Assembly: GCA_947493945.1 (NCBI GenBank)
Contig: CANLSR010000003.1
Coordinates: 124,001-188,000 of the forward strand
DNA from: an uncultured bacterium
Lineage (GTDB): Bacteria; Bacteroidota; Rhodothermia; Rhodothermales; Rubricoccaceae
DNA length: 64,000 bases
Direction: 5' to 3'
The notes beneath the pieces were generated by a model. That model saw nothing but the letters and a program-made list of their open reading frames with translations, was not told the DNA's origin and did not search any database. Shown here piece by piece: positions 1 through 64,000 of this stretch (position 1 is the first letter of the stretch; every line of letters begins with the position of its first letter). Both the position numbers and the translations under genes were made by a program.

Positions 1-617
1 TCCAGGATCTCGCGCTTGGTGTGGTCGCGCTCGATCGCGCGCGCCGCCAGCGCCTCCTTGGCCTTGCGCTCCAGCGTGCTGGCGCTGCCGATCTCGTCGG
101 GGAACAGGTTGCGGGCGAGCTGCTGGGTCACCGTCGAGCCCCCCTGGCGGTCGCCCCGGGCCGTCGCCCAGATGGCGCCGACGGTGCGCCGGGCGTCGAC
201 GCCGCCGTGGCGGTAGAACGCCCGGTCCTCGGTCGCGACCAGCGCGTCGACCAGGTGGATGGGGATGGAGTCGAGCGGGACCCACTCGCGGAAGTCGGGC
301 TCGAACTGCGTCAGCCGCTCGCCGCGCGCGTCGAGCACGACGGACGCCTGGGCCTGGGTGGCCCGCGAGAGCGCGTAGGCGTCGGGCAACTCGGGCACGA
401 GGGACCACGCGTACGCCGCGCCGGCCAGCACGACCAGCACCCCGGCGCAGGCGAGCGTCGCCAGCGGCACGCCCACGGCCACCGCCAGCCGGCGGCCCCA
501 CCCGGCCTCGGCGTCGGTCACGGCCCGCCAGTACCGGCGCACCGGGTTGCGCGACGGCGGAGGCGCCGGGGCGGGCCGAGGCGGGGCGGGGCGGGCGATG
601 GTGGGACGCAGGTCCAC
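1..617 (-). CDS. Class A penicillin-binding protein, N-terminal part (transglycosylase domain), cut by window edge
   Basis: The gene runs off the left edge, so only about 205 N-terminal codons are present. It is absent from the ORF track because no ATG lies in frame; I read it from the minus strand. A proline-rich cytoplasmic tail is followed by one membrane segment (LAVAVGVPLATLACAGVLVV) and then the GT51 glycosyltransferase region with the catalytic-glutamate motif ATEDRAFYRHGGVD and the GGSTVTQQLARNLF motif. Such proteins polymerise and cross-link peptidoglycan from the inner membrane. The start is uncertain: GTG at 617 is the best in-frame candidate, but the frame stays open further upstream. 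Family assignment is firm; the transpeptidase half lies outside the window. Confidence 0.85.
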   Translation of the reverse strand, partial: MDLRPTIARPAPPRPAPAPPPSRNPVRRYWRAVTDAEAGWGRRLAVAVGVPLATLACAGVLVVLAGAAYAWSLVPELPDAYALSRATQAQASVVLDARGERLTQFEPDFREWVPLDSIPIHLVDALVATEDRAFYRHGGVDARRTVGAIWATARGDRQGGSTVTQQLARNLFPDEIGSASTLERKAKEALAARAIERDHTKREIL

Positions 618-931
618 GGTCGGGGTGCGGGGGCGGACGGTAGGGTATCGGCGTCGGGCGCCAACTCCAAACTCGCTGTCTGGGGAGGGCGGTTCAACGC
701 CCTGCCCGCCGCGTCCGTGCACGGTCGTTGCCGTGGCCGCGCCGTTGTCTCCCCACGTGCGTCGGCTTGCCGGCCTCCGCTCCCCCGCTCCAACGTCCGC
801 CCGGCCCGGCCAGCTGCCGGTTGCACCACGGCCGGGGGCGCTACAGCGACGGCGCGACGCGCGCCACGCCGGGCGACTACGCCGGGACGGCCCGCGAGTG
901 CGCGACGGCGCCGGACCGCGACCCGTTGGCG
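618..931. other. Intergenic stretch, no gene recognised
   Basis: This gap lies between the 3' end of the CBS/DUF294 gene and the start of the penicillin-binding protein, both on the minus strand. ORFs listed here by the track are GC-rich shadows. I see a 10-bp perfect palindrome CCGTGCACGG at 715-724 but no convincing terminator or promoter. Confidence 0.5.
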
Positions 932-2815
932 CTACAGCCCGTAGTGCTTGCGGATGGCGGACTGCGAGGACTGGACGGACTTTAGCGTCTCCTTGAGCAG
1001 GTTCTGCTGGCTCTTGTGCATCACGTCCGGGTCCACCAGGTCGCTCGGCGTCTCGCCGCGCTCGGCCGCCTGCATCTGCTCGCGCAGGTGGACGTCGACC
1101 AGCGTCGTGAACGGCGGGACCAGCGCCTTGGCCTGGGCCGCCAGCGGGTGGCCGGTGCGGGCCACCTCGCGCAGCCGGTCGAACGTGTTGGCCGACTCCA
1201 GGTACGACGCGTCGATGGCCATCGCGCGCGCCAGCCGCACGATGGGCAGCACGGCCCGCTTGCGCAGGTCGAGGCCCGTCCGCCCGCCGACCTCCTCCAC
1301 CTCGATGCGGCCGAACGTCGAGAGCGGGATGTCGATCCGGGTGCCCTCGCGGGCCAGGATCTTGGCCAGCCGCTCGTTGGGCAGGTGGGCCGCGATGGCC
1401 TGGCGGAGCGCCTGGCCCAGCTCCTCGTCGCCGTACAACGTGCGCAGGTCGAAGCAGAGCGCGGCGCGCGACGTGGACTCGGCGTCGGTCCCCGAGGCCC
1501 ACGCCTCGTAGGCGGCCCGCCACGACGAGAGCGGCTGGCGGAACGCCTCGGCGCTGGCGTCGATGCCGTTTTTCGGGTCGCCGAAGCCACACTGTTGAAA
1601 CGCCTTGCCGGCGCGCGTCGCCAGCCGCTCGTAGTAGACCGCCGCGCGCTCGGCGTCGGCGGGGTCGGGGTCGGCGTAGACCAGGCCGTTGTCCTGCCAC
1701 GCCCGCAGCACGGACTCGCGCCGGCCCGAGGCGCCGAACGTGATCCAGGCCCACGGCCCGCGGAACACGTCGTCGCCCAGCTCGGCCGCCAGCTCGGCCT
1801 CGACGGTGCGCAGCACCTGGCGCTTGAGCTGGTCGTCGACCTCGGTCACGAGGTCGAGGAGGTCCTCGGAGTGGACGCCCTGGTGGTAGAGCCGGTAGAG
1901 GCGGCGGCTGGAGTCGGCGCGCAGGCCGGCCAGCTCCTCGACGGAGCGGGCGCGCTCGAGCCGCTCGGTCGTGGCCACCGGGTCCAGGCCGCGGTAGTGG
2001 CTCATGTCCTCGGCCGTGAGCAGGCCCCGGAGCCGCCCGTCCTCGCCGTCGACCACGACCACGCGGCGGACCCGCTCGCGCATCATCGTCCGCATGGCGT
2101 CGAACAGCCGCTCGTTGGTGCCGAGGGCGATCGGCGGGCGCTCCACGAGGTCCATCACCGAGCCCCCCGTGCCCATCTGCCCCGCCAGCACCCGCTTGAC
2201 CAGGTCCCCCTCGGTCACGACGCCCATCGGCACGCGGTCCTGGACGAGCACGACCGCGTCGCTGTCGAGCTGGGCCATCGCCTGGGCCGTCTCCAGGATC
2301 GTGGCGCCCACCTCGACCGTCGGCGGCTCGGCCCGGAGCACGTCGCCCAGGGTGGTGTCGAAGAGCAGGAACGCGCCGCTCGCGTCGATGTCCTCGTCCA
2401 GCATCCGGACGTAGCGCTGGATGTCGGACTCGAAGTAGCCGCGGAACGCCTCGTTCTCGTCCACCAGTCGGGTAAAGCTGTCGGCGGCGATCAACGCGCA
2501 CGACGTCTGCTGGACGGCGCGGGCCTCGTAGGGCAGCGCGCCGCCCTGGAGCAGCCCGTACGACCCGAACTGCGAGCCGGCGCCGGCCATGTCGACGGTC
2601 CGCCCGGTCTCGGCCTCCTGCAACCGCACCAGGCCCTCGGTGACGACGTAGAGCGCGCGGTGGATGTCGTCGCCCTGCTGCAGGATCAGCTCGCCCGGCG
2701 CGTAGAGCTCCAGGGTCATCTTCTGGAGCAGCGACTGGCGCTCGTCGTCGGAGAGAATGTCGAAGGGTTCCGTCTCAGCGAGAAGGTCGGCGATCTGGGC
2801 GGAGAGGGAAGCCAT
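932..2815 (-). CDS. cNMP-binding/CBS-pair/DUF294 nucleotidyltransferase-like signalling protein
   Basis: The 627-residue product has an N-terminal cyclic-nucleotide-binding-like domain (about residues 1-130, with GELILQQGDDI and a short GSQFGSYG stretch) and two CBS motifs (about 165-285). A DUF294 nucleotidyltransferase-like domain follows with FGASGRRESVLRAWQDNGLV, the family's GSxGRxExxLxxDQDN signature in slightly degenerate form. A helical C-terminal domain completes it. Proteins of this build are cytoplasmic sensors thought to link nucleotide ligands to nucleotidyl transfer, but substrates are generally unknown. The signature here reads AWQDN, so the first acidic residue of the usual TDQDN is absent and activity is uncertain. 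It stands alone and is divergent from the outer-membrane barrel gene. Confidence 0.85.
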   Translation of the reverse strand: MASLSAQIADLLAETEPFDILSDDERQSLLQKMTLELYAPGELILQQGDDIHRALYVVTEGLVRLQEAETGRTVDMAGAGSQFGSYGLLQGGALPYEARAVQQTSCALIAADSFTRLVDENEAFRGYFESDIQRYVRMLDEDIDASGAFLLFDTTLGDVLRAEPPTVEVGATILETAQAMAQLDSDAVVLVQDRVPMGVVTEGDLVKRVLAGQMGTGGSVMDLVERPPIALGTNERLFDAMRTMMRERVRRVVVVDGEDGRLRGLLTAEDMSHYRGLDPVATTERLERARSVEELAGLRADSSRRLYRLYHQGVHSEDLLDLVTEVDDQLKRQVLRTVEAELAAELGDDVFRGPWAWITFGASGRRESVLRAWQDNGLVYADPDPADAERAAVYYERLATRAGKAFQQCGFGDPKNGIDASAEAFRQPLSSWRAAYEAWASGTDAESTSRAALCFDLRTLYGDEELGQALRQAIAAHLPNERLAKILAREGTRIDIPLSTFGRIEVEEVGGRTGLDLRKRAVLPIVRLARAMAIDASYLESANTFDRLREVARTGHPLAAQAKALVPPFTTLVDVHLREQMQAAERGETPSDLVDPDVMHKSQQNLLKETLKSVQSSQSAIRKHYGL

Positions 2816-2974
2816 GCGGGGCGGTCAGGTGGAGGCGGCTAGGACGCAGACGGGCGGTCTCAGATCCCTGACCGGCCGCGACCCGACGTGCGGGCCCGGG
2901 AACGGCGCCCACAGCGGAGGCGCCACGCCCTCCCCGGGCTCCGCTCCGTTGTGCCCCACCGCGGGCGCCCTCCC

Positions 2975-2989
2975 GGCACGATCCGTGCC
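2975..2989. promoter_or_regulatory. Palindrome GGCACG-atc-CGTGCC beside a promoter element
   Basis: A perfect 6-bp inverted repeat with a 3-nt spacer abuts the TAGACTTT element in front of the barrel gene, the position expected of an operator. The 13-mer CACGATCCGTGCC recurs at 19477-19489 near a small membrane ORF. Function is inferred from position only. Confidence 0.35.
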
Positions 2990-2997
2990 TAGACTTT
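2990..2997 (+). promoter_or_regulatory. Putative -7 promoter element TAGACTTT
   Basis: The octamer lies 30 nt before the ATG of the barrel gene and resembles the Bacteroidota -7 consensus TAnnTTTG. Similar octamers sit about 17-40 nt before several other genes in this window. Confidence 0.35.
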
Positions 2998-3026
2998 CTC
3001 CCCGGCCTTCCCCCCGCGCCCGCCGC

Positions 3027-4289
3027 ATGCGCCTTCCGCTCCTCCTCGCCGCCTTGCTCACCGTCGCCGCCAGCGCGGCGGCCCAGGACGGCGCCCGCCT
3101 CACCACCTTCGTCGACTGCCAGGGCTACGTGCCCGGCTGCGACCAGGACTTTTTCCAGACCGAGATCGGCTTCGCGCGGTTCGTCCGCGACCCGGCCGAC
3201 GCGGCCGTCTACGTGCTCGTCGTGGACGAGGACACCGGAGGCGGGGGCGACCGCTACACCTTGCTCTTCGAGGGCCGGCGCGGCGCCGCCCAAGGCCGCC
3301 GAGACACGCTGGTGACGTCGACGCCGCCCGGAGCCTCCGACGACGACCAGCGCCGCGCGCTGCTCGGGCGGCTGGCGCTCGGGCTGGCCGGCTTCGCCAG
3401 CCGCACGGGCCTGGCCGACCGCCTGGCCGTGACCTACGACGCGCCGACCGACGAGGCGGCCGGTGGCGCCGAGGACGAGCGCGACCCGTGGAACAGCTGG
3501 GTCTTCCGCGTCGACGGCCGCGGGTTTTTCAGCGGGCAGGCCCAGTCCAGGTCTGGCAACATGTTCGGGTCGTTCTCGGCGTCGCGCGTGACGGAGGCGT
3601 TCAAGGTGTCCATCCGGCCACGAGCCAGCTTCAACTTCAACGCGTTCGAGCTGTCCGACAGCACCACCTTCGAGACGAGCAACGCGAGCTACGGCCTCAG
3701 CGCCCGGGCAGTCAAGAGCCTCGGGAGCCACTGGTCGGCGGGCGTCGGGGCGAACCTGTCGCGGAGCACGTTCGCCAACGTCGACGGGTCGGTCCAGATC
3801 GGGCCGGCCGTCGAGTACAACCTCTACCCCTACGCCGAGTCCACCCAGCGCCAGCTGTTGGTCAGCTACAACGCCAGCCTGCGGGCCGTCGCGTACCAGG
3901 ACACGACCATCTTTTTGAAGACCGGCGAGGTGCTGGGCCAGCACGGGGTCAACGTCGTGGCCGAGTTTGCACAGCCGTGGGGCTCGGTGGACGTCTTCTC
4001 CGGGGCCACGCAGTACCTCGGCGCCGACCGCTTCGACAAGTACAACCTGTCGATCGGCGGCGGCGTGGACCTGCGGCTGCTCCGCGGTCTGAGCCTTCGC
4101 CTCGACGGCCGCTACGAGTTCGTCCGCGACCAGATCGGGCTCCGCGCCGAGAACGCGACCGACGGCGAGATCCTGACCAACCAGTTCGAGTTGGCCACGG
4201 GCTACTCGTACTTCGGGTCGGTCGGCATCTCGTACTCGTTCGGCTCCATCTTCAACCAGGTCGTCAACCCGCGCCTGCCCACCCTGTGA
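3027..4289 (+). CDS. Predicted outer-membrane beta-barrel protein of unknown function
   Basis: The 420-residue product starts with a signal peptide (MRLPLLLAALLTVAASAAAQ); I use the ATG at 3027 rather than the upstream start of the track because of this. The first third is a compact domain with a CQGYVPGCDQDFF motif containing two cysteines. The remaining two thirds are alternating hydrophobic and polar strands rich in Tyr, Phe and Ser, ending in GSVGISYSFGSIFNQ, typical of a small outer-membrane barrel. I do not recognise the family beyond this fold. It may form a transcription unit with the UDG gene 10 nt downstream, and a promoter-like element and palindrome precede it. Confidence 0.7.
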   Translation: MRLPLLLAALLTVAASAAAQDGARLTTFVDCQGYVPGCDQDFFQTEIGFARFVRDPADAAVYVLVVDEDTGGGGDRYTLLFEGRRGAAQGRRDTLVTSTPPGASDDDQRRALLGRLALGLAGFASRTGLADRLAVTYDAPTDEAAGGAEDERDPWNSWVFRVDGRGFFSGQAQSRSGNMFGSFSASRVTEAFKVSIRPRASFNFNAFELSDSTTFETSNASYGLSARAVKSLGSHWSAGVGANLSRSTFANVDGSVQIGPAVEYNLYPYAESTQRQLLVSYNASLRAVAYQDTTIFLKTGEVLGQHGVNVVAEFAQPWGSVDVFSGATQYLGADRFDKYNLSIGGGVDLRLLRGLSLRLDGRYEFVRDQIGLRAENATDGEILTNQFELATGYSYFGSVGISYSFGSIFNQVVNPRLPTL

Positions 4290-4308
4290 CCGACACCCTG
4301 TGACCGAC
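4281..4308 (+). repeat. 14-bp tandem duplication across a stop/start junction
   Basis: ACCCTGTGACCGAC occurs twice in perfect tandem. The first copy carries the TGA stop of the barrel gene and the second carries the GTG start of the UDG gene. In a single copy the two signals would overlap as GTGA, so the duplication appears to have separated two originally overlapping genes. Confidence 0.85.
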
Positions 4309-4992
4309 TGGCGCCACCAGCTGGCCGCGCTCTACCGCGACGGCCTCTACGACCAACCGGCCGGCGACCGGATGTTCAACCCGTACCGCGACACGGACGC
4401 CCGCGACGCCTCGCCCGAGGCGCCCGCGACCCGGCGGGCCAACCTGGAGGCGGCGCTCGACGCCGTCGCGCGGGCGTCGTCCGGCCGCCGGCCCGAGGTG
4501 CTGGTCGTGGCCGAGGCGCCCGGCCCCTGGGGCTGCCGCTTTTCGGGCGTCCCGTTCACCAACGAGCGCCAGCTGCTCGACCCGGCGTTCCCGGTCCACG
4601 GCCGCCCCACGTCGGGCCGGTTCGCGGAGACGGGCGAGCCAATCAAGGAGTACAGCGGCTCGATCTACTGGGGCGCCATGCTGCCGCACTGGGGCCGGTT
4701 CTGGACCTGGAACGCCGTCCCGACGCACCCCCACAAAGCGGGCGAGCCGCTGACGATCCGCACGCCGGGCATGCGCGAGGTGCGCCGCTGGCACGACCTG
4801 CTGGCGGCGACGGTCGGCGTGCTGGAACCGGAGGCGGTGGTGGCCGTCGGGCGCAAGGCCGAGGGCGCGCTGGAGGCCGTCGGCGCCGATCCGGTCTACG
4901 TGCGCCACCCGAGCCAGGGCGGGGCGACGTTGTTCCGGGAGGGCGTGGCGGCGCTGTGGGAGCGGTTGGGGCCGCCGCCGCGCCGCGGCTAG
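4300..4992 (+). CDS. Uracil-DNA glycosylase superfamily protein
   Basis: The 230-residue protein carries VVAEAPGPWGCRFSGVPF near residue 70, matching the first motif of UDG-superfamily enzymes (E-A-P-G then G-x-P-F). It also has WNAVPTHPH near residue 145 and a C-terminal RHPSQGG, in the place of the DNA-binding HPS loop. It probably removes uracil or a related damaged base to start base excision repair in the cytoplasm; the exact subfamily and substrate are not clear, and no Fe-S cysteine set is evident. Translation starts at GTG. The stop overlaps the stop of convergent ftsX within the tetranucleotide CTAG. Confidence 0.75.
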   Translation: MTDWRHQLAALYRDGLYDQPAGDRMFNPYRDTDARDASPEAPATRRANLEAALDAVARASSGRRPEVLVVAEAPGPWGCRFSGVPFTNERQLLDPAFPVHGRPTSGRFAETGEPIKEYSGSIYWGAMLPHWGRFWTWNAVPTHPHKAGEPLTIRTPGMREVRRWHDLLAATVGVLEPEAVVAVGRKAEGALEAVGADPVYVRHPSQGGATLFREGVAALWERLGPPPRRG

Positions 4993-5888
4993 CTCAGGCG
5001 CACCTGGCGGATAAACCGGCGCACGGCCACGCTCGACGCCATCAGCCCCAGCACCACGCCCAGCGCAACGAGCGCCAGGATCGACGGCAGCGGCGAGCCG
5101 CCGGGCCAGCCCACCGCCGACCCGCCGCCGTCGGCGGAGGCGATAAAGCTCAAGAACAGGCCGTACAGGCCCCACAGCGCCAGCCCGGCCACGACGCCCG
5201 CCGCCAGCCCCTGGATCACGCCCTCGACCAAGAACGGCCGGCGGATAAAGCCGTTGGTCGCGCCCACCAGCTTCATCGTCCGGATCAGCATCCGGCGCGC
5301 GTAGATCGACAGCCGGACCGTGTTGCCGACCAGCAGCAGCGCCGCCACCACCACCAGGAGCGCGACGGCCAGCCCGACGCCCGAAATCACGCGCAGGTTG
5401 CGCTCGACGGCCTCCACCGAGGCCCGGTCGTAGGCGACCTCGTCCACCGACGACCACCCGCCGACCGCCTCGACGAAGGCGGCGAGCGAGTCGGGCGAGG
5501 CGTGGTCGCCGCCCAGGCGCACGCGGTAGCTGGCGGGCAGGAACTGGGCGTCGTCGTAGAGGTCGGCCTCGGCGCCGAAGTCCTGGGCGAAGATCTCCGA
5601 CGCCTCTTGGCGCGAGATGTAGCGGACCGAGTCGACGCCGGCGACGCCGCGCAACCGGTCGCCCACGCCGGTCGCCGTCTCGGGAGACGTGTCGTCCTCC
5701 AAGAACACCTCGACCTCGCTGGCCCGCTGGCGGAGCGTCTCGGCGACGTTCTGGCCCTGCCAGCCCAGCAGCGCGAAGATGCCGATCAGGACGAGCGCGA
5801 TGGCGAGCGCGGCGACGCTGGTGGCCGCGGCCAGCTTGGCCCGGCGGAAGCCGGCCAGCCCTTCGAGGATCGTGTAGGAGAGCGCCAA
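4989..5888 (-). CDS. ftsX: Cell-division ABC transporter permease-like protein FtsX
   Basis: With the TTG start at 5888 the protein is 299 residues, the usual FtsX length. It begins MALSYTILEGLAGFRRAKLA, followed by a first membrane segment, an extracytoplasmic domain (about residues 60-170, EVEVFLEDDTSPETA onwards), and three further membrane segments. The RTMKLVGATNGFIRRPFLVEG signature is present. FtsX acts with the ATPase FtsE at the inner membrane to control peptidoglycan hydrolases during division; ftsE is not in the window. The longer track ORF starting at 6011 is rejected because it would run through a promoter-like element and a strong terminator. Confidence 0.85.
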   Translation of the reverse strand: MALSYTILEGLAGFRRAKLAAATSVAALAIALVLIGIFALLGWQGQNVAETLRQRASEVEVFLEDDTSPETATGVGDRLRGVAGVDSVRYISRQEASEIFAQDFGAEADLYDDAQFLPASYRVRLGGDHASPDSLAAFVEAVGGWSSVDEVAYDRASVEAVERNLRVISGVGLAVALLVVVAALLLVGNTVRLSIYARRMLIRTMKLVGATNGFIRRPFLVEGVIQGLAAGVVAGLALWGLYGLFLSFIASADGGGSAVGWPGGSPLPSILALVALGVVLGLMASSVAVRRFIRQVRLS

Positions 5889-5911
5889 CGCGGGTCGGGG
5901 GGGATACGCCG

Positions 5912-5919
5912 CAAAGGTA
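5912..5919 (-). promoter_or_regulatory. Putative -7 promoter element TACCTTTG for ftsX
   Basis: On the minus strand the octamer TACCTTTG is an exact match to TAnnTTTG and lies 24 nt before the proposed ftsX TTG start. No clear -33 TTG was found. Confidence 0.45.
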
Positions 5920-5965
5920 GCGCCCGGCGGGCGGGCGCCGGCGGCCGGGTCGCGCTGCCAGTCGG

Positions 5966-6006
5966 CACAAAAAGAGAGCGCCCGACGGTCAAACCGCCGG
6001 ACGCTC
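5966..6006 (-). terminator. Intrinsic terminator after atpC
   Basis: Read on the minus strand, a 14-bp stem GAGCGTCCGGCGGT / ACCGTCGGGCGCTC with a 3-nt loop (two G-U pairs) is followed directly by TCTTTTTG. It lies about 280 nt downstream of atpC and before ftsX, so it probably ends the atpDC transcript. Confidence 0.75.
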
Positions 6007-6283
6007 AACACGGGGAGCTCGCCCTGGAGGGCGGGGCTGGGCGTGCTCGACCCGATGCCCCAAGGTAGCCAGCGCCTCAGTGGGCGTCAAGAACGTTGCG
6101 CGAAGGCTTCTGGAGTGGCGTGTCAAGGCGCGGCCGGTGACCACCGACGCACGGGACACGGGCGGCGCGCGCCGCCCGCCCACGCGGCGACGCTTCCTAG
6201 CACGGGCGCCGGTGCGGGCGCCGGCAACACGGGCCCCGGCCAGCGGTCTGGAGCTCTCGGTGACCGCGCGGGCCCCTCGGACC

Positions 6284-6694
6284 CTAGACCGTGCCCATCG
6301 CGGTGCGGAGGCGGTTGCGGGCCCGGTCGCGCTCGGCCTCGATGGCCGCGCGCTCCTCGGGGCTGGTGGCCGCCGCCAGCCGCTCGGCGGCGCCCTCCTC
6401 GGCCGCCCGGGCACGCTCGACGTCGATGTCGCCGGCCGGCTCGGCGGTCTCGGCCAGCATGATCACGTGGTCGTCCAGGACCTCGACGAAGCCGCCTGAG
6501 GTGGCGAACCGGACGCGGTCGCCGGTCGTCGTCGTGACCTCGACCGTCCCGACGCGCGTGGCCGCCAGCATGGGCGCGTGGCCGCGCAACACCTCGAAGG
6601 CCCCCTCGGCGCCGGGCGCGCGGAAGCTGCGGGCCTCGCCGCGGTAGGCGGTCCGGTCGGGGGAGACGATCTCGACGAGCAGGGAGTCAGCCAT
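6284..6694 (-). CDS. atpC: ATP synthase F1 epsilon subunit
   Basis: The 136-residue product shows the N-terminal beta-sandwich of epsilon subunits (VEIVSPDRTAYRGEARSFRAPGAEG, then GHAPMLAATRVGTVEV). A C-terminal helical hairpin follows (ERARAAEEGAAERLAAATS). It is part of the central stalk of F1Fo ATP synthase, coupling rotor rotation to catalysis and inhibiting ATP hydrolysis. It follows atpD by 67 nt on the same strand, the common beta-epsilon pairing; the other subunits must be elsewhere. Confidence 0.95.
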   Translation of the reverse strand: MADSLLVEIVSPDRTAYRGEARSFRAPGAEGAFEVLRGHAPMLAATRVGTVEVTTTTGDRVRFATSGGFVEVLDDHVIMLAETAEPAGDIDVERARAAEEGAAERLAAATSPEERAAIEAERDRARNRLRTAMGTV

Positions 6695-6761
6695 GTCTAC
6701 GGAGGGATGGGGGATGCGGGACGGAGGGACGCGGGGGCCTCATGGCGCACCCCGCGTCCCT

Positions 6762-8381
<1,620 letters not shown>

Positions 8382-9716
8382 TCAAGGCGAACCTGTCCCG
8401 GACCCTTTCTGGATGGCTATCTCAATCTGGTCGAGAGCTGCGCTCATCACGGTCTCAACTATTTCATCCGCGTCGCTGCCTGTGGGGAGTCGATGGGGAA
8501 GCGAATACTCTCGCTCCACTGACGCAGGGCGGGTCCAGAGCGAGACAGATGCCTCTCGACTGTCGAGAACGTACTCGATTTTCGTCGTGGCCGGCTGTGT
8601 TTTCAGAAGACTAATAGTCCACTGAGCTTGAGTGCGTGTCCAGAATCCTTTGCGGATCATGTCTTCAGCCTTCCGTCCGTAGGAAATCCCTCCCGCCGAA
8701 TCGAAGACCATGACAGCCTCCTCATGCGTGCCGACGACTTGGGAGAGTTCAGCGATCCTCCCTCTTGTCTTCAGGATGAGAGGTAGAACGAAGTCTCTCC
8801 CGGCCTGCTCACGAAGCTCTCGCTCTGTGAAGCTCTCCTGCGCCCGCCCATCGACTGATCTGCTCAAAAGGGCCACACGACGACTGAATGACTCAGGGTC
8901 AGGTTCACCTCGAAGAGCCCTGAGATACAGTTCCATGGTCTCAGCCAACTCCTCCGCCACGAACCCGACTATCGGCTCATCGTCGCCAGCCCCTGCCTCC
9001 GCGAGCGCACCGTAGTAGACCGACCTGCGTTCTTGACGGAGCACCGCTGGTACGTAGCCTTCGCGCATAGAAAGGATGTTCATCAGCACCCGCGACGTGC
9101 GTCCGTTGCCATCGGGGAACGGATGAATCTCGACAAACCGATGGTGGAACACGGCGAGCCGGACAACGGGATGTAGCGCTTCACCCTCTCCGCTCGACAG
9201 CCATTCCATCAGGTCCGCCATCCGGCCGGGGACTTCCAGCGGCGGCGCGTAGTAATGAATCTCGCCGGTCGGCGTGCGGACATTGTTGGGGTGCTCTTTG
9301 TAGTCACCTCCTCGCATCATCCGGCGAACAAGAGTGCCCCTCGGGGTTTCAGCCTTGATCTCGTACTCCTCCCCCATCAACCGGAGGTGAATCTCCTTGA
9401 CGAAGTCCACTCGCAGCGGCTCGTCGTTGTTGACGAAGTCCTCGATGTACAGGATCACGTCGCGGTGTCGCTCAATATCGAGGTGGTCCTTGAGCGGTTT
9501 GCCATGCGCCGTCACACCTTCCATCAGCAGGGCGCGCGTCTCGCCGTAGGTCAGCGAGTTGCCCTCGATGGCGTTCGAGTGGTAGGTCCACTCCATGCGG
9601 AGGCGCTGCATGGCGCGGCCCGCCTGCTCGTCCGTGAGCGGGCGCATGGCGTCGATCTCGTCGCGGAGAGCGTCGACGCGGGCAAGGAGCGACGCGAGGT
9701 TGGCTGAGGGATCCAT
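8382..9716 (-). CDS. Fic-domain protein AMP/nucleotidyl-transferase
   Basis: The 444-residue protein has an N-terminal Fic/DOC inhibitory helix motif HSNAIEGNSLT (about residues 46-56, the class II (S/T)xxxE(G/N) pattern). The catalytic loop HPFPDGNGRTSR (about 197-208) is intact, with His, Asp and the GNGR anion hole all present. The C-terminal part probably folds as a winged-helix domain. Fic enzymes attach AMP or a related nucleotide to a target hydroxyl, and the inhibitory helix suggests self-control. The gene has visibly lower GC and more A/T third positions than its neighbours, suggesting recent acquisition. No separate antitoxin gene is adjacent. Confidence 0.9.
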   Translation of the reverse strand: MDPSANLASLLARVDALRDEIDAMRPLTDEQAGRAMQRLRMEWTYHSNAIEGNSLTYGETRALLMEGVTAHGKPLKDHLDIERHRDVILYIEDFVNNDEPLRVDFVKEIHLRLMGEEYEIKAETPRGTLVRRMMRGGDYKEHPNNVRTPTGEIHYYAPPLEVPGRMADLMEWLSSGEGEALHPVVRLAVFHHRFVEIHPFPDGNGRTSRVLMNILSMREGYVPAVLRQERRSVYYGALAEAGAGDDEPIVGFVAEELAETMELYLRALRGEPDPESFSRRVALLSRSVDGRAQESFTERELREQAGRDFVLPLILKTRGRIAELSQVVGTHEEAVMVFDSAGGISYGRKAEDMIRKGFWTRTQAQWTISLLKTQPATTKIEYVLDSREASVSLWTRPASVEREYSLPHRLPTGSDADEIVETVMSAALDQIEIAIQKGSGTGSP

Positions 9717-9813
9717 CGGTCTTGGGAAAGGCGACTCACCTAAGATGGACTCGGAACGGGACTCGGTGCGAGGTGCGGGTCGTACGCCCCGCCCTGCTGG
9801 AGGCGCTCAGGCT

Positions 9814-10323
9814 CTACGCCGCCTGCTGGCGCTTGAGCTCGGCGTTGACGCGGACCAGCCCGACGACGAGCACCGCCAGCGAGCCGGCAAGCGCCACGAC
9901 AGAAATCGCCACCGTCGACGGAGCGTCGTCCGCGCCGTGCGCCACGGCCCAGACATCGAGCTGGACCAGCGTGAGCGCGACCAGCCCCACCGCAATGGCC
10001 CCGTAGACGATGTCCGCGACGCGGGCCAAGACCGGCGCTCGCTTCTCAGGCGGAAGCGCCAGGATGGCTTTCTTGTTGGGAATGTTGATGCCAGGCGCGT
10101 CGGGCCGCGCCAGTGACCATCGCATCTGGGCCTCGGCGAGCGCCGCCAACGCCAGACCGACGAGCGGAACGCCAAACCACGACCACACCGAACGGTCGGC
10201 CCAGGCGTCGGGTTGGCCGTTGGGGCCGAAGTGGACGGGAACGCGGGCCGGCACGTCGGGCCACAGCCACGCGGCCCAGGCCAGGAGCCCCAGCGCTAGA
10301 ACCCACATCAGTGCGCGTGCCAT
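9814..10323 (-). CDS. DUF1648-type multi-pass membrane protein
   Basis: The 169-residue protein has an N-terminal membrane segment followed by DVPARVPVHFGPNGQPDAW. This is the pattern of DUF1648 domains found in SdpI-like proteins (P-x-H-F-x-x-x-G-x-x-D). Three further hydrophobic helices follow. SdpI itself gives immunity to a toxic peptide, but most relatives are uncharacterised and this copy is short. It is the last gene of the long minus-strand run and lies 39 nt after thiL. Confidence 0.7.
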   Translation of the reverse strand: MARALMWVLALGLLAWAAWLWPDVPARVPVHFGPNGQPDAWADRSVWSWFGVPLVGLALAALAEAQMRWSLARPDAPGINIPNKKAILALPPEKRAPVLARVADIVYGAIAVGLVALTLVQLDVWAVAHGADDAPSTVAISVVALAGSLAVLVVGLVRVNAELKRQQAA

Positions 10324-10362
10324 CAGAGCGGTCGGAGTAGACGCTCCCTACGCGCAGAACGG

Positions 10363-11457
10363 CTAATAGTGTCGGTAGCCGCCGCCCTGGAGCGGGACGC
10401 GATTGCCGTCGGGCAGGCGCAGCACGACGCCCTCGTCGGGCTCCACGATCTGGCCGACGACGGCGTAGGTGTCCTTGGCCAGCTTGGGCGCGTCGGCCTC
10501 CGCCATCGTGAACAGCAGCTCGTAGTCCTCGCCGCCGTAGAGCACGTAGGCCTCGGCGCGGGCGTCGAAGCGCTGGGCCGCGAGCACCGTCTGGACGTGG
10601 ACGGGCAAGAGCCCGCCGTCGATCACCGCGCCAACGGTCCCAGCCTGGCTGAGGTGGTGCGCCTCCGACGCCAGCCCGTCCGACACGTCGATGAGCGACG
10701 TGGGGCGGACGCCGGCCTCGGCCCACGCCTGGACGCGGTCGAGCCGCGCCTGGGGCATCAGCTGGCGCTCGACGATGGTGGCGAACTCGGTCAGGTCCGG
10801 GCGGCTCTCGGCGGCGCCGTCGCCCTCGGACATGGCGTCCTTGCCCGCGATGAGCACCTGGAGACCGGCCGCGGCGCCGCCCAGGTCGCCGGTGACGCAC
10901 AGCAGGTCGCCAGGTTGGGCGCCGGCGCGCGTCACGATCTCGGATTCCATCGCCTCGCCGATGACCGTCACCGACAGCGTCAGCCGGGCCGAGGCCGTCG
11001 TGTCGCCGCCGACGACCGCCAGCCCGTAGCGCTCGCAGGCCTGGGTGATGCCGGTGTAGAGCGTCTCGGCGCCCTCGACGGACAGGTTGTTGGGCAGGCC
11101 CAGCGACACGGTCGCAAAGCGGGGCCGGGCGTTCATGGCCACCACGTCGCTCACGTTGACGGCGATGGCCTTCCAGCCCAGCGCCCGCAGCGGCACGTAC
11201 GTCCGGTCGAAGTGGACGCCCTCCACCAAGGCGTCCGTCGTGACCACGTGGACGCGGCTGGCGCCGTCCCCGCCGGCGCCGCCGACGCGGTAGACCGCCG
11301 CGTCGTCGCCCATGCCCACGACCAGGTCCCGGCCGCTGGCGGCGTCGCCCAGCGTGGCCGCCAGCCGGTCGATCAGGCCGAACTCGCCGACCTCGGAGAC
11401 GGGCGTAAACCGGAGGTCGCCGTCAGGCAACGGGGCGGACTCGGGGATCTCGGACAT
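10363..11457 (-). CDS. thiL: Thiamine-monophosphate kinase
   Basis: The 364-residue protein phosphorylates thiamine monophosphate to the cofactor thiamine diphosphate using ATP. It shows the PurM/ThiL fold motifs in order: GDDAAVY (about 50), TTDALVEGVHFD, GWKAIAVNVSDVVAMNARP, VVGGDTTAS, SLIDVSDGLASEAHHLS, and YGGEDYELLFT near the C-terminus. The acidic Mg/ATP-binding residues are all visible. I start at MSEIPES (ATG 11457) rather than the longer track ORF. It sits downstream of the TM2 gene on the same strand, with no functional link apparent. Confidence 0.93.
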   Translation of the reverse strand: MSEIPESAPLPDGDLRFTPVSEVGEFGLIDRLAATLGDAASGRDLVVGMGDDAAVYRVGGAGGDGASRVHVVTTDALVEGVHFDRTYVPLRALGWKAIAVNVSDVVAMNARPRFATVSLGLPNNLSVEGAETLYTGITQACERYGLAVVGGDTTASARLTLSVTVIGEAMESEIVTRAGAQPGDLLCVTGDLGGAAAGLQVLIAGKDAMSEGDGAAESRPDLTEFATIVERQLMPQARLDRVQAWAEAGVRPTSLIDVSDGLASEAHHLSQAGTVGAVIDGGLLPVHVQTVLAAQRFDARAEAYVLYGGEDYELLFTMAEADAPKLAKDTYAVVGQIVEPDEGVVLRLPDGNRVPLQGGGYRHY

Positions 11458-11506
11458 AGAGGCAGGGGGTGGCTCCCCTCCCCTACCCGCTCGGCGGCCG
11501 TCCGGT

Positions 11507-12091
11507 TCAGGCCGGCCCCGTCTTCTCCGCCTCGTCAACGGCCCGGCCCCGAGCCGGCCCGGGGCTGATGCGCCGCACGGGGCGCGGAGGGAGCGAGAGC
11601 GTCGCCGGCTCGGGCTCGTACAGCGCCGCAAAGCGGCGGTCGGTCATGAGCACGTACCGAAACGCGTCCACGACGCCGATGACGAACGGGATCATGGTCC
11701 AGCAAAACAGGAGCATGGCCAGGCCCAGCTTCGTCTGGCCGAGGTAGAACCGGTGCCCCCCGACGCCGCCCAGGAAGAGGGCGAGGAGCGTGGCGGCCCC
11801 CTTGCTCTTCTCACCGTGGCCCTGGAGCGCCCGCAGGTCCGGCTGGCGGACGCCGCAGGACGGGCAAATCTCGGCGCGGGCGTCGACCTCCGCCCCGCAC
11901 GCGTAGCAGAACAGGGTCACGGGCGCCGCCGAGACCGGCGACGGCGCGGCGGGGAGCACGCGGGGCTCCTTCCGGCGACGGCGCCTCTTCCTCTTCGGAC
12001 GGCGTGCGGATGGGTCCGGCCCAAAGGCCTGCTCCTCTAGCTCCTCCGACGTGAGGTCGTTGAGGGACTCGTCCCGCTCGAAATCGGTCAT
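11507..12091 (-). CDS. TM2-domain protein with N-terminal zinc ribbon
   Basis: The 194-residue protein has an acidic N-terminus and a run of Arg/Lys (RRPKRKRRRRRK). A four-cysteine ribbon (CYACGAEVDARAEICPSCG, about 63-81) is followed by a TM2 domain of two membrane helices containing GGVGGHRFYLGQTKLG. TM2 proteins are inner-membrane proteins of mostly unknown function. The ATG at 12091 is used; the track start is an upstream GTG. It lies between anmK and thiL on the same strand. Confidence 0.8.
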   Translation of the reverse strand: MTDFERDESLNDLTSEELEEQAFGPDPSARRPKRKRRRRRKEPRVLPAAPSPVSAAPVTLFCYACGAEVDARAEICPSCGVRQPDLRALQGHGEKSKGAATLLALFLGGVGGHRFYLGQTKLGLAMLLFCWTMIPFVIGVVDAFRYVLMTDRRFAALYEPEPATLSLPPRPVRRISPGPARGRAVDEAEKTGPA

Positions 12092-12172
12092 GGACACAGG
12101 GGCAGCGGGTGCAAAAGGTGCTGGGGGATGCCTTCTCCTATTCGGACGCGTCGGGCCCAGGTTGCGCCGGCG

Positions 12173-13324
12173 CTAGGGCAGCGTCAGCGAGCCCTGGAAG
12201 GCCGGGCCGCGGGCGCCCGTCACCGACGGCAGGCCGGTCCGCACGCCGTTGGCCCACTCGTGCGCCAGGACGGCGAACAGGACGGCCTCTTTGGCGTCGG
12301 GGTCGAGGCCGTAGGCCGCCGTCGTCTCGACCGGCGTGGGCGCCAGCGCGTCGGCCAGCGTCGCCATCAGCGTGGGGTTGCGGACGCCGCCGCCCGACGC
12401 GATCACGCGCGCCGGGCCCCCGCCCCACTGGCGGACCGCGGCGGCGACCGTCCGGGCCGTCAGCGCGGTCGCGGTCGCGACCAGGTCCTCCGTGCCCAGG
12501 CCCGACGCCAGCAGGCGATCCGCGAAGTCGGTGCCGAAGTGCTCGCGGCCGGTCGACTTGGGGGGCGGCTGGGCGTAGTACGGGTCAGCGAGCAGTCGGG
12601 TGAGCAGCGTCTCGTCGGGCGTGCCCGCGGCCGCGATCCGGCCGCCCTGATCGTAGGGCAGGTCGGTGAGGCGGCGCACGAGCGCGTCGAGGACCATGTT
12701 GGCCGGCCCGGTGTCGAAGGCGAGGGCGGGGCGTCCGGGCGCGAGCACGGTCACGTTGGCGATGCCGCCCAGGTTGAGCAGCGCGCGCGCCTCGGCGTCG
12801 CTGGCGAACAGCGCGCGGTCGAGGTACGGCGCCAGCGGCGCGGCCTGGCCGCCCAAGGCCAGGTCGCCGGCCCGGAAGTCGGCCACGACGGGCGCGCCCA
12901 GCCGGGCCGCCAGCACGGCGGGGCTGCCGATCTGCAGCGTCGAGCGCGTCGGCACGCCGGCGCAGGGCTCGGGCTCGGGCACGTGCTGGACGGTCTGGCC
13001 GTGGCTGCCGACCAGGTCCAGGGCGGAGGGTTCCAGACCGGCGTCGGCCAGCGCCCGCTCGGCCACGTCGGCAAAGGCGCCGCCCAGGCGCGCGTGGAGC
13101 TGGCTCACCAGCCGCACGTCGGAGGTGGCGACCTCGACGCACGCCGCCAGCGCATCGCGCAACGCGCTGTCGTAGGGCTGGCTGTGGAAGCCCAGCGTCT
13201 CGACCGTCAGCCCGGCGCCGGTGCCCTCCACCCGGACGACGGCCGCGTCGACGCCGTCGAGCGAGGTGCCGCTCATCAGCCCGGCCACGACGCGCGGGCC
13301 GGGCCTCAGCAGGCGCTCCAGCAT
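12173..13324 (-). CDS. anmK: Anhydro-N-acetylmuramic acid kinase
   Basis: The 383-residue protein begins near GLMSGTSLDGVDAAVV, the AnmK ATP/substrate signature, and also contains VGSHGQTVQH, VVADFRAGDLALGGQAAPL, LNLGGIANVTVL and FDTGPANMVLD. It phosphorylates and opens 1,6-anhydroMurNAc released during cell-wall turnover, giving MurNAc-6-phosphate for recycling in the cytoplasm. Its ATG overlaps the stop of the upstream TPR gene by one base (TGATG), indicating translational coupling. No murQ or muramic transporter is in view. Confidence 0.95.
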   Translation of the reverse strand: MLERLLRPGPRVVAGLMSGTSLDGVDAAVVRVEGTGAGLTVETLGFHSQPYDSALRDALAACVEVATSDVRLVSQLHARLGGAFADVAERALADAGLEPSALDLVGSHGQTVQHVPEPEPCAGVPTRSTLQIGSPAVLAARLGAPVVADFRAGDLALGGQAAPLAPYLDRALFASDAEARALLNLGGIANVTVLAPGRPALAFDTGPANMVLDALVRRLTDLPYDQGGRIAAAGTPDETLLTRLLADPYYAQPPPKSTGREHFGTDFADRLLASGLGTEDLVATATALTARTVAAAVRQWGGGPARVIASGGGVRNPTLMATLADALAPTPVETTAAYGLDPDAKEAVLFAVLAHEWANGVRTGLPSVTGARGPAFQGSLTLP

Positions 13325-14169
13325 CACGGGCGCCGCTGGCGGAGCTCGGCGGCGCGCTCCAGCAGCGCATCGGCCTGGTCGGGCTGGCGAGCGGCGAGCG
13401 TCTCGTAGATCAGGGCCGCCTGGGCGTACTGGTTCTGAGCGACGTAGATCTTGGCCAGCGTCTCCGAGGCCACGTCGTCCGTGTCGCCGGCGTCGAGCGA
13501 GACCTTGGGGCCGCGGTAGTCGGGGTCGGGGCGGATCCGGGGCGCGTCTTCGAGCTGGGTGATGAGCGCGTCTAGGTCGTCGGCCGTCGTCGGCGTCGGA
13601 GGCGGCGCAGCGTTCTCGGGGGAGATCACGTCGGGCTCGGCGGTGTCGCCCGGCGGCGGGGTCGGCACGTCGGCCTCGTCGAGCAGGCCCCACCCGGCCC
13701 CGTCCTCGGAGGGCCCGTCGTCTGGCGGCCGGTCCCCCCGGCGCCCGCCGCCAGCCGCGGACGGGCGGCCCTCGGGCGGGAGGATCTCGGCCGGCGAGCT
13801 CGGCCCGCGCCCGTCGGCTGGCGGCGACGGCGGCCGGGCCGGTTGCCGCGACGGGTCCGGCTCGGCGGCCGGAAGGTCGGGCGGCGGCTCCTCGGCCAGC
13901 CGCGTCGCCAGCAGCCGCTCGCGCTCTCGGTAGACGAGCGGGCTCCGGGGCACGAGCGCGGCCGCGCGGCCCCACGACACGATGGCCTCGTCCACGAACC
14001 CCGCCGCCTCCAGCGCCGTCGCCCGGAGCACGTGGGCGGCCGCGTACGTCGGCGCCCCGGCGACCAGCGCCCCGAGGTGCTCGGCCGCTCGGGCCGGGTG
14101 GCCTTCGGCGAGCAGACGGGCCGCCACCTGGATGGCGGGCTCGGGAGGGGTGGGGTCGGTCGGAGTCAT
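13324..14169 (-). CDS. Tetratricopeptide-repeat protein with proline-rich linker
   Basis: The 281-residue protein has TPR-like helices at the N-terminus (VAARLLAEGHPARAAEHLGALVAGAP and a second repeat) and again at the C-terminus (ETLAKIYVAQNQYAQAALIYETLAARQPDQ). They are separated by about 130 residues of Pro/Gly/Asp-rich, probably disordered sequence. No signal peptide is seen, so it is likely a cytoplasmic scaffold or interaction protein. It is coupled to anmK downstream and follows the glycosyltransferase by 37 nt. Confidence 0.65.
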   Translation of the reverse strand: MTPTDPTPPEPAIQVAARLLAEGHPARAAEHLGALVAGAPTYAAAHVLRATALEAAGFVDEAIVSWGRAAALVPRSPLVYRERERLLATRLAEEPPPDLPAAEPDPSRQPARPPSPPADGRGPSSPAEILPPEGRPSAAGGGRRGDRPPDDGPSEDGAGWGLLDEADVPTPPPGDTAEPDVISPENAAPPPTPTTADDLDALITQLEDAPRIRPDPDYRGPKVSLDAGDTDDVASETLAKIYVAQNQYAQAALIYETLAARQPDQADALLERAAELRQRRP

Positions 14170-14185
14170 GGGAGCCGGAGGTGGG

Positions 14186-14193
14186 GCAAGCTA
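14186..14193 (-). promoter_or_regulatory. Putative -7 element TAGCTTGC for the TPR-anmK unit
   Basis: The minus-strand octamer TAGCTTGC lies 17 nt before the TPR gene ATG, inside the short gap after the glycosyltransferase gene, and fits the recurrent TAGCTTnC pattern. Confidence 0.35.
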
Positions 14194-14206
14194 CGCCGGA
14201 GCGCCC

Positions 14207-15709
14207 TCAGGCTTGCGGCGCAACCTCGGCCGGGCGGAAGGAATCGGTCTGTTCCACCCGTTCTTCCGCTGGGCCAGGCGCCGAGCCCCCCCGGAGCCGC
14301 GGGCGGGGGCGCCCCACCGCCACCGCGCCGCCGACGGTCCCGGCCGCCAGCAGGGCCTGAAACGGCACGGCGCCCCACGCGCCCATGAGCGCGACGGCCC
14401 CCAGGCCCAGCACCGAGTACAGCGCCAGCGCCGCCTCGGCCAGGGCCGGCTCGCGTTCGGGCAGGCCGGCCTTGGGCGTCCGCTGGAACGGCGTCTGGTG
14501 CCCCCGGAGCGCCTGGGCCACGGCCACCGCGGCGGGCACCACCAGCACCAGGGGCGCCAGCATGGCGGCGGGGACGCGGGCCCACCGGCGCACCCACCGG
14601 CCCGGGTAGAGGGCGCGGAGCGCGACGACGTGCGCCAGCACCAGCCCCCCCAGCGCGAGGTAGCCGACGTTGAGCAGGGCCAGCCCGCGGCTCGGCCCGA
14701 GCCCCTCCGCCAGCACCACGCCGGCGACCGGGTGGAGCACGACCAGGGCGAGCAGCGACGGCAGGCTGAGCGACAGGGCCACGTGCATCGTGAACGCCAG
14801 CCGCGCGCGCACGGGCAGGCGCGAGCGCCACAGCGTGCCCAGGCGCAGGCGCCCGACCTCGACCAGCCCCTTGGCCCACCGGGCCTGCTGGCGGCGCCAC
14901 GCGCCGACGGTGGCCGGCAGGTCGGCGGGGGCGATTGCGTCCTCGGCCAGCCGCGCCCGCCAGCCCCGCGCCTGGGCACGCAAGGCGAGGTCGGAGTCTT
15001 CGGCCAGCGTCTCGCCCGACCACCCGCCGGCGTCCCGGATGGCCGCCACGCGCCAGGCGCCGCCCGACCCGTTGAACACCAGCGGCAGGCCGGCCCGGTC
15101 GCGACCGGCCTGTTCGACGGCGAAGTGCACGTCCAGCACCGCCGCCTGCGCCTGGGCCAGCGCGCCCGGCCCCGGCCGGTGTGCCCAGCGCGCCTGGACG
15201 AACGCGAGCCCGGGGTCGGCCGCCAGCGGGGCGACGAGTGCCTGGATCAGACCCGGGCCCGGCTGGAAGTCGACGTCGAACACCGCGGCGACGGGCGCCG
15301 AGGTGTGGGCGAGGCCCCAGGCCAGGGCGCCGGCCTTGAACCCGTCGCGGCGGTCGCGGGGCAAGTGGCGCACGCCGCGCCGCTGGGCGCAGAGCCTGGC
15401 GTTGACGCGTCGGGCCTCGGGGGGCGAGTCGTCGAGGAGCTGGATCTCGACGCGGCCGGGGTAGTCGGTCGCGAGCGCGGCGTCGAGGGCGCGGGCCACC
15501 AATGGCGCCGGCTCGTCGTAGACCGGGAGCTGGACCACCACGTCGGGCCACGACGCGCCAGGCGCTGGCGCCGGCAGCGGGCGCGGGGGTCGCGCCAGCC
15601 GGACGACCGCCAGCACGGCGGCGTGGAGCCCCAGGGCGGTCAGGACGAGCGTTGCCGCGGCGTAGCTGGCGACGACGAGCGCCGCCAGCGCGTGGAGGAG
15701 CGCCGTCAC
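14207..15709 (-). CDS. Membrane-bound family 2 glycosyltransferase
   Basis: The 500-residue protein has an N-terminal membrane helix and a GT2 catalytic domain. Visible motifs are VVVQLPVYDEP, LLDDSPPEA, VAAVFDVDFQPGP, ETLAEDSDLALRAQARG and RRQQARWAKGL, equivalent to the D, DxD, ED and QxxRW motifs of processive cellulose-synthase-like enzymes. At least four C-terminal membrane helices follow. It probably adds or polymerises sugars at the inner membrane from a nucleotide sugar; the product is unknown. Translation starts at GTG, overlapping the lptE stop by four bases (GTGA), so the two are coupled. Confidence 0.88.
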   Translation of the reverse strand: MTALLHALAALVVASYAAATLVLTALGLHAAVLAVVRLARPPRPLPAPAPGASWPDVVVQLPVYDEPAPLVARALDAALATDYPGRVEIQLLDDSPPEARRVNARLCAQRRGVRHLPRDRRDGFKAGALAWGLAHTSAPVAAVFDVDFQPGPGLIQALVAPLAADPGLAFVQARWAHRPGPGALAQAQAAVLDVHFAVEQAGRDRAGLPLVFNGSGGAWRVAAIRDAGGWSGETLAEDSDLALRAQARGWRARLAEDAIAPADLPATVGAWRRQQARWAKGLVEVGRLRLGTLWRSRLPVRARLAFTMHVALSLSLPSLLALVVLHPVAGVVLAEGLGPSRGLALLNVGYLALGGLVLAHVVALRALYPGRWVRRWARVPAAMLAPLVLVVPAAVAVAQALRGHQTPFQRTPKAGLPEREPALAEAALALYSVLGLGAVALMGAWGAVPFQALLAAGTVGGAVAVGRPRPRLRGGSAPGPAEERVEQTDSFRPAEVAPQA

Positions 15710-16262
15710 CAGTCGGAGGTGGCGGCGGTAAAGGCGTCGCGCGCGATCTGCTCCAGCACCGCCGCCGCCGCGTCGGCTTGGCCTTGGAGCCCCGCCGAGG
15801 GCACGTAGTCCTCGCTGGCGGTGAACGTGCGCGCGAGCAGCTCGCCGGGCTCGACGCGGTCCTCGACCACAACCCGAACCGCCAGGCTGACGCGGTTGAG
15901 CGAGGCCAGGTTGTCGTCGCTGGTGACGGCCGCCGGGGCGATCGAGAACTGCTCGATGGTGGCGCGGACCACGGCGTCCGCCTCGGCCTCGTCGGGCTCG
16001 AGCGACAGCCGCGAGCGGTCGGCAAAGCGCTCCACGAGCGCGTCGGTCAGCAGCCGGTCCATCGCGGGCGGCCCGCCCGTCGACCGGTCCTCCACGAGCG
16101 GCACGGCGACGGTCTGGAGCCGCGCCGGGATGGTGGCGCCGGAGAACGAGTACACGCCGCAGCTCTGGAGCAGACCGGCGAGAGGAACCAGGAAGCAGCA
16201 GAAGGCGGCCACGCGACGCGCGACCCGCCCCCGGCCCCTCCCGATTCCTGATTCCTGAGCCC

Positions 16263-16266
<4 letters not shown>
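15706..16266 (-). CDS. LptE-family LPS-assembly lipoprotein
   Basis: The 186-residue protein has a basic N-terminus, a hydrophobic segment and a lipobox ending LLQSC. The text CGVYSFSGATIPARLQTVAVPLVEDRS follows, the start typical of Bacteroidota LptE-like proteins. It is probably anchored in the outer membrane and plugs the LptD barrel that inserts lipopolysaccharide. It is the middle gene of the activator-lptE-glycosyltransferase overlap series: its ATG overlaps the activator stop by four bases. Confidence 0.8.
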
Positions 16267-17558
<1,292 letters not shown>

Positions 17559-17580
17559 GCCGTCGTGTCGGGTGGGGCCG

Positions 17581-17588
17581 GCAAACTA
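17581..17588 (-). promoter_or_regulatory. Putative -7 element TAGTTTGC for the activator-lptE unit
   Basis: The minus-strand octamer lies 23 nt before the activator ATG, in the 71-nt gap after miaB. It resembles TAnnTTTG if one spacer base is dropped. Confidence 0.35.
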
Positions 17589-17629
17589 CCCCGCCGGCAC
17601 GGACCCGGGCGACGGGCGAACCCCGAGCC

Positions 17630-19150
<1,521 letters not shown>

Positions 19151-19171
19151 GGTGGGGCTCGGGCGCGGACG

Positions 19172-19179
19172 GGAAGCTA
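19172..19179 (-). promoter_or_regulatory. Putative -7 element TAGCTTCC for miaB
   Basis: The minus-strand octamer TAGCTTCC is 22 nt before the miaB ATG and identical to the element in front of atpD. Confidence 0.4.
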
Positions 19180-19338
19180 CGAGACGGCCCAAACGCACCG
19201 CTGCCCGCTCGGCACGGGGCCGGGCGGGCAGCGACATCTACCAAACGGGGCGAGCAGGGGGCGGTGGCGGGACGTGATCGCCGGACGGGACCCCGGGGCT
19301 CGGCCTCATACGGGCACAGATAGAAACCGTAGCGCGGA

Positions 19339-19443
19339 CTAAAACATGGCCAATCCGATAAGGGCCGCCGAGACGGCGCCGAGCCGGACCAGGAGGGCGG
19401 CGGGGCTGGCGATGCGACGGGCGGACAGCGGGAGGGCGTTCAT
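19339..19443 (-). CDS. Possible 34-residue membrane peptide
   Basis: A short ORF encodes a peptide with two arginines followed by a hydrophobic run (LLVRLGAVSAALIGLAMF) that could span a membrane once. Its third codon positions are as GC-rich as real genes nearby. It stands alone between miaB and ribE. I do not recognise it, and it could be chance. Confidence 0.3.
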   Translation of the reverse strand: MNALPLSARRIASPAALLVRLGAVSAALIGLAMF

Positions 19444-19569
19444 AGAAGGGACTGCAAGTGGATGCCCGTCCCTTTCCACGATCCGTGCCAAGGGGCGCCT
19501 CCGACCAGAGTGGCAGGCCTCCATCTGAATCTCACATGCTCTGCCCGAGGGGCGCCTAGTGGAATGCCC

Positions 19570-20208
19570 CTAGCCAACTGCCGCTTCGTCTGCCTTCTCG
19601 GGGTTCCCCTCACGACGGTTTGTCCGCGTGGCACGGAGCACGTACTTGCCCACCAGGTCGAACTCCAGATCCACGCGGTCGCCCACGGCCCAGCGCTGGG
19701 CCGTGGTGTGGTCCCAGGTGTGGGGGATGATCGCCAGCGCGAACGTGCCGGGCGGCTCGTCCAGCCGAGCCACAGTCAGCGAGATGCCGTCGACGGTGAC
19801 GCTGCCGCGCGGGATGAGGTAGTGGGCGTGGTCGCGCGGGTAGCGGACCCAGACCAGGTGCGAGTCGTCCAGGCCGTCGATCCGCTCGACGGTGCCCGTC
19901 GCGTCGACGTGGCCCTGGACGAGGTGGCCGTCCAGGCGGTCGCCGAGGACCATGGCGCGCTCCAGGTTGACGCCGTCGCCCCGCTGGCGGTCGCCGAGGG
20001 CGGTCTTGGACAGCGTCTCCTCGACGGCCACGGCCTCGAAGGCGTCGGCGTCTCGGGCCACGACGGTGAGGCAGACGCCGTCGACGGCCACGCTCTCGTC
20101 CACCGCCAGTTGGTCGGCGAACGAGCACGCCAGTCGGAGCCGCCGCCCGCCCTGCAGCGGCGTCATGTCGGCGACGGTGCCGACCTCTTCGATGATCCCT
20201 GTAAACAT
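19570..20208 (-). CDS. ribE: Riboflavin synthase
   Basis: The 212-residue protein begins with MFTGIIEEVG, the hallmark of riboflavin synthase alpha chains. It contains two similar lumazine-binding halves, each with a VDGVCLTV or VDGISLTV motif; NLERAMVLGDRLDGHLVQGHVDATG lies between them. It converts two 6,7-dimethyl-8-ribityllumazine molecules to riboflavin plus the pyrimidinedione. The gene follows ribD by 65 nt. No FMN riboswitch consensus is visible upstream of ribD. Confidence 0.95.
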   Translation of the reverse strand: MFTGIIEEVGTVADMTPLQGGRRLRLACSFADQLAVDESVAVDGVCLTVVARDADAFEAVAVEETLSKTALGDRQRGDGVNLERAMVLGDRLDGHLVQGHVDATGTVERIDGLDDSHLVWVRYPRDHAHYLIPRGSVTVDGISLTVARLDEPPGTFALAIIPHTWDHTTAQRWAVGDRVDLEFDLVGKYVLRATRTNRREGNPEKADEAAVG

Positions 20209-20273
20209 GTCTGTCGTGTTGGAGAAGGCCTTGGACCGTTTCCGACAGGGTGGAGATCCGCCGTCGTGGGACC

Positions 20274-21425
20274 TTACACCTCGCGGCGGTAGCCGACCAA
20301 GAGCGCGTCCGGCCCGATGGTTTCCCACCGCGACTCGACGAACCCGAGCGCGTCGGCCATCCGCTCCGTTCCCAAGTCGCCCAGCGCCGGCGTTCCCGAA
20401 CCGGCGACCTTGGGCGCGACGAACCACCAGACGCGGTCGACGAGGTCGGCCGCCAGCAGCGCGGTGGCCAGGCCCGGCCCGGCCTCGACCAGCAGCGACT
20501 GGATAGGCCGAACGCCGGCAGGCATTTCGTCCCCGCGTCCCAAGCGGTCCAGGACTGCGCCCAGGTCGAGATGGTCGTCGCGTAGTGGCGCAGTCCACAC
20601 CGCCCCGCCCCGCTGGCGGAGGGCGTCGGCGTAGGCCGGATCGGCGTCTTGGGCGACGACCGCCAGCGTGGGCGCGGCGCCGTCGGTGAACAGGGACAGA
20701 TCTGGCGACAGCGATCCAGTGCGGTCGAGAACCACGCGGAGCGGCTGAAGCTGGCCGTCGGCGAGCGGGACGGATCTCACGGTCAACGCCGGGTCGTCGG
20801 CGCGGGCGGTGCCGGCGCCGACCAGCACGGCGTCGGTCTCGGCGCGCAGGCGGTGGACGCGCGCCCGCGACTCGGGCGACGACACCCAGCGGCTGTCGCC
20901 CGTGGACGTCGCCACTTGGCCGTCCAGCGTGGCCGCCAGCTTCAACGTCACCAGCGGCCGGCCGGTCACGACGTGCGTGCGGAACGCCTCGTTAAAGCGC
21001 CGCGCCGGGTTGCCGCGCACGCCGACCGTCACGTCCACGTCCGCCTGGCGCAGCCGGGCGATGCCACGTCCGGCGACGGCAGGAAACGGATCTTCCTGGG
21101 CGATCACCACGCGCGGGATGCCGCGTCGCACAATCAGATCGGCACAGGGCGGCGTCTTGCCGGTGTGGCTGCACGGCTCCAGCGTGACCACCATCGTGGC
21201 CCGGTCCAGCTCGTCGCCGTGCCCGTTCCGCTCGGCGTCGCGGACCGCCCAGACCTCGGCGTGAGGCCCGCCCCACTGTCCGTGCCAGCCCTCGCCCCAG
21301 GTCTCGCCGTCGGGGCCGAGCAGGACGGCGCCGACCGTCGGGTTGGGGCTGACCGCGCCGGCCCCGCGCGTGGCGAGCGCGAGCGCGCGGTCCATGGCGG
21401 CGTCGAGTTGGGCGGGCGACATCAT
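20274..21425 (-). CDS. ribD: Bifunctional riboflavin deaminase/reductase RibD
   Basis: The 383-residue protein has an N-terminal deaminase domain with the zinc-binding PHAEVWA and EPCSHTGKTPPC motifs (about 55-90). A C-terminal reductase domain follows (LVTLKLAATLDGQVATSTGDSRWVSSPESR; LLVEAGPGLATALL). It performs steps two and three of riboflavin synthesis in the cytoplasm. Translation begins at ATG 21425 or at the next Met codon at 21422. It is divergent from the DegP-type protease gene, with a 242-nt gap containing several unpaired CGCTGGCG and CGCCAGCG boxes. Confidence 0.95.
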   Translation of the reverse strand: MMSPAQLDAAMDRALALATRGAGAVSPNPTVGAVLLGPDGETWGEGWHGQWGGPHAEVWAVRDAERNGHGDELDRATMVVTLEPCSHTGKTPPCADLIVRRGIPRVVIAQEDPFPAVAGRGIARLRQADVDVTVGVRGNPARRFNEAFRTHVVTGRPLVTLKLAATLDGQVATSTGDSRWVSSPESRARVHRLRAETDAVLVGAGTARADDPALTVRSVPLADGQLQPLRVVLDRTGSLSPDLSLFTDGAAPTLAVVAQDADPAYADALRQRGGAVWTAPLRDDHLDLGAVLDRLGRGDEMPAGVRPIQSLLVEAGPGLATALLAADLVDRVWWFVAPKVAGSGTPALGDLGTERMADALGFVESRWETIGPDALLVGYRREV

Positions 21426-21667
21426 GCGGGTCCGACTCGCCAGCGGCGTCCGCGTTCGCGCCGCGCGCTGGCGCCGCGCGCTGGCGCTCGTTTCGCGCGG
21501 GCCGCTGCGTCCGGTTCCCCGCCCGCTCCCGGCGCCGACGCCCCCCGCCAGCGGCCGGCGGGCACGAGCGGCGCGCGACGCCCGTTCTTTCGCCGGTTCT
21601 CCGGGCGGGCCGGGCAACCCCGCCCGACGCCCGCCGTTGTTTCTGCACAGACCCACGCGTTTTTACT

Positions 21668-23179
21668 ATGTCCGACGCCAAGCGCGCCACCTCCATTGCG
21701 CTCCTGATCGCGGCCGCCGTGCTCGGCGGCATCGTGTTCGTCACCTCCGCCGCCAACCTGACCGGGCTGGCGGGCCTGTTCGGCCAGGCCGACGCCCAGC
21801 GCGCCTCCGACGAGGAGGCCGTCGCCACGGCCGAGGACCTGGGGCAGGCCTTCTCGTCGGTGGCCGAGCGCGTCAACCCGGCCGTCGTCCAGGTCCGCGC
21901 CACCAAGCTGTCGACGGGCCGGCGCGACCCGTTCTCCATGTTCGGCGGCGGCGGCGGCGGCGACCAGAGCGGGTTGGGCAGCGGCGCCTTCGTGAGCGCC
22001 GACGGCTACGTGGTCACCAACAACCACGTGGTCGAGGACGCCGACGAGCTGTCGGTGGTCCTGTTCGACGGCCGCGAGCTGGACGCCGAGGTGGTCGGGA
22101 CCGACCCGTTCTCGGACCTGGCCGTGCTCCAGGTCGAGGGCGACGACTTCCCGTCCGTCGGCTTCGGCGACTCCGACGCGCTCCGGGTGGGCCAGTGGGT
22201 GCTGGCGTTTGGGAGCCCGCTCTCCGAAGAGCTCTCCAACACCGTCACGTCGGGCATCATCTCCAGCCTGGGCCGTTTTTCGGGCTCGACGGACCCGCGC
22301 GGCCGGCCGACGATCGCGAACTACATCCAGACCGACGCGGCCGTGAACCCGGGCAACTCGGGCGGGCCGCTGGTGAACCTGCGCGGCGAGATCGTGGGCA
22401 TCAACTCGGCCATCGCCACGCGCACGGGCACCTACAACGGCATCTCGTTCGCCATCCCGTCCAGCATCGTCCGCTCGACGGTCGAGCAGATCATCGACAA
22501 CGGCGTCGTGGAGCGCGGCTACCTCGGCATCTCCTTCCGCGAGGCGCCGGCCACGCTGCGCCGCCGCAACGGCGTCGGGCCGGGCGCGGCCGTGGTCGCC
22601 GGCGTCTCCGAAGACTCCGAGGGCCGGACGCCGGCCAGCGACGCTGGCCTCCGGGTCGACGACCTCATCACGGGCATCGACGGCGTGACGCTGACCGACA
22701 ACCGCCAGATCGTGTCGCTGATCTCGAACAAGCGGCCCGGCGACGCGGTCGAGATCACCTACAACCGCGACGGCGACGAGCGGACGGCCCGCGTTACGCT
22801 GGGCCGCCGCCCTAGCGCCGAGGACATCAGCCAGGCCAACCCCAACGCCCGTCCCAACCGCCAGCGCGAGCCGGCACGGGCGCCGGCCCGAGCCGAGGTG
22901 CTGGGCATGACGCTCCAGACGGTCACGCCCCAGACCGCCCGCCAGCTCGGCGGGAACGTCCAAGGCGTCGTCGTGGTGGATGTCGAGCGCTCCAGCGAGG
23001 CCTTCCGCGACGCGAACATCACGCCCAACATGGTGATCACCGAGGTCGAGCGCCAGCCCGTCGCGTCGGTCGCCGAGTTCGAGGCGGCGCTGGCCGACGT
23101 CAAGCGCGGCGACACGTTTTTGCTGCGGGTCCAGGCCGGACGAGACGCCTCGTTTCTGACCGCGCTCACCAAGCCGTAG
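21668..23179 (+). CDS. DegP/DegQ-type periplasmic serine protease
   Basis: The 503-residue protein has an N-terminal membrane or signal segment (TSIALLIAAAVLGGIVFVTS). A trypsin-like domain follows with the full triad: His in VVTNNHVVEDAD, Asp in DPFSDLAVLQV and Ser in NPGNSGGPLVN. Two PDZ domains come next (about 285-385 and 405-500). It degrades or refolds damaged envelope proteins in the periplasm. The linker between the PDZ domains is rich in Asn, Pro and Arg. It ends 62 nt before the cupin gene and could be transcribed with it. Confidence 0.93.
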   Translation: MSDAKRATSIALLIAAAVLGGIVFVTSAANLTGLAGLFGQADAQRASDEEAVATAEDLGQAFSSVAERVNPAVVQVRATKLSTGRRDPFSMFGGGGGGDQSGLGSGAFVSADGYVVTNNHVVEDADELSVVLFDGRELDAEVVGTDPFSDLAVLQVEGDDFPSVGFGDSDALRVGQWVLAFGSPLSEELSNTVTSGIISSLGRFSGSTDPRGRPTIANYIQTDAAVNPGNSGGPLVNLRGEIVGINSAIATRTGTYNGISFAIPSSIVRSTVEQIIDNGVVERGYLGISFREAPATLRRRNGVGPGAAVVAGVSEDSEGRTPASDAGLRVDDLITGIDGVTLTDNRQIVSLISNKRPGDAVEITYNRDGDERTARVTLGRRPSAEDISQANPNARPNRQREPARAPARAEVLGMTLQTVTPQTARQLGGNVQGVVVVDVERSSEAFRDANITPNMVITEVERQPVASVAEFEAALADVKRGDTFLLRVQAGRDASFLTALTKP

Positions 23180-23241
23180 CCGCCCCGCCGACCGCCGGCG
23201 CCAGCCGCTGGCGGCCGGTGTCGCCGCAGGCCCCGACGCTC

Positions 23242-23604
23242 ATGCCCGCTCCGAAAGTCGCCCTCGCCGAGGCCTTCGCGTCCGTCACGGAGCACTGGCG
23301 GCCCCACGTCGTCGCCGAGCTGAACGGCCAGGAGGTCAAGGTGGCGCGCGTCCAGGGCGCGTTCGTGTGGCACACCCACGACGTGGACGAGATGTTCTGG
23401 GTGGTGCGCGGCCGGCTGCGGATCGAGCTGCGCGATGGGGCCGTCGAGCTGGGGCCGGGCGAGCTCTACGTGGTGCCGGCCGGCGTAGAGCACCGGCCCG
23501 TCGCCGAGGCCGAGGTCGAGATGGTGCTGTTCGAGCCCGCCGGCGTGGTCAACACGGGCGACGCGGCACCGTCGGCCCTGACGGCGCCGAGAGCCCAGCT
23601 CTAG
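23242..23604 (+). CDS. Single-domain cupin protein
   Basis: The 120-residue protein has the two cupin motifs: VWHTHDVDEMFWVVRGRLRIEL with a 2-His metal set and a Glu, and PGELYVVPAGVEHRPVA with the last His. It should form a small beta-barrel binding a divalent metal, but the substrate is unknown; relatives are often annotated as sugar isomerase-like or plain cupins. The ATG at 23242 is preferred over the upstream GTG of the track. Its TAG stop shares the tetranucleotide CTAG with the stop of the convergent flavoprotein gene. Confidence 0.85.
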   Translation: MPAPKVALAEAFASVTEHWRPHVVAELNGQEVKVARVQGAFVWHTHDVDEMFWVVRGRLRIELRDGAVELGPGELYVVPAGVEHRPVAEAEVEMVLFEPAGVVNTGDAAPSALTAPRAQL

Positions 23605-25265
23605 CCGTCGTCGCCGACCTCGTTGAGGCGCACCTGAAGATCCGCGCCGGAGCGGACGTCGTCGGGCGTGGGCGTCTCGCCGCGCGCCATCAGCCGGTGG
23701 AAGGCCGCCGCGTCTTTGTCGCGGCCGACGGCCGCGATCGCGCGCACCTCGCCGTCTTTGACGTAGGCCGCCACGAACTGGCGGTCGTCGAGCGAGCCGT
23801 CGACGATCACCTCGTCCCACTCCTGGGTGTGGCCGACGTAGCGCAGGCTGACGCCGTTCTGGCCGGACCAGAAGTAGGGCACGCCGTCGAAGGCGTGGGG
23901 GACAGCCGTCGGGTCGGCGTCGACCAGCATGTTGCGCGCGGCCGTGCGGCCGTGCTGCTGGGCCAGCCGCCAGTGCTCGATGCGGACCGTCCCGTGCGCG
24001 CCCGGAAACGCGGCCACGTCACCGGCGGCGAACAGGCCCGGCACGGCGCGGAGCGTCTCGTCCACGACCAGCCCGCCGTCGTCGCGGCGGAAGTCGGCGC
24101 CTTTGAGAAACTCAGTGGCCGGCGTCACGCCGACGCCCATCACCACCAGCTCGGCCTCGACGGGCTCGCCCTCTGCCAGCACCACGCGCAGCCGGCGCGG
24201 CGTGCCGGCGTCGGGGTCCGAGGCGACGGTCTCGACGCGCTGGACGTCGGCGCCCAGCCGGAACGCGATGCCCTTGTCTTGGGCCGCGCGCTGGAACACG
24301 GCGCCGACCTCGGCGCCCAGGACGTTCTCGAACGGCGTCCCGTCCCGGCCGATCACCGTCACCTGGCGGTCGTCGCCGTTGAGGCTGGCGGCGCTCTCCA
24401 TCCCGATGAACGACGTGCCGATGACGGCGACGGAGCGGGCGCCCTGGGCGCGCTTGACCAGCGTTTGGGCGTCGTGCCACGAGCGCAGCAGGAGCACGCC
24501 GTCGAGGTCGGCGCCGGGCAGGTCGAGCCGGCGCGGGAGGCCGCCCGTGGCGACGAGGGCGGCGTCGTAGGCCACGTCCTCGCCGTCCTCGAACGAGACC
24601 GTCCGGGCGTCCGGGTCGAGGGCCGTCACCACGCGGTCGGTCCAGGTCTCGATGGCGCGGGCGTCGTAGAATGAGCCGTCGCGCAGGCGGAGCGCGTCGT
24701 CGCCCGCGTCGCCGGCGAGGTAACCCTTCGACAGCTTGGTGCGGTCGTATGGCGTGTGCGTCTCGCGCGTGATCATCGCCAGCCGGCCGCGGTAGCCGCG
24801 CTCGCGGAGCTCCTCGGCGCAGGCCTGGGCCGCGGCGCCGGCGCCGACGAGCAAGAACAGACGGTCGTCGGCTTGCTGCGACGCGTCGGCCATCTCGGGG
24901 ACGCGGCCGTCGCTCTCGTGGTAGTCGACGCCCTTGCCGTGCGCGTCGGCGTCGTCGGGCACCCGGACCATCACGCTGTCGCCGTCGACGCGGACGGGGA
25001 ACGTGCGCAGGGCGTCGAGCGCGGGCGGCTGGCAGAGCGCGCCCGAGGCCACGTCGAACTCGGCGTGGTGCCACGGGCAGACGACGGTCGTGCCGTCGAG
25101 CACGCCGGTCGCCAGCGGCGCGCCGTAGTGCGTGCAGAACGCGGTGCACGCGTGGAACTGGCCGTCGACGCGCGCGAGCAGCACGTCGGTGCCGCCGGCC
25201 GAGACCTGGCGCATCTCGCCGTCGGCGAGGTCGGAGGTGGCGGCGACGCGGACAAAGTCGGGCAT
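23601..25265 (-). CDS. Rieske-ferredoxin/FAD-dependent pyridine-nucleotide oxidoreductase fusion
   Basis: The 554-residue protein joins an N-terminal Rieske [2Fe-2S] domain to a putidaredoxin-reductase-like flavoprotein. The cluster ligands are in FCTHYGAPL and VVCPWHHAEF. The flavoprotein part has FLLVGAGAAAQACAEEL for FAD, ARSVAVIGTSFIGMESA for NAD(P)H, and LFAAGDVAAFP for FAD closure. The architecture matches AIF-like and dioxygenase-reductase proteins that move electrons from NADH to a partner; no oxygenase gene is adjacent. No signal peptide is seen, so it is probably cytoplasmic. Confidence 0.9.
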   Translation of the reverse strand: MPDFVRVAATSDLADGEMRQVSAGGTDVLLARVDGQFHACTAFCTHYGAPLATGVLDGTTVVCPWHHAEFDVASGALCQPPALDALRTFPVRVDGDSVMVRVPDDADAHGKGVDYHESDGRVPEMADASQQADDRLFLLVGAGAAAQACAEELRERGYRGRLAMITRETHTPYDRTKLSKGYLAGDAGDDALRLRDGSFYDARAIETWTDRVVTALDPDARTVSFEDGEDVAYDAALVATGGLPRRLDLPGADLDGVLLLRSWHDAQTLVKRAQGARSVAVIGTSFIGMESAASLNGDDRQVTVIGRDGTPFENVLGAEVGAVFQRAAQDKGIAFRLGADVQRVETVASDPDAGTPRRLRVVLAEGEPVEAELVVMGVGVTPATEFLKGADFRRDDGGLVVDETLRAVPGLFAAGDVAAFPGAHGTVRIEHWRLAQQHGRTAARNMLVDADPTAVPHAFDGVPYFWSGQNGVSLRYVGHTQEWDEVIVDGSLDDRQFVAAYVKDGEVRAIAAVGRDKDAAAFHRLMARGETPTPDDVRSGADLQVRLNEVGDDG

Positions 25266-25423
25266 GGGCGGAGGCGCGGGCGGAGAGGCCGTCGGTCACG
25301 ACCGCCAGCGGCGCGGGTTCCAGACCGAGCGCGCGTCCGGCCGTTCCTGCGCCCGGCCCGACTGGCGGAGACGGCCGGCAGGTGCGTCGGCCTCGCCAAC
25401 GAGAGCCGCCAGCGGGGCGCGGT

Positions 25424-27088
25424 CTAGTCGCGCTCGTACACCGCCTGGCCATCCACGTAGGTTGCGACGACCTCGGTGTCCAGGATCTGCTCCGGCGGGA
25501 CGGCCATCACGTCCTGGGACAGAACCACAAAGTCGGCACGCTTGCCGGGCTCGATGCTGCCCACCTCGTCCTCCATGAATCCGGCGTAGGCGGCGTCCAG
25601 CGTGAAGCCCTTCAGCGCCTCGGCGCGCGTGAGCGTCTGGTTGCCGTACCAGCCGCCGGCCGGCCGGTCGTCGGCGTCCTGGCGCGTGACGGCGGCGTGG
25701 AAGCCCAGCAGCGGGTCGACGCGCTCGACGGGGAAGTCGCTGCCGAGCGCGAGCCGCGCCCCGGCGTCGATCAGCCGGCGCCAGGCGTAGGCGCCGCGCA
25801 GGCGGTCGTCGCCCAGCCGCTCGCCGGCCCACGGCATGTCGCTGGTGGCGTGCGTCGGCTGGACGCTGGCGATGACGCCGAGCTCGGCGAACCGCTCGAT
25901 GTCGTCCAGGGTCAGGATCTGGGCGTGCTCGACGCGGTGGCGGCCCGGCCCGCCGCCCGTCCGCTCGATGGCGGTTTCGTAGGCGTCGAGCACGACCTGG
26001 TTGGCCCGGTCGCCGATGGCGTGCGTGTTGACCTGGAGCCCGCACGCCATCGCCGCCCGGACCGTCGCCTGGAGCGCGTCGGGCTGGCGGAACAGCAGGC
26101 CGGTGTTGCCGGGGTCGTCGGCGTAGCCCGCCAGCAGCGCGGCGCCGCGGCTGCCGAGCGCGCCGTCGGCGTAGACCTTGACCGAGCGGACGCGCAGCCG
26201 GTCCTCGGCGATGCCAGCGGGGTTCCGGTCGCAGAACGGCCCGATCTCGTCGGGCGTGATCATGGCGTAGACGCGGATCGGGAACTGGCCGCTGGCCGCG
26301 AACTGGCGGTAGAGTTCGACGGAGGCCAGCGGCGTGCCGGCCTCGTGAACGCCCGTGAGCCCGTAGCGCGCGGTCTCCTGGAGCGCCCGGCGCAGCGCCT
26401 CCTGGGCAAACGCGAGGTCGGGCTCGGGGATGGCGTTTTGGATCAGCCCCTCGGCCGCGTCCACGAACACGCCCGTCGGGCGGCCCCGGTCGTCGCGGAG
26501 GACGGCGCCGCCCTCCATGTCGGGCGGGGCCGGCGCGTCCGGGTCCAGGCCCGCCGCGCGCATGGCCGCCGTGTTGGCCCATCCGGCGTGGCCGTCCACG
26601 CGGCCGAGGAAGACCGGCCGGTCGGGGAAGGCCTCGTCCAGGTCGGCGCGCGTGGGGAAGCCGCCGTCTCCGCCCCAGTCGTTCTGGTCCCAGCCGCGGC
26701 CCGTGACCCAGGCGCCGTCGGGCAGCGTCTCGGCAAACGCCACCAGCCGGTCGACGATCTCGGCCTTGGACGTGGTGCCCACCAAGTCCGCCTGGAGGAG
26801 CGCCTGGCCCAGCCCCATCAAGTGGGCGTGGGCGTCGATCAGGCCCGGCGTGACCGTCTGGCCGTCCAGGTCCATCCGGGGCCAGTCGGCACGGCCCGCC
26901 AGCACCTCGGCCTCGGTCCCGACGGCGACGAACCGCCCGTCCTCGACGGCGAACGCCTGGGCGGTCGGCCGCGCGGCGTCGACGGTGTAGACGGTCCCGC
27001 CGTGGACCACCAGCCGCTGGCCGCTGGCGGCGGGCGCCAGCGCGGCGAGGGCGACGAGAAACAGGGCGAAGGCGAGCAGGCGGACCAT
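25424..27088 (-). CDS. Exported YtcJ-like amidohydrolase
   Basis: The 554-residue protein has a signal peptide (MVRLLAFALFLVALAALAPAASG) and an amidohydrolase-3 fold. PGLIDAHAHLMGLG supplies the first metal-binding HxH, NTHAIGD and HRVEHAQIL give further His ligands, LALGSDFPVE gives the catalytic Asp, and GSIEPGKRADFVVL closes the composite domain. It hydrolyses an amide or carbamate-like substrate, probably outside the cytoplasm; the actual substrate is unknown. The 158-nt gap after it holds CGCCAGCG and CTGGCG boxes but no gene. Confidence 0.88.
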   Translation of the reverse strand: MVRLLAFALFLVALAALAPAASGQRLVVHGGTVYTVDAARPTAQAFAVEDGRFVAVGTEAEVLAGRADWPRMDLDGQTVTPGLIDAHAHLMGLGQALLQADLVGTTSKAEIVDRLVAFAETLPDGAWVTGRGWDQNDWGGDGGFPTRADLDEAFPDRPVFLGRVDGHAGWANTAAMRAAGLDPDAPAPPDMEGGAVLRDDRGRPTGVFVDAAEGLIQNAIPEPDLAFAQEALRRALQETARYGLTGVHEAGTPLASVELYRQFAASGQFPIRVYAMITPDEIGPFCDRNPAGIAEDRLRVRSVKVYADGALGSRGAALLAGYADDPGNTGLLFRQPDALQATVRAAMACGLQVNTHAIGDRANQVVLDAYETAIERTGGGPGRHRVEHAQILTLDDIERFAELGVIASVQPTHATSDMPWAGERLGDDRLRGAYAWRRLIDAGARLALGSDFPVERVDPLLGFHAAVTRQDADDRPAGGWYGNQTLTRAEALKGFTLDAAYAGFMEDEVGSIEPGKRADFVVLSQDVMAVPPEQILDTEVVATYVDGQAVYERD

Positions 27089-27119
27089 CGGTCGGGAGGC
27101 GGTGTGCACGCAAGATCGC

Positions 27120-27575
27120 TCATCCGCGCGACGGCTCGCGCTCGACCCACAGCGTCACCGGCCCGTCGTTGACGAGGGCCACCTCCATCGTGGCCCCGAA
27201 CCGGCCCGTCTCGACCGGCCGGCCCAGCGCCTCCGCCAGCCGGGCGGCAAAGGCGTCGTAGAGCGGCTCGGCGGCCTCGGGCCGCGCCGCGCGGATGTAG
27301 CTCGGCCGCGTCCCCTTGCGCACGTCGCCGGCCAGGGTGAACTGGCTCACGACGAGGGCCCGGCCGCCGACGTCCTTGAGCGACCGGTTCATCTTGCCCT
27401 CGCCGTCGGGGAACACGCGGAGCGCGGCCACCTTGTCCGCCAGCCAGTCGCCTTGGGCCTGGCGGTCGCCGTCGACGACGCCCAAGAGCACGAGCAGGCC
27501 GCGGCCGATCTGACCCATGACCTCGCCGTCGACGCGGACGGAGGCCTGTGAGACGCGTTGGACGAGGGCGATCAT
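27120..27575 (-). CDS. dtd: D-aminoacyl-tRNA deacylase
   Basis: The 151-residue protein begins [21 protein letters not shown] and has the two family signatures [16 protein letters not shown] and [10 protein letters not shown] (NxGPVT). Those residues form the dimer-interface site that hydrolyses D-amino acids, and also glycine, from mischarged tRNA. Its length is normal for the family. It follows rdgB after an 87-nt gap that contains a perfect CCGCTGGCGG-family hairpin. Confidence 0.95.
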
Positions 27576-27595
27576 GGGTCTCGAGGGTCGGGTCT

Positions 27596-27624
27596 CCCGC
27601 TGGCGGAACGCCTCCGCCAGCGGG
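27596..27624. repeat. CCGCTGGCGG-family hairpin between rdgB and dtd
   Basis: Perfect 12-bp arms CCCGCTGGCGGA and TCCGCCAGCGGG flank a 5-nt loop. It may attenuate read-through from rdgB to dtd, but no U-tract follows on either strand. Confidence 0.75.
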
Positions 27625-27662
27625 GTGCGGCGGCTTGTGCGGAGACGACAAGCGGGGCGTCT

Positions 27663-28265
27663 CTACGGGTTGGCGTGCGGGGTGGGGTCGGCGGCTCGCA
27701 TCCAGTCCACGAAGGCGTCGAGGGCGCGGCCGCGGTGGCTGATCTGGTTCTTCTCCTCCGCCGACATCTGGGCGAACGTGCGGCCGTCGCCCTCGACGGG
27801 CCGGAACACGGAGTCGTAGCCGAAGCCGGCCGTCCCGGCCTCCTCGGTCGCGACGATCCCCTCGCACACGCCCTCGAACGTGCGGACCCCATCCTCGTCG
27901 GCGTAGGCCAGGACTGTGCGGAAGCGGGCCGTCCGGGTCTCGGCGCCGGCGAGGTCGGCGAGCAGCTTGCGCCGGTTGTCGTTCGAGTCCGCGTTAGACC
28001 CAGCAAACCGAGCCGAGTGGACGCCGGGGGCGCCGCCCAAGGCATCGACCTCCAGGCCGGTGTCGTCCGCCAGCGCGGGGTCGCCGGCGTGCTCCCAGAG
28101 CGCGAGCGCCTTTTTGGTGGCGTTGCCCGCGAGCGTGTCGGCGTCCTCGTCCACCTCGGGCGCGCCGAGGCTGGCGGCGGTGACCAGCGAGACGTCGAGG
28201 CCGTCGAGGCGGACGGACAGCTCGCTGATCTTGCCGGGGTTGCGGGTGGCGAGGACGATGGTCAT
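27663..28265 (-). CDS. rdgB: dITP/XTP pyrophosphatase (Ham1/RdgB family)
   Basis: The 200-residue protein begins MTIVLATRNPGKISEL, the normal RdgB N-terminus, so I start at ATG 28265 and not at the track start. It has LADDTGLEVDALGGAPGVHSARFAG, AGFGYDSVFRP and NQISHRGRAL, the substrate and Mg-binding motifs. It removes dITP, XTP and similar non-canonical purines from the nucleotide pool. An eight-copy 7-bp tandem repeat lies directly upstream of the start codon and may affect its expression. Confidence 0.95.
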   Translation of the reverse strand: MTIVLATRNPGKISELSVRLDGLDVSLVTAASLGAPEVDEDADTLAGNATKKALALWEHAGDPALADDTGLEVDALGGAPGVHSARFAGSNADSNDNRRKLLADLAGAETRTARFRTVLAYADEDGVRTFEGVCEGIVATEEAGTAGFGYDSVFRPVEGDGRTFAQMSAEEKNQISHRGRALDAFVDWMRAADPTPHANP

Positions 28266-28271
28266 GGGTGC

Positions 28272-28327
28272 GGGAAGCGGGAAGCGGGAAGCGGGAAGCG
28301 GGAAGCGGGAAGCGGGAAGCGGGAAGC
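28272..28327. repeat. Eight perfect tandem copies of GGGAAGC directly upstream of rdgB
   Basis: The 7-mer repeats exactly eight times over 56 nt. On the rdgB strand it reads (GCTTCCC)8 and ends 6 nt before the ATG, placing it in the leader or promoter. Copy-number change would alter leader length by 7-nt steps. Confidence 0.95.
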
Positions 28328-28479
28328 TGCCGCTCGCCGGCGGCTGGCGCCAGTCGGGCGCCACGTTTCCTCCGCCAGTTCCCAAGGTGCCGACGCCTCG
28401 CGTGCTGGCCCGGCCTCGCCTTCCCCCTGTTTTCACTGATCTCGGGACCTCTGTTCTTGGTTGGCGGCCGGCCGTCCTC

Positions 28480-28487
28480 TAGCTTGG
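28480..28487 (+). promoter_or_regulatory. Putative -7 element TAGCTTGG for rpsU
   Basis: The octamer TAGCTTGG lies about 50 nt before the rpsU start, with TTGG boxes 16 and 20 nt upstream that could serve as the -33 element. Confidence 0.45.
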
Positions 28488-28537
28488 TGGGCTACGCTCT
28501 GCGCCTTTCCCTCCCCCACTCACAGACAGGTACCGCC

Positions 28538-28735
28538 TTGGCTATCGGCATCAAAGTTCGCGACAAAGAGTCCATCGACCGCGCCCTGCGCCGCTTTAAG
28601 CGCACCGTGAACCGCGCGCGCGTGCTCCGGACCTACCGCGAGAACATGGCCTTCACCAAGCCGTCGGCCGTCAAGCGCGAGGAGCGCAAGGAGGCCGCCA
28701 AAAAGGCCCGCCGCGCCAACCGCCGCCGGTACTAG
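28538..28735 (+). CDS. rpsU: 30S ribosomal protein S21
   Basis: The 65-residue basic protein reads MAIGIKVRDKESIDRALRR and continues FKRTVNRARVLRTYRENMAF, the bS21 pattern (IKV-R, then a DRALRRFKR-like helix), ending in a Lys/Arg-rich tail. It is part of the 30S subunit platform near the anti-Shine-Dalgarno region. Translation begins at TTG 28538, shorter than the track ORF, because this gives the family's normal length. It is monocistronic, with a promoter-like element upstream and two hairpins downstream. Confidence 0.9.
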   Translation: MAIGIKVRDKESIDRALRRFKRTVNRARVLRTYRENMAFTKPSAVKREERKEAAKKARRANRRRY

Positions 28736-28742
28736 CTGCCCC

Positions 28743-28776
28743 GCTGGCGCCTCGTCTCGGCGAGACGGAGCGCCAG
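28743..28776. repeat. CTGGCGC-type inverted repeat after rpsU
   Basis: Arms CTGGCGCCTCGTCTC and GAGACGGAGCGCCAG pair over 15 bp with two mismatches and a 3-nt loop. It is a variant of the CGCTGGCG palindrome family placed at the rpsU 3' end. Confidence 0.6.
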
Positions 28777-28788
28777 TCGGTCGAGTTT

Positions 28789-28821
28789 GCGCCCGCCCCA
28801 GACTCGGTCTGAGGCGGGCGC
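28789..28821. terminator. Likely bidirectional terminator between rpsU and the TonB gene
   Basis: GCGCCCGCC-C-CAGAC and GTCTG-A-GGCGGGCGC form a 9+5 bp stem with one internal mismatch and a TCG loop. It lies between convergent genes. The U-tract is weak (CCTTGT), so it may end transcription in both directions only partly. Confidence 0.6.
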
Positions 28822-28862
28822 CCTTGTGCCGAGGGCCTGGGCCGGCCGAACGAGCCGCGGCT

Positions 28863-31013
28863 CTACCGATCCCGTGGCAGCCGGAACGGGACGGAGATCG
28901 AGTGCCGCACGCGCACCGGCCGGCCGTCCTGGCGACCAGGCGTAAACCGGCTGGCGCGGACGGCGGCGAGCGCGGCCTCCGACAGACGGTCGTCGGGCGA
29001 GCGCAGGACCTCCAGGTCCGACGGCCGCCCTTCGTCGTCCACGATCAGCCCGACGATCACGAGCCCCTCGACGCCGTCGCGGCGGGCGCCCGGCGGGTAG
29101 TCGATGCGGGACCGGAGCGCCTGCGGGCCTCCGACCAGTTGCGGCTGCGTCTCGGCCACCTCCAGAACTTCTGGCCGCCCCGCTGGCGGCAGCGGTGGAG
29201 CGGGCGGCGAGTCGGCTCCGGTGTCGTACACCCGAGCGCCCCAGAGCGCCCGGCTGTCCGGCCCGAAGTCGCCGTAGGAGCGGCTCTCGTCGGTGCGGTA
29301 GCGCAGAACGTAGCGCCCTGGAACCAGCGTGATCTGGCCTCGGAAGCGGCGATGGAGAAGCTCATCGCCGGCCGGCGTCGTGTTGTCCCACGTCATCGAC
29401 CAGACCTCCGCCCCGTCCTCCTGTTCGATCGCGGCGTAGTCGTAGCGCTGGGTGTCGGAGATCTCGCCAGCGGCGATCACCAGCAGCTCGGCGTCCTGGC
29501 TCAGCACGAACGGCACGCGACGGTCCTGACCGTCCCCGACGGAGTCAGCAGCGGCCAGCAGCCCGGACGTGGGATAGCCGAGCTGCGGCGGGGTGGAGTC
29601 CAGGCCGTCCACCTCGGGCGACACGTCGCGGGCGTCGAAGGCCTCCAAGTCGATGTCGGGGTCGAGGGCGTAGAGCACGGCGCCCCACAGCGGCGCATCC
29701 GGCCCGCCGTCGCCGTTGTAGCCGCCGACGCAGTCGTGCGAGCCGTCGGTGCGGTAGCGCAGGCGGTAGGTGCCCGGCTCCAGCGTGAGCGCCTGGACCG
29801 CGCGGCGGTTTTTGTCGTCGCCGCCGGCGGGCATGGTGCCGTCGCGCATCTCCCAGACCTCGTCCCAGTGGTCGCTGGTGCGGCGCTCGATCTCGGCCCA
29901 ATCGTACTGCGAGCCCGAGTCGATCTCGCCGACGGCGACCACCAGCACGTCGGTCGCGGCCGGGACGGTAAACTCCGACTGGCGGTCGGCGTCGGGGCCG
30001 ACGCACTCGAAGGCGGCGATCACCGGCAGGTCGAGGGCAGCGGGGTCCAGCACCGTTACCGCCGCATCGGGCGTGGCGCGGCTCACCGCCATCCCCCACT
30101 CCCAGGGCTGCCAGGGCGGGTTGGCGGCCCAGGCGCCGTAGCCGTGCGAGCGGTCGGCGTCGAAGGCGACCCGGTAGATCCCCGGCTCCAGGGCCACCTC
30201 GGCCTCGACGATCTGGTTTTTGAGCGACCCGCCCGCCCAGGCCGTGCCCTCGGCCGAGGCCGTCCAGACGGTGTCGCGCCGGCCCAGGCGTACGATGGAG
30301 GGGACATCGGCCACGACGCGGTCGGTGATCTCGGTGACCGCGCGGACGGCCACGCGCGCCGGCGCGGTCACCGAGAGCAGCACCTCAGGACGCGACCGGT
30401 TGCGGACGCCGCGTGCCTGCCAGATCCGCAGCGAGTCCGGGGCCGGCTCGGCGTCCGCCGGGTCGCGGGGAGACGCTGGCGACTCGGCCGACCGTGCGGC
30501 ATCGTCGGCCGGACGCACGTGGAGGTGCCAGCGCGCCGCCTCGCCCACCCACGACCGCCCGCCCCGGCTCAGGAAGGCGCGGACGCGCTCGCCCAGCGAC
30601 CCGTCGCGCGGGCCGGGGTCGCGCACCAGCGGGTCGCCGTAGCTGGCGAAGTAGACGTCGTAGGTGCCGGCCGCCAGCCGGACGGTGTCGACGGCGCTCA
30701 CCAGCGTGCCGCGCGCCGGCCTCGGCGGCCGGAGCCGCCAGACGACGGCGCCGTCGTCGCGGCGCACGATCCAGCCGGTCGCGGCCATCGTGGTGTCGGA
30801 GGCCGGCGTGCCGGCTTCCTCGTACGAGCCGGACGCGTCGATGGCCAGCGCCCCCGGCGCGCCGAGTTGGAACGAGTCGTGCGCCAGGTCGTCGGCCTCC
30901 AGGCCGTCGAGCGAGACCAGCGTCCCGCTCGGCCCCGACGCCAGCCGCACGACGGCGACGACGGCGACCACGAGCAGGCCGACGAGCAGGAGGCGGGAGA
31001 CGAGGGTGCGCAC
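28863..31013 (-). CDS. TonB-domain protein with four repeated periplasmic modules
   Basis: The 716-residue protein has an N-terminal membrane anchor (LVSRLLLVGLLVVAVVAVVRL). A C-terminal TonB/energy-transducer domain spans about 620-712 (RIDYPPGARRDGVEGLVIVG, then EAALAAVRASRFTPGRQDGRPV). Between them are four divergent copies of one module (about 45-125, 208-312, 346-450, 500-598). The clearest copies read IERR..DEVWEMRDGTMPAGG, then LEPGTYRLRYRTDGSHD and PLWGAVLY. TonB proteins normally carry a short Pro-rich linker; a folded repeat array is unusual. It may bind a ligand or wall component while contacting a TonB-dependent receptor. Start is GTG. No exbB/exbD is nearby. Confidence 0.75.
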   Translation of the reverse strand: MRTLVSRLLLVGLLVVAVVAVVRLASGPSGTLVSLDGLEADDLAHDSFQLGAPGALAIDASGSYEEAGTPASDTTMAATGWIVRRDDGAVVWRLRPPRPARGTLVSAVDTVRLAAGTYDVYFASYGDPLVRDPGPRDGSLGERVRAFLSRGGRSWVGEAARWHLHVRPADDAARSAESPASPRDPADAEPAPDSLRIWQARGVRNRSRPEVLLSVTAPARVAVRAVTEITDRVVADVPSIVRLGRRDTVWTASAEGTAWAGGSLKNQIVEAEVALEPGIYRVAFDADRSHGYGAWAANPPWQPWEWGMAVSRATPDAAVTVLDPAALDLPVIAAFECVGPDADRQSEFTVPAATDVLVVAVGEIDSGSQYDWAEIERRTSDHWDEVWEMRDGTMPAGGDDKNRRAVQALTLEPGTYRLRYRTDGSHDCVGGYNGDGGPDAPLWGAVLYALDPDIDLEAFDARDVSPEVDGLDSTPPQLGYPTSGLLAAADSVGDGQDRRVPFVLSQDAELLVIAAGEISDTQRYDYAAIEQEDGAEVWSMTWDNTTPAGDELLHRRFRGQITLVPGRYVLRYRTDESRSYGDFGPDSRALWGARVYDTGADSPPAPPLPPAGRPEVLEVAETQPQLVGGPQALRSRIDYPPGARRDGVEGLVIVGLIVDDEGRPSDLEVLRSPDDRLSEAALAAVRASRFTPGRQDGRPVRVRHSISVPFRLPRDR

Positions 31014-31077
31014 GGGGCGGGGGGCAGACGGAGGCGCTACGGGCCGCCGTCGTCAGGGTTGCCGGCCACCGGCCGGA

Positions 31078-31085
31078 TATATTCG
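31078..31085 (+). promoter_or_regulatory. Putative -7 element TATATTCG for the partner-switch operon
   Basis: TATATTCG is an AT-rich island in very GC-rich sequence about 50 nt before the proposed PP2C start, with a TTG 16 nt upstream. It is close to TAnnTTTG. Confidence 0.45.
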
Positions 31086-31135
31086 CAACTCTGCGACCAC
31101 GCGCCCCGAACACGGCGCCCGCCCCCTCCCCCGCC

Positions 31136-33403
31136 CTGGCCACGACGCTTCCCCTCCGCCGCTCGCTCCGCGCCGTCGCCGCCACCGGCCCGCGCCGCGC
31201 CGGGCTGGCGGCGTTGGCCGTGGCCGGGCTGGCGGCCGTCGCCGGCGTGCGCGTGTGGGGAGCGGCCCGGGCCGTCGGCGCGCTGGGCGAGGGCGTAGCG
31301 TTGGGGCTGGACCTCGGGGCGGTGCTGGCGGTCGTGCTCGCCTACGCGGCGCTGGCCGCCCCCCGGCCGCCGGGGACCGGGGCGCTGCGGGCGCTCTCGG
31401 TCCCGCTGGCGGCGGCCGTCGCCGTGCTGGGCCTGGCGGTGGCGGCGGGCCTGGTCGACCGCGGGGCCCTCGACCCCAAGACGGCGCTGCCCACGACTCT
31501 GGCGACGGCCGGCTGGGCCGGCGTGGTGGGGCTGGCCGAGGCCGGGCTGGCGGCCGTGGTGCTCGCGAGCCTGCGGCCGCTCGTGCTCCACCGGCGGCGC
31601 CCGGCGACGGTCTGGGCCTGGCTCGCGCTGCTGGTGCTGGGCCTGGCCTCGGGGCTGGCCGTCGCCGGCCGGCCGCCGTCGCCCTACCCGCCCACCGCGA
31701 CGGTCCCGTTCCTGGCCGGAGCGGTGGTCGTGGGGACCGGGCTCGCGCTCCGCCAGCGCTGGGTGGGCGCGCTCACCTCGGGGCAGAGGCTGGGCGCGGC
31801 GGGGCTGTCGCTCGCGCTCGCCGGTGCGCTCCTCGGGCTGATCTACGTCCAGACCGCCGGCCCCGCGGTCCTGCTCGTCGGCGACGGCAGCGGCGAGGTC
31901 GAGTCGGTGTCCTACGCCACGGGCCTGAGCCGCTCGCTGGGCGTCGTGACCACGTTGGCGCTGGCCTGGGGCGGGCTCTACAGCCTCACCGCCGCGCTCG
32001 TGCTGCTGCTCGGGCTGCCCTCCGCCGACCGCCAGGACCAGCGGGTCGGCGAGCGGCAGGCGCTGCGCTCGCTCGCCGACCTCTCGGGCCGCCTGCTCGA
32101 ACGCGGCGCCCTCGCCGACGCCATCGCCCGGGGCCCCGTCGAGGCCGGCCTGGCCGACGCCGCCTGGGTCGCCCTCACCGACCCGGCACGCGGGACGTTG
32201 ACGCCCGCCGTGGTCGCGGCCCAGGGCGCGAGCCTGGAGGACGCCGCCCGCGCCGCCGACACCGGGGCCCTCTACCGCGCCGCCCTCGCCCAGGACGCGC
32301 CCCTCGTGCTGGGCCGCGCCGAGGCCGACCACCGCGTCCGCGCTCGGCCCGGCGACGGCGTGGCCAGCCTGGCGGCGCTGCCCCTGGGCAGCCCCGGCGC
32401 CGGCCCCGGCGGCGTCACGCGCGGGGTCCTGGTGGTGACACGGAAAACACCCGAGGCCTTCGAGCCCGACGACCTGGCCGCGCTCGACACGTTCGCCGGC
32501 CAGGCCGCGCTCTCTCTCTCCCACGCCGACCTGTTCGCCGACGCGCTCGAACGCGAGCGGCTGGCGCGCGAGCTGGCCCTGGCGCGCGAGGTTCAGCAGC
32601 GGCTGCTGCCCCAGTCGCTGCCCCAGATCGACGGGCTGGAGCTGGCGGCGGCCGAGCGGCCGGCGCGCGAGGTCGGCGGCGACTACTACGACGTGGTCCG
32701 GCTGGGCGACGACTGCCTGGGGCTGATCGTGGCCGACGTGTCGGGCAAGGGGGCCGCGGCGGCGTTCTACATGGCCGAGATGAAGGGGGTGTTCCAGGCC
32801 GGCAGCCGGCTGACGCGCGCGCCGGGCGAGCTGCTGGCGGGCGCCAACGACGCGCTGTCGCCGTCGCTCGGCCGGGGCGTGTTCGCCTCGGCCGTCTACG
32901 CCGTCCTCGACGCCGAGGCCGGGACGCTGGCCCTGGCGCGCGCCGGCCACACGCCCACGCTGCTCGTCCGCGACCGCGAGCGGCCCGACGGCGGGCGCTG
33001 GATGTTGCGCGGCGACGGGCTGGCCATCGGGCTGGACCGCCGCGGCGACCTGTTCCGCCAGACGCTCGTGGAGCAGACCGTGCGCCTGGCGCCCGGCGAC
33101 ACCGTGGTCCTGTACACGGACGGCCTGGTCGAGGCGCGCGACCACGCCGGCGAGGAGTACGGCTACGACCGGCTGGCGGCGTTCGTGGACGGACAGCGCG
33201 GCGCCGACGCGGCGACCCTGCGCGACCGCCTGCTCGCCGAGCACCGCGCGTGGGCCGGCCGCGACGACCCCGACGACGACACGACGTTCGTGGTCGTCCG
33301 CTGGACCGGCCGGGGCGGCGGGGTCGCACCGGCCGACGTCGCCAGCGGGCCACCCGTCACCGAGCGCCCGGCCTTTCCATCCGCCCAACCCCCGCTTCCA
33401 TGA
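31136..33403 (+). CDS. Membrane-anchored PP2C-type (SpoIIE/RsbU) phosphatase with GAF-like domain
   Basis: The roughly 755-residue protein has several N-terminal membrane helices (about residues 1-300), a GAF-like segment (about 310-455), a short coiled stretch, and a C-terminal PP2C domain. Its metal-binding motifs are REVGGDYYDVV, LIVADVSGKGAAA, DTVVLYTDGLVEAR and DDDTTFVVVR. It would dephosphorylate the STAS protein encoded next, in response to an envelope signal. The start is uncertain: no ATG or GTG fits, so CTG 31136 or a nearby TTG is needed. The stop overlaps the STAS start (ATGA). Confidence 0.85.
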   Translation: MATTLPLRRSLRAVAATGPRRAGLAALAVAGLAAVAGVRVWGAARAVGALGEGVALGLDLGAVLAVVLAYAALAAPRPPGTGALRALSVPLAAAVAVLGLAVAAGLVDRGALDPKTALPTTLATAGWAGVVGLAEAGLAAVVLASLRPLVLHRRRPATVWAWLALLVLGLASGLAVAGRPPSPYPPTATVPFLAGAVVVGTGLALRQRWVGALTSGQRLGAAGLSLALAGALLGLIYVQTAGPAVLLVGDGSGEVESVSYATGLSRSLGVVTTLALAWGGLYSLTAALVLLLGLPSADRQDQRVGERQALRSLADLSGRLLERGALADAIARGPVEAGLADAAWVALTDPARGTLTPAVVAAQGASLEDAARAADTGALYRAALAQDAPLVLGRAEADHRVRARPGDGVASLAALPLGSPGAGPGGVTRGVLVVTRKTPEAFEPDDLAALDTFAGQAALSLSHADLFADALERERLARELALAREVQQRLLPQSLPQIDGLELAAAERPAREVGGDYYDVVRLGDDCLGLIVADVSGKGAAAAFYMAEMKGVFQAGSRLTRAPGELLAGANDALSPSLGRGVFASAVYAVLDAEAGTLALARAGHTPTLLVRDRERPDGGRWMLRGDGLAIGLDRRGDLFRQTLVEQTVRLAPGDTVVLYTDGLVEARDHAGEEYGYDRLAAFVDGQRGADAATLRDRLLAEHRAWAGRDDPDDDTTFVVVRWTGRGGGVAPADVASGPPVTERPAFPSAQPPLP

Positions 33404-33750
33404 GCCACTTTTCCGTCTCCTTCGACCGCCGCGTCGGCCAGCCTCCGGTGCGCCTGCTCGCGCTCACCGGCGAGCTCGACGCCCACACCGCCCCCGACTT
33501 CGAGGCCGCGCTCCAGGCCTGCCTCGACGACGGCGACGTGCGCCTGGTGGCCGACGGCTCGGGCCTGGACTACGTGTCGTCGGCCGGGCTCGGGGTGTTC
33601 ATGGCGTTCGTGGAGCCAGCCCGCGACGGCGGCGGCGACCTCAAGATCGCGGCGCTGCCCGGGCGCGTGTTCGAGGTGTTCGACCTGCTCGGCTTCCCGA
33701 CGGTGTTCGACATGCACCCCACCGTCGACGCGGCCGTCGCGTCGTTCTGA
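33400..33750 (+). CDS. STAS-domain anti-sigma factor antagonist
   Basis: The 116-residue protein is a single STAS domain. It has LALTGELDAHTAPDFEAAL and the phosphorylation-site loop LDYVSSAGLGVFM, in which one of the serines would be phosphorylated by the kinase encoded next and dephosphorylated by the PP2C protein upstream. In the unphosphorylated form it would bind the anti-sigma kinase and free its sigma factor. It overlaps both neighbours (ATGA upstream, TGATG downstream), so the three proteins are translationally coupled. Confidence 0.9.
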   Translation: MSHFSVSFDRRVGQPPVRLLALTGELDAHTAPDFEAALQACLDDGDVRLVADGSGLDYVSSAGLGVFMAFVEPARDGGGDLKIAALPGRVFEVFDLLGFPTVFDMHPTVDAAVASF

Positions 33751-34157
33751 TGGCGCCCCCCCAGGCCCTGCACGTGCGCGCAGACACGGACGAGCTGGTC
33801 CGGGTCCGACGCCGCGTGGGGCGCTGGGCGCAGGGGGCCGGGCTGTCGGAGGCGGCGGCGCGCCGGCTGGTGCTGGCCGTCGACGAGACGGTGGCCAACG
33901 CCATCGAGCACAGCCTGGAGCCCGGCGCGCGCATCGTGATCGGCGCCGAGGCCCGGCCCGGCCGCTTGACCGTCGCCGTCCGCTACCGCGGCCCGCGCTT
34001 CGACCCCACCACGGCGCCGACGCCGACGCGCGCCGACACGCTCCGCCAGCGGGCCGCCGGCGGCTACGGCCTCCACCTGATCCGCTCGCTCGCCGACGCG
34101 GCGGCCTACCGCTGGGACGGCGGCACCAACGAGGTGCGCCTCACCGTCGAGGGCTAG
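33750..34157 (+). CDS. RsbW-type anti-sigma factor serine kinase
   Basis: The 135-residue protein has a GHKL ATPase fold with the N-box LAVDETVANAIEHSLEPG and the glycine-rich GGYGLHLIRSLAD near the end. This is the standard build of RsbW/SpoIIAB-like kinases that both phosphorylate a STAS partner and sequester a sigma factor. No sigma factor gene is adjacent, so the target is encoded elsewhere or is not a sigma factor. The short 34158-34228 gap to convergent smpB holds no clear terminator. Confidence 0.9.
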   Translation: MAPPQALHVRADTDELVRVRRRVGRWAQGAGLSEAAARRLVLAVDETVANAIEHSLEPGARIVIGAEARPGRLTVAVRYRGPRFDPTTAPTPTRADTLRQRAAGGYGLHLIRSLADAAAYRWDGGTNEVRLTVEG

Positions 34158-34228
34158 AGCCCCGCGCGGGACGTCGGGGCGGTCGGCCCGAGCCGCTGGC
34201 GGCGCTCGCCGGGAGGGCCGGCCCCGAG

Positions 34229-34684
34229 CTAGCGGCTCTTCATCACCCGGTCCAGGCGCCGCTTCGACTCGCGGTCGGCGATGGTCTGCCGCTTGTCGAC
34301 GGTCTTCTTGCCGCGCCCGAGCGCGATCTCGACCTTGGCGCGGCCGGCCTTGAAGTACAGCTTGGTCGGGACGATGGTGAACCCCTTGACCTCGGTCCCC
34401 TTGCGCAGCTTGTCGATCTCCGACTTGTTGAGGAGCAGGCGGCGCGGGCGCGTCGGCTCCTGCTCGGCGTAGCCGGCCTGCCCGTAGGGCCCGATGTAGA
34501 GGTTCAGCAGGTCCATGCCGGCCGGCCGCCAGCGCACGAAGGCGTCCTGGAGGTTGGCCTTCCCGTCGCGCAGCGACTTCACCTCCGGCCCGGTCAGCAC
34601 CAGGCCCGCCTCGAAGCGGTCGCTCAACTCGAAGTCGTAGCTGGCGCGGCGGTTGGTGGTGATGATCTTGATGCCGCCTGCCAT
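34229..34684 (-). CDS. smpB: SsrA-binding protein SmpB
   Basis: The 151-residue protein has IITTNRRASYDFEL at the N-terminus, GPEVKSLRDGKANLQDAF, LNLYIGPYGQ, and the basic C-terminal tail ALGRGKKTVDKRQTIADRESKRR that enters the ribosomal A site. It binds tmRNA and rescues ribosomes stalled on broken mRNA. Its length is normal and all family motifs are present. It follows mqnA by 31 nt on the same strand. The tmRNA gene itself was not found in the window. Confidence 0.97.
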   Translation of the reverse strand: MAGGIKIITTNRRASYDFELSDRFEAGLVLTGPEVKSLRDGKANLQDAFVRWRPAGMDLLNLYIGPYGQAGYAEQEPTRPRRLLLNKSEIDKLRKGTEVKGFTIVPTKLYFKAGRAKVEIALGRGKKTVDKRQTIADRESKRRLDRVMKSR

Positions 34685-34715
34685 GGTAGAGTCGTGCGTG
34701 GGGGCGGGGTACGCC

Positions 34716-35453
34716 CTACCCCTCGTCCGGGATCTCGACGAACGGGACGGCCGGGATGTCGGACAGCGTGCCGGTCTCGAACAGCATCTCGGCCAGCTGG
34801 TCCAGGCCGTCCATGGCGTAGCCGTCGAGGGTGAGCTGGTAGACGCCCACGCCGTCCTGCACCAGCGCCTCCGTCGGCGGCGCCGCGCGGACGGCGGCCC
34901 GGACGCGCTGGGCCGCCGCGGGCTCGACGGTGTCGGCCAGGCCGGCGAGCAGGCCCCACGGGTAGGGCCGCAAGGTGAGATCCGTCCACTCCTGACCGGG
35001 GTCGAGCGCGAACGTGCCCGGGGGCAGCGCCTCGCCGTAGCCGACCAGCGCCGCCGACTGGCGGGCCAGGACGTCGGCGAGCGGCGTGGCCGGATCGGCC
35101 AGGGCGAACGTGGGCGTGGCGCCGTAGTGCTCGCGGAGCACCAGCTGGGTCAGGATCGACTCCTGGGCGTCGCGGGGGTCGAACCCGATGGTCTCGATGG
35201 CGTCGAGCGCGCTCCCGACCACCAGCCGGCGGCGGGGGCTCCGCTCGCCGGCCAGCGCCACGCCGGGCACGACCGCCAGCGGGTCGGGCCCGCGGAGCAC
35301 GTCCAGCGTCGGGAGCAGCGCCAGGTCGACCCGGCCGGCGTCCAGCAGCGCACGGGCCCCGTGCGGCTCCACCTCGACGGCCTCCGTCACCAGGTCGGCC
35401 AGGGCGCTCGCGAGCGCCAGCGCGGGCGGGACGGGCCAGACGGCGAGGCGCAT
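34716..35453 (-). CDS. mqnA: Chorismate dehydratase of the futalosine pathway
   Basis: The 245-residue protein has the periplasmic-binding-protein-like fold of MqnA/MqnD proteins. LDAGRVDLALLPTLDVLRG is near residue 40; DPRDAQESILTQLVLREHYG and ALVGYGEALPPG follow. MqnA converts chorismate to 3-enolpyruvoyl-benzoate, the first step of menaquinone synthesis by the futalosine route. MqnD has a similar fold, so confusion is possible, but the size and DVLRG segment favour MqnA. No other mqn genes are nearby. Confidence 0.8.
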   Translation of the reverse strand: MRLAVWPVPPALALASALADLVTEAVEVEPHGARALLDAGRVDLALLPTLDVLRGPDPLAVVPGVALAGERSPRRRLVVGSALDAIETIGFDPRDAQESILTQLVLREHYGATPTFALADPATPLADVLARQSAALVGYGEALPPGTFALDPGQEWTDLTLRPYPWGLLAGLADTVEPAAAQRVRAAVRAAPPTEALVQDGVGVYQLTLDGYAMDGLDQLAEMLFETGTLSDIPAVPFVEIPDEG

Positions 35454-35535
35454 CGGGTCGGGGTGCGGGGGTGCGGTGCCGGGGGACGCGGGGGCCGTGC
35501 CTGCGAGGGCCCGCCCCTGCCACCGGCCGCCGGCG

Positions 35536-35889
35536 CTAGCTGCGGCGGCGCTCGGTGATGCGGGCCGCCTTGCCGCGCAGGCCGCGGAGGTAGTACAGCT
35601 TGGCGCGCCGGACGCGGCCGTAGCGGACCACCTCGACCTTGGCCACGCGCGGGCTCGCGAACGGGAAGATCCGCTCGACGCCGACGCCGTTCGAGATCTT
35701 GCGGACGGTGAACGACTCGGCCACGCCGCCGTTCTGGATCGCGATCACGACGCCCTCGAACAGCTGGACGCGCTCTTTGTCGCCCTCGATCACGCGCACG
35801 TGAACGCGCACGGTGTCGCCGGAGGCGAAAGCGGGGTGGTCGTCGCGGAGCTGGGTGGCCTCCACGAGGCTCATGAGGTCGGTCGCCAT
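35536..35889 (-). CDS. rplS: 50S ribosomal protein L19
   Basis: The 117-residue protein shows [30 protein letters not shown] and the C-terminal [24 protein letters not shown], the normal bL19 sequence. It sits at the 30S-50S interface. I start at ATG 35889 (MATDLMSL) because of normal L19 length. It follows trmD by 94 nt, and a TACCTTCC promoter-like element lies between, so it may also be expressed separately. Confidence 0.97.
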
Positions 35890-35939
35890 AGCAGTCGTCG
35901 GTCTGGGTGAGGGCGCCACCGTGCGGCCGGCGCGAAATG

Positions 35940-35947
35940 GGAAGGTA
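35940..35947 (-). promoter_or_regulatory. Putative -7 element TACCTTCC for rplS
   Basis: The minus-strand octamer lies 50 nt before the rplS ATG in the trmD-rplS gap and resembles the ftsX and ffh elements. Confidence 0.3.
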
Positions 35948-35983
35948 GAGATTCGGGGGGCCCGGCCGGGCGTGCGGAGCGGT

Positions 35984-36778
35984 CTACGGGGATTCTTCGC
36001 CCGCTCCGCTGGCGGGCCGGGCCGGACTGGCGGCCGCGCCCGGCGCGGCTGGTTCGCCTGGGCTGGGCGCGTGCGGGTCGTCCGCCAGCGGGTCGGGGCC
36101 GGCGAGCAGGTCGGGGCGGCGGGCCCGGGTGCGCTCCAGGCGCTGGGCCTCGCGCCACGCCAGGATGGCGCCGTGGTCGCCGGAGCGGAGCACGGCCGGC
36201 ACCTCGTGGCCCCGGAACGTCGCCGGGCGCGTGTAGCTGGGCGCGTCGAGCAGCCCGTCCTGGAAGCTGTCGCTCAGCGCCGAGCCGGCGTCGCCCAAGA
36301 CGCCGGGGACCAGGCGCGCCACGGCGTCGATGAGCACCAGCGCCGGCAGCTCGCCGCCCGAGAGCACGTAGTCGCCGACGGACACCTCGCGCGTGACCAA
36401 CGCGTCGCGGACCCGCTGGTCGACGTTCTTGTAGTGCCCCGCGATGAGCAGCAGCTGGCCCGCGAGCGACAGCGCGTTGGCCATCGGCTGGTCCAGCGTC
36501 TCGCCGTCGGGCGTCAGAAAAATGACCTCGTCGTAGGGGCCGTGCCGTTCGCTCAGCGCCTCGACGCAGGCGAAGAGCGGCTCGGGCTTGAGCACCATCC
36601 CGCCCATCCCGCCGTACGGGACGTCGTCGATCTGGCGGTGCCGGCCGGGCGCCCAGTCACGCAAGTCGTGGACCTCGACCTCAACCAGCCCCTTGTCCTG
36701 GGCCCGCCGCAGGATCGAGTGGTCTAGCGGGCTCCGGACGAGGTCGGGCAGCGCGGTGACGAGGTCGAAGCGGATCAC
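35984..36778 (-). CDS. trmD: tRNA (guanine-37-N1)-methyltransferase
   Basis: The 264-residue SPOUT enzyme methylates G37 of tRNAs with SAM, preventing frameshifting. It has [46 protein letters not shown], and the SAM knot segment [14 protein letters not shown] with [16 protein letters not shown]. The C-terminal 25 residues are an Ala/Pro-rich extension beyond the usual end, containing CTGGCGG-type sequence. The start is GTG. It is part of the rpsP-rimM-trmD-rplS order. Confidence 0.97.
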
Positions 36779-36862
36779 GGTGCGGGGGGGTGCAGGTCGG
36801 GCTGGGCCGCGGGCGACGCGCGCCCGTGGCGTGGGGGACGGAGCGCCTGTGGCGGGCCCGTC

Positions 36863-37414
36863 TTACTCGTCGCCGATGAGCCCCTCGGGCGGGCGGACGT
36901 AGAGGCGGCGGGCGTCGAGGTCCAGGCGGATCACGAACTCGTCCACGTCGGGCAGGAGCACGTCGGGGGCGCCGGGGCGGGCGATGGCGAAGAGGAGCTG
37001 GGAGCCGTCGTAGAGGTCGCGCACCGTGCCCAGCTCGCCCAGCTCGGCCCCGTGCTCGTCGACTTCGATCACCGTCAGGCCGATCATGTCGTGCAAGAAC
37101 GCCTCGCCGTCTTCGAGCGCCGGCAGGTCGTCGGGGTCGGCGTAGACCTGGGCGCCGCGCAAGTCCTCGACAGCCTCGACCGAGTCGACGCCGGCCAGCG
37201 ACAGCAGGACGACGGTCCGGCCCTTGGGGTACTGGAACCGGACGTGCTCCACCTCGCGCTCGCGCGCCGTCTCCGGCGTGGCGCCGAGGAACAGGCGCTC
37301 CAGCCCGTCGAACCGCTGGGGGTCGTCGGTGTCGGGCGCCACCTTCATCTCGCCGCGGACGCCGTGGGGGCGCGTGACGCGGCCCATCAGGAGCAAGCGG
37401 TCGGGGTCGGACAT
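36863..37414 (-). CDS. rimM: 16S rRNA processing protein RimM
   Basis: The 183-residue protein has the N-terminal RimM motif LLLMGRVTRPHGVRGEMKV. The PRC-barrel-like C-terminal half ends in LLPDVDEFVIRLDLDARRLYVRPPEGL. RimM binds S19 and helps mature the 30S head. It lies between rpsP and trmD. A strong intrinsic terminator sits in the 62-nt gap from rpsP, so rimM, trmD and rplS probably receive only read-through or separate transcription. Confidence 0.95.
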   Translation of the reverse strand: MSDPDRLLLMGRVTRPHGVRGEMKVAPDTDDPQRFDGLERLFLGATPETAREREVEHVRFQYPKGRTVVLLSLAGVDSVEAVEDLRGAQVYADPDDLPALEDGEAFLHDMIGLTVIEVDEHGAELGELGTVRDLYDGSQLLFAIARPGAPDVLLPDVDEFVIRLDLDARRLYVRPPEGLIGDE

Positions 37415-37421
37415 AGGAGTC

Positions 37422-37458
37422 AAAAAAGGGGCGGGGCCGGCGTGTGCCAGCCCCGCCC
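37422..37458 (-). terminator. Intrinsic terminator between rpsP and rimM
   Basis: On the minus strand a 13-bp stem GGGCGGGGCTGGC / GCCGGCCCCGCCC (one G-U pair, 4-nt loop) is followed by CTTTTTTGAC. This is the strongest terminator in the window and lies inside the ffh-rpsP-rimM-trmD-rplS group. Confidence 0.85.
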
Positions 37459-37476
37459 GGGTACGCCGGCGTGCGG

Positions 37477-38670
37477 CTACGACTTGAGCGACTCGACGTA
37501 GGCCGCGTGGCCGTCGGTGTCGCCGGCGGCCAACATCCGGGCCTGCTCGGGCCACGTCTCTTCGCTGCCCGGCGACGAGGAGCCGGCCTCGGAGATCATC
37601 TCCTGGACGCGCTCGGTGGGGGTCTCCGCCAGCTGGGCGAAGGTCGTGATGCCGGCGTCGGTCAGGATGCCAGAGTACTTCGGCCCGACGCCCGAGATGG
37701 CCGTCAGGTCGTCCGGCGTGCCGGCGGCCGGCGGCGTGTCGCCGGCGGGCTGGTCGCCCGACGTGCCCGTGGTGTCGGGGGCCTCGGTGGCGGGCGCCTC
37801 CGTCACGGCGTCGTCCTCCTTGGCGCCGGCCTCGGTCTGGGCCGCCATGGCGGCGGCCGTGGCGTCGGCGACCTCTTGGCTGGTGGTGGCGGTGGCGGCG
37901 GGTTGCTCCTCGGCCGCGTCGGGCGCCTCGGCGGCGACGGACTCCGGGGTGGCCTCGGCGACGGCGGCGTCGCCGCCCTCGGCCTCGGCGTCGGCCTTCT
38001 CGTCGGCCGTGTCGTCGTCGCCGTCGGCCTGGGACGAGGTCTGGGCGACGGGCTCGCCGGTGACGGCGGCGGCGGGCGTCTCGGAGTCTCCGCCAGCGGC
38101 GGGCGCGTCGGCGGCGGTGGTCAGCGCCTCCGAGTCGGCGGCGTCGGACGCGGCGGCGGCGCGGGCCTCCTCGGCCTCGGCGCGCGCGGCGGCCTCGGCC
38201 TCCTCGCGCTGCTTCTGGAGCTCGGCCTCGCGCTCGGCGCGCTCCTTGGCCAGCTGCGCCGCCTTCTCCTTGGCGGACGCGCGCTCGGCCTGGAGGGCCT
38301 CGGCGCGGCGCTCGGCGTTCGTCTTCTTGGTCGCGGTACCGGCCTTGACCTGCTGGCGCTCCCGGAACTCGGCGAGCGCGGTCTCGATCTCGTCGGCCTC
38401 CTTGCCCTGGCGCGTCAGCGCCCACTGGAGCAGGACGCCCTCTTTCTGGAGCAGGTTGCGGACGGTGTCGGACGGCTGGGCGCCCTGGCCGAGCCAGTAG
38501 AGCACGCGCTCGGTGTCCACCTTGAACGTGGACGGCTCGGCGACGGGCTCGTAGCGGCCGAGGTCCTCGATAAAGCGACCGTCGCGGGGCGAGCGGCTGT
38601 CGGTGGCGACCAAGCCGTAAACGGGGGCCTTGCGGCGGCCCATGCGGCGGAAGCGGAGCTTGACGGACAT
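37477..38670 (-). CDS. rpsP: 30S ribosomal protein S16 with very long C-terminal extension and HhH domain
   Basis: The N-terminal 85 or so residues are ordinary bS16 (MSVKLRFRRMGRRKAPVYGL, then SRSPRDGRFIEDLGRYEP). The protein continues to 397 residues, against about 80-90 for normal S16. After a basic coiled segment rich in Ala, Glu, Lys and Arg (about 118-185) comes about 130 residues of acidic Ala/Thr/Asp low-complexity sequence. The last 80 residues form a helix-hairpin-helix-like domain (DDLTAISGVGPKYSGILTDA, TTFAQLAE, ETWPEQARMLAAGDTDG) resembling the domain found at the ends of some ribosomal and NADH-dehydrogenase-linked proteins. No frameshift is needed; it is one continuous ORF. Confidence 0.93.
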   Translation of the reverse strand: MSVKLRFRRMGRRKAPVYGLVATDSRSPRDGRFIEDLGRYEPVAEPSTFKVDTERVLYWLGQGAQPSDTVRNLLQKEGVLLQWALTRQGKEADEIETALAEFRERQQVKAGTATKKTNAERRAEALQAERASAKEKAAQLAKERAEREAELQKQREEAEAAARAEAEEARAAAASDAADSEALTTAADAPAAGGDSETPAAAVTGEPVAQTSSQADGDDDTADEKADAEAEGGDAAVAEATPESVAAEAPDAAEEQPAATATTSQEVADATAAAMAAQTEAGAKEDDAVTEAPATEAPDTTGTSGDQPAGDTPPAAGTPDDLTAISGVGPKYSGILTDAGITTFAQLAETPTERVQEMISEAGSSSPGSEETWPEQARMLAAGDTDGHAAYVESLKS

Positions 38671-38789
38671 AATTCTCGGTTCTGGGTTGGGGGGTTGGCT
38701 GCGCCTTCGCTGGCGCGGTCGGGGGTTGTCGGGCCGGGGCGTCGGAGCAGGCGAACCCTGAACCCCGAACCCTGAACCGAACGGCCGCT

Positions 38790-40142
38790 CTAGCGGCCTG
38801 CCATGAGTTGGCTGGGGTCGATGGAGCGGCCTTTGCCCTGGAGCTTGGACATCGTCTTCATCATCTTCTTCATCTCGCGGAACTGCTTGAGGAGCGCGTT
38901 GACGTCCTGGACCTCCATGCCGGCGCCGGCCGCGATCCGGCGGCGGCGGCTGCCGTTGATGGACTCGGGCGTGGCCCGCTCGTAGGGCGTCATCGACTGG
39001 ATGAGGGCCTCGATGTGGCGGAACGCGTCGTCGTCGACGTCGACGGACTTGAGCGCCTTGCCGACGCCGGGGATCATGCCCAGGAGGTCCTTCAAAGACC
39101 CCATGTTCTTGATCTTCTGGAGCTGGTCGTAGAAGTCCTGGAGGTCGAACTCCTGGGACCGGAACTTGCGCTGGAGCTTCTCGGCCTCGGCCTCGTCGAA
39201 CTGCTCCTGGGCCTTCTCCACGAACGAGACCACGTCGCCCATGCCCAGGATGCGCTGGGCCATGCGGTCGGGGAAGAACTCGGTCAGCGCGTCGAGCTTC
39301 TCGCCCGTCCCGGCGAACTTGATCGGCTTCTCGACCACGGACCGGATCGACAGCGCCGCCCCGCCCCGGGTGTCGCCGTCGAGCTTGGTCAGGACTACGC
39401 CGTCGATGTCGAGCCGCTCGTTGAAGGCCTTGGCCGTGTTGACGGCGTCCTGGCCCGTCATCGAGTCGACGACGAACAGGATCTCGTCGGGGTCGGTCGC
39501 CTGCTTGATGGCCACCACCTCGTCCATCATCGCCTGGTCCACGTGCAGGCGGCCCGCCGTGTCGATGATGATCGTGTCGCGGCCCATCCGCCGGGCCTCG
39601 GCGACGGCCTGGGTCGCCACGCCGACGGCGTCCTTGACCGGCACCCCGTCCTCGCCGCGGATGGAGAAGACGGGCACGCCGACCTGGCCCGCCAGCGTCT
39701 CGAGCTGGTCGACGGCCGCCGGCCGGTACACGTCGGCGGCGGCGACCATCGGGCTGCGGCCCTTGGACTTGAGGAACAGGGCCAGCTTGCCCACGAACGT
39801 GGTCTTGCCAGCGCCCTGGAGCCCGGCCACCAGGATCACCGTCGGCGGCTTCTTGGCCTTGTTGAGGTCCACGTGGACGTCGCCCAGGAGGTACACCAGC
39901 TCGTCGTAGATCGCCTTGACGAACTGCTGGCCGGGGTTGACGGCCTGGAGCACCGCGTCGTCGGTGACGTGGGCCTTCACCTTGTTGGTGAAGTCCTTGG
40001 CGACCTGGTAGTTGACGTCGGCGTCCAGGAGCGCGCGGCGGACCTCGCGCATCGTCTCGGCGATGTTGAGGTCGTTGATGCGGCCCTCGCCCTTCACGTT
40101 TTTGAGGGCGACGTCGAGCTTGTCGGACAGCGTATCGAACAT
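38790..40142 (-). CDS. ffh: Signal recognition particle protein Ffh
   Basis: The 450-residue GTPase has an N domain (MFDTLSDKLDVALKNVKGEG), the G domain and an M domain. G-domain motifs are VAGLQGAGKTTFVGKLA for G1, DVYRPAAVDQLETLA, IIDTAGRLHVDQ for G3, LTKLDGDTRGGAAL for G4 and FAGTGEKLDAL for G5. The M domain carries the RNA-binding SRRRRIAAGAG motif. It targets nascent membrane proteins to FtsY. It is the first gene of the group with rpsP; a long leader separates it from a promoter-like element at about 40305. Confidence 0.97.
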   Translation of the reverse strand: MFDTLSDKLDVALKNVKGEGRINDLNIAETMREVRRALLDADVNYQVAKDFTNKVKAHVTDDAVLQAVNPGQQFVKAIYDELVYLLGDVHVDLNKAKKPPTVILVAGLQGAGKTTFVGKLALFLKSKGRSPMVAAADVYRPAAVDQLETLAGQVGVPVFSIRGEDGVPVKDAVGVATQAVAEARRMGRDTIIIDTAGRLHVDQAMMDEVVAIKQATDPDEILFVVDSMTGQDAVNTAKAFNERLDIDGVVLTKLDGDTRGGAALSIRSVVEKPIKFAGTGEKLDALTEFFPDRMAQRILGMGDVVSFVEKAQEQFDEAEAEKLQRKFRSQEFDLQDFYDQLQKIKNMGSLKDLLGMIPGVGKALKSVDVDDDAFRHIEALIQSMTPYERATPESINGSRRRRIAAGAGMEVQDVNALLKQFREMKKMMKTMSKLQGKGRSIDPSQLMAGR

Positions 40143-40301
40143 GCGGAGGGTGCCGGGTGGGGGACGGTGGGGTCGCAGCGGTCGCCAAGAGCTGGCGGGC
40201 CGCGCGGGCGGGGCGGGGTCGCGCGGAGGCCTCTCGTCTCCTTCCGAGGGGCTCCGCCGGTGCGGCCGTGGCCCTGCCCGGGTGTCCGGGACGAGGCGAC
40301 A

Positions 40302-40309
40302 CGAAGGTA
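40302..40309 (-). promoter_or_regulatory. Putative -7 element TACCTTCG for ffh
   Basis: One mismatch from TAnnTTTG, but 160 nt from the ffh ATG, so the transcript would have a long leader. Confidence 0.3.
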
Positions 40310-40355
40310 GAGGGCCGGCGGCGCCGTGACGGTGAAAGCAGCGGGAAACACGACG

Positions 40356-40389
40356 CCGCGCCCGCTGGCGACGCCCGCCAGCGGCGCGG
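40356..40389. repeat. CCGCTGGCGG-family hairpin in the ffh divergent region
   Basis: Arms CCGCTGGCG and CGCCAGCGG with a 5-nt loop extend to 14 bp if one C is bulged (CCGCG/CGCGG outer stem). Confidence 0.65.
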
Positions 40390-40483
40390 GCCCGGAAAAC
40401 GCAGAACAAAGCAAAACGCCGGCGCCTGCGGCGTCGCGGAGTGCGGATCCGTACGCTAGGCCGCTCCCCCACACCACGCCCTC

Positions 40484-40936
40484 ATGCCGCCGTCCGTGAA
40501 GCTGTCTGCCGCCTTGGTTCTCGCGCTGCCCCTGCTCGCCGGGTGCGACGAGGCGCCCGCCGCCTGCACGGAGATCGGGTGCGTCGACGCGCTCTACATC
40601 GACCTTGCCGGCCCCGACGGACCTCTCCCGGAGGGGGACTACACGGTGAGCCTGAAGACGGCCGAATCGGACAGGACCTGCCCGCTTACCATCAAGCCGG
40701 GGGGCATCCCCGGCGAGCAGGGACCGGAGGCGTGCCAAGTCGCAGATGTAGTCTCGGGTGGCGGACTACGCCTGGATCTCAGGCGAGTGGACGGCCAGGT
40801 GGCCGTCCACGTGACCCGCGACGGCGACAGCGTCGGCAGCCTATCGACGCGGCCGGTGTACCTCGGCCAGTTCCCCAACGGCCCCGACTGCGGCGAGGCC
40901 TGCCAGACGGCGACCGTCCGCGTCGAGGTCCGGTAG
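40484..40936 (+). CDS. Small lipoprotein of unknown function
   Basis: The 150-residue protein has a signal peptide with lipobox LLAGC and so is probably anchored in the outer or inner membrane. The mature part contains four or more cysteines (CTEIGCVDAL, RTCPL, EACQ, DCGEACQ) that may form disulfides, and a beta-rich fold (GDYTVSLKTAESD). I do not recognise the family. It is monocistronic and converges on the e(P4)-type phosphatase gene. Confidence 0.65.
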   Translation: MPPSVKLSAALVLALPLLAGCDEAPAACTEIGCVDALYIDLAGPDGPLPEGDYTVSLKTAESDRTCPLTIKPGGIPGEQGPEACQVADVVSGGGLRLDLRRVDGQVAVHVTRDGDSVGSLSTRPVYLGQFPNGPDCGEACQTATVRVEVR

Positions 40937-40941
40937 CTCGC

Positions 40942-40966
40942 CCCGCTGGCGGCGTCCGCCAGCGGG
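40942..40966. repeat. CCGCTGGCGG-family hairpin between convergent genes
   Basis: Perfect 11-bp arms CCCGCTGGCGG and CCGCCAGCGGG with a 3-nt loop. The same arms recur at 58221-58245, also between convergent genes, which suggests a terminator-like role there. Confidence 0.8.
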
Positions 40967-40979
40967 CGGCGGGCGCGAC

Positions 40980-41738
40980 CTACTCGGGCGGGCCGTTCCG
41001 CGTCCACGAGCCGTACATCGGGTTGGGGAGCACCCAGAACCGGCCCCCGAACTCGGCCAGCGCGCCCTCGCCGCCCAGGCGGACGTCTTGGCCGAGGCCC
41101 GGGAAGTCCTGGACGTTGTCGCCCACCCACATCACGACCGCCAGCGGCGGCAAGCCGGGCACTTGGCCCCCGGCGACGGACGCGAACCGGGCGTTCTTGT
41201 CGCCCTCCTCGCCGACCTGGCACAGCACGGCGTCGGCCTGGAGCCCGACGTTGGCGAGGTTGCGGCGCGTCTGGTCGCAGACGGCGTCGGCCCGGTTCGT
41301 CACCACGACGACGCGGCCGCCCAACTCGGCCACCAGCTGCACGAACGCGGCGGCGCCGGGAAGCGCCGTCGCTTGCTCTCGCCGGACCCACGCGTCCCAG
41401 GTATCCGGCGTGAAGCCCAACCCCTGTTCGGCCCGCTCGCGTTGGTAGAGCGAGTTGTCGAGTAGCGTCTCATCAGCGTCCAGGACGACGGCCCAGTCGG
41501 CCGCCGCCAGCGTGTCGGCGACGGCGCGGAGGTGGCGGCCTGCGGACCGGTACGTCTGGGCAAACACCGCGTCGTGCTCCGCCGACCGGCGAACCCACCG
41601 GACGTCGAGCGGGATCTCACGCGCCGCAGGGGCGGCCGACGTCGGCGCGGTCGAGACGGGCGCGATCCCGACCACGCATCCGCTGAGAAGAACGACCAGG
41701 AGGGCCGGCGTAGCCGCCAGGCGCGTGCGTGAGACCAT
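40980..41738 (-). CDS. 5'-nucleotidase, lipoprotein e(P4)/class C acid phosphatase family
   Basis: The 252-residue protein has a signal with lipobox LLSGC; I use ATG 41738 (MVSRTRLAATPALL) rather than the upstream track start. The HAD catalytic motif is WAVVLDADETLLDN, followed by VVVTNRAD and VMWVGDNVQDF. The family dephosphorylates nucleotides such as NMN on the outer membrane; the Haemophilus member was first described as a haem-binding protein. Here it is the last gene of the haem operon, 7 nt after hmuS. Confidence 0.85.
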   Translation of the reverse strand: MVSRTRLAATPALLVVLLSGCVVGIAPVSTAPTSAAPAAREIPLDVRWVRRSAEHDAVFAQTYRSAGRHLRAVADTLAAADWAVVLDADETLLDNSLYQRERAEQGLGFTPDTWDAWVRREQATALPGAAAFVQLVAELGGRVVVVTNRADAVCDQTRRNLANVGLQADAVLCQVGEEGDKNARFASVAGGQVPGLPPLAVVMWVGDNVQDFPGLGQDVRLGGEGALAEFGGRFWVLPNPMYGSWTRNGPPE

Positions 41739-41745
41739 GTCGAGA

Positions 41746-42786
41746 TTAGGCGAGAACGGCGCGGGGAAGATCGCCAAGGATCGCCCGCCATTCCGTCCGC
41801 TCGGGCCGGCCCGGCTTGCGCTCGCCAAACAGCTGGACGATCTGGTCGCCGGCTTCGTCGTAGAGCTCTAGGGCCGTCACGTCGCCGTCCTCGGTCGGCT
41901 TCGTGACGATCCACGCCTGGTCGATGGCGGCCTCGTCGAGGTGGAGGTTGAAGCCGGGGTCGAGCACGTTGTACCACGGGCCCTGCCGGACCAGCTTCTC
42001 GACCGGCCCGGTATGGATCTGGACGCACCCGCGGTTGCCGACGAACACCATGATCGGGAGCTCCGTCTCGGCCGCGGTCTTGAACGTCTGGCGGATGGCC
42101 TCAGCCGGGACGCGCTCGGCGAATCGGCCCTCGGCGAGCCGGAGCGCCTGGGTCCGCGTGACGCCGTGGCGGCCCAGGAGCTGGAAAAAGTCGTGCGTGT
42201 CCTGGAGATCCGCCCACTCCGACAACAGCGCGTCGGCGTCGATCTCGGCGTCGGGGCGGGCCGGCTGAGGCTCCGCGCGCGGCTCGGTGTCGAGCGGCTG
42301 GCGGTCGGCGGCGGCGAAGCGCTCGACCAGGGCATGGTAGGCGTCGAGGTCGCTTTCGCTCGTGCAGAACACCTTGTGGACGGCGTCGCCGTGGGCGTCG
42401 AAAAACTGCAGGCTCCGCCGGAGCCCGTCGGCCCCGCCCTTCCACGGCGTCGCCACGGCCCAGGCGGACCGCCAGCGGCCCAGGAACAGACGGAGGTCGA
42501 TGTCTTTGCCCAGCACCTGGCCCATCCGGTGGGACAGCCCGGTGTGGACGGGCTCGTAGACGCCGGTCTTTTCGTGGACGCAGGCGTCGTTCCGCGTCAG
42601 CGCCATGACCCCGCCCAGCCCTTCGAGCGCGTGGAGGATGTCCTCGAAGTCGGGCTGGAGGCGCGTCGCGTCGCCGTCGACGCCGGTGGCGAGCAGCTCG
42701 GCCTCGCTCGTGCCCAGCTCGCGAGCGGCGGCGCGGATGCGGGTCTTGGGGTTCTCGGCGCGGAAGGCCGCGTAGGTCTCGGTCAT
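41746..42786 (-). CDS. hmuS: Haemin-degrading/haem-handling factor HmuS
   Basis: The 346-residue protein has the two related halves of HmuS/HemS/ChuX-type proteins: ALTRNDACVHEKTGVYEP with RLFLGRWRSAWAV in the first and FVGNRGCVQIHTGPVEKL with WYNVLDPGFNLHLDEAAI in the second. Such cytoplasmic proteins accept haem from the transporter and store or degrade it, releasing iron. Its ATG overlaps the hmuV stop by four bases (ATGA), so the two are coupled. It is the sixth gene from the receptor in the order receptor-hmuY-T-U-(small)-V-S. Confidence 0.92.
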   Translation of the reverse strand: MTETYAAFRAENPKTRIRAAARELGTSEAELLATGVDGDATRLQPDFEDILHALEGLGGVMALTRNDACVHEKTGVYEPVHTGLSHRMGQVLGKDIDLRLFLGRWRSAWAVATPWKGGADGLRRSLQFFDAHGDAVHKVFCTSESDLDAYHALVERFAAADRQPLDTEPRAEPQPARPDAEIDADALLSEWADLQDTHDFFQLLGRHGVTRTQALRLAEGRFAERVPAEAIRQTFKTAAETELPIMVFVGNRGCVQIHTGPVEKLVRQGPWYNVLDPGFNLHLDEAAIDQAWIVTKPTEDGDVTALELYDEAGDQIVQLFGERKPGRPERTEWRAILGDLPRAVLA

Positions 42787-43616
42787 GGGAGGGCGGGGAG
42801 CGTCAGAGGAAGAAGGTCGGTGGAGAAGCCGTCGCCCGAGTCGACGGGGATCGGGACGACGAGCGGGCACGCCGCGCACGGGTGGTCGGTCACGACGACG
42901 GCCACCCCGAAGGCGCGGCCGACGACGTCGGGCGTGAGCACGTCGCGGGGCGGGCCGCACGCGACCAGCCGGCCCCGGGCCAGGACCGCGACGCGGTCGG
43001 CGTACTGGGCGGCGTGGTTGAGGTCGTGGAGCACCGCGAGCACGCCGTCGCCCGCCGCCGCGCGCTGGCGGGCCGTGCGGAGGACGGCGTGCTGATGGGC
43101 GATGTCGAGCGCGCTGGTGGGCTCGTCGAGCAAGAGGTAGCGGGCGCCGTCGCCGGGCGCGTCGAGTTGGGCGAGCGCGCGCGCCAAGTGGACCCGCTGC
43201 TGCTCGCCGCCCGACAAGGTCGGGTACCGGCGGTCGGCCAGGGCGCCGATGCCGGCCGCACGCATGGCGCGGTGGGCCGCGGCGAGGTCGGCGTCGCGGC
43301 CGGCGCGGTGGGGCGTCCGCCCGAGCATCACCACGTCGAGCACGGCAAAATCGAACGGCAGTGCCGAGGCCTGGGGCAGCACGGCTCGGCGCTGGGCGAG
43401 TGCTGGGCCGTCGAGCTCCGCCAGCGGCACGCCGTCGAGCCGCGCCGCGCCGGCGCTCGGCGGGACCTCGCCGGTGAGCACGCGGAGCGCCGTCGTCTTA
43501 CCGGCCCCGTTGGCGCCGACGACGGCCAGCACCTCGCCGGGGCGCACGTCCAGCGAGACGCCGTCGAGGAGCGTCGCGTGCCCGGTCCGGACGGTGACGT
43601 CATCGAGCGAGAGCAT
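42783..43616 (-). CDS. hmuV: Haem ABC transporter ATP-binding protein HmuV
   Basis: The 277-residue ATPase has Walker A VVGANGAGKTTALRVL, the Q-loop region RRAVLPQASALPFDF, the ABC signature TLSGGEQQRVHLARAL, Walker B YLLLDEPTSALD and the switch His in LAVLHDLNHAAQYAD. It powers haem import through HmuU. The C-terminal extension contains two cysteines (HPCAACPL) beyond the normal core. It overlaps the upstream small gene by one base and hmuS by four. Confidence 0.95.
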   Translation of the reverse strand: MLSLDDVTVRTGHATLLDGVSLDVRPGEVLAVVGANGAGKTTALRVLTGEVPPSAGAARLDGVPLAELDGPALAQRRAVLPQASALPFDFAVLDVVMLGRTPHRAGRDADLAAAHRAMRAAGIGALADRRYPTLSGGEQQRVHLARALAQLDAPGDGARYLLLDEPTSALDIAHQHAVLRTARQRAAAGDGVLAVLHDLNHAAQYADRVAVLARGRLVACGPPRDVLTPDVVGRAFGVAVVVTDHPCAACPLVVPIPVDSGDGFSTDLLPLTLPALP

Positions 43617-43960
43617 CAGGCGGGGTCGGTCTGGAGCACGCTGGCGAGGAGGGCGTCGAGGTCGAGCGCGGCGACGGCGGCGCCCAGCAGGTCCGCCAGC
43701 TCGGCGGCGGCGGCGGTGCCCAGGTGGAAGGTGGCGTCCTCGCGTGCGGTCCGGGTGCGCACGCGCCAGCCCCAGCACGCGCCGGGGCGGTCGGCCTCGC
43801 CCTGGATCTCGCGGACGGTGGCGCACAACGCGCGGAGTTGGTCGGGCTGGAGCGTGACCTGGACGTCGTCGAAGGCGACGGCGAACCCGGCGCAGCACGC
43901 GCACTGCGCGACGGTGCCGCGGGCGGTCGCGGCGAGGACGGGGTCGGAGAGGACGCGCAT
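43616..43960 (-). CDS. Small cysteine-motif protein within the haem operon
   Basis: The 114-residue protein has no signal peptide. It carries a CACC motif followed by a hydrophobic strand (VAQCACCAGFAVAFDDVQVTL, with the pattern CxxCxxF). Later residues are helical (LADLLGAAVAALDLDALLA). It resembles small CxxC proteins that I recall beside haem-uptake genes in other Bacteroidota, but I cannot assign a family. Position between hmuU and hmuV and the one-base overlap with hmuV suggest a role in haem or metal handling; it could also be a regulator or adaptor. Confidence 0.6.
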   Translation of the reverse strand: MRVLSDPVLAATARGTVAQCACCAGFAVAFDDVQVTLQPDQLRALCATVREIQGEADRPGACWGWRVRTRTAREDATFHLGTAAAAELADLLGAAVAALDLDALLASVLQTDPA

Positions 43961-43970
43961 GGCGGGAGGG

Positions 43971-45110
43971 CTAGGCCGGACGCTCGCGGAGCAGGAGCCA
44001 CAGGAAAAAGGGCGCGCCGACGAGCGCCGTCACGATGCCGATGGGGACCTCGGACGGGGCGAGCGCCGTCCGCGCGGCCAGGTCGGCGGTGACCACCAGC
44101 AGCGCGCCGGCCAGCGCCGACGCCGGCAGGAGCGCCCGGTGGTCGGGCCCCAGCCCGAGCCGCACCAGGTGCGGCGCCACCAGCCCGACGAACCCGACGA
44201 GCCCGGCCGCCGCCGTGGCCGCGCCGACCGCCAGCGCCGCGCCGCCCACGGCCACCCGCTTGACGCGCTCGGTCTGGATGCCCAGGTGCCCCGCCTCGGC
44301 CTCGCCCAAGAGCAACGCGTTGAGCGGACGCGCCAGGACCGGCGCCGCCAGCACCACAGCCAGGACCAGCGGGGCCACGACCGCGAGCGCGGCCCACGTC
44401 GCTCCGCCCAAGCTCCCCAGCGTCCAGAACGTGAGGTCGCGGAGCTGGCCGTCGTCGGCGAACAGGACGAGCACGCCGACGCCGGCCCCGCACAGCGCGT
44501 TGATGGCGATGCCGGCCAGGAGCATCGTCGCGACCGACGTCCGCCCGCCGCGCGTGGCGATCCGGTAGACGACGGCGGCCGTCGCGAGCCCGCCGAGGAA
44601 CGCGGACAGGGCCACCAGCGCCGGCCCCAGCGCGAGCGCCGTCACGCCGGCCGACGACGCGAGGACGATCGCGAGCGCCGCCCCCAGCGCCGCCCCGCTC
44701 GACACGCCGACCAGGCCGGGATCGGCGAGCGGGTTCCGGAAGAGCCCCTGCATCAGCGCCCCGCTCACGGCCAGCCCCGACCCGACGAGCACGCCCAGGA
44801 GCACGCGCGGCAAGCGGATGGACAGGAGCACGGCCGCCTGCTGGTCCGTCGCGGCTCCCCCGTCCAAGCCTACGGCCCCGGACAGCGCGGCCAACACGGC
44901 GCTCGGCGGGATCGGGACGGCGCCCACCCCGACCGACGCGACACACGCAGCGGTCAGCGCGACGGCGAGTCCGGCCACCGTCCACCGCACGCGCCGCGCG
45001 CGGCGGTCGGACACCCGGCCGAGCGCGGAGGGCGCCGCGGGCGCGCCCTCCGCGGCGTGGGCGCCGCCGGAGGCGACCGGGGCCCGCAGATCGGAGGCCA
45101 CCGTGCTCAT
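43971..45110 (-). CDS. hmuU: Haem ABC transporter permease HmuU
   Basis: The 379-residue protein is a BtuC/FecCD-type permease with about ten membrane helices. Typical motifs are RLPRVLLGVLVGSGLAVSGALMQGLFRNPLADP, GHLGIQTERVKRVAVGG and GFVGLVAPHLVRLGLGPDHRALLPAS. It forms the inner-membrane channel for haem with HmuV. A 40-residue polar N-terminus precedes the first helix. The start ATG overlaps the hmuT stop by four bases (ATGA). Confidence 0.95.
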   Translation of the reverse strand: MSTVASDLRAPVASGGAHAAEGAPAAPSALGRVSDRRARRVRWTVAGLAVALTAACVASVGVGAVPIPPSAVLAALSGAVGLDGGAATDQQAAVLLSIRLPRVLLGVLVGSGLAVSGALMQGLFRNPLADPGLVGVSSGAALGAALAIVLASSAGVTALALGPALVALSAFLGGLATAAVVYRIATRGGRTSVATMLLAGIAINALCGAGVGVLVLFADDGQLRDLTFWTLGSLGGATWAALAVVAPLVLAVVLAAPVLARPLNALLLGEAEAGHLGIQTERVKRVAVGGAALAVGAATAAAGLVGFVGLVAPHLVRLGLGPDHRALLPASALAGALLVVTADLAARTALAPSEVPIGIVTALVGAPFFLWLLLRERPA

Positions 45111-46036
45111 CGACGGGCGGTCGTGCTCGGCGCGCGCTCGCCCGCCGTCTCCGCCAGCCCGCGCGCGAGGGCCGCCACGCCCTCGCCCAAACGCGGGCCG
45201 AGCCCGAGCAGCAGCGCGTCGTCCACGGCGACCACGCGGCGAGCGGCGCCGGCCGGCGTCTGCGCCAGGCCGGGCTGGGCAAACAGGCCGCCCGCCCCGC
45301 CCAGGCTTTCGAGGCTGCGCGACGGGATCACGACCACGTCGGGCCGGGCCACCGCGACCGCCTCGGCCGTCAGTGGCACGTTCCCGTCCACCTCGCCGGC
45401 CGCGTTGACGGCGCCCGCCAGCCGGAGGACGAGGTCGGCCGGGGTGCCGGCGCCGAACACCTGGACGAGCCCGGCGCCCCGCGCGTAGACGAACAGGACG
45501 CGAGGCGGCGCAGACGGCCGGAGCCGGCCCGCCTCGGCCAGCTGGCGCTCCATCTGGGCCACGACCGAGTCGGCCTGGGCCGCGCGGCCCAGCGCGCGCC
45601 CCAGCTCGCGGACCCGGCCGGCGGCGCCCCCGACGCTCTCGGGCGTCGAGACCGTCACGACCGGCACGCCGGCCGCGCGGATCTGGCCGAGGACGCCGGG
45701 CGGCCCGGCCTCGTCGGTCGCCAGCACCAGCGTCGGGCCGAGCGACAGCACGCCCTCGGCCGACGTCTGTCGGAAGTAGTTCAGCCGCGGCTTCCCGAGG
45801 ATCTCGCCCGGGTACACGCTCGACCGGTCCGTCCCGACGACCTGGTCGCCCAGGCCGAGCGCGTAGACGGTCTCCGTGACGGCCCCGCCGATGGCCACGA
45901 TGCGCGAGGCGTCGACCGCCGGCGCGTCCGGGCCGCCAGCGGCCGTTCCAGAGGAGCCGCCAGCGGCTGGCGGGGCCGGTCTCCCGCCGCACCCCGCGAA
46001 CGAGGCGAACAGGACGAGGAGGGCAGCGAGACGCAT
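45107..46036 (-). CDS. hmuT: Haem-binding periplasmic protein HmuT
   Basis: The 309-residue protein starts with a lipobox signal (LFASFAGCG). A PBP-III domain follows with RIVAIGGAVTETVYALGLGDQVVGTDRSS and a second lobe with LFVYARGAGLVQVFGAGTPADLVL. It takes haem from the receptor side and delivers it to HmuUV. Lipidation would anchor it in the inner membrane facing the periplasm. The N-terminal linker is Gly/Ala-rich. It is coupled to hmuU. Confidence 0.93.
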   Translation of the reverse strand: MRLAALLVLFASFAGCGGRPAPPAAGGSSGTAAGGPDAPAVDASRIVAIGGAVTETVYALGLGDQVVGTDRSSVYPGEILGKPRLNYFRQTSAEGVLSLGPTLVLATDEAGPPGVLGQIRAAGVPVVTVSTPESVGGAAGRVRELGRALGRAAQADSVVAQMERQLAEAGRLRPSAPPRVLFVYARGAGLVQVFGAGTPADLVLRLAGAVNAAGEVDGNVPLTAEAVAVARPDVVVIPSRSLESLGGAGGLFAQPGLAQTPAGAARRVVAVDDALLLGLGPRLGEGVAALARGLAETAGERAPSTTARR

Positions 46037-46077
46037 CGTTACGCGGCGGGATGGGGGACCGGGCGGCAGCCCGCGGC

Positions 46078-46794
46078 TCAGGCGTCGGGCCGCGTCGTGG
46101 CGAACCCGCGCGAGCCGTCGGGCTGGAGCACGTACTCGAACGTGTAGTAGCGGTCCTCGTCCGTCGTGGGCACCGGCGCCGACGGGGCGCCCTCGTAGTA
46201 GCTCAGGATGCGGACCTTGGCGTAGTCCCCGTCTCCGGTCCTGAGAACGATCGTCCGGCCGGGGATGGGCGAGACGAGGTTCTGGGCCGGGCTGTAGTTG
46301 TACCAGCCGTTGTCGCTGCCCGTGCAGATCGCGTTCGTCGAACCGGGCACGGAGCCGTTGGGCGTCTCGATCGCCGGGCAGGTCGTGTTCGCGCCGTCGG
46401 CGACGTAGCCCGAGGCCGGCGCCGACGCCACGCTGGCGAACGTCTGCTTCAGGACCTGAGCGGCGCCCCCGCCCGGCCCGCTCGCCCCGCCGTTGACGAT
46501 GATCGTCGTCCCCCGAAACCCGACGTCCCACACCGTCGACACCGAGTCCCGCTGGCGGACGGCGCGGTCGGTCTCGTCCGACGAGAGCACGACCTGGCCG
46601 GCGTCGAGGTCGTAGAGCGTGAACAGGTTGTTGCTGATCGCCTGACCCGTGTTCGGGTCGCGGCCCGTGTTCGGGTCGGCCTTGACGTCGGCGGCGGTCT
46701 GGACGTCGAGGTCCTCGATCCGGTCGGGCTCGGACGAGTCGCAGGCGGTGAGGGCGAGGGCGCCGGCGAGGGCGAAGAGGGTGAGGCGGGTCAT
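46078..46794 (-). CDS. hmuY: HmuY-family haem-binding lipoprotein
   Basis: The 238-residue protein has a lipobox signal (ALALTAC). HmuY-fold features follow: DETDRAVRQRDSVSTVWDVGFRGTTIIVNGG, YAKVRILSYYEG and the C-terminal RYYTFEYVLQPDGSR. HmuY proteins sit on the outer surface and strip haem from host or environmental haemoproteins for the TonB receptor. It lies immediately after the receptor gene, the same order as in Porphyromonas. A short DPNTG repeat occurs near residue 45. Confidence 0.88.
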   Translation of the reverse strand: MTRLTLFALAGALALTACDSSEPDRIEDLDVQTAADVKADPNTGRDPNTGQAISNNLFTLYDLDAGQVVLSSDETDRAVRQRDSVSTVWDVGFRGTTIIVNGGASGPGGGAAQVLKQTFASVASAPASGYVADGANTTCPAIETPNGSVPGSTNAICTGSDNGWYNYSPAQNLVSPIPGRTIVLRTGDGDYAKVRILSYYEGAPSAPVPTTDEDRYYTFEYVLQPDGSRGFATTRPDA

Positions 46795-46829
46795 GAGTCG
46801 GCGCCGGACGGGGCGCGTGGTGGTGGAAA

Positions 46830-49247
46830 TCAAAACGAGAGGCCCAACGACGCGAAGACGGTGCGCCCGGGCATGGACGGCACCAGCGTGGCGCGCGTCG
46901 TGTCGAACAGGTTGTCGACGCCGGCTTGGGCCGTCAGGCGGCCGGACCGGAGCGCCCACGAATGCGTCAGCGTGAGGTCGACGACGGCGTAGCCGGCCAC
47001 GAACTCGTCGTCGCGGTTGGCCAGGCCGTTGCCGTCGAGGTCGCGGTAGCCGTAGCGGCTCCGCCAGCGGCCCCGGAGCGAGGCCGAGGCGTCGCCGCGC
47101 ACGAACGTGGCGCGCAGCGTGGCCGCGTGGGGCGAGCGTCCAAACAGGCCGCCGTAGTCGCCCACCGAGAGCGGGTACTCGCGGCCGTCGGGGTCGCGGC
47201 CGAACACGGTCCCGGTCGCGAGCGCGTCCACGACGTCGCGGTCCCGAGCCTGGAGAAACTGGTACGACGCCGCCACGTCGAGCCCCGGCAGCAGGCGGGC
47301 CGTCGCCTGGACGTCGAGCCCGCGCGTGTACACGCGGTTCAGGTTGAAGTAGCCGAACACCGACTGGCCGCTCGTCTTCAGCGCGACGGGCTGGGTCTCG
47401 ATCAGGTCCGACACGTGGTTCCAGAACCCGCCCACGTCGACGGTCAGCCACCCGAACGGGTCGGCCGAGGCGCCGACGTTGACGGCCACGGAGCTCTCGG
47501 CCCGGATGTCGCGGAGGCTCGACGGGTCGAAAAACAGCTCTTCGATCTGGCCCTGCGCCTCCAGCTCGGCCAGGCCTCGGGCCAGCCGCGTCGAGCCGAA
47601 CACGCTGTAGCCGCCGGCCGCCGCGTTGGTGAACGCGAGGTAGAGCTGGCGGAAGGCGGGCGCCTTGAACCCGCTCCCGACGCTCGCCCGCAGGCGGAGC
47701 GCGTCGGCCGGCCGCACCAACACCGACAGCTTGGGCGTCAACCGCGCCGCGTAGTCCGTGTGCGCGTCGACCCGGGCGCTCGCGTTGACGGAGACCAGCC
47801 GCGACGGCTCCCACTCGTGCTGGGCAAAGGCGTAGACCTGCTGGGCGTTCGGCGCCTCGCCCCCGGCCTCAGCCGCGTAGCGGTCGCCCGCCAGCCGCTC
47901 GTCGATGGCGCCCGCCCCGACGACGGTCAGGTGGCGCGCGCTCCACAGCGCGTCGAGCTGGGCCTCGGCCTTGGCGTAGCGCTGGTCGAAGTCGTCCGAC
48001 GACGTGAGCACGCCGTCGGACTGGCGGCGGTACTGGGTCTCGGTCGTGTACCGGGCGCCGTAGAGCGTCGCCCTGAGCCGGACCCGCTCGCTCAGCGGGA
48101 CCGCCCACTCGGGGTGGACGCTCCAGTCGACGCGGCGGCCCGAATCGTCGTGGGGGACGTCGACGCCGCCTTCGAGGAGGTTGGCGGCCCCGGTCTGGTT
48201 CAGCGCGGCCACCCGGGCGCCCAGGCTCAGACGCGACGGTCCCAGATCGGCGCGCGCGCGGAGGTCGGCCGTCCAGTCGGCGAACGAGGGGACGGTCGGG
48301 CCAAACTCCTCCGGCACAAGGTCATACCCGCCCGACGCGTAGCGGTTGACGAACGCGCGCGCGGCCCAGCGGTCGCGGCCGACCCCGCCCTCGGCGGTCG
48401 CGTCGGTCTCGCCAAACGTGCCGGCCCCGAACCGCACGCCGCCCGTCTCGACGCCCGGCTGGGGCAGCGCCGTCACCAGGTTGACGACGCCCGCGAGCGC
48501 CTCGGACCCGTAGAGCGACGACGACGGCCCCTCGACGATCTCGACGCGGTCGACGCCCGCGACCGTCAGCCGGTCCAGGTCGAGCGTGCCGGCCGTCCGC
48601 CCCACGATGGGCTCGCCGTCGAGCAGGACGAGCGTGTAGTCGGACGAGAAGCCCTGGACCTGGAGGCCCGAGCCGTGGTCGTCGGAGAGGAACAGGCCGG
48701 GCACGGTCTCCAGCACGTCGCCCAGCCGGGCCGCCCCCTGCTGGCGGATGGCCTCGGCGTCGACCACGGTGGTCGGCACGGCCACGTCTTCGAGCGCCTT
48801 GGCGGTCCGGGTGGCGGTCACCACGACGGCGCCCGCCTCGACCGTCGCCGCCGCCAGCGCCACGTCGAGCCAGACGGTGTCGCGGCGAGCGGCGACCGCC
48901 CGCTCGGCCGTCCGGTAGCCGACGGCCGAGAAGGCCAGCGTGCGGGCCCCGGCGCGGGGCAGCGCCAGGAGGTACCGGCCGTCGGCGCCGGCGGCGGCCC
49001 CGCGCGTGCCGCCGGTCGGGCGCACCGTGGCCCCGGCCACCGGCTGGCCAGTCTCCGCGTCCGTCACCCGGCCGACGACCACCGTCTCGGCCGTCTGCGC
49101 CACGGCAGGAACCGCCAGCAGGGCGAGGAGCAGGGCGAGCCACGCGAACGCCGACGAGGCCCCCTCGCGGCCGACCCGGCGCTCTTCCTGGACTCGCTTC
49201 GGCGCGACCGGAAGGCGTCTGGAGGGGGGCGGGGGGCGGTGAGTCAC
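46830..49247 (-). CDS. TonB-dependent haem receptor (HmuR type)
   Basis: The 805-residue protein has a signal segment (AFAWLALLLALLAVPAVAQ). A carboxypeptidase-like CNA-B domain follows (VTDAETGQPVAGATVRPTGG), then a plug domain (VTATRTAKALEDVAVPTTVVDAEAI, VEIVEGPSSSLYGSEALAGVVNLVT) and a 22-strand-type barrel ending in FASLGLSF. The NPDL/FRAP region reads SVGSGFKAPAFRQLYLAF, as in haem receptors. The track start is GTG 49247, only 2 nt from a 46-bp inverted repeat; a start further in (VGREGASSAFAW) is also possible. It heads the haem operon. Confidence 0.93.
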   Translation of the reverse strand: MTHRPPPPSRRLPVAPKRVQEERRVGREGASSAFAWLALLLALLAVPAVAQTAETVVVGRVTDAETGQPVAGATVRPTGGTRGAAAGADGRYLLALPRAGARTLAFSAVGYRTAERAVAARRDTVWLDVALAAATVEAGAVVVTATRTAKALEDVAVPTTVVDAEAIRQQGAARLGDVLETVPGLFLSDDHGSGLQVQGFSSDYTLVLLDGEPIVGRTAGTLDLDRLTVAGVDRVEIVEGPSSSLYGSEALAGVVNLVTALPQPGVETGGVRFGAGTFGETDATAEGGVGRDRWAARAFVNRYASGGYDLVPEEFGPTVPSFADWTADLRARADLGPSRLSLGARVAALNQTGAANLLEGGVDVPHDDSGRRVDWSVHPEWAVPLSERVRLRATLYGARYTTETQYRRQSDGVLTSSDDFDQRYAKAEAQLDALWSARHLTVVGAGAIDERLAGDRYAAEAGGEAPNAQQVYAFAQHEWEPSRLVSVNASARVDAHTDYAARLTPKLSVLVRPADALRLRASVGSGFKAPAFRQLYLAFTNAAAGGYSVFGSTRLARGLAELEAQGQIEELFFDPSSLRDIRAESSVAVNVGASADPFGWLTVDVGGFWNHVSDLIETQPVALKTSGQSVFGYFNLNRVYTRGLDVQATARLLPGLDVAASYQFLQARDRDVVDALATGTVFGRDPDGREYPLSVGDYGGLFGRSPHAATLRATFVRGDASASLRGRWRSRYGYRDLDGNGLANRDDEFVAGYAVVDLTLTHSWALRSGRLTAQAGVDNLFDTTRATLVPSMPGRTVFASLGLSF

Positions 49248-49248
49248 G

Positions 49249-49294
49249 CTTATCTGGACCTGATCTAAATCAATCTAGACTCAGTCCACATAAG
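49249..49294. promoter_or_regulatory. AT-rich 46-bp inverted repeat upstream of the haem operon
   Basis: CTTATcTGGAC...TCTA and TAGA...GTCCAcATAAG form an imperfect palindrome with an inner TCTAAATCAATCTAGA near-palindrome. It is the most AT-rich spot in the area and lies right at the start of the TonB receptor gene. An iron- or haem-responsive repressor operator is the natural guess; it matches neither the classic Fur nor DtxR box exactly. Confidence 0.55.
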
Positions 49295-49389
49295 AGATCC
49301 GGCATCGCCCAGTCTTCGCAAACCACCTGGAGAGCTCCACCGGGCCCCATCGCGGCCGAGGGGCACCGGCTCCCCGACGGCGGCGGGCG

Positions 49390-49397
49390 TAGGTTGG
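49390..49397 (+). promoter_or_regulatory. Putative -7 element TAGGTTGG for the dioxygenase gene
   Basis: TAGGTTGG is one mismatch from TAnnTTTG and 24 nt before the ATG at 49421. Confidence 0.4.
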
Positions 49398-49420
49398 CGC
49401 GGGTCCTCCCCCGCCTTCCC

Positions 49421-50665
49421 ATGACGCCCGATCCCTGGTGGGCCTTCGCCCTCGACCCCGCCGTCCGCGCCGACTCAGAGGCGAACCGACTCCGCGACGA
49501 CGCCGGCGGGCCGCTGGTCAACGCGCCCGGCGACGGCGGCCGCCTGGGGCTCGACTACGCCGGCTACCTCGGCCTGACGGACCTGCTCGGCGCCGGCACG
49601 CCGGCCTCGTCGGTGCCGGACGAGCGGGCGTTCGTCATCGTCCACCAGCTGTGCGAGGTCGTGTTTAAGCAGATGACGTTCGACCTCGCCGTGGTCACGG
49701 CGACGTTCGAGCGGCTGCTCGCCCACCCCGACCGCGTGGCGCTGGCGCTGGCCGAGGGCGAGGTGGACGACGAGAGCGCTGCGGCCCGCGTCTGGCGCCC
49801 GGCCATCACCGCCGCCAACCGGCTGAGGCACGCCGCCCAACAGCTGCTCCCGCCCATCATGAAGCTGATGGGCCGCGGTGGCGAGGACGACGTGCTGTTC
49901 TCGCGCGTCGAGTTCGGACACTTCCGCGCCCACCTGGAGCCGTCGAGCGGGTTCCAGGCCGCCCAGCTCCGGCTGATCCAGCGGGCGCTGGGCAAAGGCC
50001 CGCTCTTGGACCTGCGCGTGTTCCCCGGCGACAACTACGGCCGCCACTACACCGGCTCGCCGTGCGGCCACGTGGCCCTGGCCGACCCGATGGTGCTCCA
50101 GAGCGGGGCCGAGATGGCCTCGCCGCCGCCCGACCACCCCGCCGCCCAGGCCGCGCGCCTGGACGACGCCGCCCACGCGCTGCTGGCGGTCGTGCCCGCG
50201 TTGGGCGAGGACCGGCCACCGCCGCCCGCCGTCCGCCGAATCCACGGCGACGACGTCGACCGGGCCGTCGACCGGTTCCGGGCCACGCTCGGCCCCGGGG
50301 CCTCCGCCAGCGGCGCGGCCGGCCGGGCGACCGACGAGTTCCGCGCCGACCTGGAGGCCGCGGCGGCGGCCGAGAACGCCCGGCGCGACGGGCTCGACGC
50401 CGCCCGCCAGGGGGCCTACGCGCTCCAGAGCCGCGCGCCCCGGAGCGCCCTCGCCCACGTCCTGTCACGCATCCAGTCGGTCGACGACGCCCTGCACGGG
50501 CCGTCAGACGGCTCGTTCCTGACGGTCCACCGCCGGACCGTCCGCCGCCACGTCGCCGACGACTCGGGCACGGGCGGCGGCGGGATGCCGTACCTGGTCA
50601 CGAGCCAGCGCTACCTTCTCCCGCTCTTCCCCGCCCTGGTCGCGTACCAGGACCTGGAGCTGTGA
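49421..50665 (+). CDS. Tryptophan 2,3-dioxygenase-superfamily haem protein
   Basis: The 414-residue protein matches the all-helical TDO fold: FVIVHQLCEVVFKQMTFDL near residue 70 (equivalent to the His/Glu-rich first haem helix), RHAAQQLLPPIMKLMGRG, LEPSSGFQAAQLRLIQRALG, and a C-terminal RRTVRRHVADDSGTGGGGMPYL containing the probable axial His and the GTGG loop. TDOs open the indole ring of tryptophan using haem and O2. This protein is larger and more divergent than standard TDO, so another indole substrate is possible. It is divergent from the haem operon and overlaps the esterase gene (GTGA). Confidence 0.75.
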   Translation: MTPDPWWAFALDPAVRADSEANRLRDDAGGPLVNAPGDGGRLGLDYAGYLGLTDLLGAGTPASSVPDERAFVIVHQLCEVVFKQMTFDLAVVTATFERLLAHPDRVALALAEGEVDDESAAARVWRPAITAANRLRHAAQQLLPPIMKLMGRGGEDDVLFSRVEFGHFRAHLEPSSGFQAAQLRLIQRALGKGPLLDLRVFPGDNYGRHYTGSPCGHVALADPMVLQSGAEMASPPPDHPAAQAARLDDAAHALLAVVPALGEDRPPPPAVRRIHGDDVDRAVDRFRATLGPGASASGAAGRATDEFRADLEAAAAAENARRDGLDAARQGAYALQSRAPRSALAHVLSRIQSVDDALHGPSDGSFLTVHRRTVRRHVADDSGTGGGGMPYLVTSQRYLLPLFPALVAYQDLEL

Positions 50666-51522
50666 CCCGGCTCGTCCCGCTGGCGGTCGCCGCCGCCCTG
50701 CTCCTGGCCGGCTGCGCGGCCGCCCCGCCCGCCGACCGCGGCGGCCTAGACGCCCGGCTCGTCGCGCCGCCCACCGCCGCCGACAGCGCCCGCGACGCGG
50801 CGGCCGTCGAGTCCATCGGCGCCTTGCCGGCCGACCTGTTTTTCGCCGGCCGCTTTACCGCCAACGGCGTCACGCTCCCGTACCGGCTGCTCGCCCCGCC
50901 CCGTCCCGACGCGGGCCAACGCTACCCGCTCGTCGTCGTGTTCCACGGCGCCGGCGAGATCGGGACGGACAACGTCGGCCACCTCGACGCCCTCCCGAAA
51001 ACGTGGGCTCGGGAAGAGATCCGCGAGCGGTTCCCGGCCTACGTGCTGGCGCCCCAGATGCCCGAGCGCTCGGCGCTCTACTCCGGGCCGGCGGGGACGC
51101 CCGGCCGCCACTCGCGTCCCGGCCCCCCGCTCTACACCGCTCTCGCCCTGATCGACTCCCTGCGCACGGGGCTCCCCATCGACGACCGACGGATCTACGC
51201 CGTAGGCTTCTCGATGGGGAGCTCGACAACCTGGAACGCGCTCCGCCTCCGCCCGGACCTGTTCGCCGCGGCGGTCCCCATCGCGGGCGTCCCCAACCCC
51301 GCCTACGTGGAGGAGGTGGCCCGGACGCCCGTCTGGGTCGTCCACGGCAACGCCGACACGGCCAACCCCATCGGCCCGGACCGGGCCATGGTCCAGGCCC
51401 TCGCGGGCCAGCTCGGGGCGGAGGTTCGGTTCTGGGAAGTCGACGGGCTCTACCACGCCGTCCCCCAACGCCTCCTGGCGGGCGACGAGCTTATGACGTG
51501 GCTGTTCGCGCACGAGCGGTGA
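50662..51522 (+). CDS. Lipoprotein alpha/beta-hydrolase (esterase)
   Basis: The 286-residue protein begins at GTG and has a lipobox signal (AALLLAGC). The alpha/beta-hydrolase core has VVVFHGAGEIGTDN as oxyanion region, GFSMGSSTTW as nucleophile elbow, WVVHGNADTANPIG with the catalytic Asp and DGLYHAVPQ with the His. It resembles secreted feruloyl-esterase/LpqC-type or phospholipase/carboxylesterase enzymes; the substrate is unknown. Its start overlaps the dioxygenase stop by four bases, so the two are coupled, though the functional link is unclear. Confidence 0.82.
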   Translation: MTRLVPLAVAAALLLAGCAAAPPADRGGLDARLVAPPTAADSARDAAAVESIGALPADLFFAGRFTANGVTLPYRLLAPPRPDAGQRYPLVVVFHGAGEIGTDNVGHLDALPKTWAREEIRERFPAYVLAPQMPERSALYSGPAGTPGRHSRPGPPLYTALALIDSLRTGLPIDDRRIYAVGFSMGSSTTWNALRLRPDLFAAAVPIAGVPNPAYVEEVARTPVWVVHGNADTANPIGPDRAMVQALAGQLGAEVRFWEVDGLYHAVPQRLLAGDELMTWLFAHER

Positions 51523-51527
51523 GGGCG

Positions 51528-51902
51528 CTAGGCGCCCGCTTCTCGCTCTCGGATCAGGTCGAGGGTCTCGACGGCGTGGCGCAGGTGCGGGATCACGATG
51601 CTGCCGCCGACCACCAGCGCCACGTTGAGCGCGTCCATCATCTCGTCGTCGGCGAAGCCCACCTCGGCGCACTGCTCCAGGTGGTAGTCGATGCAGTCGT
51701 TGCACCGGAGCACGGCCGAGGCCACGAGCCCCAGCAGTTCCTTGGTGCGGCCGTCGAGCGCGCCGTCGCGGTAGGCGGCCGTGTCGAGGTTGAAAAACCG
51801 CTTGACGCCCAGGTGCGCGCCGTCCGCTTCCAGGATGCGGGCGTTCATGCGGGTGCGGTGGGCGTCGAAGCGGTCGAGTCGGGTGTCGCCGGTGGGCTCC
51901 AT
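51528..51902 (-). CDS. Carboxymuconolactone-decarboxylase/AhpD-like protein
   Basis: The 124-residue protein has the AhpD-type motif LRCNDCIDYHLEQCAEVG (CxxC and a His, about residues 66-75) within a helical CMD domain. It is probably a small peroxidase-linked thiol-disulfide protein of the cytoplasm. Catalytic residues are intact. The ATG overlaps that of the divergent 5-FCL gene as CATG, so neither gene has room for a leader; an internal ATG at 51848 is an alternative start. Confidence 0.85.
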   Translation of the reverse strand: MEPTGDTRLDRFDAHRTRMNARILEADGAHLGVKRFFNLDTAAYRDGALDGRTKELLGLVASAVLRCNDCIDYHLEQCAEVGFADDEMMDALNVALVVGGSIVIPHLRHAVETLDLIREREAGA

Positions 51903-52512
51903 GTCTAGGGCGCCCCGTTCTGGGGCGGAGGTGGCCGCCGAGAAAGCCGCCTGGCGCGAGCGGTTCCGCCGCGTCCGCCAGTCGCTGGCGCCGGCGCGGG
52001 CCGAGGCCAGCGCCCAGATCGGCCGCCGGCTGGCGGAGGTCGTCGGCGAGAGGCTTGGCGGCCCGGCCGACGCGGTGGCCCTGTTCTGGCCGCTGCCGGG
52101 CGAGGTCGACCTCCGCGCCCTGGCCGAGTCGCTCCGGGCGTCCGGCGTGACCGTCGCCCTGCCCGTCGTCGCCGGGCGCCGCCGGCTGGCGTGGCGCGCC
52201 TTCGGGGGCGCCGACGGCCTGGCGCACGGCCCGTGGGGCCTGCGCGAGCCCGCCGAGGACGCCGCCCCGGTCGAGCCGGCCCGGCTGGCGGTGGTCGCCG
52301 TGCCGGGCCTGGCGTTCGGCCGCGACGGGAGCCGGCTGGGCTACGGCGGCGGCTTCTACGACGCGGCCCTGGCGCAGACGCCGGCGCTCCGGGCCGGCGC
52401 GGCGTTCGCGGCGTCCCTCGTCGACGCCGTGCCGTCGGAGCCCCACGACGAGCGACTGGACGCCGTGGTCACCGAGGCCGGGGTCGAGTGGGTCCGGCGC
52501 GGAGGCCCCTAG
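51901..52512 (+). CDS. 5-formyltetrahydrofolate cyclo-ligase
   Basis: The 203-residue protein has EKAAWRERFRRVRQSLAP at the N-terminus, a FWPLPGEVDLRAL segment, and the ATP-binding C-terminal VVAVPGLAFGRDGSRLGYGGGFYD typical of 5-FCL (MTHFS). It converts 5-formyl-THF to 5,10-methenyl-THF with ATP. The ATG at 51901 lies inside the start codon of the opposite gene; a GTG 30 nt downstream is another possibility. It precedes the PspC gene by 155 nt. Confidence 0.9.
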   Translation: MSRAPRSGAEVAAEKAAWRERFRRVRQSLAPARAEASAQIGRRLAEVVGERLGGPADAVALFWPLPGEVDLRALAESLRASGVTVALPVVAGRRRLAWRAFGGADGLAHGPWGLREPAEDAAPVEPARLAVVAVPGLAFGRDGSRLGYGGGFYDAALAQTPALRAGAAFAASLVDAVPSEPHDERLDAVVTEAGVEWVRRGGP

Positions 52513-52667
52513 GCGCCGGCGGCCGCGCCCGTCGAGGCCCCACGTCCGTCCGGCGGCTCCTGCGCCTCTCCACCCGGTCGGCCCCTGTGCGCACGCGTGT
52601 CCACGCCCTCGGCCGTCGCAACCCAACGCGCGCTCCGCCGTACCCCCGCGTCCCCCTCTGCCCTCCC

Positions 52668-53435
52668 ATGTCGACCCGCTCGCGCCCCCGTTCCCGCTCC
52701 CAGGAGGACGTCTACGACGACGAGTTCGGCTTCGTCTCCGACGACGACATCGCGGCCTTTATGGCCGAGCAGGAGCTGGAGGAGGAGACCGAGGAGAAAA
52801 AGCAGGCCGGCTTCTGGAATCTCCAGACCGCCTCCGGCATGGGGCTCATCGGGCTGGGCGCGCTCTACAGCCTGCAGCTGATCGGCCTGTTCCCGCTGGG
52901 CAGCGCGCTGCTCCAGAACCTGGTCCAGATCCTGCCCATCTTCGCCGCCGTCCTCATCATGCTGACCGGCTTCGGCGTGCTCTCGTGGAGCCCGGCGGCC
53001 CGCCGCCGCGCCAAGGCCCGCAAGCGCGCCGCCCGCCGACGCCGCCAGCGGCGCCGGACCAAGACCGTGGGCCGCCCGCCGACGGACGAGGCGGGCCGCC
53101 GCGCCCAGAGCGCCTTCGACCAGGCCGAGCGCGCCCTGAGCGCCGCCGGGCGCACGGCCAGCCGCGCCGTCGACGAGGCCAAGGCGCGCCGGGCCCAGGC
53201 CCGCCGCGAGGGGCGCCGCCGGCTGCTCAAGGACCGCGAGAACCGGAAGCTCACCGGGCTGGCGGCCGGCATGGCCAACTACTTCGGCCTCGACCCGACC
53301 GTCGTGCGCATCGCGTGGGTCGTCGCGATGGTGTTTACCCAGGGCGCCGCGCTGGTCCCCTACATCGTCCTGTCGATGGTGGTCGGGAACGAGGAGCCCG
53401 ACGACGACCCCATGATCCGCGTCTCGGATGACTAG
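52668..53435 (+). CDS. PspC-domain membrane protein with long basic linker
   Basis: The 255-residue protein starts with an acidic segment (EDVYDDEFGFVSDDDIAAFM). Two predicted membrane helices follow (about 55-105), then about 90 residues very rich in Arg, Ala and Lys. A C-terminal PspC domain ends it (LTGLAAGMANYFGLDPTVVRIAWVVAMVF). PspC helps sense envelope stress in other bacteria; here only the domain is shared. The charged linker would lie on the cytoplasmic side. The stop overlaps the start of the next gene by 8 nt. Confidence 0.8.
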   Translation: MSTRSRPRSRSQEDVYDDEFGFVSDDDIAAFMAEQELEEETEEKKQAGFWNLQTASGMGLIGLGALYSLQLIGLFPLGSALLQNLVQILPIFAAVLIMLTGFGVLSWSPAARRRAKARKRAARRRRQRRRTKTVGRPPTDEAGRRAQSAFDQAERALSAAGRTASRAVDEAKARRAQARREGRRRLLKDRENRKLTGLAAGMANYFGLDPTVVRIAWVVAMVFTQGAALVPYIVLSMVVGNEEPDDDPMIRVSDD

Positions 53436-54153
53436 GCCGCATTCGGTGCGCGTTCTCGTCGCCCTCGCCCTCTTAGCTCTCTCTATCGCCGGGTGCGAGT
53501 GGCCCTCCCACGTGGGCCGTGGCGAGGTGCGTCAGAGCCACTTGGCCCTCCGCAGTTCGCTCAACGCGGTCCCCCGTTGCCTTCCGAGCGACTACGACGT
53601 GGGCCAGGCGCTCGACCAGTGCCGCTACGAGCGGGCCGCCGAACAGCTCGACATCGTCCGCCAGTCGGAGTTGGGCACGGCCAACAACGCCCGTCTCTTC
53701 TCTACTTACCTCGTCACCCACCAATCGGACGCGGCCGTTGCCGCCCTCAACGTCGGACAGACGACGGAGGCCCGAGCTCTCGTCGGGGAGGCCGAGGAGA
53801 CGCTAGGGTCCCTCCGCACCGAGCGTGAGGGCGACCCTCCCACTTGGAGCGACGCGGCCGAGAAGCTGGCGGTCGCCAAAGGCCGGCTCGCCCTCGCGGA
53901 CGGAGACCGAGCTACGGCACGCCGCGAGTTGATCGTCGCTGGACGGGCGCTCGCAGCCCCAACCCAACTCACGTTCGGGCCGAACGTGACGCTGGCCCGC
54001 GACCTTCTGGCGGCGGGAGACACCGCGTCCGTCCTGGCCTACTTCGCCGTCCTCGACTCGACGTGGACTCACGGGATCCCGCAGGTGGCAGGATGGCGAG
54101 ACGCGCTGGACCAGGGCTCGGAGCCGGACTTCGGCGCGAACCTGCTGTACTGA
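53428..54153 (+). CDS. Lipoprotein with TPR-like helical repeats, unknown function
   Basis: The 241-residue protein has a lipobox signal (LALLALSIAGC). Helical repeats of TPR character follow (YERAAEQLDIVRQSELGTANNARL; AAEKLAVAKGRLALADGDRATARRELI). No catalytic motif is recognised. Overlap with the PspC gene suggests the two act in one pathway, possibly envelope stress. It converges on the helical 189-residue gene; the gap holds one palindrome and one terminator. Confidence 0.65.
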   Translation: MTRPHSVRVLVALALLALSIAGCEWPSHVGRGEVRQSHLALRSSLNAVPRCLPSDYDVGQALDQCRYERAAEQLDIVRQSELGTANNARLFSTYLVTHQSDAAVAALNVGQTTEARALVGEAEETLGSLRTEREGDPPTWSDAAEKLAVAKGRLALADGDRATARRELIVAGRALAAPTQLTFGPNVTLARDLLAAGDTASVLAYFAVLDSTWTHGIPQVAGWRDALDQGSEPDFGANLLY

Positions 54154-54176
54154 TCGGCAGGAGACGGGACGCCGCG

Positions 54177-54201
54177 CGCTGGCGGCCGGCCTCCGCCAGC
54201 G
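54177..54201. repeat. CCGCTGGCGG-family hairpin between convergent genes
   Basis: Arms CGCTGGCGG and CCGCCAGCG with a 7-nt loop, immediately beside a separate U-tract terminator. Confidence 0.75.
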
Positions 54202-54210
54202 GGGCGGCCG

Positions 54211-54245
54211 TAAAAGAGGGGCCGCCTCCCGGGAGAGGCGGCCCC
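54211..54245 (-). terminator. Intrinsic terminator of the 189-residue helical gene
   Basis: On the minus strand a perfect 11-bp stem GGGGCCGCCTC / GAGGCGGCCCC with a 6-nt loop is followed by TCTTTTA. It ends the minus-strand gene 28 nt after its stop. Confidence 0.8.
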
Positions 54246-54272
54246 AAAATCCAAAGCGGTGCGGAGTCCGGG

Positions 54273-54842
54273 TTACTCGCCCGCGCGCCGCCACGCCTTC
54301 TGGGTGGCCTCGATCGCCTTCTGGCCCACCGTCGGGTCGATGGCCTTGTCCTGGTCCACCAGCTCCTTGGCGACGACGGTGCACACCACCTCCGACAGCT
54401 CGCCGATAATCTCGGTCAGGTCCTTGAGGTTGGCGAGCGCCATCTGGGACAGCTCGTCGTCCTTGAGCGCCAGCGCCGTCGTGTAGAGCATGTGGTAGCT
54501 GATCGCCGCCAGCCCGGTGGCCGTGTACGAGTCGCGGACCATGCGCGAGACCTTGTCCGTCTGGCGGATCTGGTCGTAGAAGCCGGCCGCGACGCCGAGC
54601 GCGCCCAGGACGGCGTCCTTGACGGTCTCCTTGAGGCCGCCGCCGTCCGTCTTCTCGTTGAACGCCTCCAGCTTCGAGACGTGGCCCTGGAGCGTGGTGT
54701 GGAGGGAGGTCAGGACGCGGAGGGCCTCGGGGTACTTCTTGATCTCGTCGGAGCCGACCTGGCGCTCGACGGCCTCAGCGATGTGGGTCTCGACCGAGGC
54801 CATGTCGGTGACGTACGAGTTGATAACAGCAGTGCGATCCAT
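54273..54842 (-). CDS. Uncharacterised all-helical cytoplasmic protein
   Basis: The 189-residue protein starts at ATG 54842 (MDRTAVINSYVTDMASVETHIAEAVERQ). It appears to be a bundle of long helices with many His, Glu and Asp residues (LHTTLQGHVSKLEAFNEK, then MLYTTALALKDDELSQMA). The pattern recalls ferritin-like or DUF892 stress proteins, but I cannot confirm metal-binding residues. Codon use has fewer GC third positions than the neighbours, as in highly expressed genes. It has its own strong terminator. Confidence 0.6.
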   Translation of the reverse strand: MDRTAVINSYVTDMASVETHIAEAVERQVGSDEIKKYPEALRVLTSLHTTLQGHVSKLEAFNEKTDGGGLKETVKDAVLGALGVAAGFYDQIRQTDKVSRMVRDSYTATGLAAISYHMLYTTALALKDDELSQMALANLKDLTEIIGELSEVVCTVVAKELVDQDKAIDPTVGQKAIEATQKAWRRAGE

Positions 54843-54964
54843 GATAGAGCGGGGTGGAAAGGGACTCGTTCGACCCGGCCGGCGGCCCGCTCGTTCCGGG
54901 GGGATCGCGTGGAACCTGTCAATATCCTTTCTACCCACCGGCATAAGGAGAAGCCCGGCGGCGT

Positions 54965-56230
54965 TTACGTGGGCAAACTCCCGGCGACGGCCTCGTGGAG
55001 ATCCGCCGGGCGCAGGTGACGTCGCACGGCCTCGGTCACCTCCCGGGTCGTCAGCTCGTGGACCAGGTCCGGGTAGCGGTCGAGGTAGTCCAGCGCGAAC
55101 CCGCGCTCGGCGTTGACCAGCAGGCGCGCCGCGAGCCCGCCGGTGGTCGCCAGCCCGACGACGTGGAGCCCGGCCAGCGTCGTCTGCGTCTGGCGGAGCG
55201 CCTCGGCCGAGACGCCATCGGCGACGAAGCCCTCGACCTCGGCGCGCGTGGCCGCGACGCCGCGCGCCAGGTTCTCCTGGCTCAACGTGACCTGGATCCG
55301 CACGTGGCCGTCGTGCTCCACCGACGGGCCGCCCAGGCCGGCGCCGATGCCGTAGGTGAGCCCCTGCTCGTCGCGGACGGTCTGCATGAGCCGGCCCGAG
55401 AAGTTGCCGCCCAGCGCGAACACGCCCGCGTAGGCCGCCAGGAAGTCCGGGCTGTCGCGGCGCAAGTCGACGGCGTGGCCGAGGTGGACGTCGAGGTTGC
55501 GGCGGTCCTCCATCGGCACCTCGACGCGGCCGGGCGGCAGCGGCGCCGCGGCCGCGTCGAACGTGGCCGTCCGGCCGGTCGCGGGCCAGCCCCCGAACGC
55601 GTCGGCCACGGCGTCGGCGGTCGCCGGCGACACGTCGCCAACGACCGCCAGCGTGAACCCGTCGGACCCGACGTGGGCCGCGTGGTAGGCCCGGACGGCC
55701 TCGACCGTCACGCCGTCCAACCGCGCTAGCTCGGTCTCGGGCTCGAGCGCGTAGTTGGGGTGCGCCGGCGGGTAGAGGCGCCGGGCGAGCGCGCCGGACG
55801 CCTGGGCCCCCGTCGACTCCAGCGAGCGGCGGACGCCGGCCGTCGCCCGCACCACGGCCTTCTGGATCTCGTCGGCGTCGAGCGCCGGCTGGCGGACCTG
55901 CTCGGCGACGATCGCCAGCACCTCGGCCAAGTCGTCGCGGAGCGCCCGGCCGGAAAAGCCCATCCGCAGGCCGTCGGAGTAGAACGAGACCTGGGCGCCG
56001 CGCCCCTCCAGCTCCTGGGCGATCTCGAAGCGGTCGCGCGCCTGGGTGCCCTTGTCCAGCACGCTCGCCACGATGTCCTGGAGGATGTCGTCGTCGGCGC
56101 CGAAGTCGGGCGCGGTCTGGAACGAGCCCCGGAAGCTGACGACGTCGCGGACGCCGGTCGGGAGCAGCAGCAACCGGGCGGGGCCGGCCGAGGTGTCGGT
56201 GGTGCGGGGGGCGAGGTGGAGGTCGGACAA
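54965..56230 (-). CDS. M16 peptidase-family protein, non-catalytic partner
   Basis: The 421-residue protein has the M16 fold but lacks the HxxEH zinc motif at the expected place near residue 50. It keeps the partner-type arginine/tyrosine motif RDEQGLTYGIGAGLG. It starts at TTG 56230. In bacterial M16B pairs one subunit has the zinc and the other provides the Arg-Tyr pair, so this protein would form a heterodimer with the upstream M16 gene product. The two are 96 nt apart on the same strand. Confidence 0.85.
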   Translation of the reverse strand: MSDLHLAPRTTDTSAGPARLLLLPTGVRDVVSFRGSFQTAPDFGADDDILQDIVASVLDKGTQARDRFEIAQELEGRGAQVSFYSDGLRMGFSGRALRDDLAEVLAIVAEQVRQPALDADEIQKAVVRATAGVRRSLESTGAQASGALARRLYPPAHPNYALEPETELARLDGVTVEAVRAYHAAHVGSDGFTLAVVGDVSPATADAVADAFGGWPATGRTATFDAAAAPLPPGRVEVPMEDRRNLDVHLGHAVDLRRDSPDFLAAYAGVFALGGNFSGRLMQTVRDEQGLTYGIGAGLGGPSVEHDGHVRIQVTLSQENLARGVAATRAEVEGFVADGVSAEALRQTQTTLAGLHVVGLATTGGLAARLLVNAERGFALDYLDRYPDLVHELTTREVTEAVRRHLRPADLHEAVAGSLPT

Positions 56231-56326
56231 AGTCTCTGCGGGGAACGGCGGCCCTACACGCGCGCCCGCTGGCGGTGATCCGCTACCGCCCCAGCCGGGC
56301 CTCCAGCCCGGGCAACCCGGCGGCCG

Positions 56327-57673
56327 TCAAAGGGCCTGCCCCACGTCCGGCACGTACCACCCGACGGTCAGACGGTCGTCGTCCAAGATCTGGGCGGCGG
56401 CGGCCTGGACGTCGGCGGCGGTGACGGCCTCGACGCGGTCGCGGTAGTCGGCGAACAAGGTCCAGTCGCCCACGGCGACGGCCTCGTTGAGCTGGGCCAC
56501 GACGGCGTACGGCCCGTCGCGGCCGAACGCCTCGTCGGCGACCACCTGGCGGCGCGCGCGGGCGAGCTCCTGGTCCGTCACCCCGTCGGCGGCGACGGCC
56601 GCCAGCGCGGCCTTGAGTTCGGCCTCGGCGGTCTCGTGCGTCACGTCGGGCGCCAGCGTCGCATACGCCACGAACAGGCCCGGGTCGCGGAGGCGCGGAA
56701 AGTAGGCCGAGCACGAGGTGGCGAGCCCGCGGTCGGTGAGCGCCCGGTAGAGGCGGCTGCTCTTGCCCGCCGCCAGCACCTGGACCAGCACGTCGAGTGC
56801 GTCGGCGGCCTCGTCGAGCCCGGCCGGCGCCTTGTAGGCCAGCAGGACGGCGCCCAGCTCGCCCGCCTGACGGACCGTCACGCGGCGCTCGCCGCGCTGC
56901 TCGGGCTCGCGCGTGACCGCGGCGTCGAGGGCCCGGTGGACCAGCGGCTCGGGCGCGGCGGGATCCTCCTCGGGTCCGGCGGCGATGGCGCCGAAGTGGC
57001 GGTCGACCACGTCGAGCGCGTCGGCGCGGTCGAACTGGCCGGCGACGGTCGCGGTCGCGTTCTGGGGCCAGTAGTAGGTGTCGTAAAAGTGTCGGAGCCC
57101 GTCGGCCGTGACGGTCTCCACGTCGCTCCGCCACCCGATGACCGGGTGCCCATAGGGATGCGCCTGGAAGGCTGTGGCGTAGGTCGCGTGGAGCAGCTTG
57201 CGCAGAGCCTCGTTCTCGCCCCGGTCCAGCTCGTTGAGCACGACGGTCCGCTCCGAGGCCAGGTCTTCGTCGCGGACGCGGGCGCCTCGCATCCGGTCGG
57301 CCTCGATCTCGACCGCCTTTTCGAGGTGCTCGCTGGGCAGCAGCGCGTAGTAGTTGGTGCGGTCGTACCAGGTGGTGGCGTTGATCTGGCCTCCGACGGC
57401 CTGGAGCGTTTGGAAGACGCTCGTCCCGAGGTCGCGGTTGAAGCGCTCGGAGCCCTTGAACATCAGGTGCTCCAACAGGTGCGTCGCCCCGGTCAGCCCC
57501 GCGCCCTCGTTGCGGCTGCCGACGCGGTAGGTCACCTGGAAGGCCACGACCGGCGCGGCGTCGTCGGGCACCAACAGGACCGACAGCCCGTTGCCGCGGT
57601 GGCGATATTCCTCGGCGCCGCCCGCGGCGTGGACAAACTCGAAGGCGGCATGATCGACAGATTCGGCGGGCAT
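56327..57673 (-). CDS. M16 zinc metallopeptidase, catalytic subunit
   Basis: The 448-residue protein has the zinc site GATHLLEHLMFKGSERF (HxxEH, about residue 66-70) and the distal Glu in VVLNELDRGENE. The rest follows the M16 N- and C-domain pattern (DVETVTADGLRHFYDTYYWPQNATATVAG). It cleaves small peptides or misfolded fragments; no signal peptide is visible, so it is probably cytoplasmic. I use ATG 57673 (MPAESVDHAAF) rather than the track start. Confidence 0.92.
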   Translation of the reverse strand: MPAESVDHAAFEFVHAAGGAEEYRHRGNGLSVLLVPDDAAPVVAFQVTYRVGSRNEGAGLTGATHLLEHLMFKGSERFNRDLGTSVFQTLQAVGGQINATTWYDRTNYYALLPSEHLEKAVEIEADRMRGARVRDEDLASERTVVLNELDRGENEALRKLLHATYATAFQAHPYGHPVIGWRSDVETVTADGLRHFYDTYYWPQNATATVAGQFDRADALDVVDRHFGAIAAGPEEDPAAPEPLVHRALDAAVTREPEQRGERRVTVRQAGELGAVLLAYKAPAGLDEAADALDVLVQVLAAGKSSRLYRALTDRGLATSCSAYFPRLRDPGLFVAYATLAPDVTHETAEAELKAALAAVAADGVTDQELARARRQVVADEAFGRDGPYAVVAQLNEAVAVGDWTLFADYRDRVEAVTAADVQAAAAQILDDDRLTVGWYVPDVGQAL

Positions 57674-57808
57674 CGGCGCGGGCGGGGCGGTGGGTCGGGC
57701 GCCCTCGGACGGCCCCGCCCGGTCGGAGATCCCGCCGCCCGACGTGCGAATCGCGCCGGCCAGGCCGTCCACCCCCGCGCCCGCCGCTCCTCATCCCCCG
57801 ACGTTTCC

Positions 57809-58213
57809 ATGCGCCTGTCCCTCCTGTCCCTCGTGCTGCTCCTGGCCGCCGCCGGCTGCCGCGTCGAAACCCGCGACGCCGACGCCCCGCCCGCCGTGTT
57901 GCCCGGCGCCGGGGTGTCGGCCCGCCAGCCGGTCGAGCCCCCCGCCCGTGCCGTGCCGCCTGGAGAGCGCCCCGAGGTGGTGCTCTACGTCACCGAGTGG
58001 TGCCCGTACTGCAAGCAGGCACGGGAGTACATGGATACCGAGGGCGTGCCCCACCGCGTCGTCGACATCGAGGCGAGCGCCGAGAACCAGCGGGAGTACC
58101 AGGCGATGGGCGGCCAGGGCGGCATCCCGCTCGTGGCCGTCGGCCCGGAGACCATCGAGGGCTGGAGCGCCCCGATGGCCCGCCAGATGCTCGACGCGGC
58201 CGGCTACGACTGA
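57809..58213 (+). CDS. Glutaredoxin-like lipoprotein
   Basis: The 134-residue protein has a signal with lipobox LLLAAAGC, a Pro/Ala-rich linker and a glutaredoxin domain with active site EWCPYCKQAREYM and the cis-Pro region QGGIPLVAVGPE. Glutaredoxins are normally cytoplasmic; here lipidation would anchor it in the envelope. It could reduce periplasmic disulfides or act on a mixed-disulfide partner. It is divergent from the M16 gene and converges on the rmlC-like gene. Confidence 0.85.
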   Translation: MRLSLLSLVLLLAAAGCRVETRDADAPPAVLPGAGVSARQPVEPPARAVPPGERPEVVLYVTEWCPYCKQAREYMDTEGVPHRVVDIEASAENQREYQAMGGQGGIPLVAVGPETIEGWSAPMARQMLDAAGYD

Positions 58214-58220
58214 CGAGTCT

Positions 58221-58245
58221 CCCGCTGGCGGCGACCGCCAGCGGG
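58221..58245. repeat. CCGCTGGCGG-family hairpin between convergent genes
   Basis: Perfect 11-bp arms CCCGCTGGCGG and CCGCCAGCGGG with a CGA loop, identical in arms to the copy at 40942-40966. Confidence 0.8.
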
Positions 58246-58773
58246 TCAGGCGACGAGCGGGTAGCCGGCGTCGCGCGGGTGGATCGCCCGCACCTCGGCC
58301 GGCCACGCGATGCCGAACGCCGGATCGTCCCAGCGGACGCCCCGGCCGGCCTCGGGCACATAGGGCGTCGTGATGGTGTAGAGCACCTCGGCCGCGTCCT
58401 CCAGCGTTAGGAAGCCGTGGGCGCAGCCTTCGGGGATCCACAGCGCCGCGCCGTTGTCGGCCGAGAGCGTTTGGCCGTGCCACTGGCGGAACGTCTCGGA
58501 GCCAGGGCGAAGGTCGAGGCACACGTCCCAGATGGCTCCGCGCGTGCAGCGCACCAGCTTGGCCTCGGCGTGAGGCGCCGCCTGGAAATGCATCCCGCGC
58601 AGCGTGCCCCGGACGTGGTTGTACGACGTCGAGCACTGCGCCACGCGTCCGTCGAGCCCCGCCGCCGCCAGCTCGGCGCCGTCCCAGGTGCGCGCAAAGT
58701 GGCCCCGGTCGTCCGCGTGCCGCTCGGGGCGGACGACGACGCAGCCGGGAATGGAGGTGGGCTGGAGGTTCAC
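58246..58773 (-). CDS. rfbC: dTDP-4-dehydrorhamnose 3,5-epimerase-like protein
   Basis: The 175-residue protein has the RmlC cupin fold with HADDRGHFARTWD, the catalytic-His motif RGMHFQAAPHAEAKLVRC, WIPEGCAHGFLTL and TPYVPEAGRGVRWDDPAFGIAWP. It epimerises C3 and C5 of a dTDP-4-keto-6-deoxyhexose. The start is GTG 58773. It is downstream of a sugar C-methyltransferase and an epimerase, suggesting a modified deoxysugar for surface polysaccharide. RmlC-like enzymes of other sugars (such as EvaD-type) cannot be excluded. Confidence 0.85.
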   Translation of the reverse strand: MNLQPTSIPGCVVVRPERHADDRGHFARTWDGAELAAAGLDGRVAQCSTSYNHVRGTLRGMHFQAAPHAEAKLVRCTRGAIWDVCLDLRPGSETFRQWHGQTLSADNGAALWIPEGCAHGFLTLEDAAEVLYTITTPYVPEAGRGVRWDDPAFGIAWPAEVRAIHPRDAGYPLVA

Positions 58774-59079
58774 GGTTCAGGGTTCGCGGTCTGGACCCTC
58801 CGCGCCGCTAGTGCAGAACTCAAGTTGGTGTCATCCTGAGCGAACGCGAAGGATCTCAACTCGGCCTCTCAGCCCGTCGGCACCGGCCCCAACGGCTTGA
58901 GGGGTTGGCGCTGAGATCCTTCGGCAAGCTCAGGATGACAAGAGGGGCGGACAGCATTCCGAACTGTGCGCTGGCGGAGCGCGTCGCCGGTCGGGAGACG
59001 CCTTGCATGGGAGCGCTCAGTTGAGGGCCGGACGCGGTCTCCTCGTCCTCGAACGGCGGACGGCGACCCCTGGACCTCC
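58774..59079. other. Intergenic region with an inverted TGTCATCCTGAG repeat pair
   Basis: Apart from the repeat pair, listed separately, I see no gene or clear promoter in this 306-nt gap between the C-methyltransferase and rfbC. Confidence 0.5.
58829..58940. repeat. Inverted TGTCATCCTGAG repeat pair (REP/MITE-like)
   Basis: TGTCATCCTGAGCGAACGCGAAGGATCTCA and, inverted, TGAGATCCTTCGGCAAGCTCAGGATGACA lie about 50 nt apart. The sequence is a widely dispersed intergenic repeat that I recall from many bacterial genomes. Each arm also contains an internal AAGGATCT-type box. Confidence 0.75.
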
Positions 59080-60381
59080 TCAAAACACCTCGACGGACGG
59101 GATCGGGACGACGAACTGGCCGCCCCACTCGCGGACGTGGCTCATCTGGGCCGCGATCTCGTCGCGGAGGTTCCACGGCAGGATCAGGACGTAGTCGGGC
59201 CGGGTCTCGGCGATGCGCGACGGGTCGTAGACCGGCAGCCGGGCGCCGGGCGTCCAGGTGCCCTGCTTGTACGGGTTGCGGTCGACGGTGTAGTCCACCA
59301 GGTCGGTGCGGATGCCGCAGGCGTTGAGCAGCGTGTTGCCCTTGCCGGGCGCGCCGTAGCCCACGACGGTCCGGCCCCGGCGGCGGGCGTCGATCAGGAA
59401 GTCGAGCAGGCCGCGCTTGGCCGCGCGCACGCGCTCGGCGAAGGCCGCGTAGGTCGCCAGGTCGTCGACGCCCCAGGCCTGCTCGCGCGCCGCCAGCTGG
59501 CGGGCGCGGTCGGTGACGGGCTTGCTCGCGTCGGACGCGTGGCGGGCGTAGAGCCGCAGCGATCCGCCGTGCGTCGGCAGCGTCTCGACGTCGAACAGCA
59601 CCAGCCCGTGGCGCGCGAACACGCGCTCGGCGGCGGTAAACGAGAAGTACGAAAAGTGCTCGTGGTAGATCGTGTCGAACTGGTTGCCGTCGATGAGCTC
59701 CACCAGGTGCGGAAACTCGACCGTGGCCACGCCGCGCTCGGCCAGCAGCACCGCCAGCCCGGCAACGAAGCTGTTGAGGTGGGGCGTGTGGGCCAGCACG
59801 TTGTTGGCCGCGATCACGTCGGCCACGATGCCCTCGGCACGCATCCGCTCCGCTTCCTCCTGGCCGAAGAACGCAACCCGCGTCGGCACGCCGCGCTGGC
59901 GGGCGGCGTCGGCGACGTTGGCGGCCGGCTCGATGCCTAGGCAGGGAATGCCGCGCGCGACGGCGTGCTGGAGCAGGTAGCCGTCGTTGGAGGCGATCTC
60001 CACCATCAGGCTTTCCGGCCCGAGCCTGAACCGCTCGGCCACGTCGTCCACGTAGCGCCGGGCGTGCGCCACCCACGAGTCGGAGTAGGACGAGAAGTAG
60101 GCGTACTCGCCCTCAAAGATGGCCTCGGGCGGCACCACCGCGTCGATCTGGACCAGCGCGCACTCGTGGCAGACGAACGCGTGCAGCGGGTAGAACGTCT
60201 CGCCCTCGCCCAGCTGGTCGGGCCGGACCACGTTCTGGCACGGCGGGCTGAGGCCCAGGTCCACCACCGAGAACCGCAGCGGCGCCCCGCACGAGCGGCA
60301 CGGGAAGCCCTGGTCGGGCACCTCGGCCGGCAAGGCGGCGGGCGTCCCGTCGGGGCGGGCCGGAACGTTGAGGGTCGGCAT
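59080..60381 (-). CDS. Sugar C-methyltransferase (TylCIII/NovU-like)
   Basis: The 433-residue protein has an N-terminal zinc-binding domain (CRSCGAPLRF and FVCHECALVQID). A SAM-binding core follows (LMVEIASNDGYLLQHAVARG, then ADVIAANNVLAHTPHL). A C-terminal domain closes it (VVGYGAPGKGNTLLNACGI, DRNPYKQGTWTPG). This three-part build is that of nucleotide-sugar C3-methyltransferases. The catalytic FDTIYHEHFSYFS motif is present. It is 2 nt from the epimerase gene, so the two are probably one unit. Confidence 0.9.
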   Translation of the reverse strand: MPTLNVPARPDGTPAALPAEVPDQGFPCRSCGAPLRFSVVDLGLSPPCQNVVRPDQLGEGETFYPLHAFVCHECALVQIDAVVPPEAIFEGEYAYFSSYSDSWVAHARRYVDDVAERFRLGPESLMVEIASNDGYLLQHAVARGIPCLGIEPAANVADAARQRGVPTRVAFFGQEEAERMRAEGIVADVIAANNVLAHTPHLNSFVAGLAVLLAERGVATVEFPHLVELIDGNQFDTIYHEHFSYFSFTAAERVFARHGLVLFDVETLPTHGGSLRLYARHASDASKPVTDRARQLAAREQAWGVDDLATYAAFAERVRAAKRGLLDFLIDARRRGRTVVGYGAPGKGNTLLNACGIRTDLVDYTVDRNPYKQGTWTPGARLPVYDPSRIAETRPDYVLILPWNLRDEIAAQMSHVREWGGQFVVPIPSVEVF

Positions 60382-60383
60382 GG

Positions 60384-61454
60384 CTAGGCGCTGGCGACGA
60401 GCGTGGGCGCGGCCGAGGCGTGGTCCGCGAGCGCCGTCCACCGCAGGTCGGCGCCGAGCTGGCCCGACTCGATCAGCGAGCGCAGGCGGGCGACGCGCGA
60501 GTAGCGCGGCCCCTCGAACACGGCCGGCGACAGACCCCGCCCGGCGAGGGCGTCGCGCACCTCGCGCACGCCGTCGCGGACCGTCCACGCCGGCCGCCAG
60601 CCGGGCAGGCGCTCGGCGATCTTGGCGAAGCTGACGCGGTAGGAGCGCGCGTCGGGCGAGGCGCCGTCCGCCAGCGTGACGCGGCAGCCGCCCACCTCCT
60701 CCCCCACGATGCGCGCGAGGTCTCGGATCTGGTAGTTCTCGCCCTCGCGGCCCACGTTGAACGCCTGGTCGTGGACGGCCTCTCGCGGCGCCTCCAGCAC
60801 CGCCAACACCGCGTGGCACGCGTCCTGAACATGAACGAGTGGCCGCCACGGCGTCCCGTCGCTGGTCATGCGAACCGCGCCGGTCGCGACCGCCCACGCC
60901 GTCAAGCTGTTGATGACCAGGTCGAATCTCAGCCTCGGGCTGACGCCGTAGACAGTCGCGTTGCGGAGGCACACCGGCGAGAACGCGTCCGACGCGAGCG
61001 CCCGGATGCCGGCCTCGGCGTCCACCTTGGCGCGGCCGTAGGGCGTCACGGGGTTGAATCCCGCCTCTTCGGTCACGGCGTCCTGGCCGGCTGCGCCGTA
61101 CAGGCTGCACGACGACGCGAACACGAACCGCCGCGCGCCGGCCTCGCGCGCCAGCGCCGCCAGCCGCACGCTGGCGCCCGCGTTCACGCGGTCGGTCAGG
61201 CCGGGGTCGAGGTCTCCTAGCGGGTCGTTCGACAGGTTGGCCAGGTGGACCACGGCGTCGAACCCGGCCACGTCCATGACCCCGGCGTCGCGGATGTCGA
61301 GGCGGCGCGACGGTGGCGCGGGCGGCTGGTCCCCGAACTCACAGGCCGAGAACCAGCCCGAGTCCAGGCCGATCACGTCGTGGCCAGCCTCTTGGAGAAC
61401 GGGGCCGAGGACCGCCCCGATGTACCCGTCGTGGCCGGTAAGGAGGATGCGCAT
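60384..61454 (-). CDS. NAD-dependent nucleotide-sugar epimerase/dehydratase
   Basis: The 356-residue SDR protein has the Rossmann motif LLTGHDGYIGAVLGP, the catalytic YGRAK (YxxxK, about residue 145) and the catalytic Ser region FASSCSLYG. It contains an LRNATVYGVSPRLRFDLVIN segment typical of extended SDRs. It would act on a dTDP- or UDP-sugar feeding the downstream C-methyltransferase. The exact reaction is not clear. It begins the cluster; a GC-rich 156-nt gap precedes it with the terminator of the next gene. Confidence 0.9.
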   Translation of the reverse strand: MRILLTGHDGYIGAVLGPVLQEAGHDVIGLDSGWFSACEFGDQPPAPPSRRLDIRDAGVMDVAGFDAVVHLANLSNDPLGDLDPGLTDRVNAGASVRLAALAREAGARRFVFASSCSLYGAAGQDAVTEEAGFNPVTPYGRAKVDAEAGIRALASDAFSPVCLRNATVYGVSPRLRFDLVINSLTAWAVATGAVRMTSDGTPWRPLVHVQDACHAVLAVLEAPREAVHDQAFNVGREGENYQIRDLARIVGEEVGGCRVTLADGASPDARSYRVSFAKIAERLPGWRPAWTVRDGVREVRDALAGRGLSPAVFEGPRYSRVARLRSLIESGQLGADLRWTALADHASAAPTLVASA

Positions 61455-61547
61455 GGAGAGAGGAGGAGTTCCACGTCCTCCTTAGCCAACGCCGTTCCAG
61501 TCGTCCAAGGCCGCCGGGGCTGGCGCCCACGGCGCCCACCCGGGGCA

Positions 61548-61587
61548 CAAACGAAACGGGGCCGTCCGGAATCACCGGACGGCCCCG
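61548..61587 (-). terminator. Intrinsic terminator after the 96-residue gene
   Basis: On the minus strand a perfect 13-bp stem CGGGGCCGTCCGG / CCGGACGGCCCCG with a 5-nt loop is followed by TTTCGTTTGTG, 23 nt after the stop. Confidence 0.85.
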
Positions 61588-61610
61588 TCGGAGCGTGCCA
61601 GGAGTGTGCC

Positions 61611-61901
61611 CTAGACGCGCGAGATGTGCACCTCGTACATATCGCCTTCGGCGCGCCGGCTGTTCACCTTGTGCTCGCCGTCGAAGTTCCGCCGCATGTA
61701 GTTGCGGACGCCCTGGACTTCGTTCTTGCTTGCCTGGAAGGCCAGCACGCTGTCCTTCTTCAGACTGTCGAACTGGTCGCCGATGGGAGAATACTTGCTG
61801 CGCCGCGTTCCCTTGACGCTTCGGCGCTCCGATGCCTCCTTCTCCGAGATCGTCTCGAAGTCGAAGTCGGTGTTCTTGCGGCTGGATTTCGTTTTTGCCA
61901 T
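61611..61901 (-). CDS. Small basic protein of unknown function
   Basis: The 96-residue product is strongly charged (MAKTKSSRKNTDFDFETISEK, then RRSVKGTRRSKYSPIGDQ) with a C-terminal beta-rich stretch (EGDMYEVHISRV). The sequence NEVQGVRNYMRRNF resembles a short helix. Codons are less GC-biased than the neighbours. I do not recognise it; a nucleic-acid-binding role would suit the charge, but that is inference. It stands alone with a good terminator, which supports it being real. Confidence 0.6.
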   Translation of the reverse strand: MAKTKSSRKNTDFDFETISEKEASERRSVKGTRRSKYSPIGDQFDSLKKDSVLAFQASKNEVQGVRNYMRRNFDGEHKVNSRRAEGDMYEVHISRV

Positions 61902-62299
61902 GACCTTGATAAGGATGAAGTGTGGAAGGCATCTGCGCCCTCGCGGTTCCTACTATCCACCCGCGGCGCGCGTCGTTCCCTTTGGTGTGTCAATAATTGT
62001 CTCGCTCAGCACTGTAAGGTTCGGCCGGGTTGACCCACCCCGTCTACCCGCGAGGTATTGCCTGCCGAGGGCGTCCGCGCGCAGACGACGCAATTCGCAA
62101 CCGCAGCGGACCTGTCCTGGACCGCCCGAAGCTGCACCGGAACCAGCGGGCCGACCTTTCCGCCAGTCTGCGGCCAGGACACGTGACCACGCACCGCCCG
62201 GACCCGCGACACAGCCCTCCAGAGCTTTCTCCCCGTCGGAGCCTTTTGCGAGGATGCCCCCCGCGTGAGACGCCCGCGTGAGACGTGCCGGCGCGTCCG
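61902..62299. other. Lower-GC intergenic region with a 13-bp tandem duplication
   Basis: The region is less GC-rich than its surroundings and looks like degenerate DNA. CCCGCGTGAGACG repeats twice in tandem at 62260-62285, just after the AP2-like gene. A TTGACA hexamer (minus strand) occurs at about 61990. No gene, tRNA or transposase remnant was recognised. Confidence 0.45.
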
Positions 62300-63004
62300 C
62301 TACCCGAACAGCGCGTCTTCGAGCTGGCGGACGCGCTCGTCGTCGCGGACGACCTGGGCCTCGGGCGTCTCGGCCGGCTTCCGCGTGGTCTCGGGACGGC
62401 TCGTCGCCTCGGCCTCCGCCGCCGCCAGCCGCTCGGCCTCTTGCTCGGCGGCGATCTCAGCCACGATCATGTCCTGGAACGGCTCCTGCGCGCGCGCGAA
62501 CATGACGTGCGGCTCCTCGACGGGCGCGCCAGCCTTCTGGCGCTGGCGGTAGAGCTTGAGGCAGCCGTTCCACAGCGCCCGCCGCAGCCCCCACTTGTCG
62601 ACGGAGTACGAGCCCGACTTGCGCGTGCCGGCCGCGTTGACCCAGTTGAGCTGGACGTAGAGCTTGGGCGCCGGGCCGCTGGTCTTCTCGCGCAGCGACA
62701 GGCCCACGACGCCGGTGTTGCTCCAGGCCTTGCGCGGCTTGGTCGGCGCGTCGGGGATGGACGCCAGGAGCTGGTCGCGGTAGGCGAAGGCCGCCTCCAG
62801 CGCCGCGTCGGAGTCGTCGTAGCGGGCGTCGGCGAAAAACTTGGACTGGCGCTCGCCGTCGCGCCGGGCGCGGACCTGCCAGCCGTGCGTCGGGTGCCGG
62901 CCGGGGTGCTCGTCGGACGGCTCGATGTCGATCCGCGTGATGTGGTGAAGCCGGCGGAGGCCGCCGGAGGGGCGCCCCGTGGCGCCAGATGTCTCAAGTT
63001 CCAT
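62300..63004 (-). CDS. Protein with two AP2-like DNA-binding domains
   Basis: The 234-residue protein has two AP2/ERF-like units. The first is GWQVRARRDGERQSKFFADARYDD...AAFAYRDQLL (about 41-80); the second is NTGVVGLSLREK...YVQLNWVNAAGTRKSGSYSVDKWG (about 95-145). The W/V-x-V-R, SKxF and AYR pattern is that of AP2 domains in bacterial and phage proteins. A polar C-terminal tail follows (ETTRKPAETPEAQVV). AP2 domains bind DNA, often in homing endonucleases, but no nuclease motif is seen here. It follows nifU and mrp on the same strand, in an unusual context. Confidence 0.6.
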   Translation of the reverse strand: MELETSGATGRPSGGLRRLHHITRIDIEPSDEHPGRHPTHGWQVRARRDGERQSKFFADARYDDSDAALEAAFAYRDQLLASIPDAPTKPRKAWSNTGVVGLSLREKTSGPAPKLYVQLNWVNAAGTRKSGSYSVDKWGLRRALWNGCLKLYRQRQKAGAPVEEPHVMFARAQEPFQDMIVAEIAAEQEAERLAAAEAEATSRPETTRKPAETPEAQVVRDDERVRQLEDALFG

Positions 63005-63052
63005 CAGGTCGGGGAGGCAGACAGCTCGGCGCGGACGGCCGGTAGCGTCGTG

Positions 63053-63328
63053 CTAGCGGGCGACGCCCGGCGCCACGGCCTCGACGCGCGTGACCTCGGG
63101 GACGGCACGCCGGATGGCCTGCTCGATGCCCGCGCGCAGCGTCATCATGCTCATCGGGCACGTGCCGCACGCGCCCAGGAGCGCTAGCTCGACGACCATG
63201 TCGTCGGTGACGTTCTCGAGTCGCACGCTGCCGCCGTCGGCCATCAGGTACGGCCGGATGGAGTCGAGGGTGTCCTCGATCCGCTGGCGGAGCTCGGGGT
63301 CAGCAGGGTCGAGGGTGGCGTGGGCCAT
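63053..63328 (-). CDS. NifU C-terminal-domain Fe-S scaffold protein
   Basis: The 91-residue protein is a stand-alone NifU C-terminal domain (IEDTLDSIRPYLMADGGSVRLENV, then ALLGACGTCPMSMMTLRAGIEQAIRRAVPEV). The two cysteines of CGTC bind an Fe-S cluster for transfer to target proteins. I start at ATG 63328. It is 98 nt after the Mrp ATPase gene, and both act in Fe-S cluster assembly or carriage. Confidence 0.92.
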   Translation of the reverse strand: MAHATLDPADPELRQRIEDTLDSIRPYLMADGGSVRLENVTDDMVVELALLGACGTCPMSMMTLRAGIEQAIRRAVPEVTRVEAVAPGVAR

Positions 63329-63426
63329 ATCCGCAAAGGGTGAGCCCGAAGATACGACGGGCGGGGTCGACAAAGAGAGCGTGGGAAGAGAACGGAGCGG
63401 CCGGTGCGCTCCTGTCCGGGCTTCGT

Positions 63427-64000
63427 CTACTTGTAGAGAATCTCGATGGGCTGGGTGGGCGGCTGCTCCGCCGTGCGCCGCTCGACCTCGGCGGCGGTGC
63501 GCTGGGCCATCTCCACGAAGGCCTGGGCCGACGCGCTCTCGGGCTCGGCCAGCACGATGGGCGTGCCCTGGTCGCCGGCCTCGCGCGTGGCCTGCTCGAT
63601 GGGCACCGCGCCCAGCACCGGCACGTCGAGCTCGGCCGCCAGCCGCTGGGCGCCGCCCTCACCGAACAGGTAGTACTTGCGGTCGGGCAGGTCGGGCGGC
63701 GTAAAGTAAGCCATGTTCTCGACCACGCCCAGGACGGGCACGTGGACGTTCTCGAACATCTTGACCGCCTTGCGCGCGTCCGCCAGCGCCACGTCCTGAG
63801 GCGTCGAGACGACCACGGCGCCCGTCAGCGGGACCGTCTGGACGATGGTGAGCTGGATGTCGCCCGTGCCCGGCGGCAGGTCCAGCACCAACGTGTCGAG
63901 CTCGCCCCAGGCGGCCTGGCCCAAGAACTGGCGGACGGCGCTGGACACCATCGGCCCGCGCCAGATCACCGCTCGCGCGTCGTCCACCAGGAAGCCCATC
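63427..64000 (-). CDS. Mrp/ApbC-family ATPase, C-terminal part, cut by window edge
   Basis: Only the last 190 or so residues lie in the window. They show the deviant-Walker ATPase features WRGPMVSSAVRQFLGQAAWGELDTLVLDLPPGTGD, VVVSTPQDVALADARKAVKMF, and PVLGVVENMAYF, in which the CxxC found in some members is absent at this position. Mrp proteins carry and transfer Fe-S clusters. It continues beyond the right edge; the track Met at 63999 is internal. Confidence 0.9.
   Translation of the reverse strand, partial: MGFLVDDARAVIWRGPMVSSAVRQFLGQAAWGELDTLVLDLPPGTGDIQLTIVQTVPLTGAVVVSTPQDVALADARKAVKMFENVHVPVLGVVENMAYFTPPDLPDRKYYLFGEGGAQRLAAELDVPVLGAVPIEQATREAGDQGTPIVLAEPESASAQAFVEMAQRTAAEVERRTAEQPPTQPIEILYK

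Follow-up and report, generated by a model that had tools for sequence, protein, structure and literature searches.

On balance we favour a reading of the four-module, signal-anchored protein encoded at positions 28863-31013 (minus strand) of the window as a partner of the RsbU-type membrane phosphatase encoded divergently beside it, with a sensing or regulatory role outside the cytoplasm. The window is the whole 64,000 nucleotide stretch analysed here, from the genome of an uncultured bacterium of the Rubricoccaceae (Rhodothermales). The ORF of 716 amino acids begins with a GTG start codon and is laid out as a membrane anchor, four modules and a C-terminal TonB_C domain. The features of the gene and of the adjacent partner-switching cassette are as follows.

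28878..29105, minus strand: TonB_C domain (aa 637-712; PF03544), a lineage-specific C-terminal fusion
29106..29213, minus strand: short proline-containing linker (aa 601-636), predicted to be disordered (pLDDT < 50 at aa 601-648)
29214..29582, minus strand: module 4 (M4; aa 478-600), from hhalign
29649..30038, minus strand: module 3 (M3; aa 326-455), an eight-stranded beta-sandwich, from hhalign to M4 and a structure model
30054..30431, minus strand: module 2 (M2; aa 195-320), from hhalign to M3 and M4
30504..30917, minus strand: module 1 (M1; aa 33-170), the most divergent copy, from hhalign to M2, M3 and M4
30936..31013, minus strand: N-terminal membrane anchor (aa 1-26), a cytoplasm-to-periplasm signal anchor (hydropathy peak 2.86 at aa 4-22; model helix 2-26)
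31014..31156, no strand: short divergent (head-to-head) intergenic region common to the gene and the phosphatase gene
31157..33403, plus strand: RsbU-type phosphatase with about 8 TM-like segments (hydropathy), GAF (30.5 bits) and SpoIIE/PP2C (PF07228, 147.4 bits); 31157 is the start of the scanned stretch, the start codon not being settled
33400..33750, plus strand: STAS protein (RsbV-type anti-sigma-factor antagonist) with a YVSSAGLG motif (PF01740, 57.2 bits), its start overlapping the phosphatase stop
33750..34157, plus strand: RsbW-type HATPase_c_2 protein (PF13581, 85.9 bits), its start overlapping the STAS stop

Residues R2 and R7 lie on the N side of the anchor helix. Elsewhere in the window a short tandem repeat (28240-28320, GSGKREA repeats on the plus strand) is found just upstream of rdgB.

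Four copies of one module separate the anchor from the TonB domain

The first-pass annotation had described a four-copy repeat array between the anchor and the TonB domain, with copies 1 and 2 weaker than the others. Comparison of the four module sub-alignments with hhalign gave profile probabilities of 98.5-100 % for all six module pairs, against 11.5 % for the best of 60 column-shuffled control comparisons, and since the probabilities so far exceed the controls the repeat was correctly observed and is not a product of chance. The strongest pairs were M3-M4 (E 9e-52), M2-M4 (1.4e-41) and M2-M3 (1e-37). Both weaker copies are real by the same comparison, M1 matching M2, M3 and M4 with probabilities of 98.5-98.7 % (E 3e-16 to 3e-15). 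The modules have in common the motif A.GE...YDygwI...VWxM...T..AGG...NR...L.pG.Y...y.TD.SH..GdF.P..P..WG. Structure prediction agrees with the alignments in giving the modules a common fold: the same strand order is repeated in each of the four in an AlphaFold2 model of the full-length protein (mean pLDDT 71.9, mostly 70-92 in the modules), and M3 modelled alone with an alignment of 29 module sequences is an eight-stranded beta-sandwich (pLDDT 92.4, pTM 0.86).

The modules of the window protein returned no Pfam or NCBIfam match above cut-off, the sub-threshold Pfam scores including DUF5013 (15-16 bits against a cut-off of 28.5) and AMPK1_CBM (12.2 against 26.8), and a profile search of the PDB gave no sequence match. 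Foldseek comparison was based on the single-module model; with the full four-domain model it returned multi-domain beta chains only, for which global superposition is meaningless (rmsd mostly > 15 Å). The best solved neighbours of the M3 model are CBM6, PPC/collagen-binding, CUB and GOLD domains (E 8e-4 to 6e-3). The module shares its sandwich topology in general with these folds but differs from them in sequence (identity 7-16 %) and superposes with a TM-score of at most 0.58, and the modelled likeness is to a general binding-module fold rather than a family assignment.

The TonB domain is confined to one member of an order-wide family

The anchor and modules form a family that extends throughout the Rhodothermales, being found in 82 of 114 genomes of the order. 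Orthologues of aa 1-600 share about 30-62 % identity, keep the N-terminal anchor and end without TonB_C at or soon after roughly residue 600, in some cases with a Pro-rich tail, while M4 is missing from variants of about 450 amino acids in one family of the order (f15). The TonB domain of the window protein is real, scoring far above background with both PF03544 (60.9 bits, cut-off 24.6) and TIGR01352 (45.6 bits, cut-off 27.1), and its region is modelled with the expected beta-beta-alpha-beta order. It was found in none of the 22 full-length orthologues and, within the Rubricoccaceae, only in the window's own genome. Because a single one of the 108 module-bearing frames collected has TonB_C, namely the window protein, the other 107 being without it, the domain is a late, lineage-specific addition to a pre-existing family and not its defining feature. 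On the favoured reading, what the protein does would not rest on TonB_C.

A fusion seen in one genome of a single strain might also be a functionless read-through product of chance or an assembly artefact. This is very improbable, as the frame is intact within a 481-kb contig, aa 602-712 (part of the linker included) share 54 % identity with the TonB domains that the genome has elsewhere, the fold is intact in the model and neither of the two congeners has a TonB match beside the gene. That the TonB part arose by a frameshift or from a pseudogene was considered and dropped, because the frame is intact and the congeners lack an adjacent TonB match. A tree of the family's TonB_C domains gave no resolution as to the donor of the fused domain.

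The first-pass annotation had further suggested a new class of energy transducer or a periplasmic sensor. As a transducer, the protein would have its anchor driven by ExbB/ExbD, the modules would replace the proline linker as a spacer or ligand binder, and TonB_C would power receptors; about 600 residues could span the periplasm, the TonB_C domain is genuine, and the genome holds three copies of ExbD together with 20 TonB-dependent receptor matches. The anchor is nonetheless that of the TonB-less family, matching the orthologues and lacking the N-terminal KTPxAD(L/I)...YP segment conserved in the genome's two classical TonBs, and aa 33-600 consist of four folded modules, Pro-rich residues amounting to only about 15. 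Since two of the features tested for membership, a TonB-type anchor and a long proline-rich linker, are absent, we regard this explanation as very unlikely. All relatives are moreover without TonB_C and, although the search of the genome for ExbD and receptors, of a kind proposed in the first-pass annotation, was positive, no receptor or ExbBD gene adjoins the gene. The new transducer class is thus not well supported, whereas the suggestion of a sensor is, given that fused sensors carry the module outside the cytoplasm and that the gene is associated with a signalling phosphatase, as described below.

The same genome also carries TonB_C on proteins that are not transducers, and the domain is mobile there because it occurs on both an M56-like peptidase and a secreted double-TonB_C protein. 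The former (L035, G000:C3:117201-117506), about 6.5 kb before the window, resembles M56 peptidases and, besides TonB_C, has an additional extension at its C-terminus; the latter (L033, G000:C8:65990-66613) is probably secreted and has two TonB_C domains and no long Pro linker. Frames with two TonB_C domains are present in the congeners G001 and G003. The window protein has the same C-terminal domain as TonB/TonB_C fusions such as the M56-TonB_C proteins but differs from them in its body, that of the four-module family, and in being a fusion seen in this genome only. A literature search on TonB fusions yielded nothing relevant.

The gene is linked to a partner-switching cassette

The neighbouring genes encode a PP2C/SpoIIE phosphatase, a STAS antagonist and a HATPase_c_2 anti-sigma kinase, the components of an RsbUVW system. 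The catalytic Asp motifs of the phosphatase (GDYYD, DVSGKG, DG and DD columns) are invariant or nearly so in its alignment (A4), and the STAS protein carries a predicted phosphorylatable Ser motif, as read from the sequence. Hydropathy indicates a polytopic membrane domain in the phosphatase with no sizeable periplasmic domain. A PADLOC search gave no match.

Among the 114 genomes of the order, 78 have both the gene (four-module or three-module) and a full-length phosphatase, four have the gene only, five the phosphatase only and 27 neither (Fisher p 4.5e-17, a descriptive value as shared ancestry is ignored). The two genes are head-to-head in 68 of the 78 genomes that have both, the profile matches being separated by 108-885 bp (mostly 140-360), and STAS and HATPase genes usually follow. 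The phosphatase lies elsewhere in the genome in at least four of the ten non-adjacent cases (G011, G015, G025 and G036), and several of the others lie on small contigs. Of the four genomes with the gene only, two (L098 and L105, those whose surroundings were examined) still have it head-to-head with the STAS-HATPase pair. Short N-terminal fragments of the gene lie beside the phosphatase at G033:C9:6207-6516 and G054:C66:13827-14024, with a longer copy on another contig in each case, possibly through decay and relocation.

The main rival to a sensor is that the gene is an output of the switch, a target or effector such as a structural or carbohydrate-binding envelope protein made under stress, co-regulated with the cassette through the divergent promoter. 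We consider this unlikely, though less so than the transducer. The divergent intergenic region is short and co-regulation from a shared promoter could on its own explain the synteny. The nearest folds of the module, CBM6, PPC and CUB among them, belong to binding modules, in favour of an effector. A point against the sensor is that the phosphatase occurs in five genomes from which the gene is missing. The pattern of co-loss, and the adjacency to STAS-HATPase kept where the phosphatase is gone, count against an effector, as do the fusions found in other classes.

The module is fused to signalling outputs elsewhere in Bacteroidota

In other Bacteroidota we identified sensors of about 1250-1330 amino acids with one copy of the module inside their Reg_prop propeller region, followed by Y_Y_Y. 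In a number of these the output is a SpoIIE phosphatase, recognised by Pfam in L087, L088 and L091 and, for L089 and most of L121-L133 (L121-L123, L125-L131 and L133), by a SpoIIE profile. A histidine kinase takes its place in L090, according to Pfam, and in L124, judged from the sequence of its C-terminus. Stand-alone SpoIIE, STAS and HATPase genes adjoin the majority of the SpoIIE-type propeller sensors. Independently of synteny, these fusions put the module at the input end of this type of switch, a position that counts against an effector. These one-piece sensors carry a single copy of the module of the window protein, which differs from them in consisting of modules only, four in tandem, with no output domain. 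A literature search on propeller-SpoIIE sensors found no papers.

Secreted four-module proteins of other classes (L078-L086) mostly have no phosphatase nearby, which speaks against a sensor. In three of them (L079, L080 and L086) the gene is followed by similar-looking genes of about 470 amino acids, with an Omp85/DUF5686 match in L079 and L080; this outer-membrane-barrel-like gene is a different partner and fits an effector more readily. The module was also observed with a serine hydrolase of the beta-lactamase fold, either as the C-terminal part of that protein or immediately downstream of it (L096:4041-5603 and L132:4416-5991).

A model for periplasmic input to the switch

Two observations give good support to the reading of the four-module protein as a periplasmic sensor: the module occurs within the extracytoplasmic portion of fused sensors, and its gene goes together with that of a signalling phosphatase. 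In the proposed model, signalling would run inwards: the modules would recognise a ligand or a component of the envelope in the periplasm, binding would alter the contact of the anchor with the membrane domain of the phosphatase, and this physical contact would in turn set dephosphorylation of the STAS protein by the phosphatase. Dephosphorylated STAS would then free the target held by the HATPase kinase, as in classical partner switching. Through the TonB_C domain, which a short Pro linker joins to the modules, the sensor may reach the TonB boxes of outer-membrane receptors, a contact that is possible because ExbD and 20 receptor matches are found in the genome. A broader version of this model, in which the module is an undescribed sensory domain that feeds PP2C partner switching throughout Bacteroidota, in trans or fused, and in which TonB_C here passes the state of outer-membrane receptors directly into the switch, is speculative and we think it quite unlikely as a whole.

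The adjacent cassette has the same order of phosphatase, STAS protein with serine motif and HATPase_c_2 kinase as the RsbU-RsbV-RsbW systems of Bacillus, Listeria and Chlamydia (PMC8256260), differing in that its input appears to come from a periplasmic protein of four modules encoded apart. A precedent for the sensor model, cited in PMC8256260, is an RsbU of Chlamydia whose ligand-binding domain is periplasmic. In the SiaABCD system of Pseudomonas aeruginosa a membrane-bound PP2C phosphatase likewise acts on a small phosphoprotein and is opposed by a kinase (PMC7647112). SiaA combines membrane input and phosphatase in a single polypeptide (two TM segments and HAMP), whereas the phosphatase of the window has about 8 TM-like segments and GAF with the proposed sensor encoded separately.

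A literature search found nothing on what partner-switching phosphatases sense in Bacteroidota. The conserved, unnamed periplasmic module described here, tied to such phosphatases by synteny, co-occurrence and fusion, is a concrete candidate for their input, and the TonB_C tail is an example of a TonB domain added to an unrelated signalling protein. An annotation of this gene as 'energy transducer TonB' would mislead, as the protein is probably the sensor part of a stress-signalling switch and not a new TonB.
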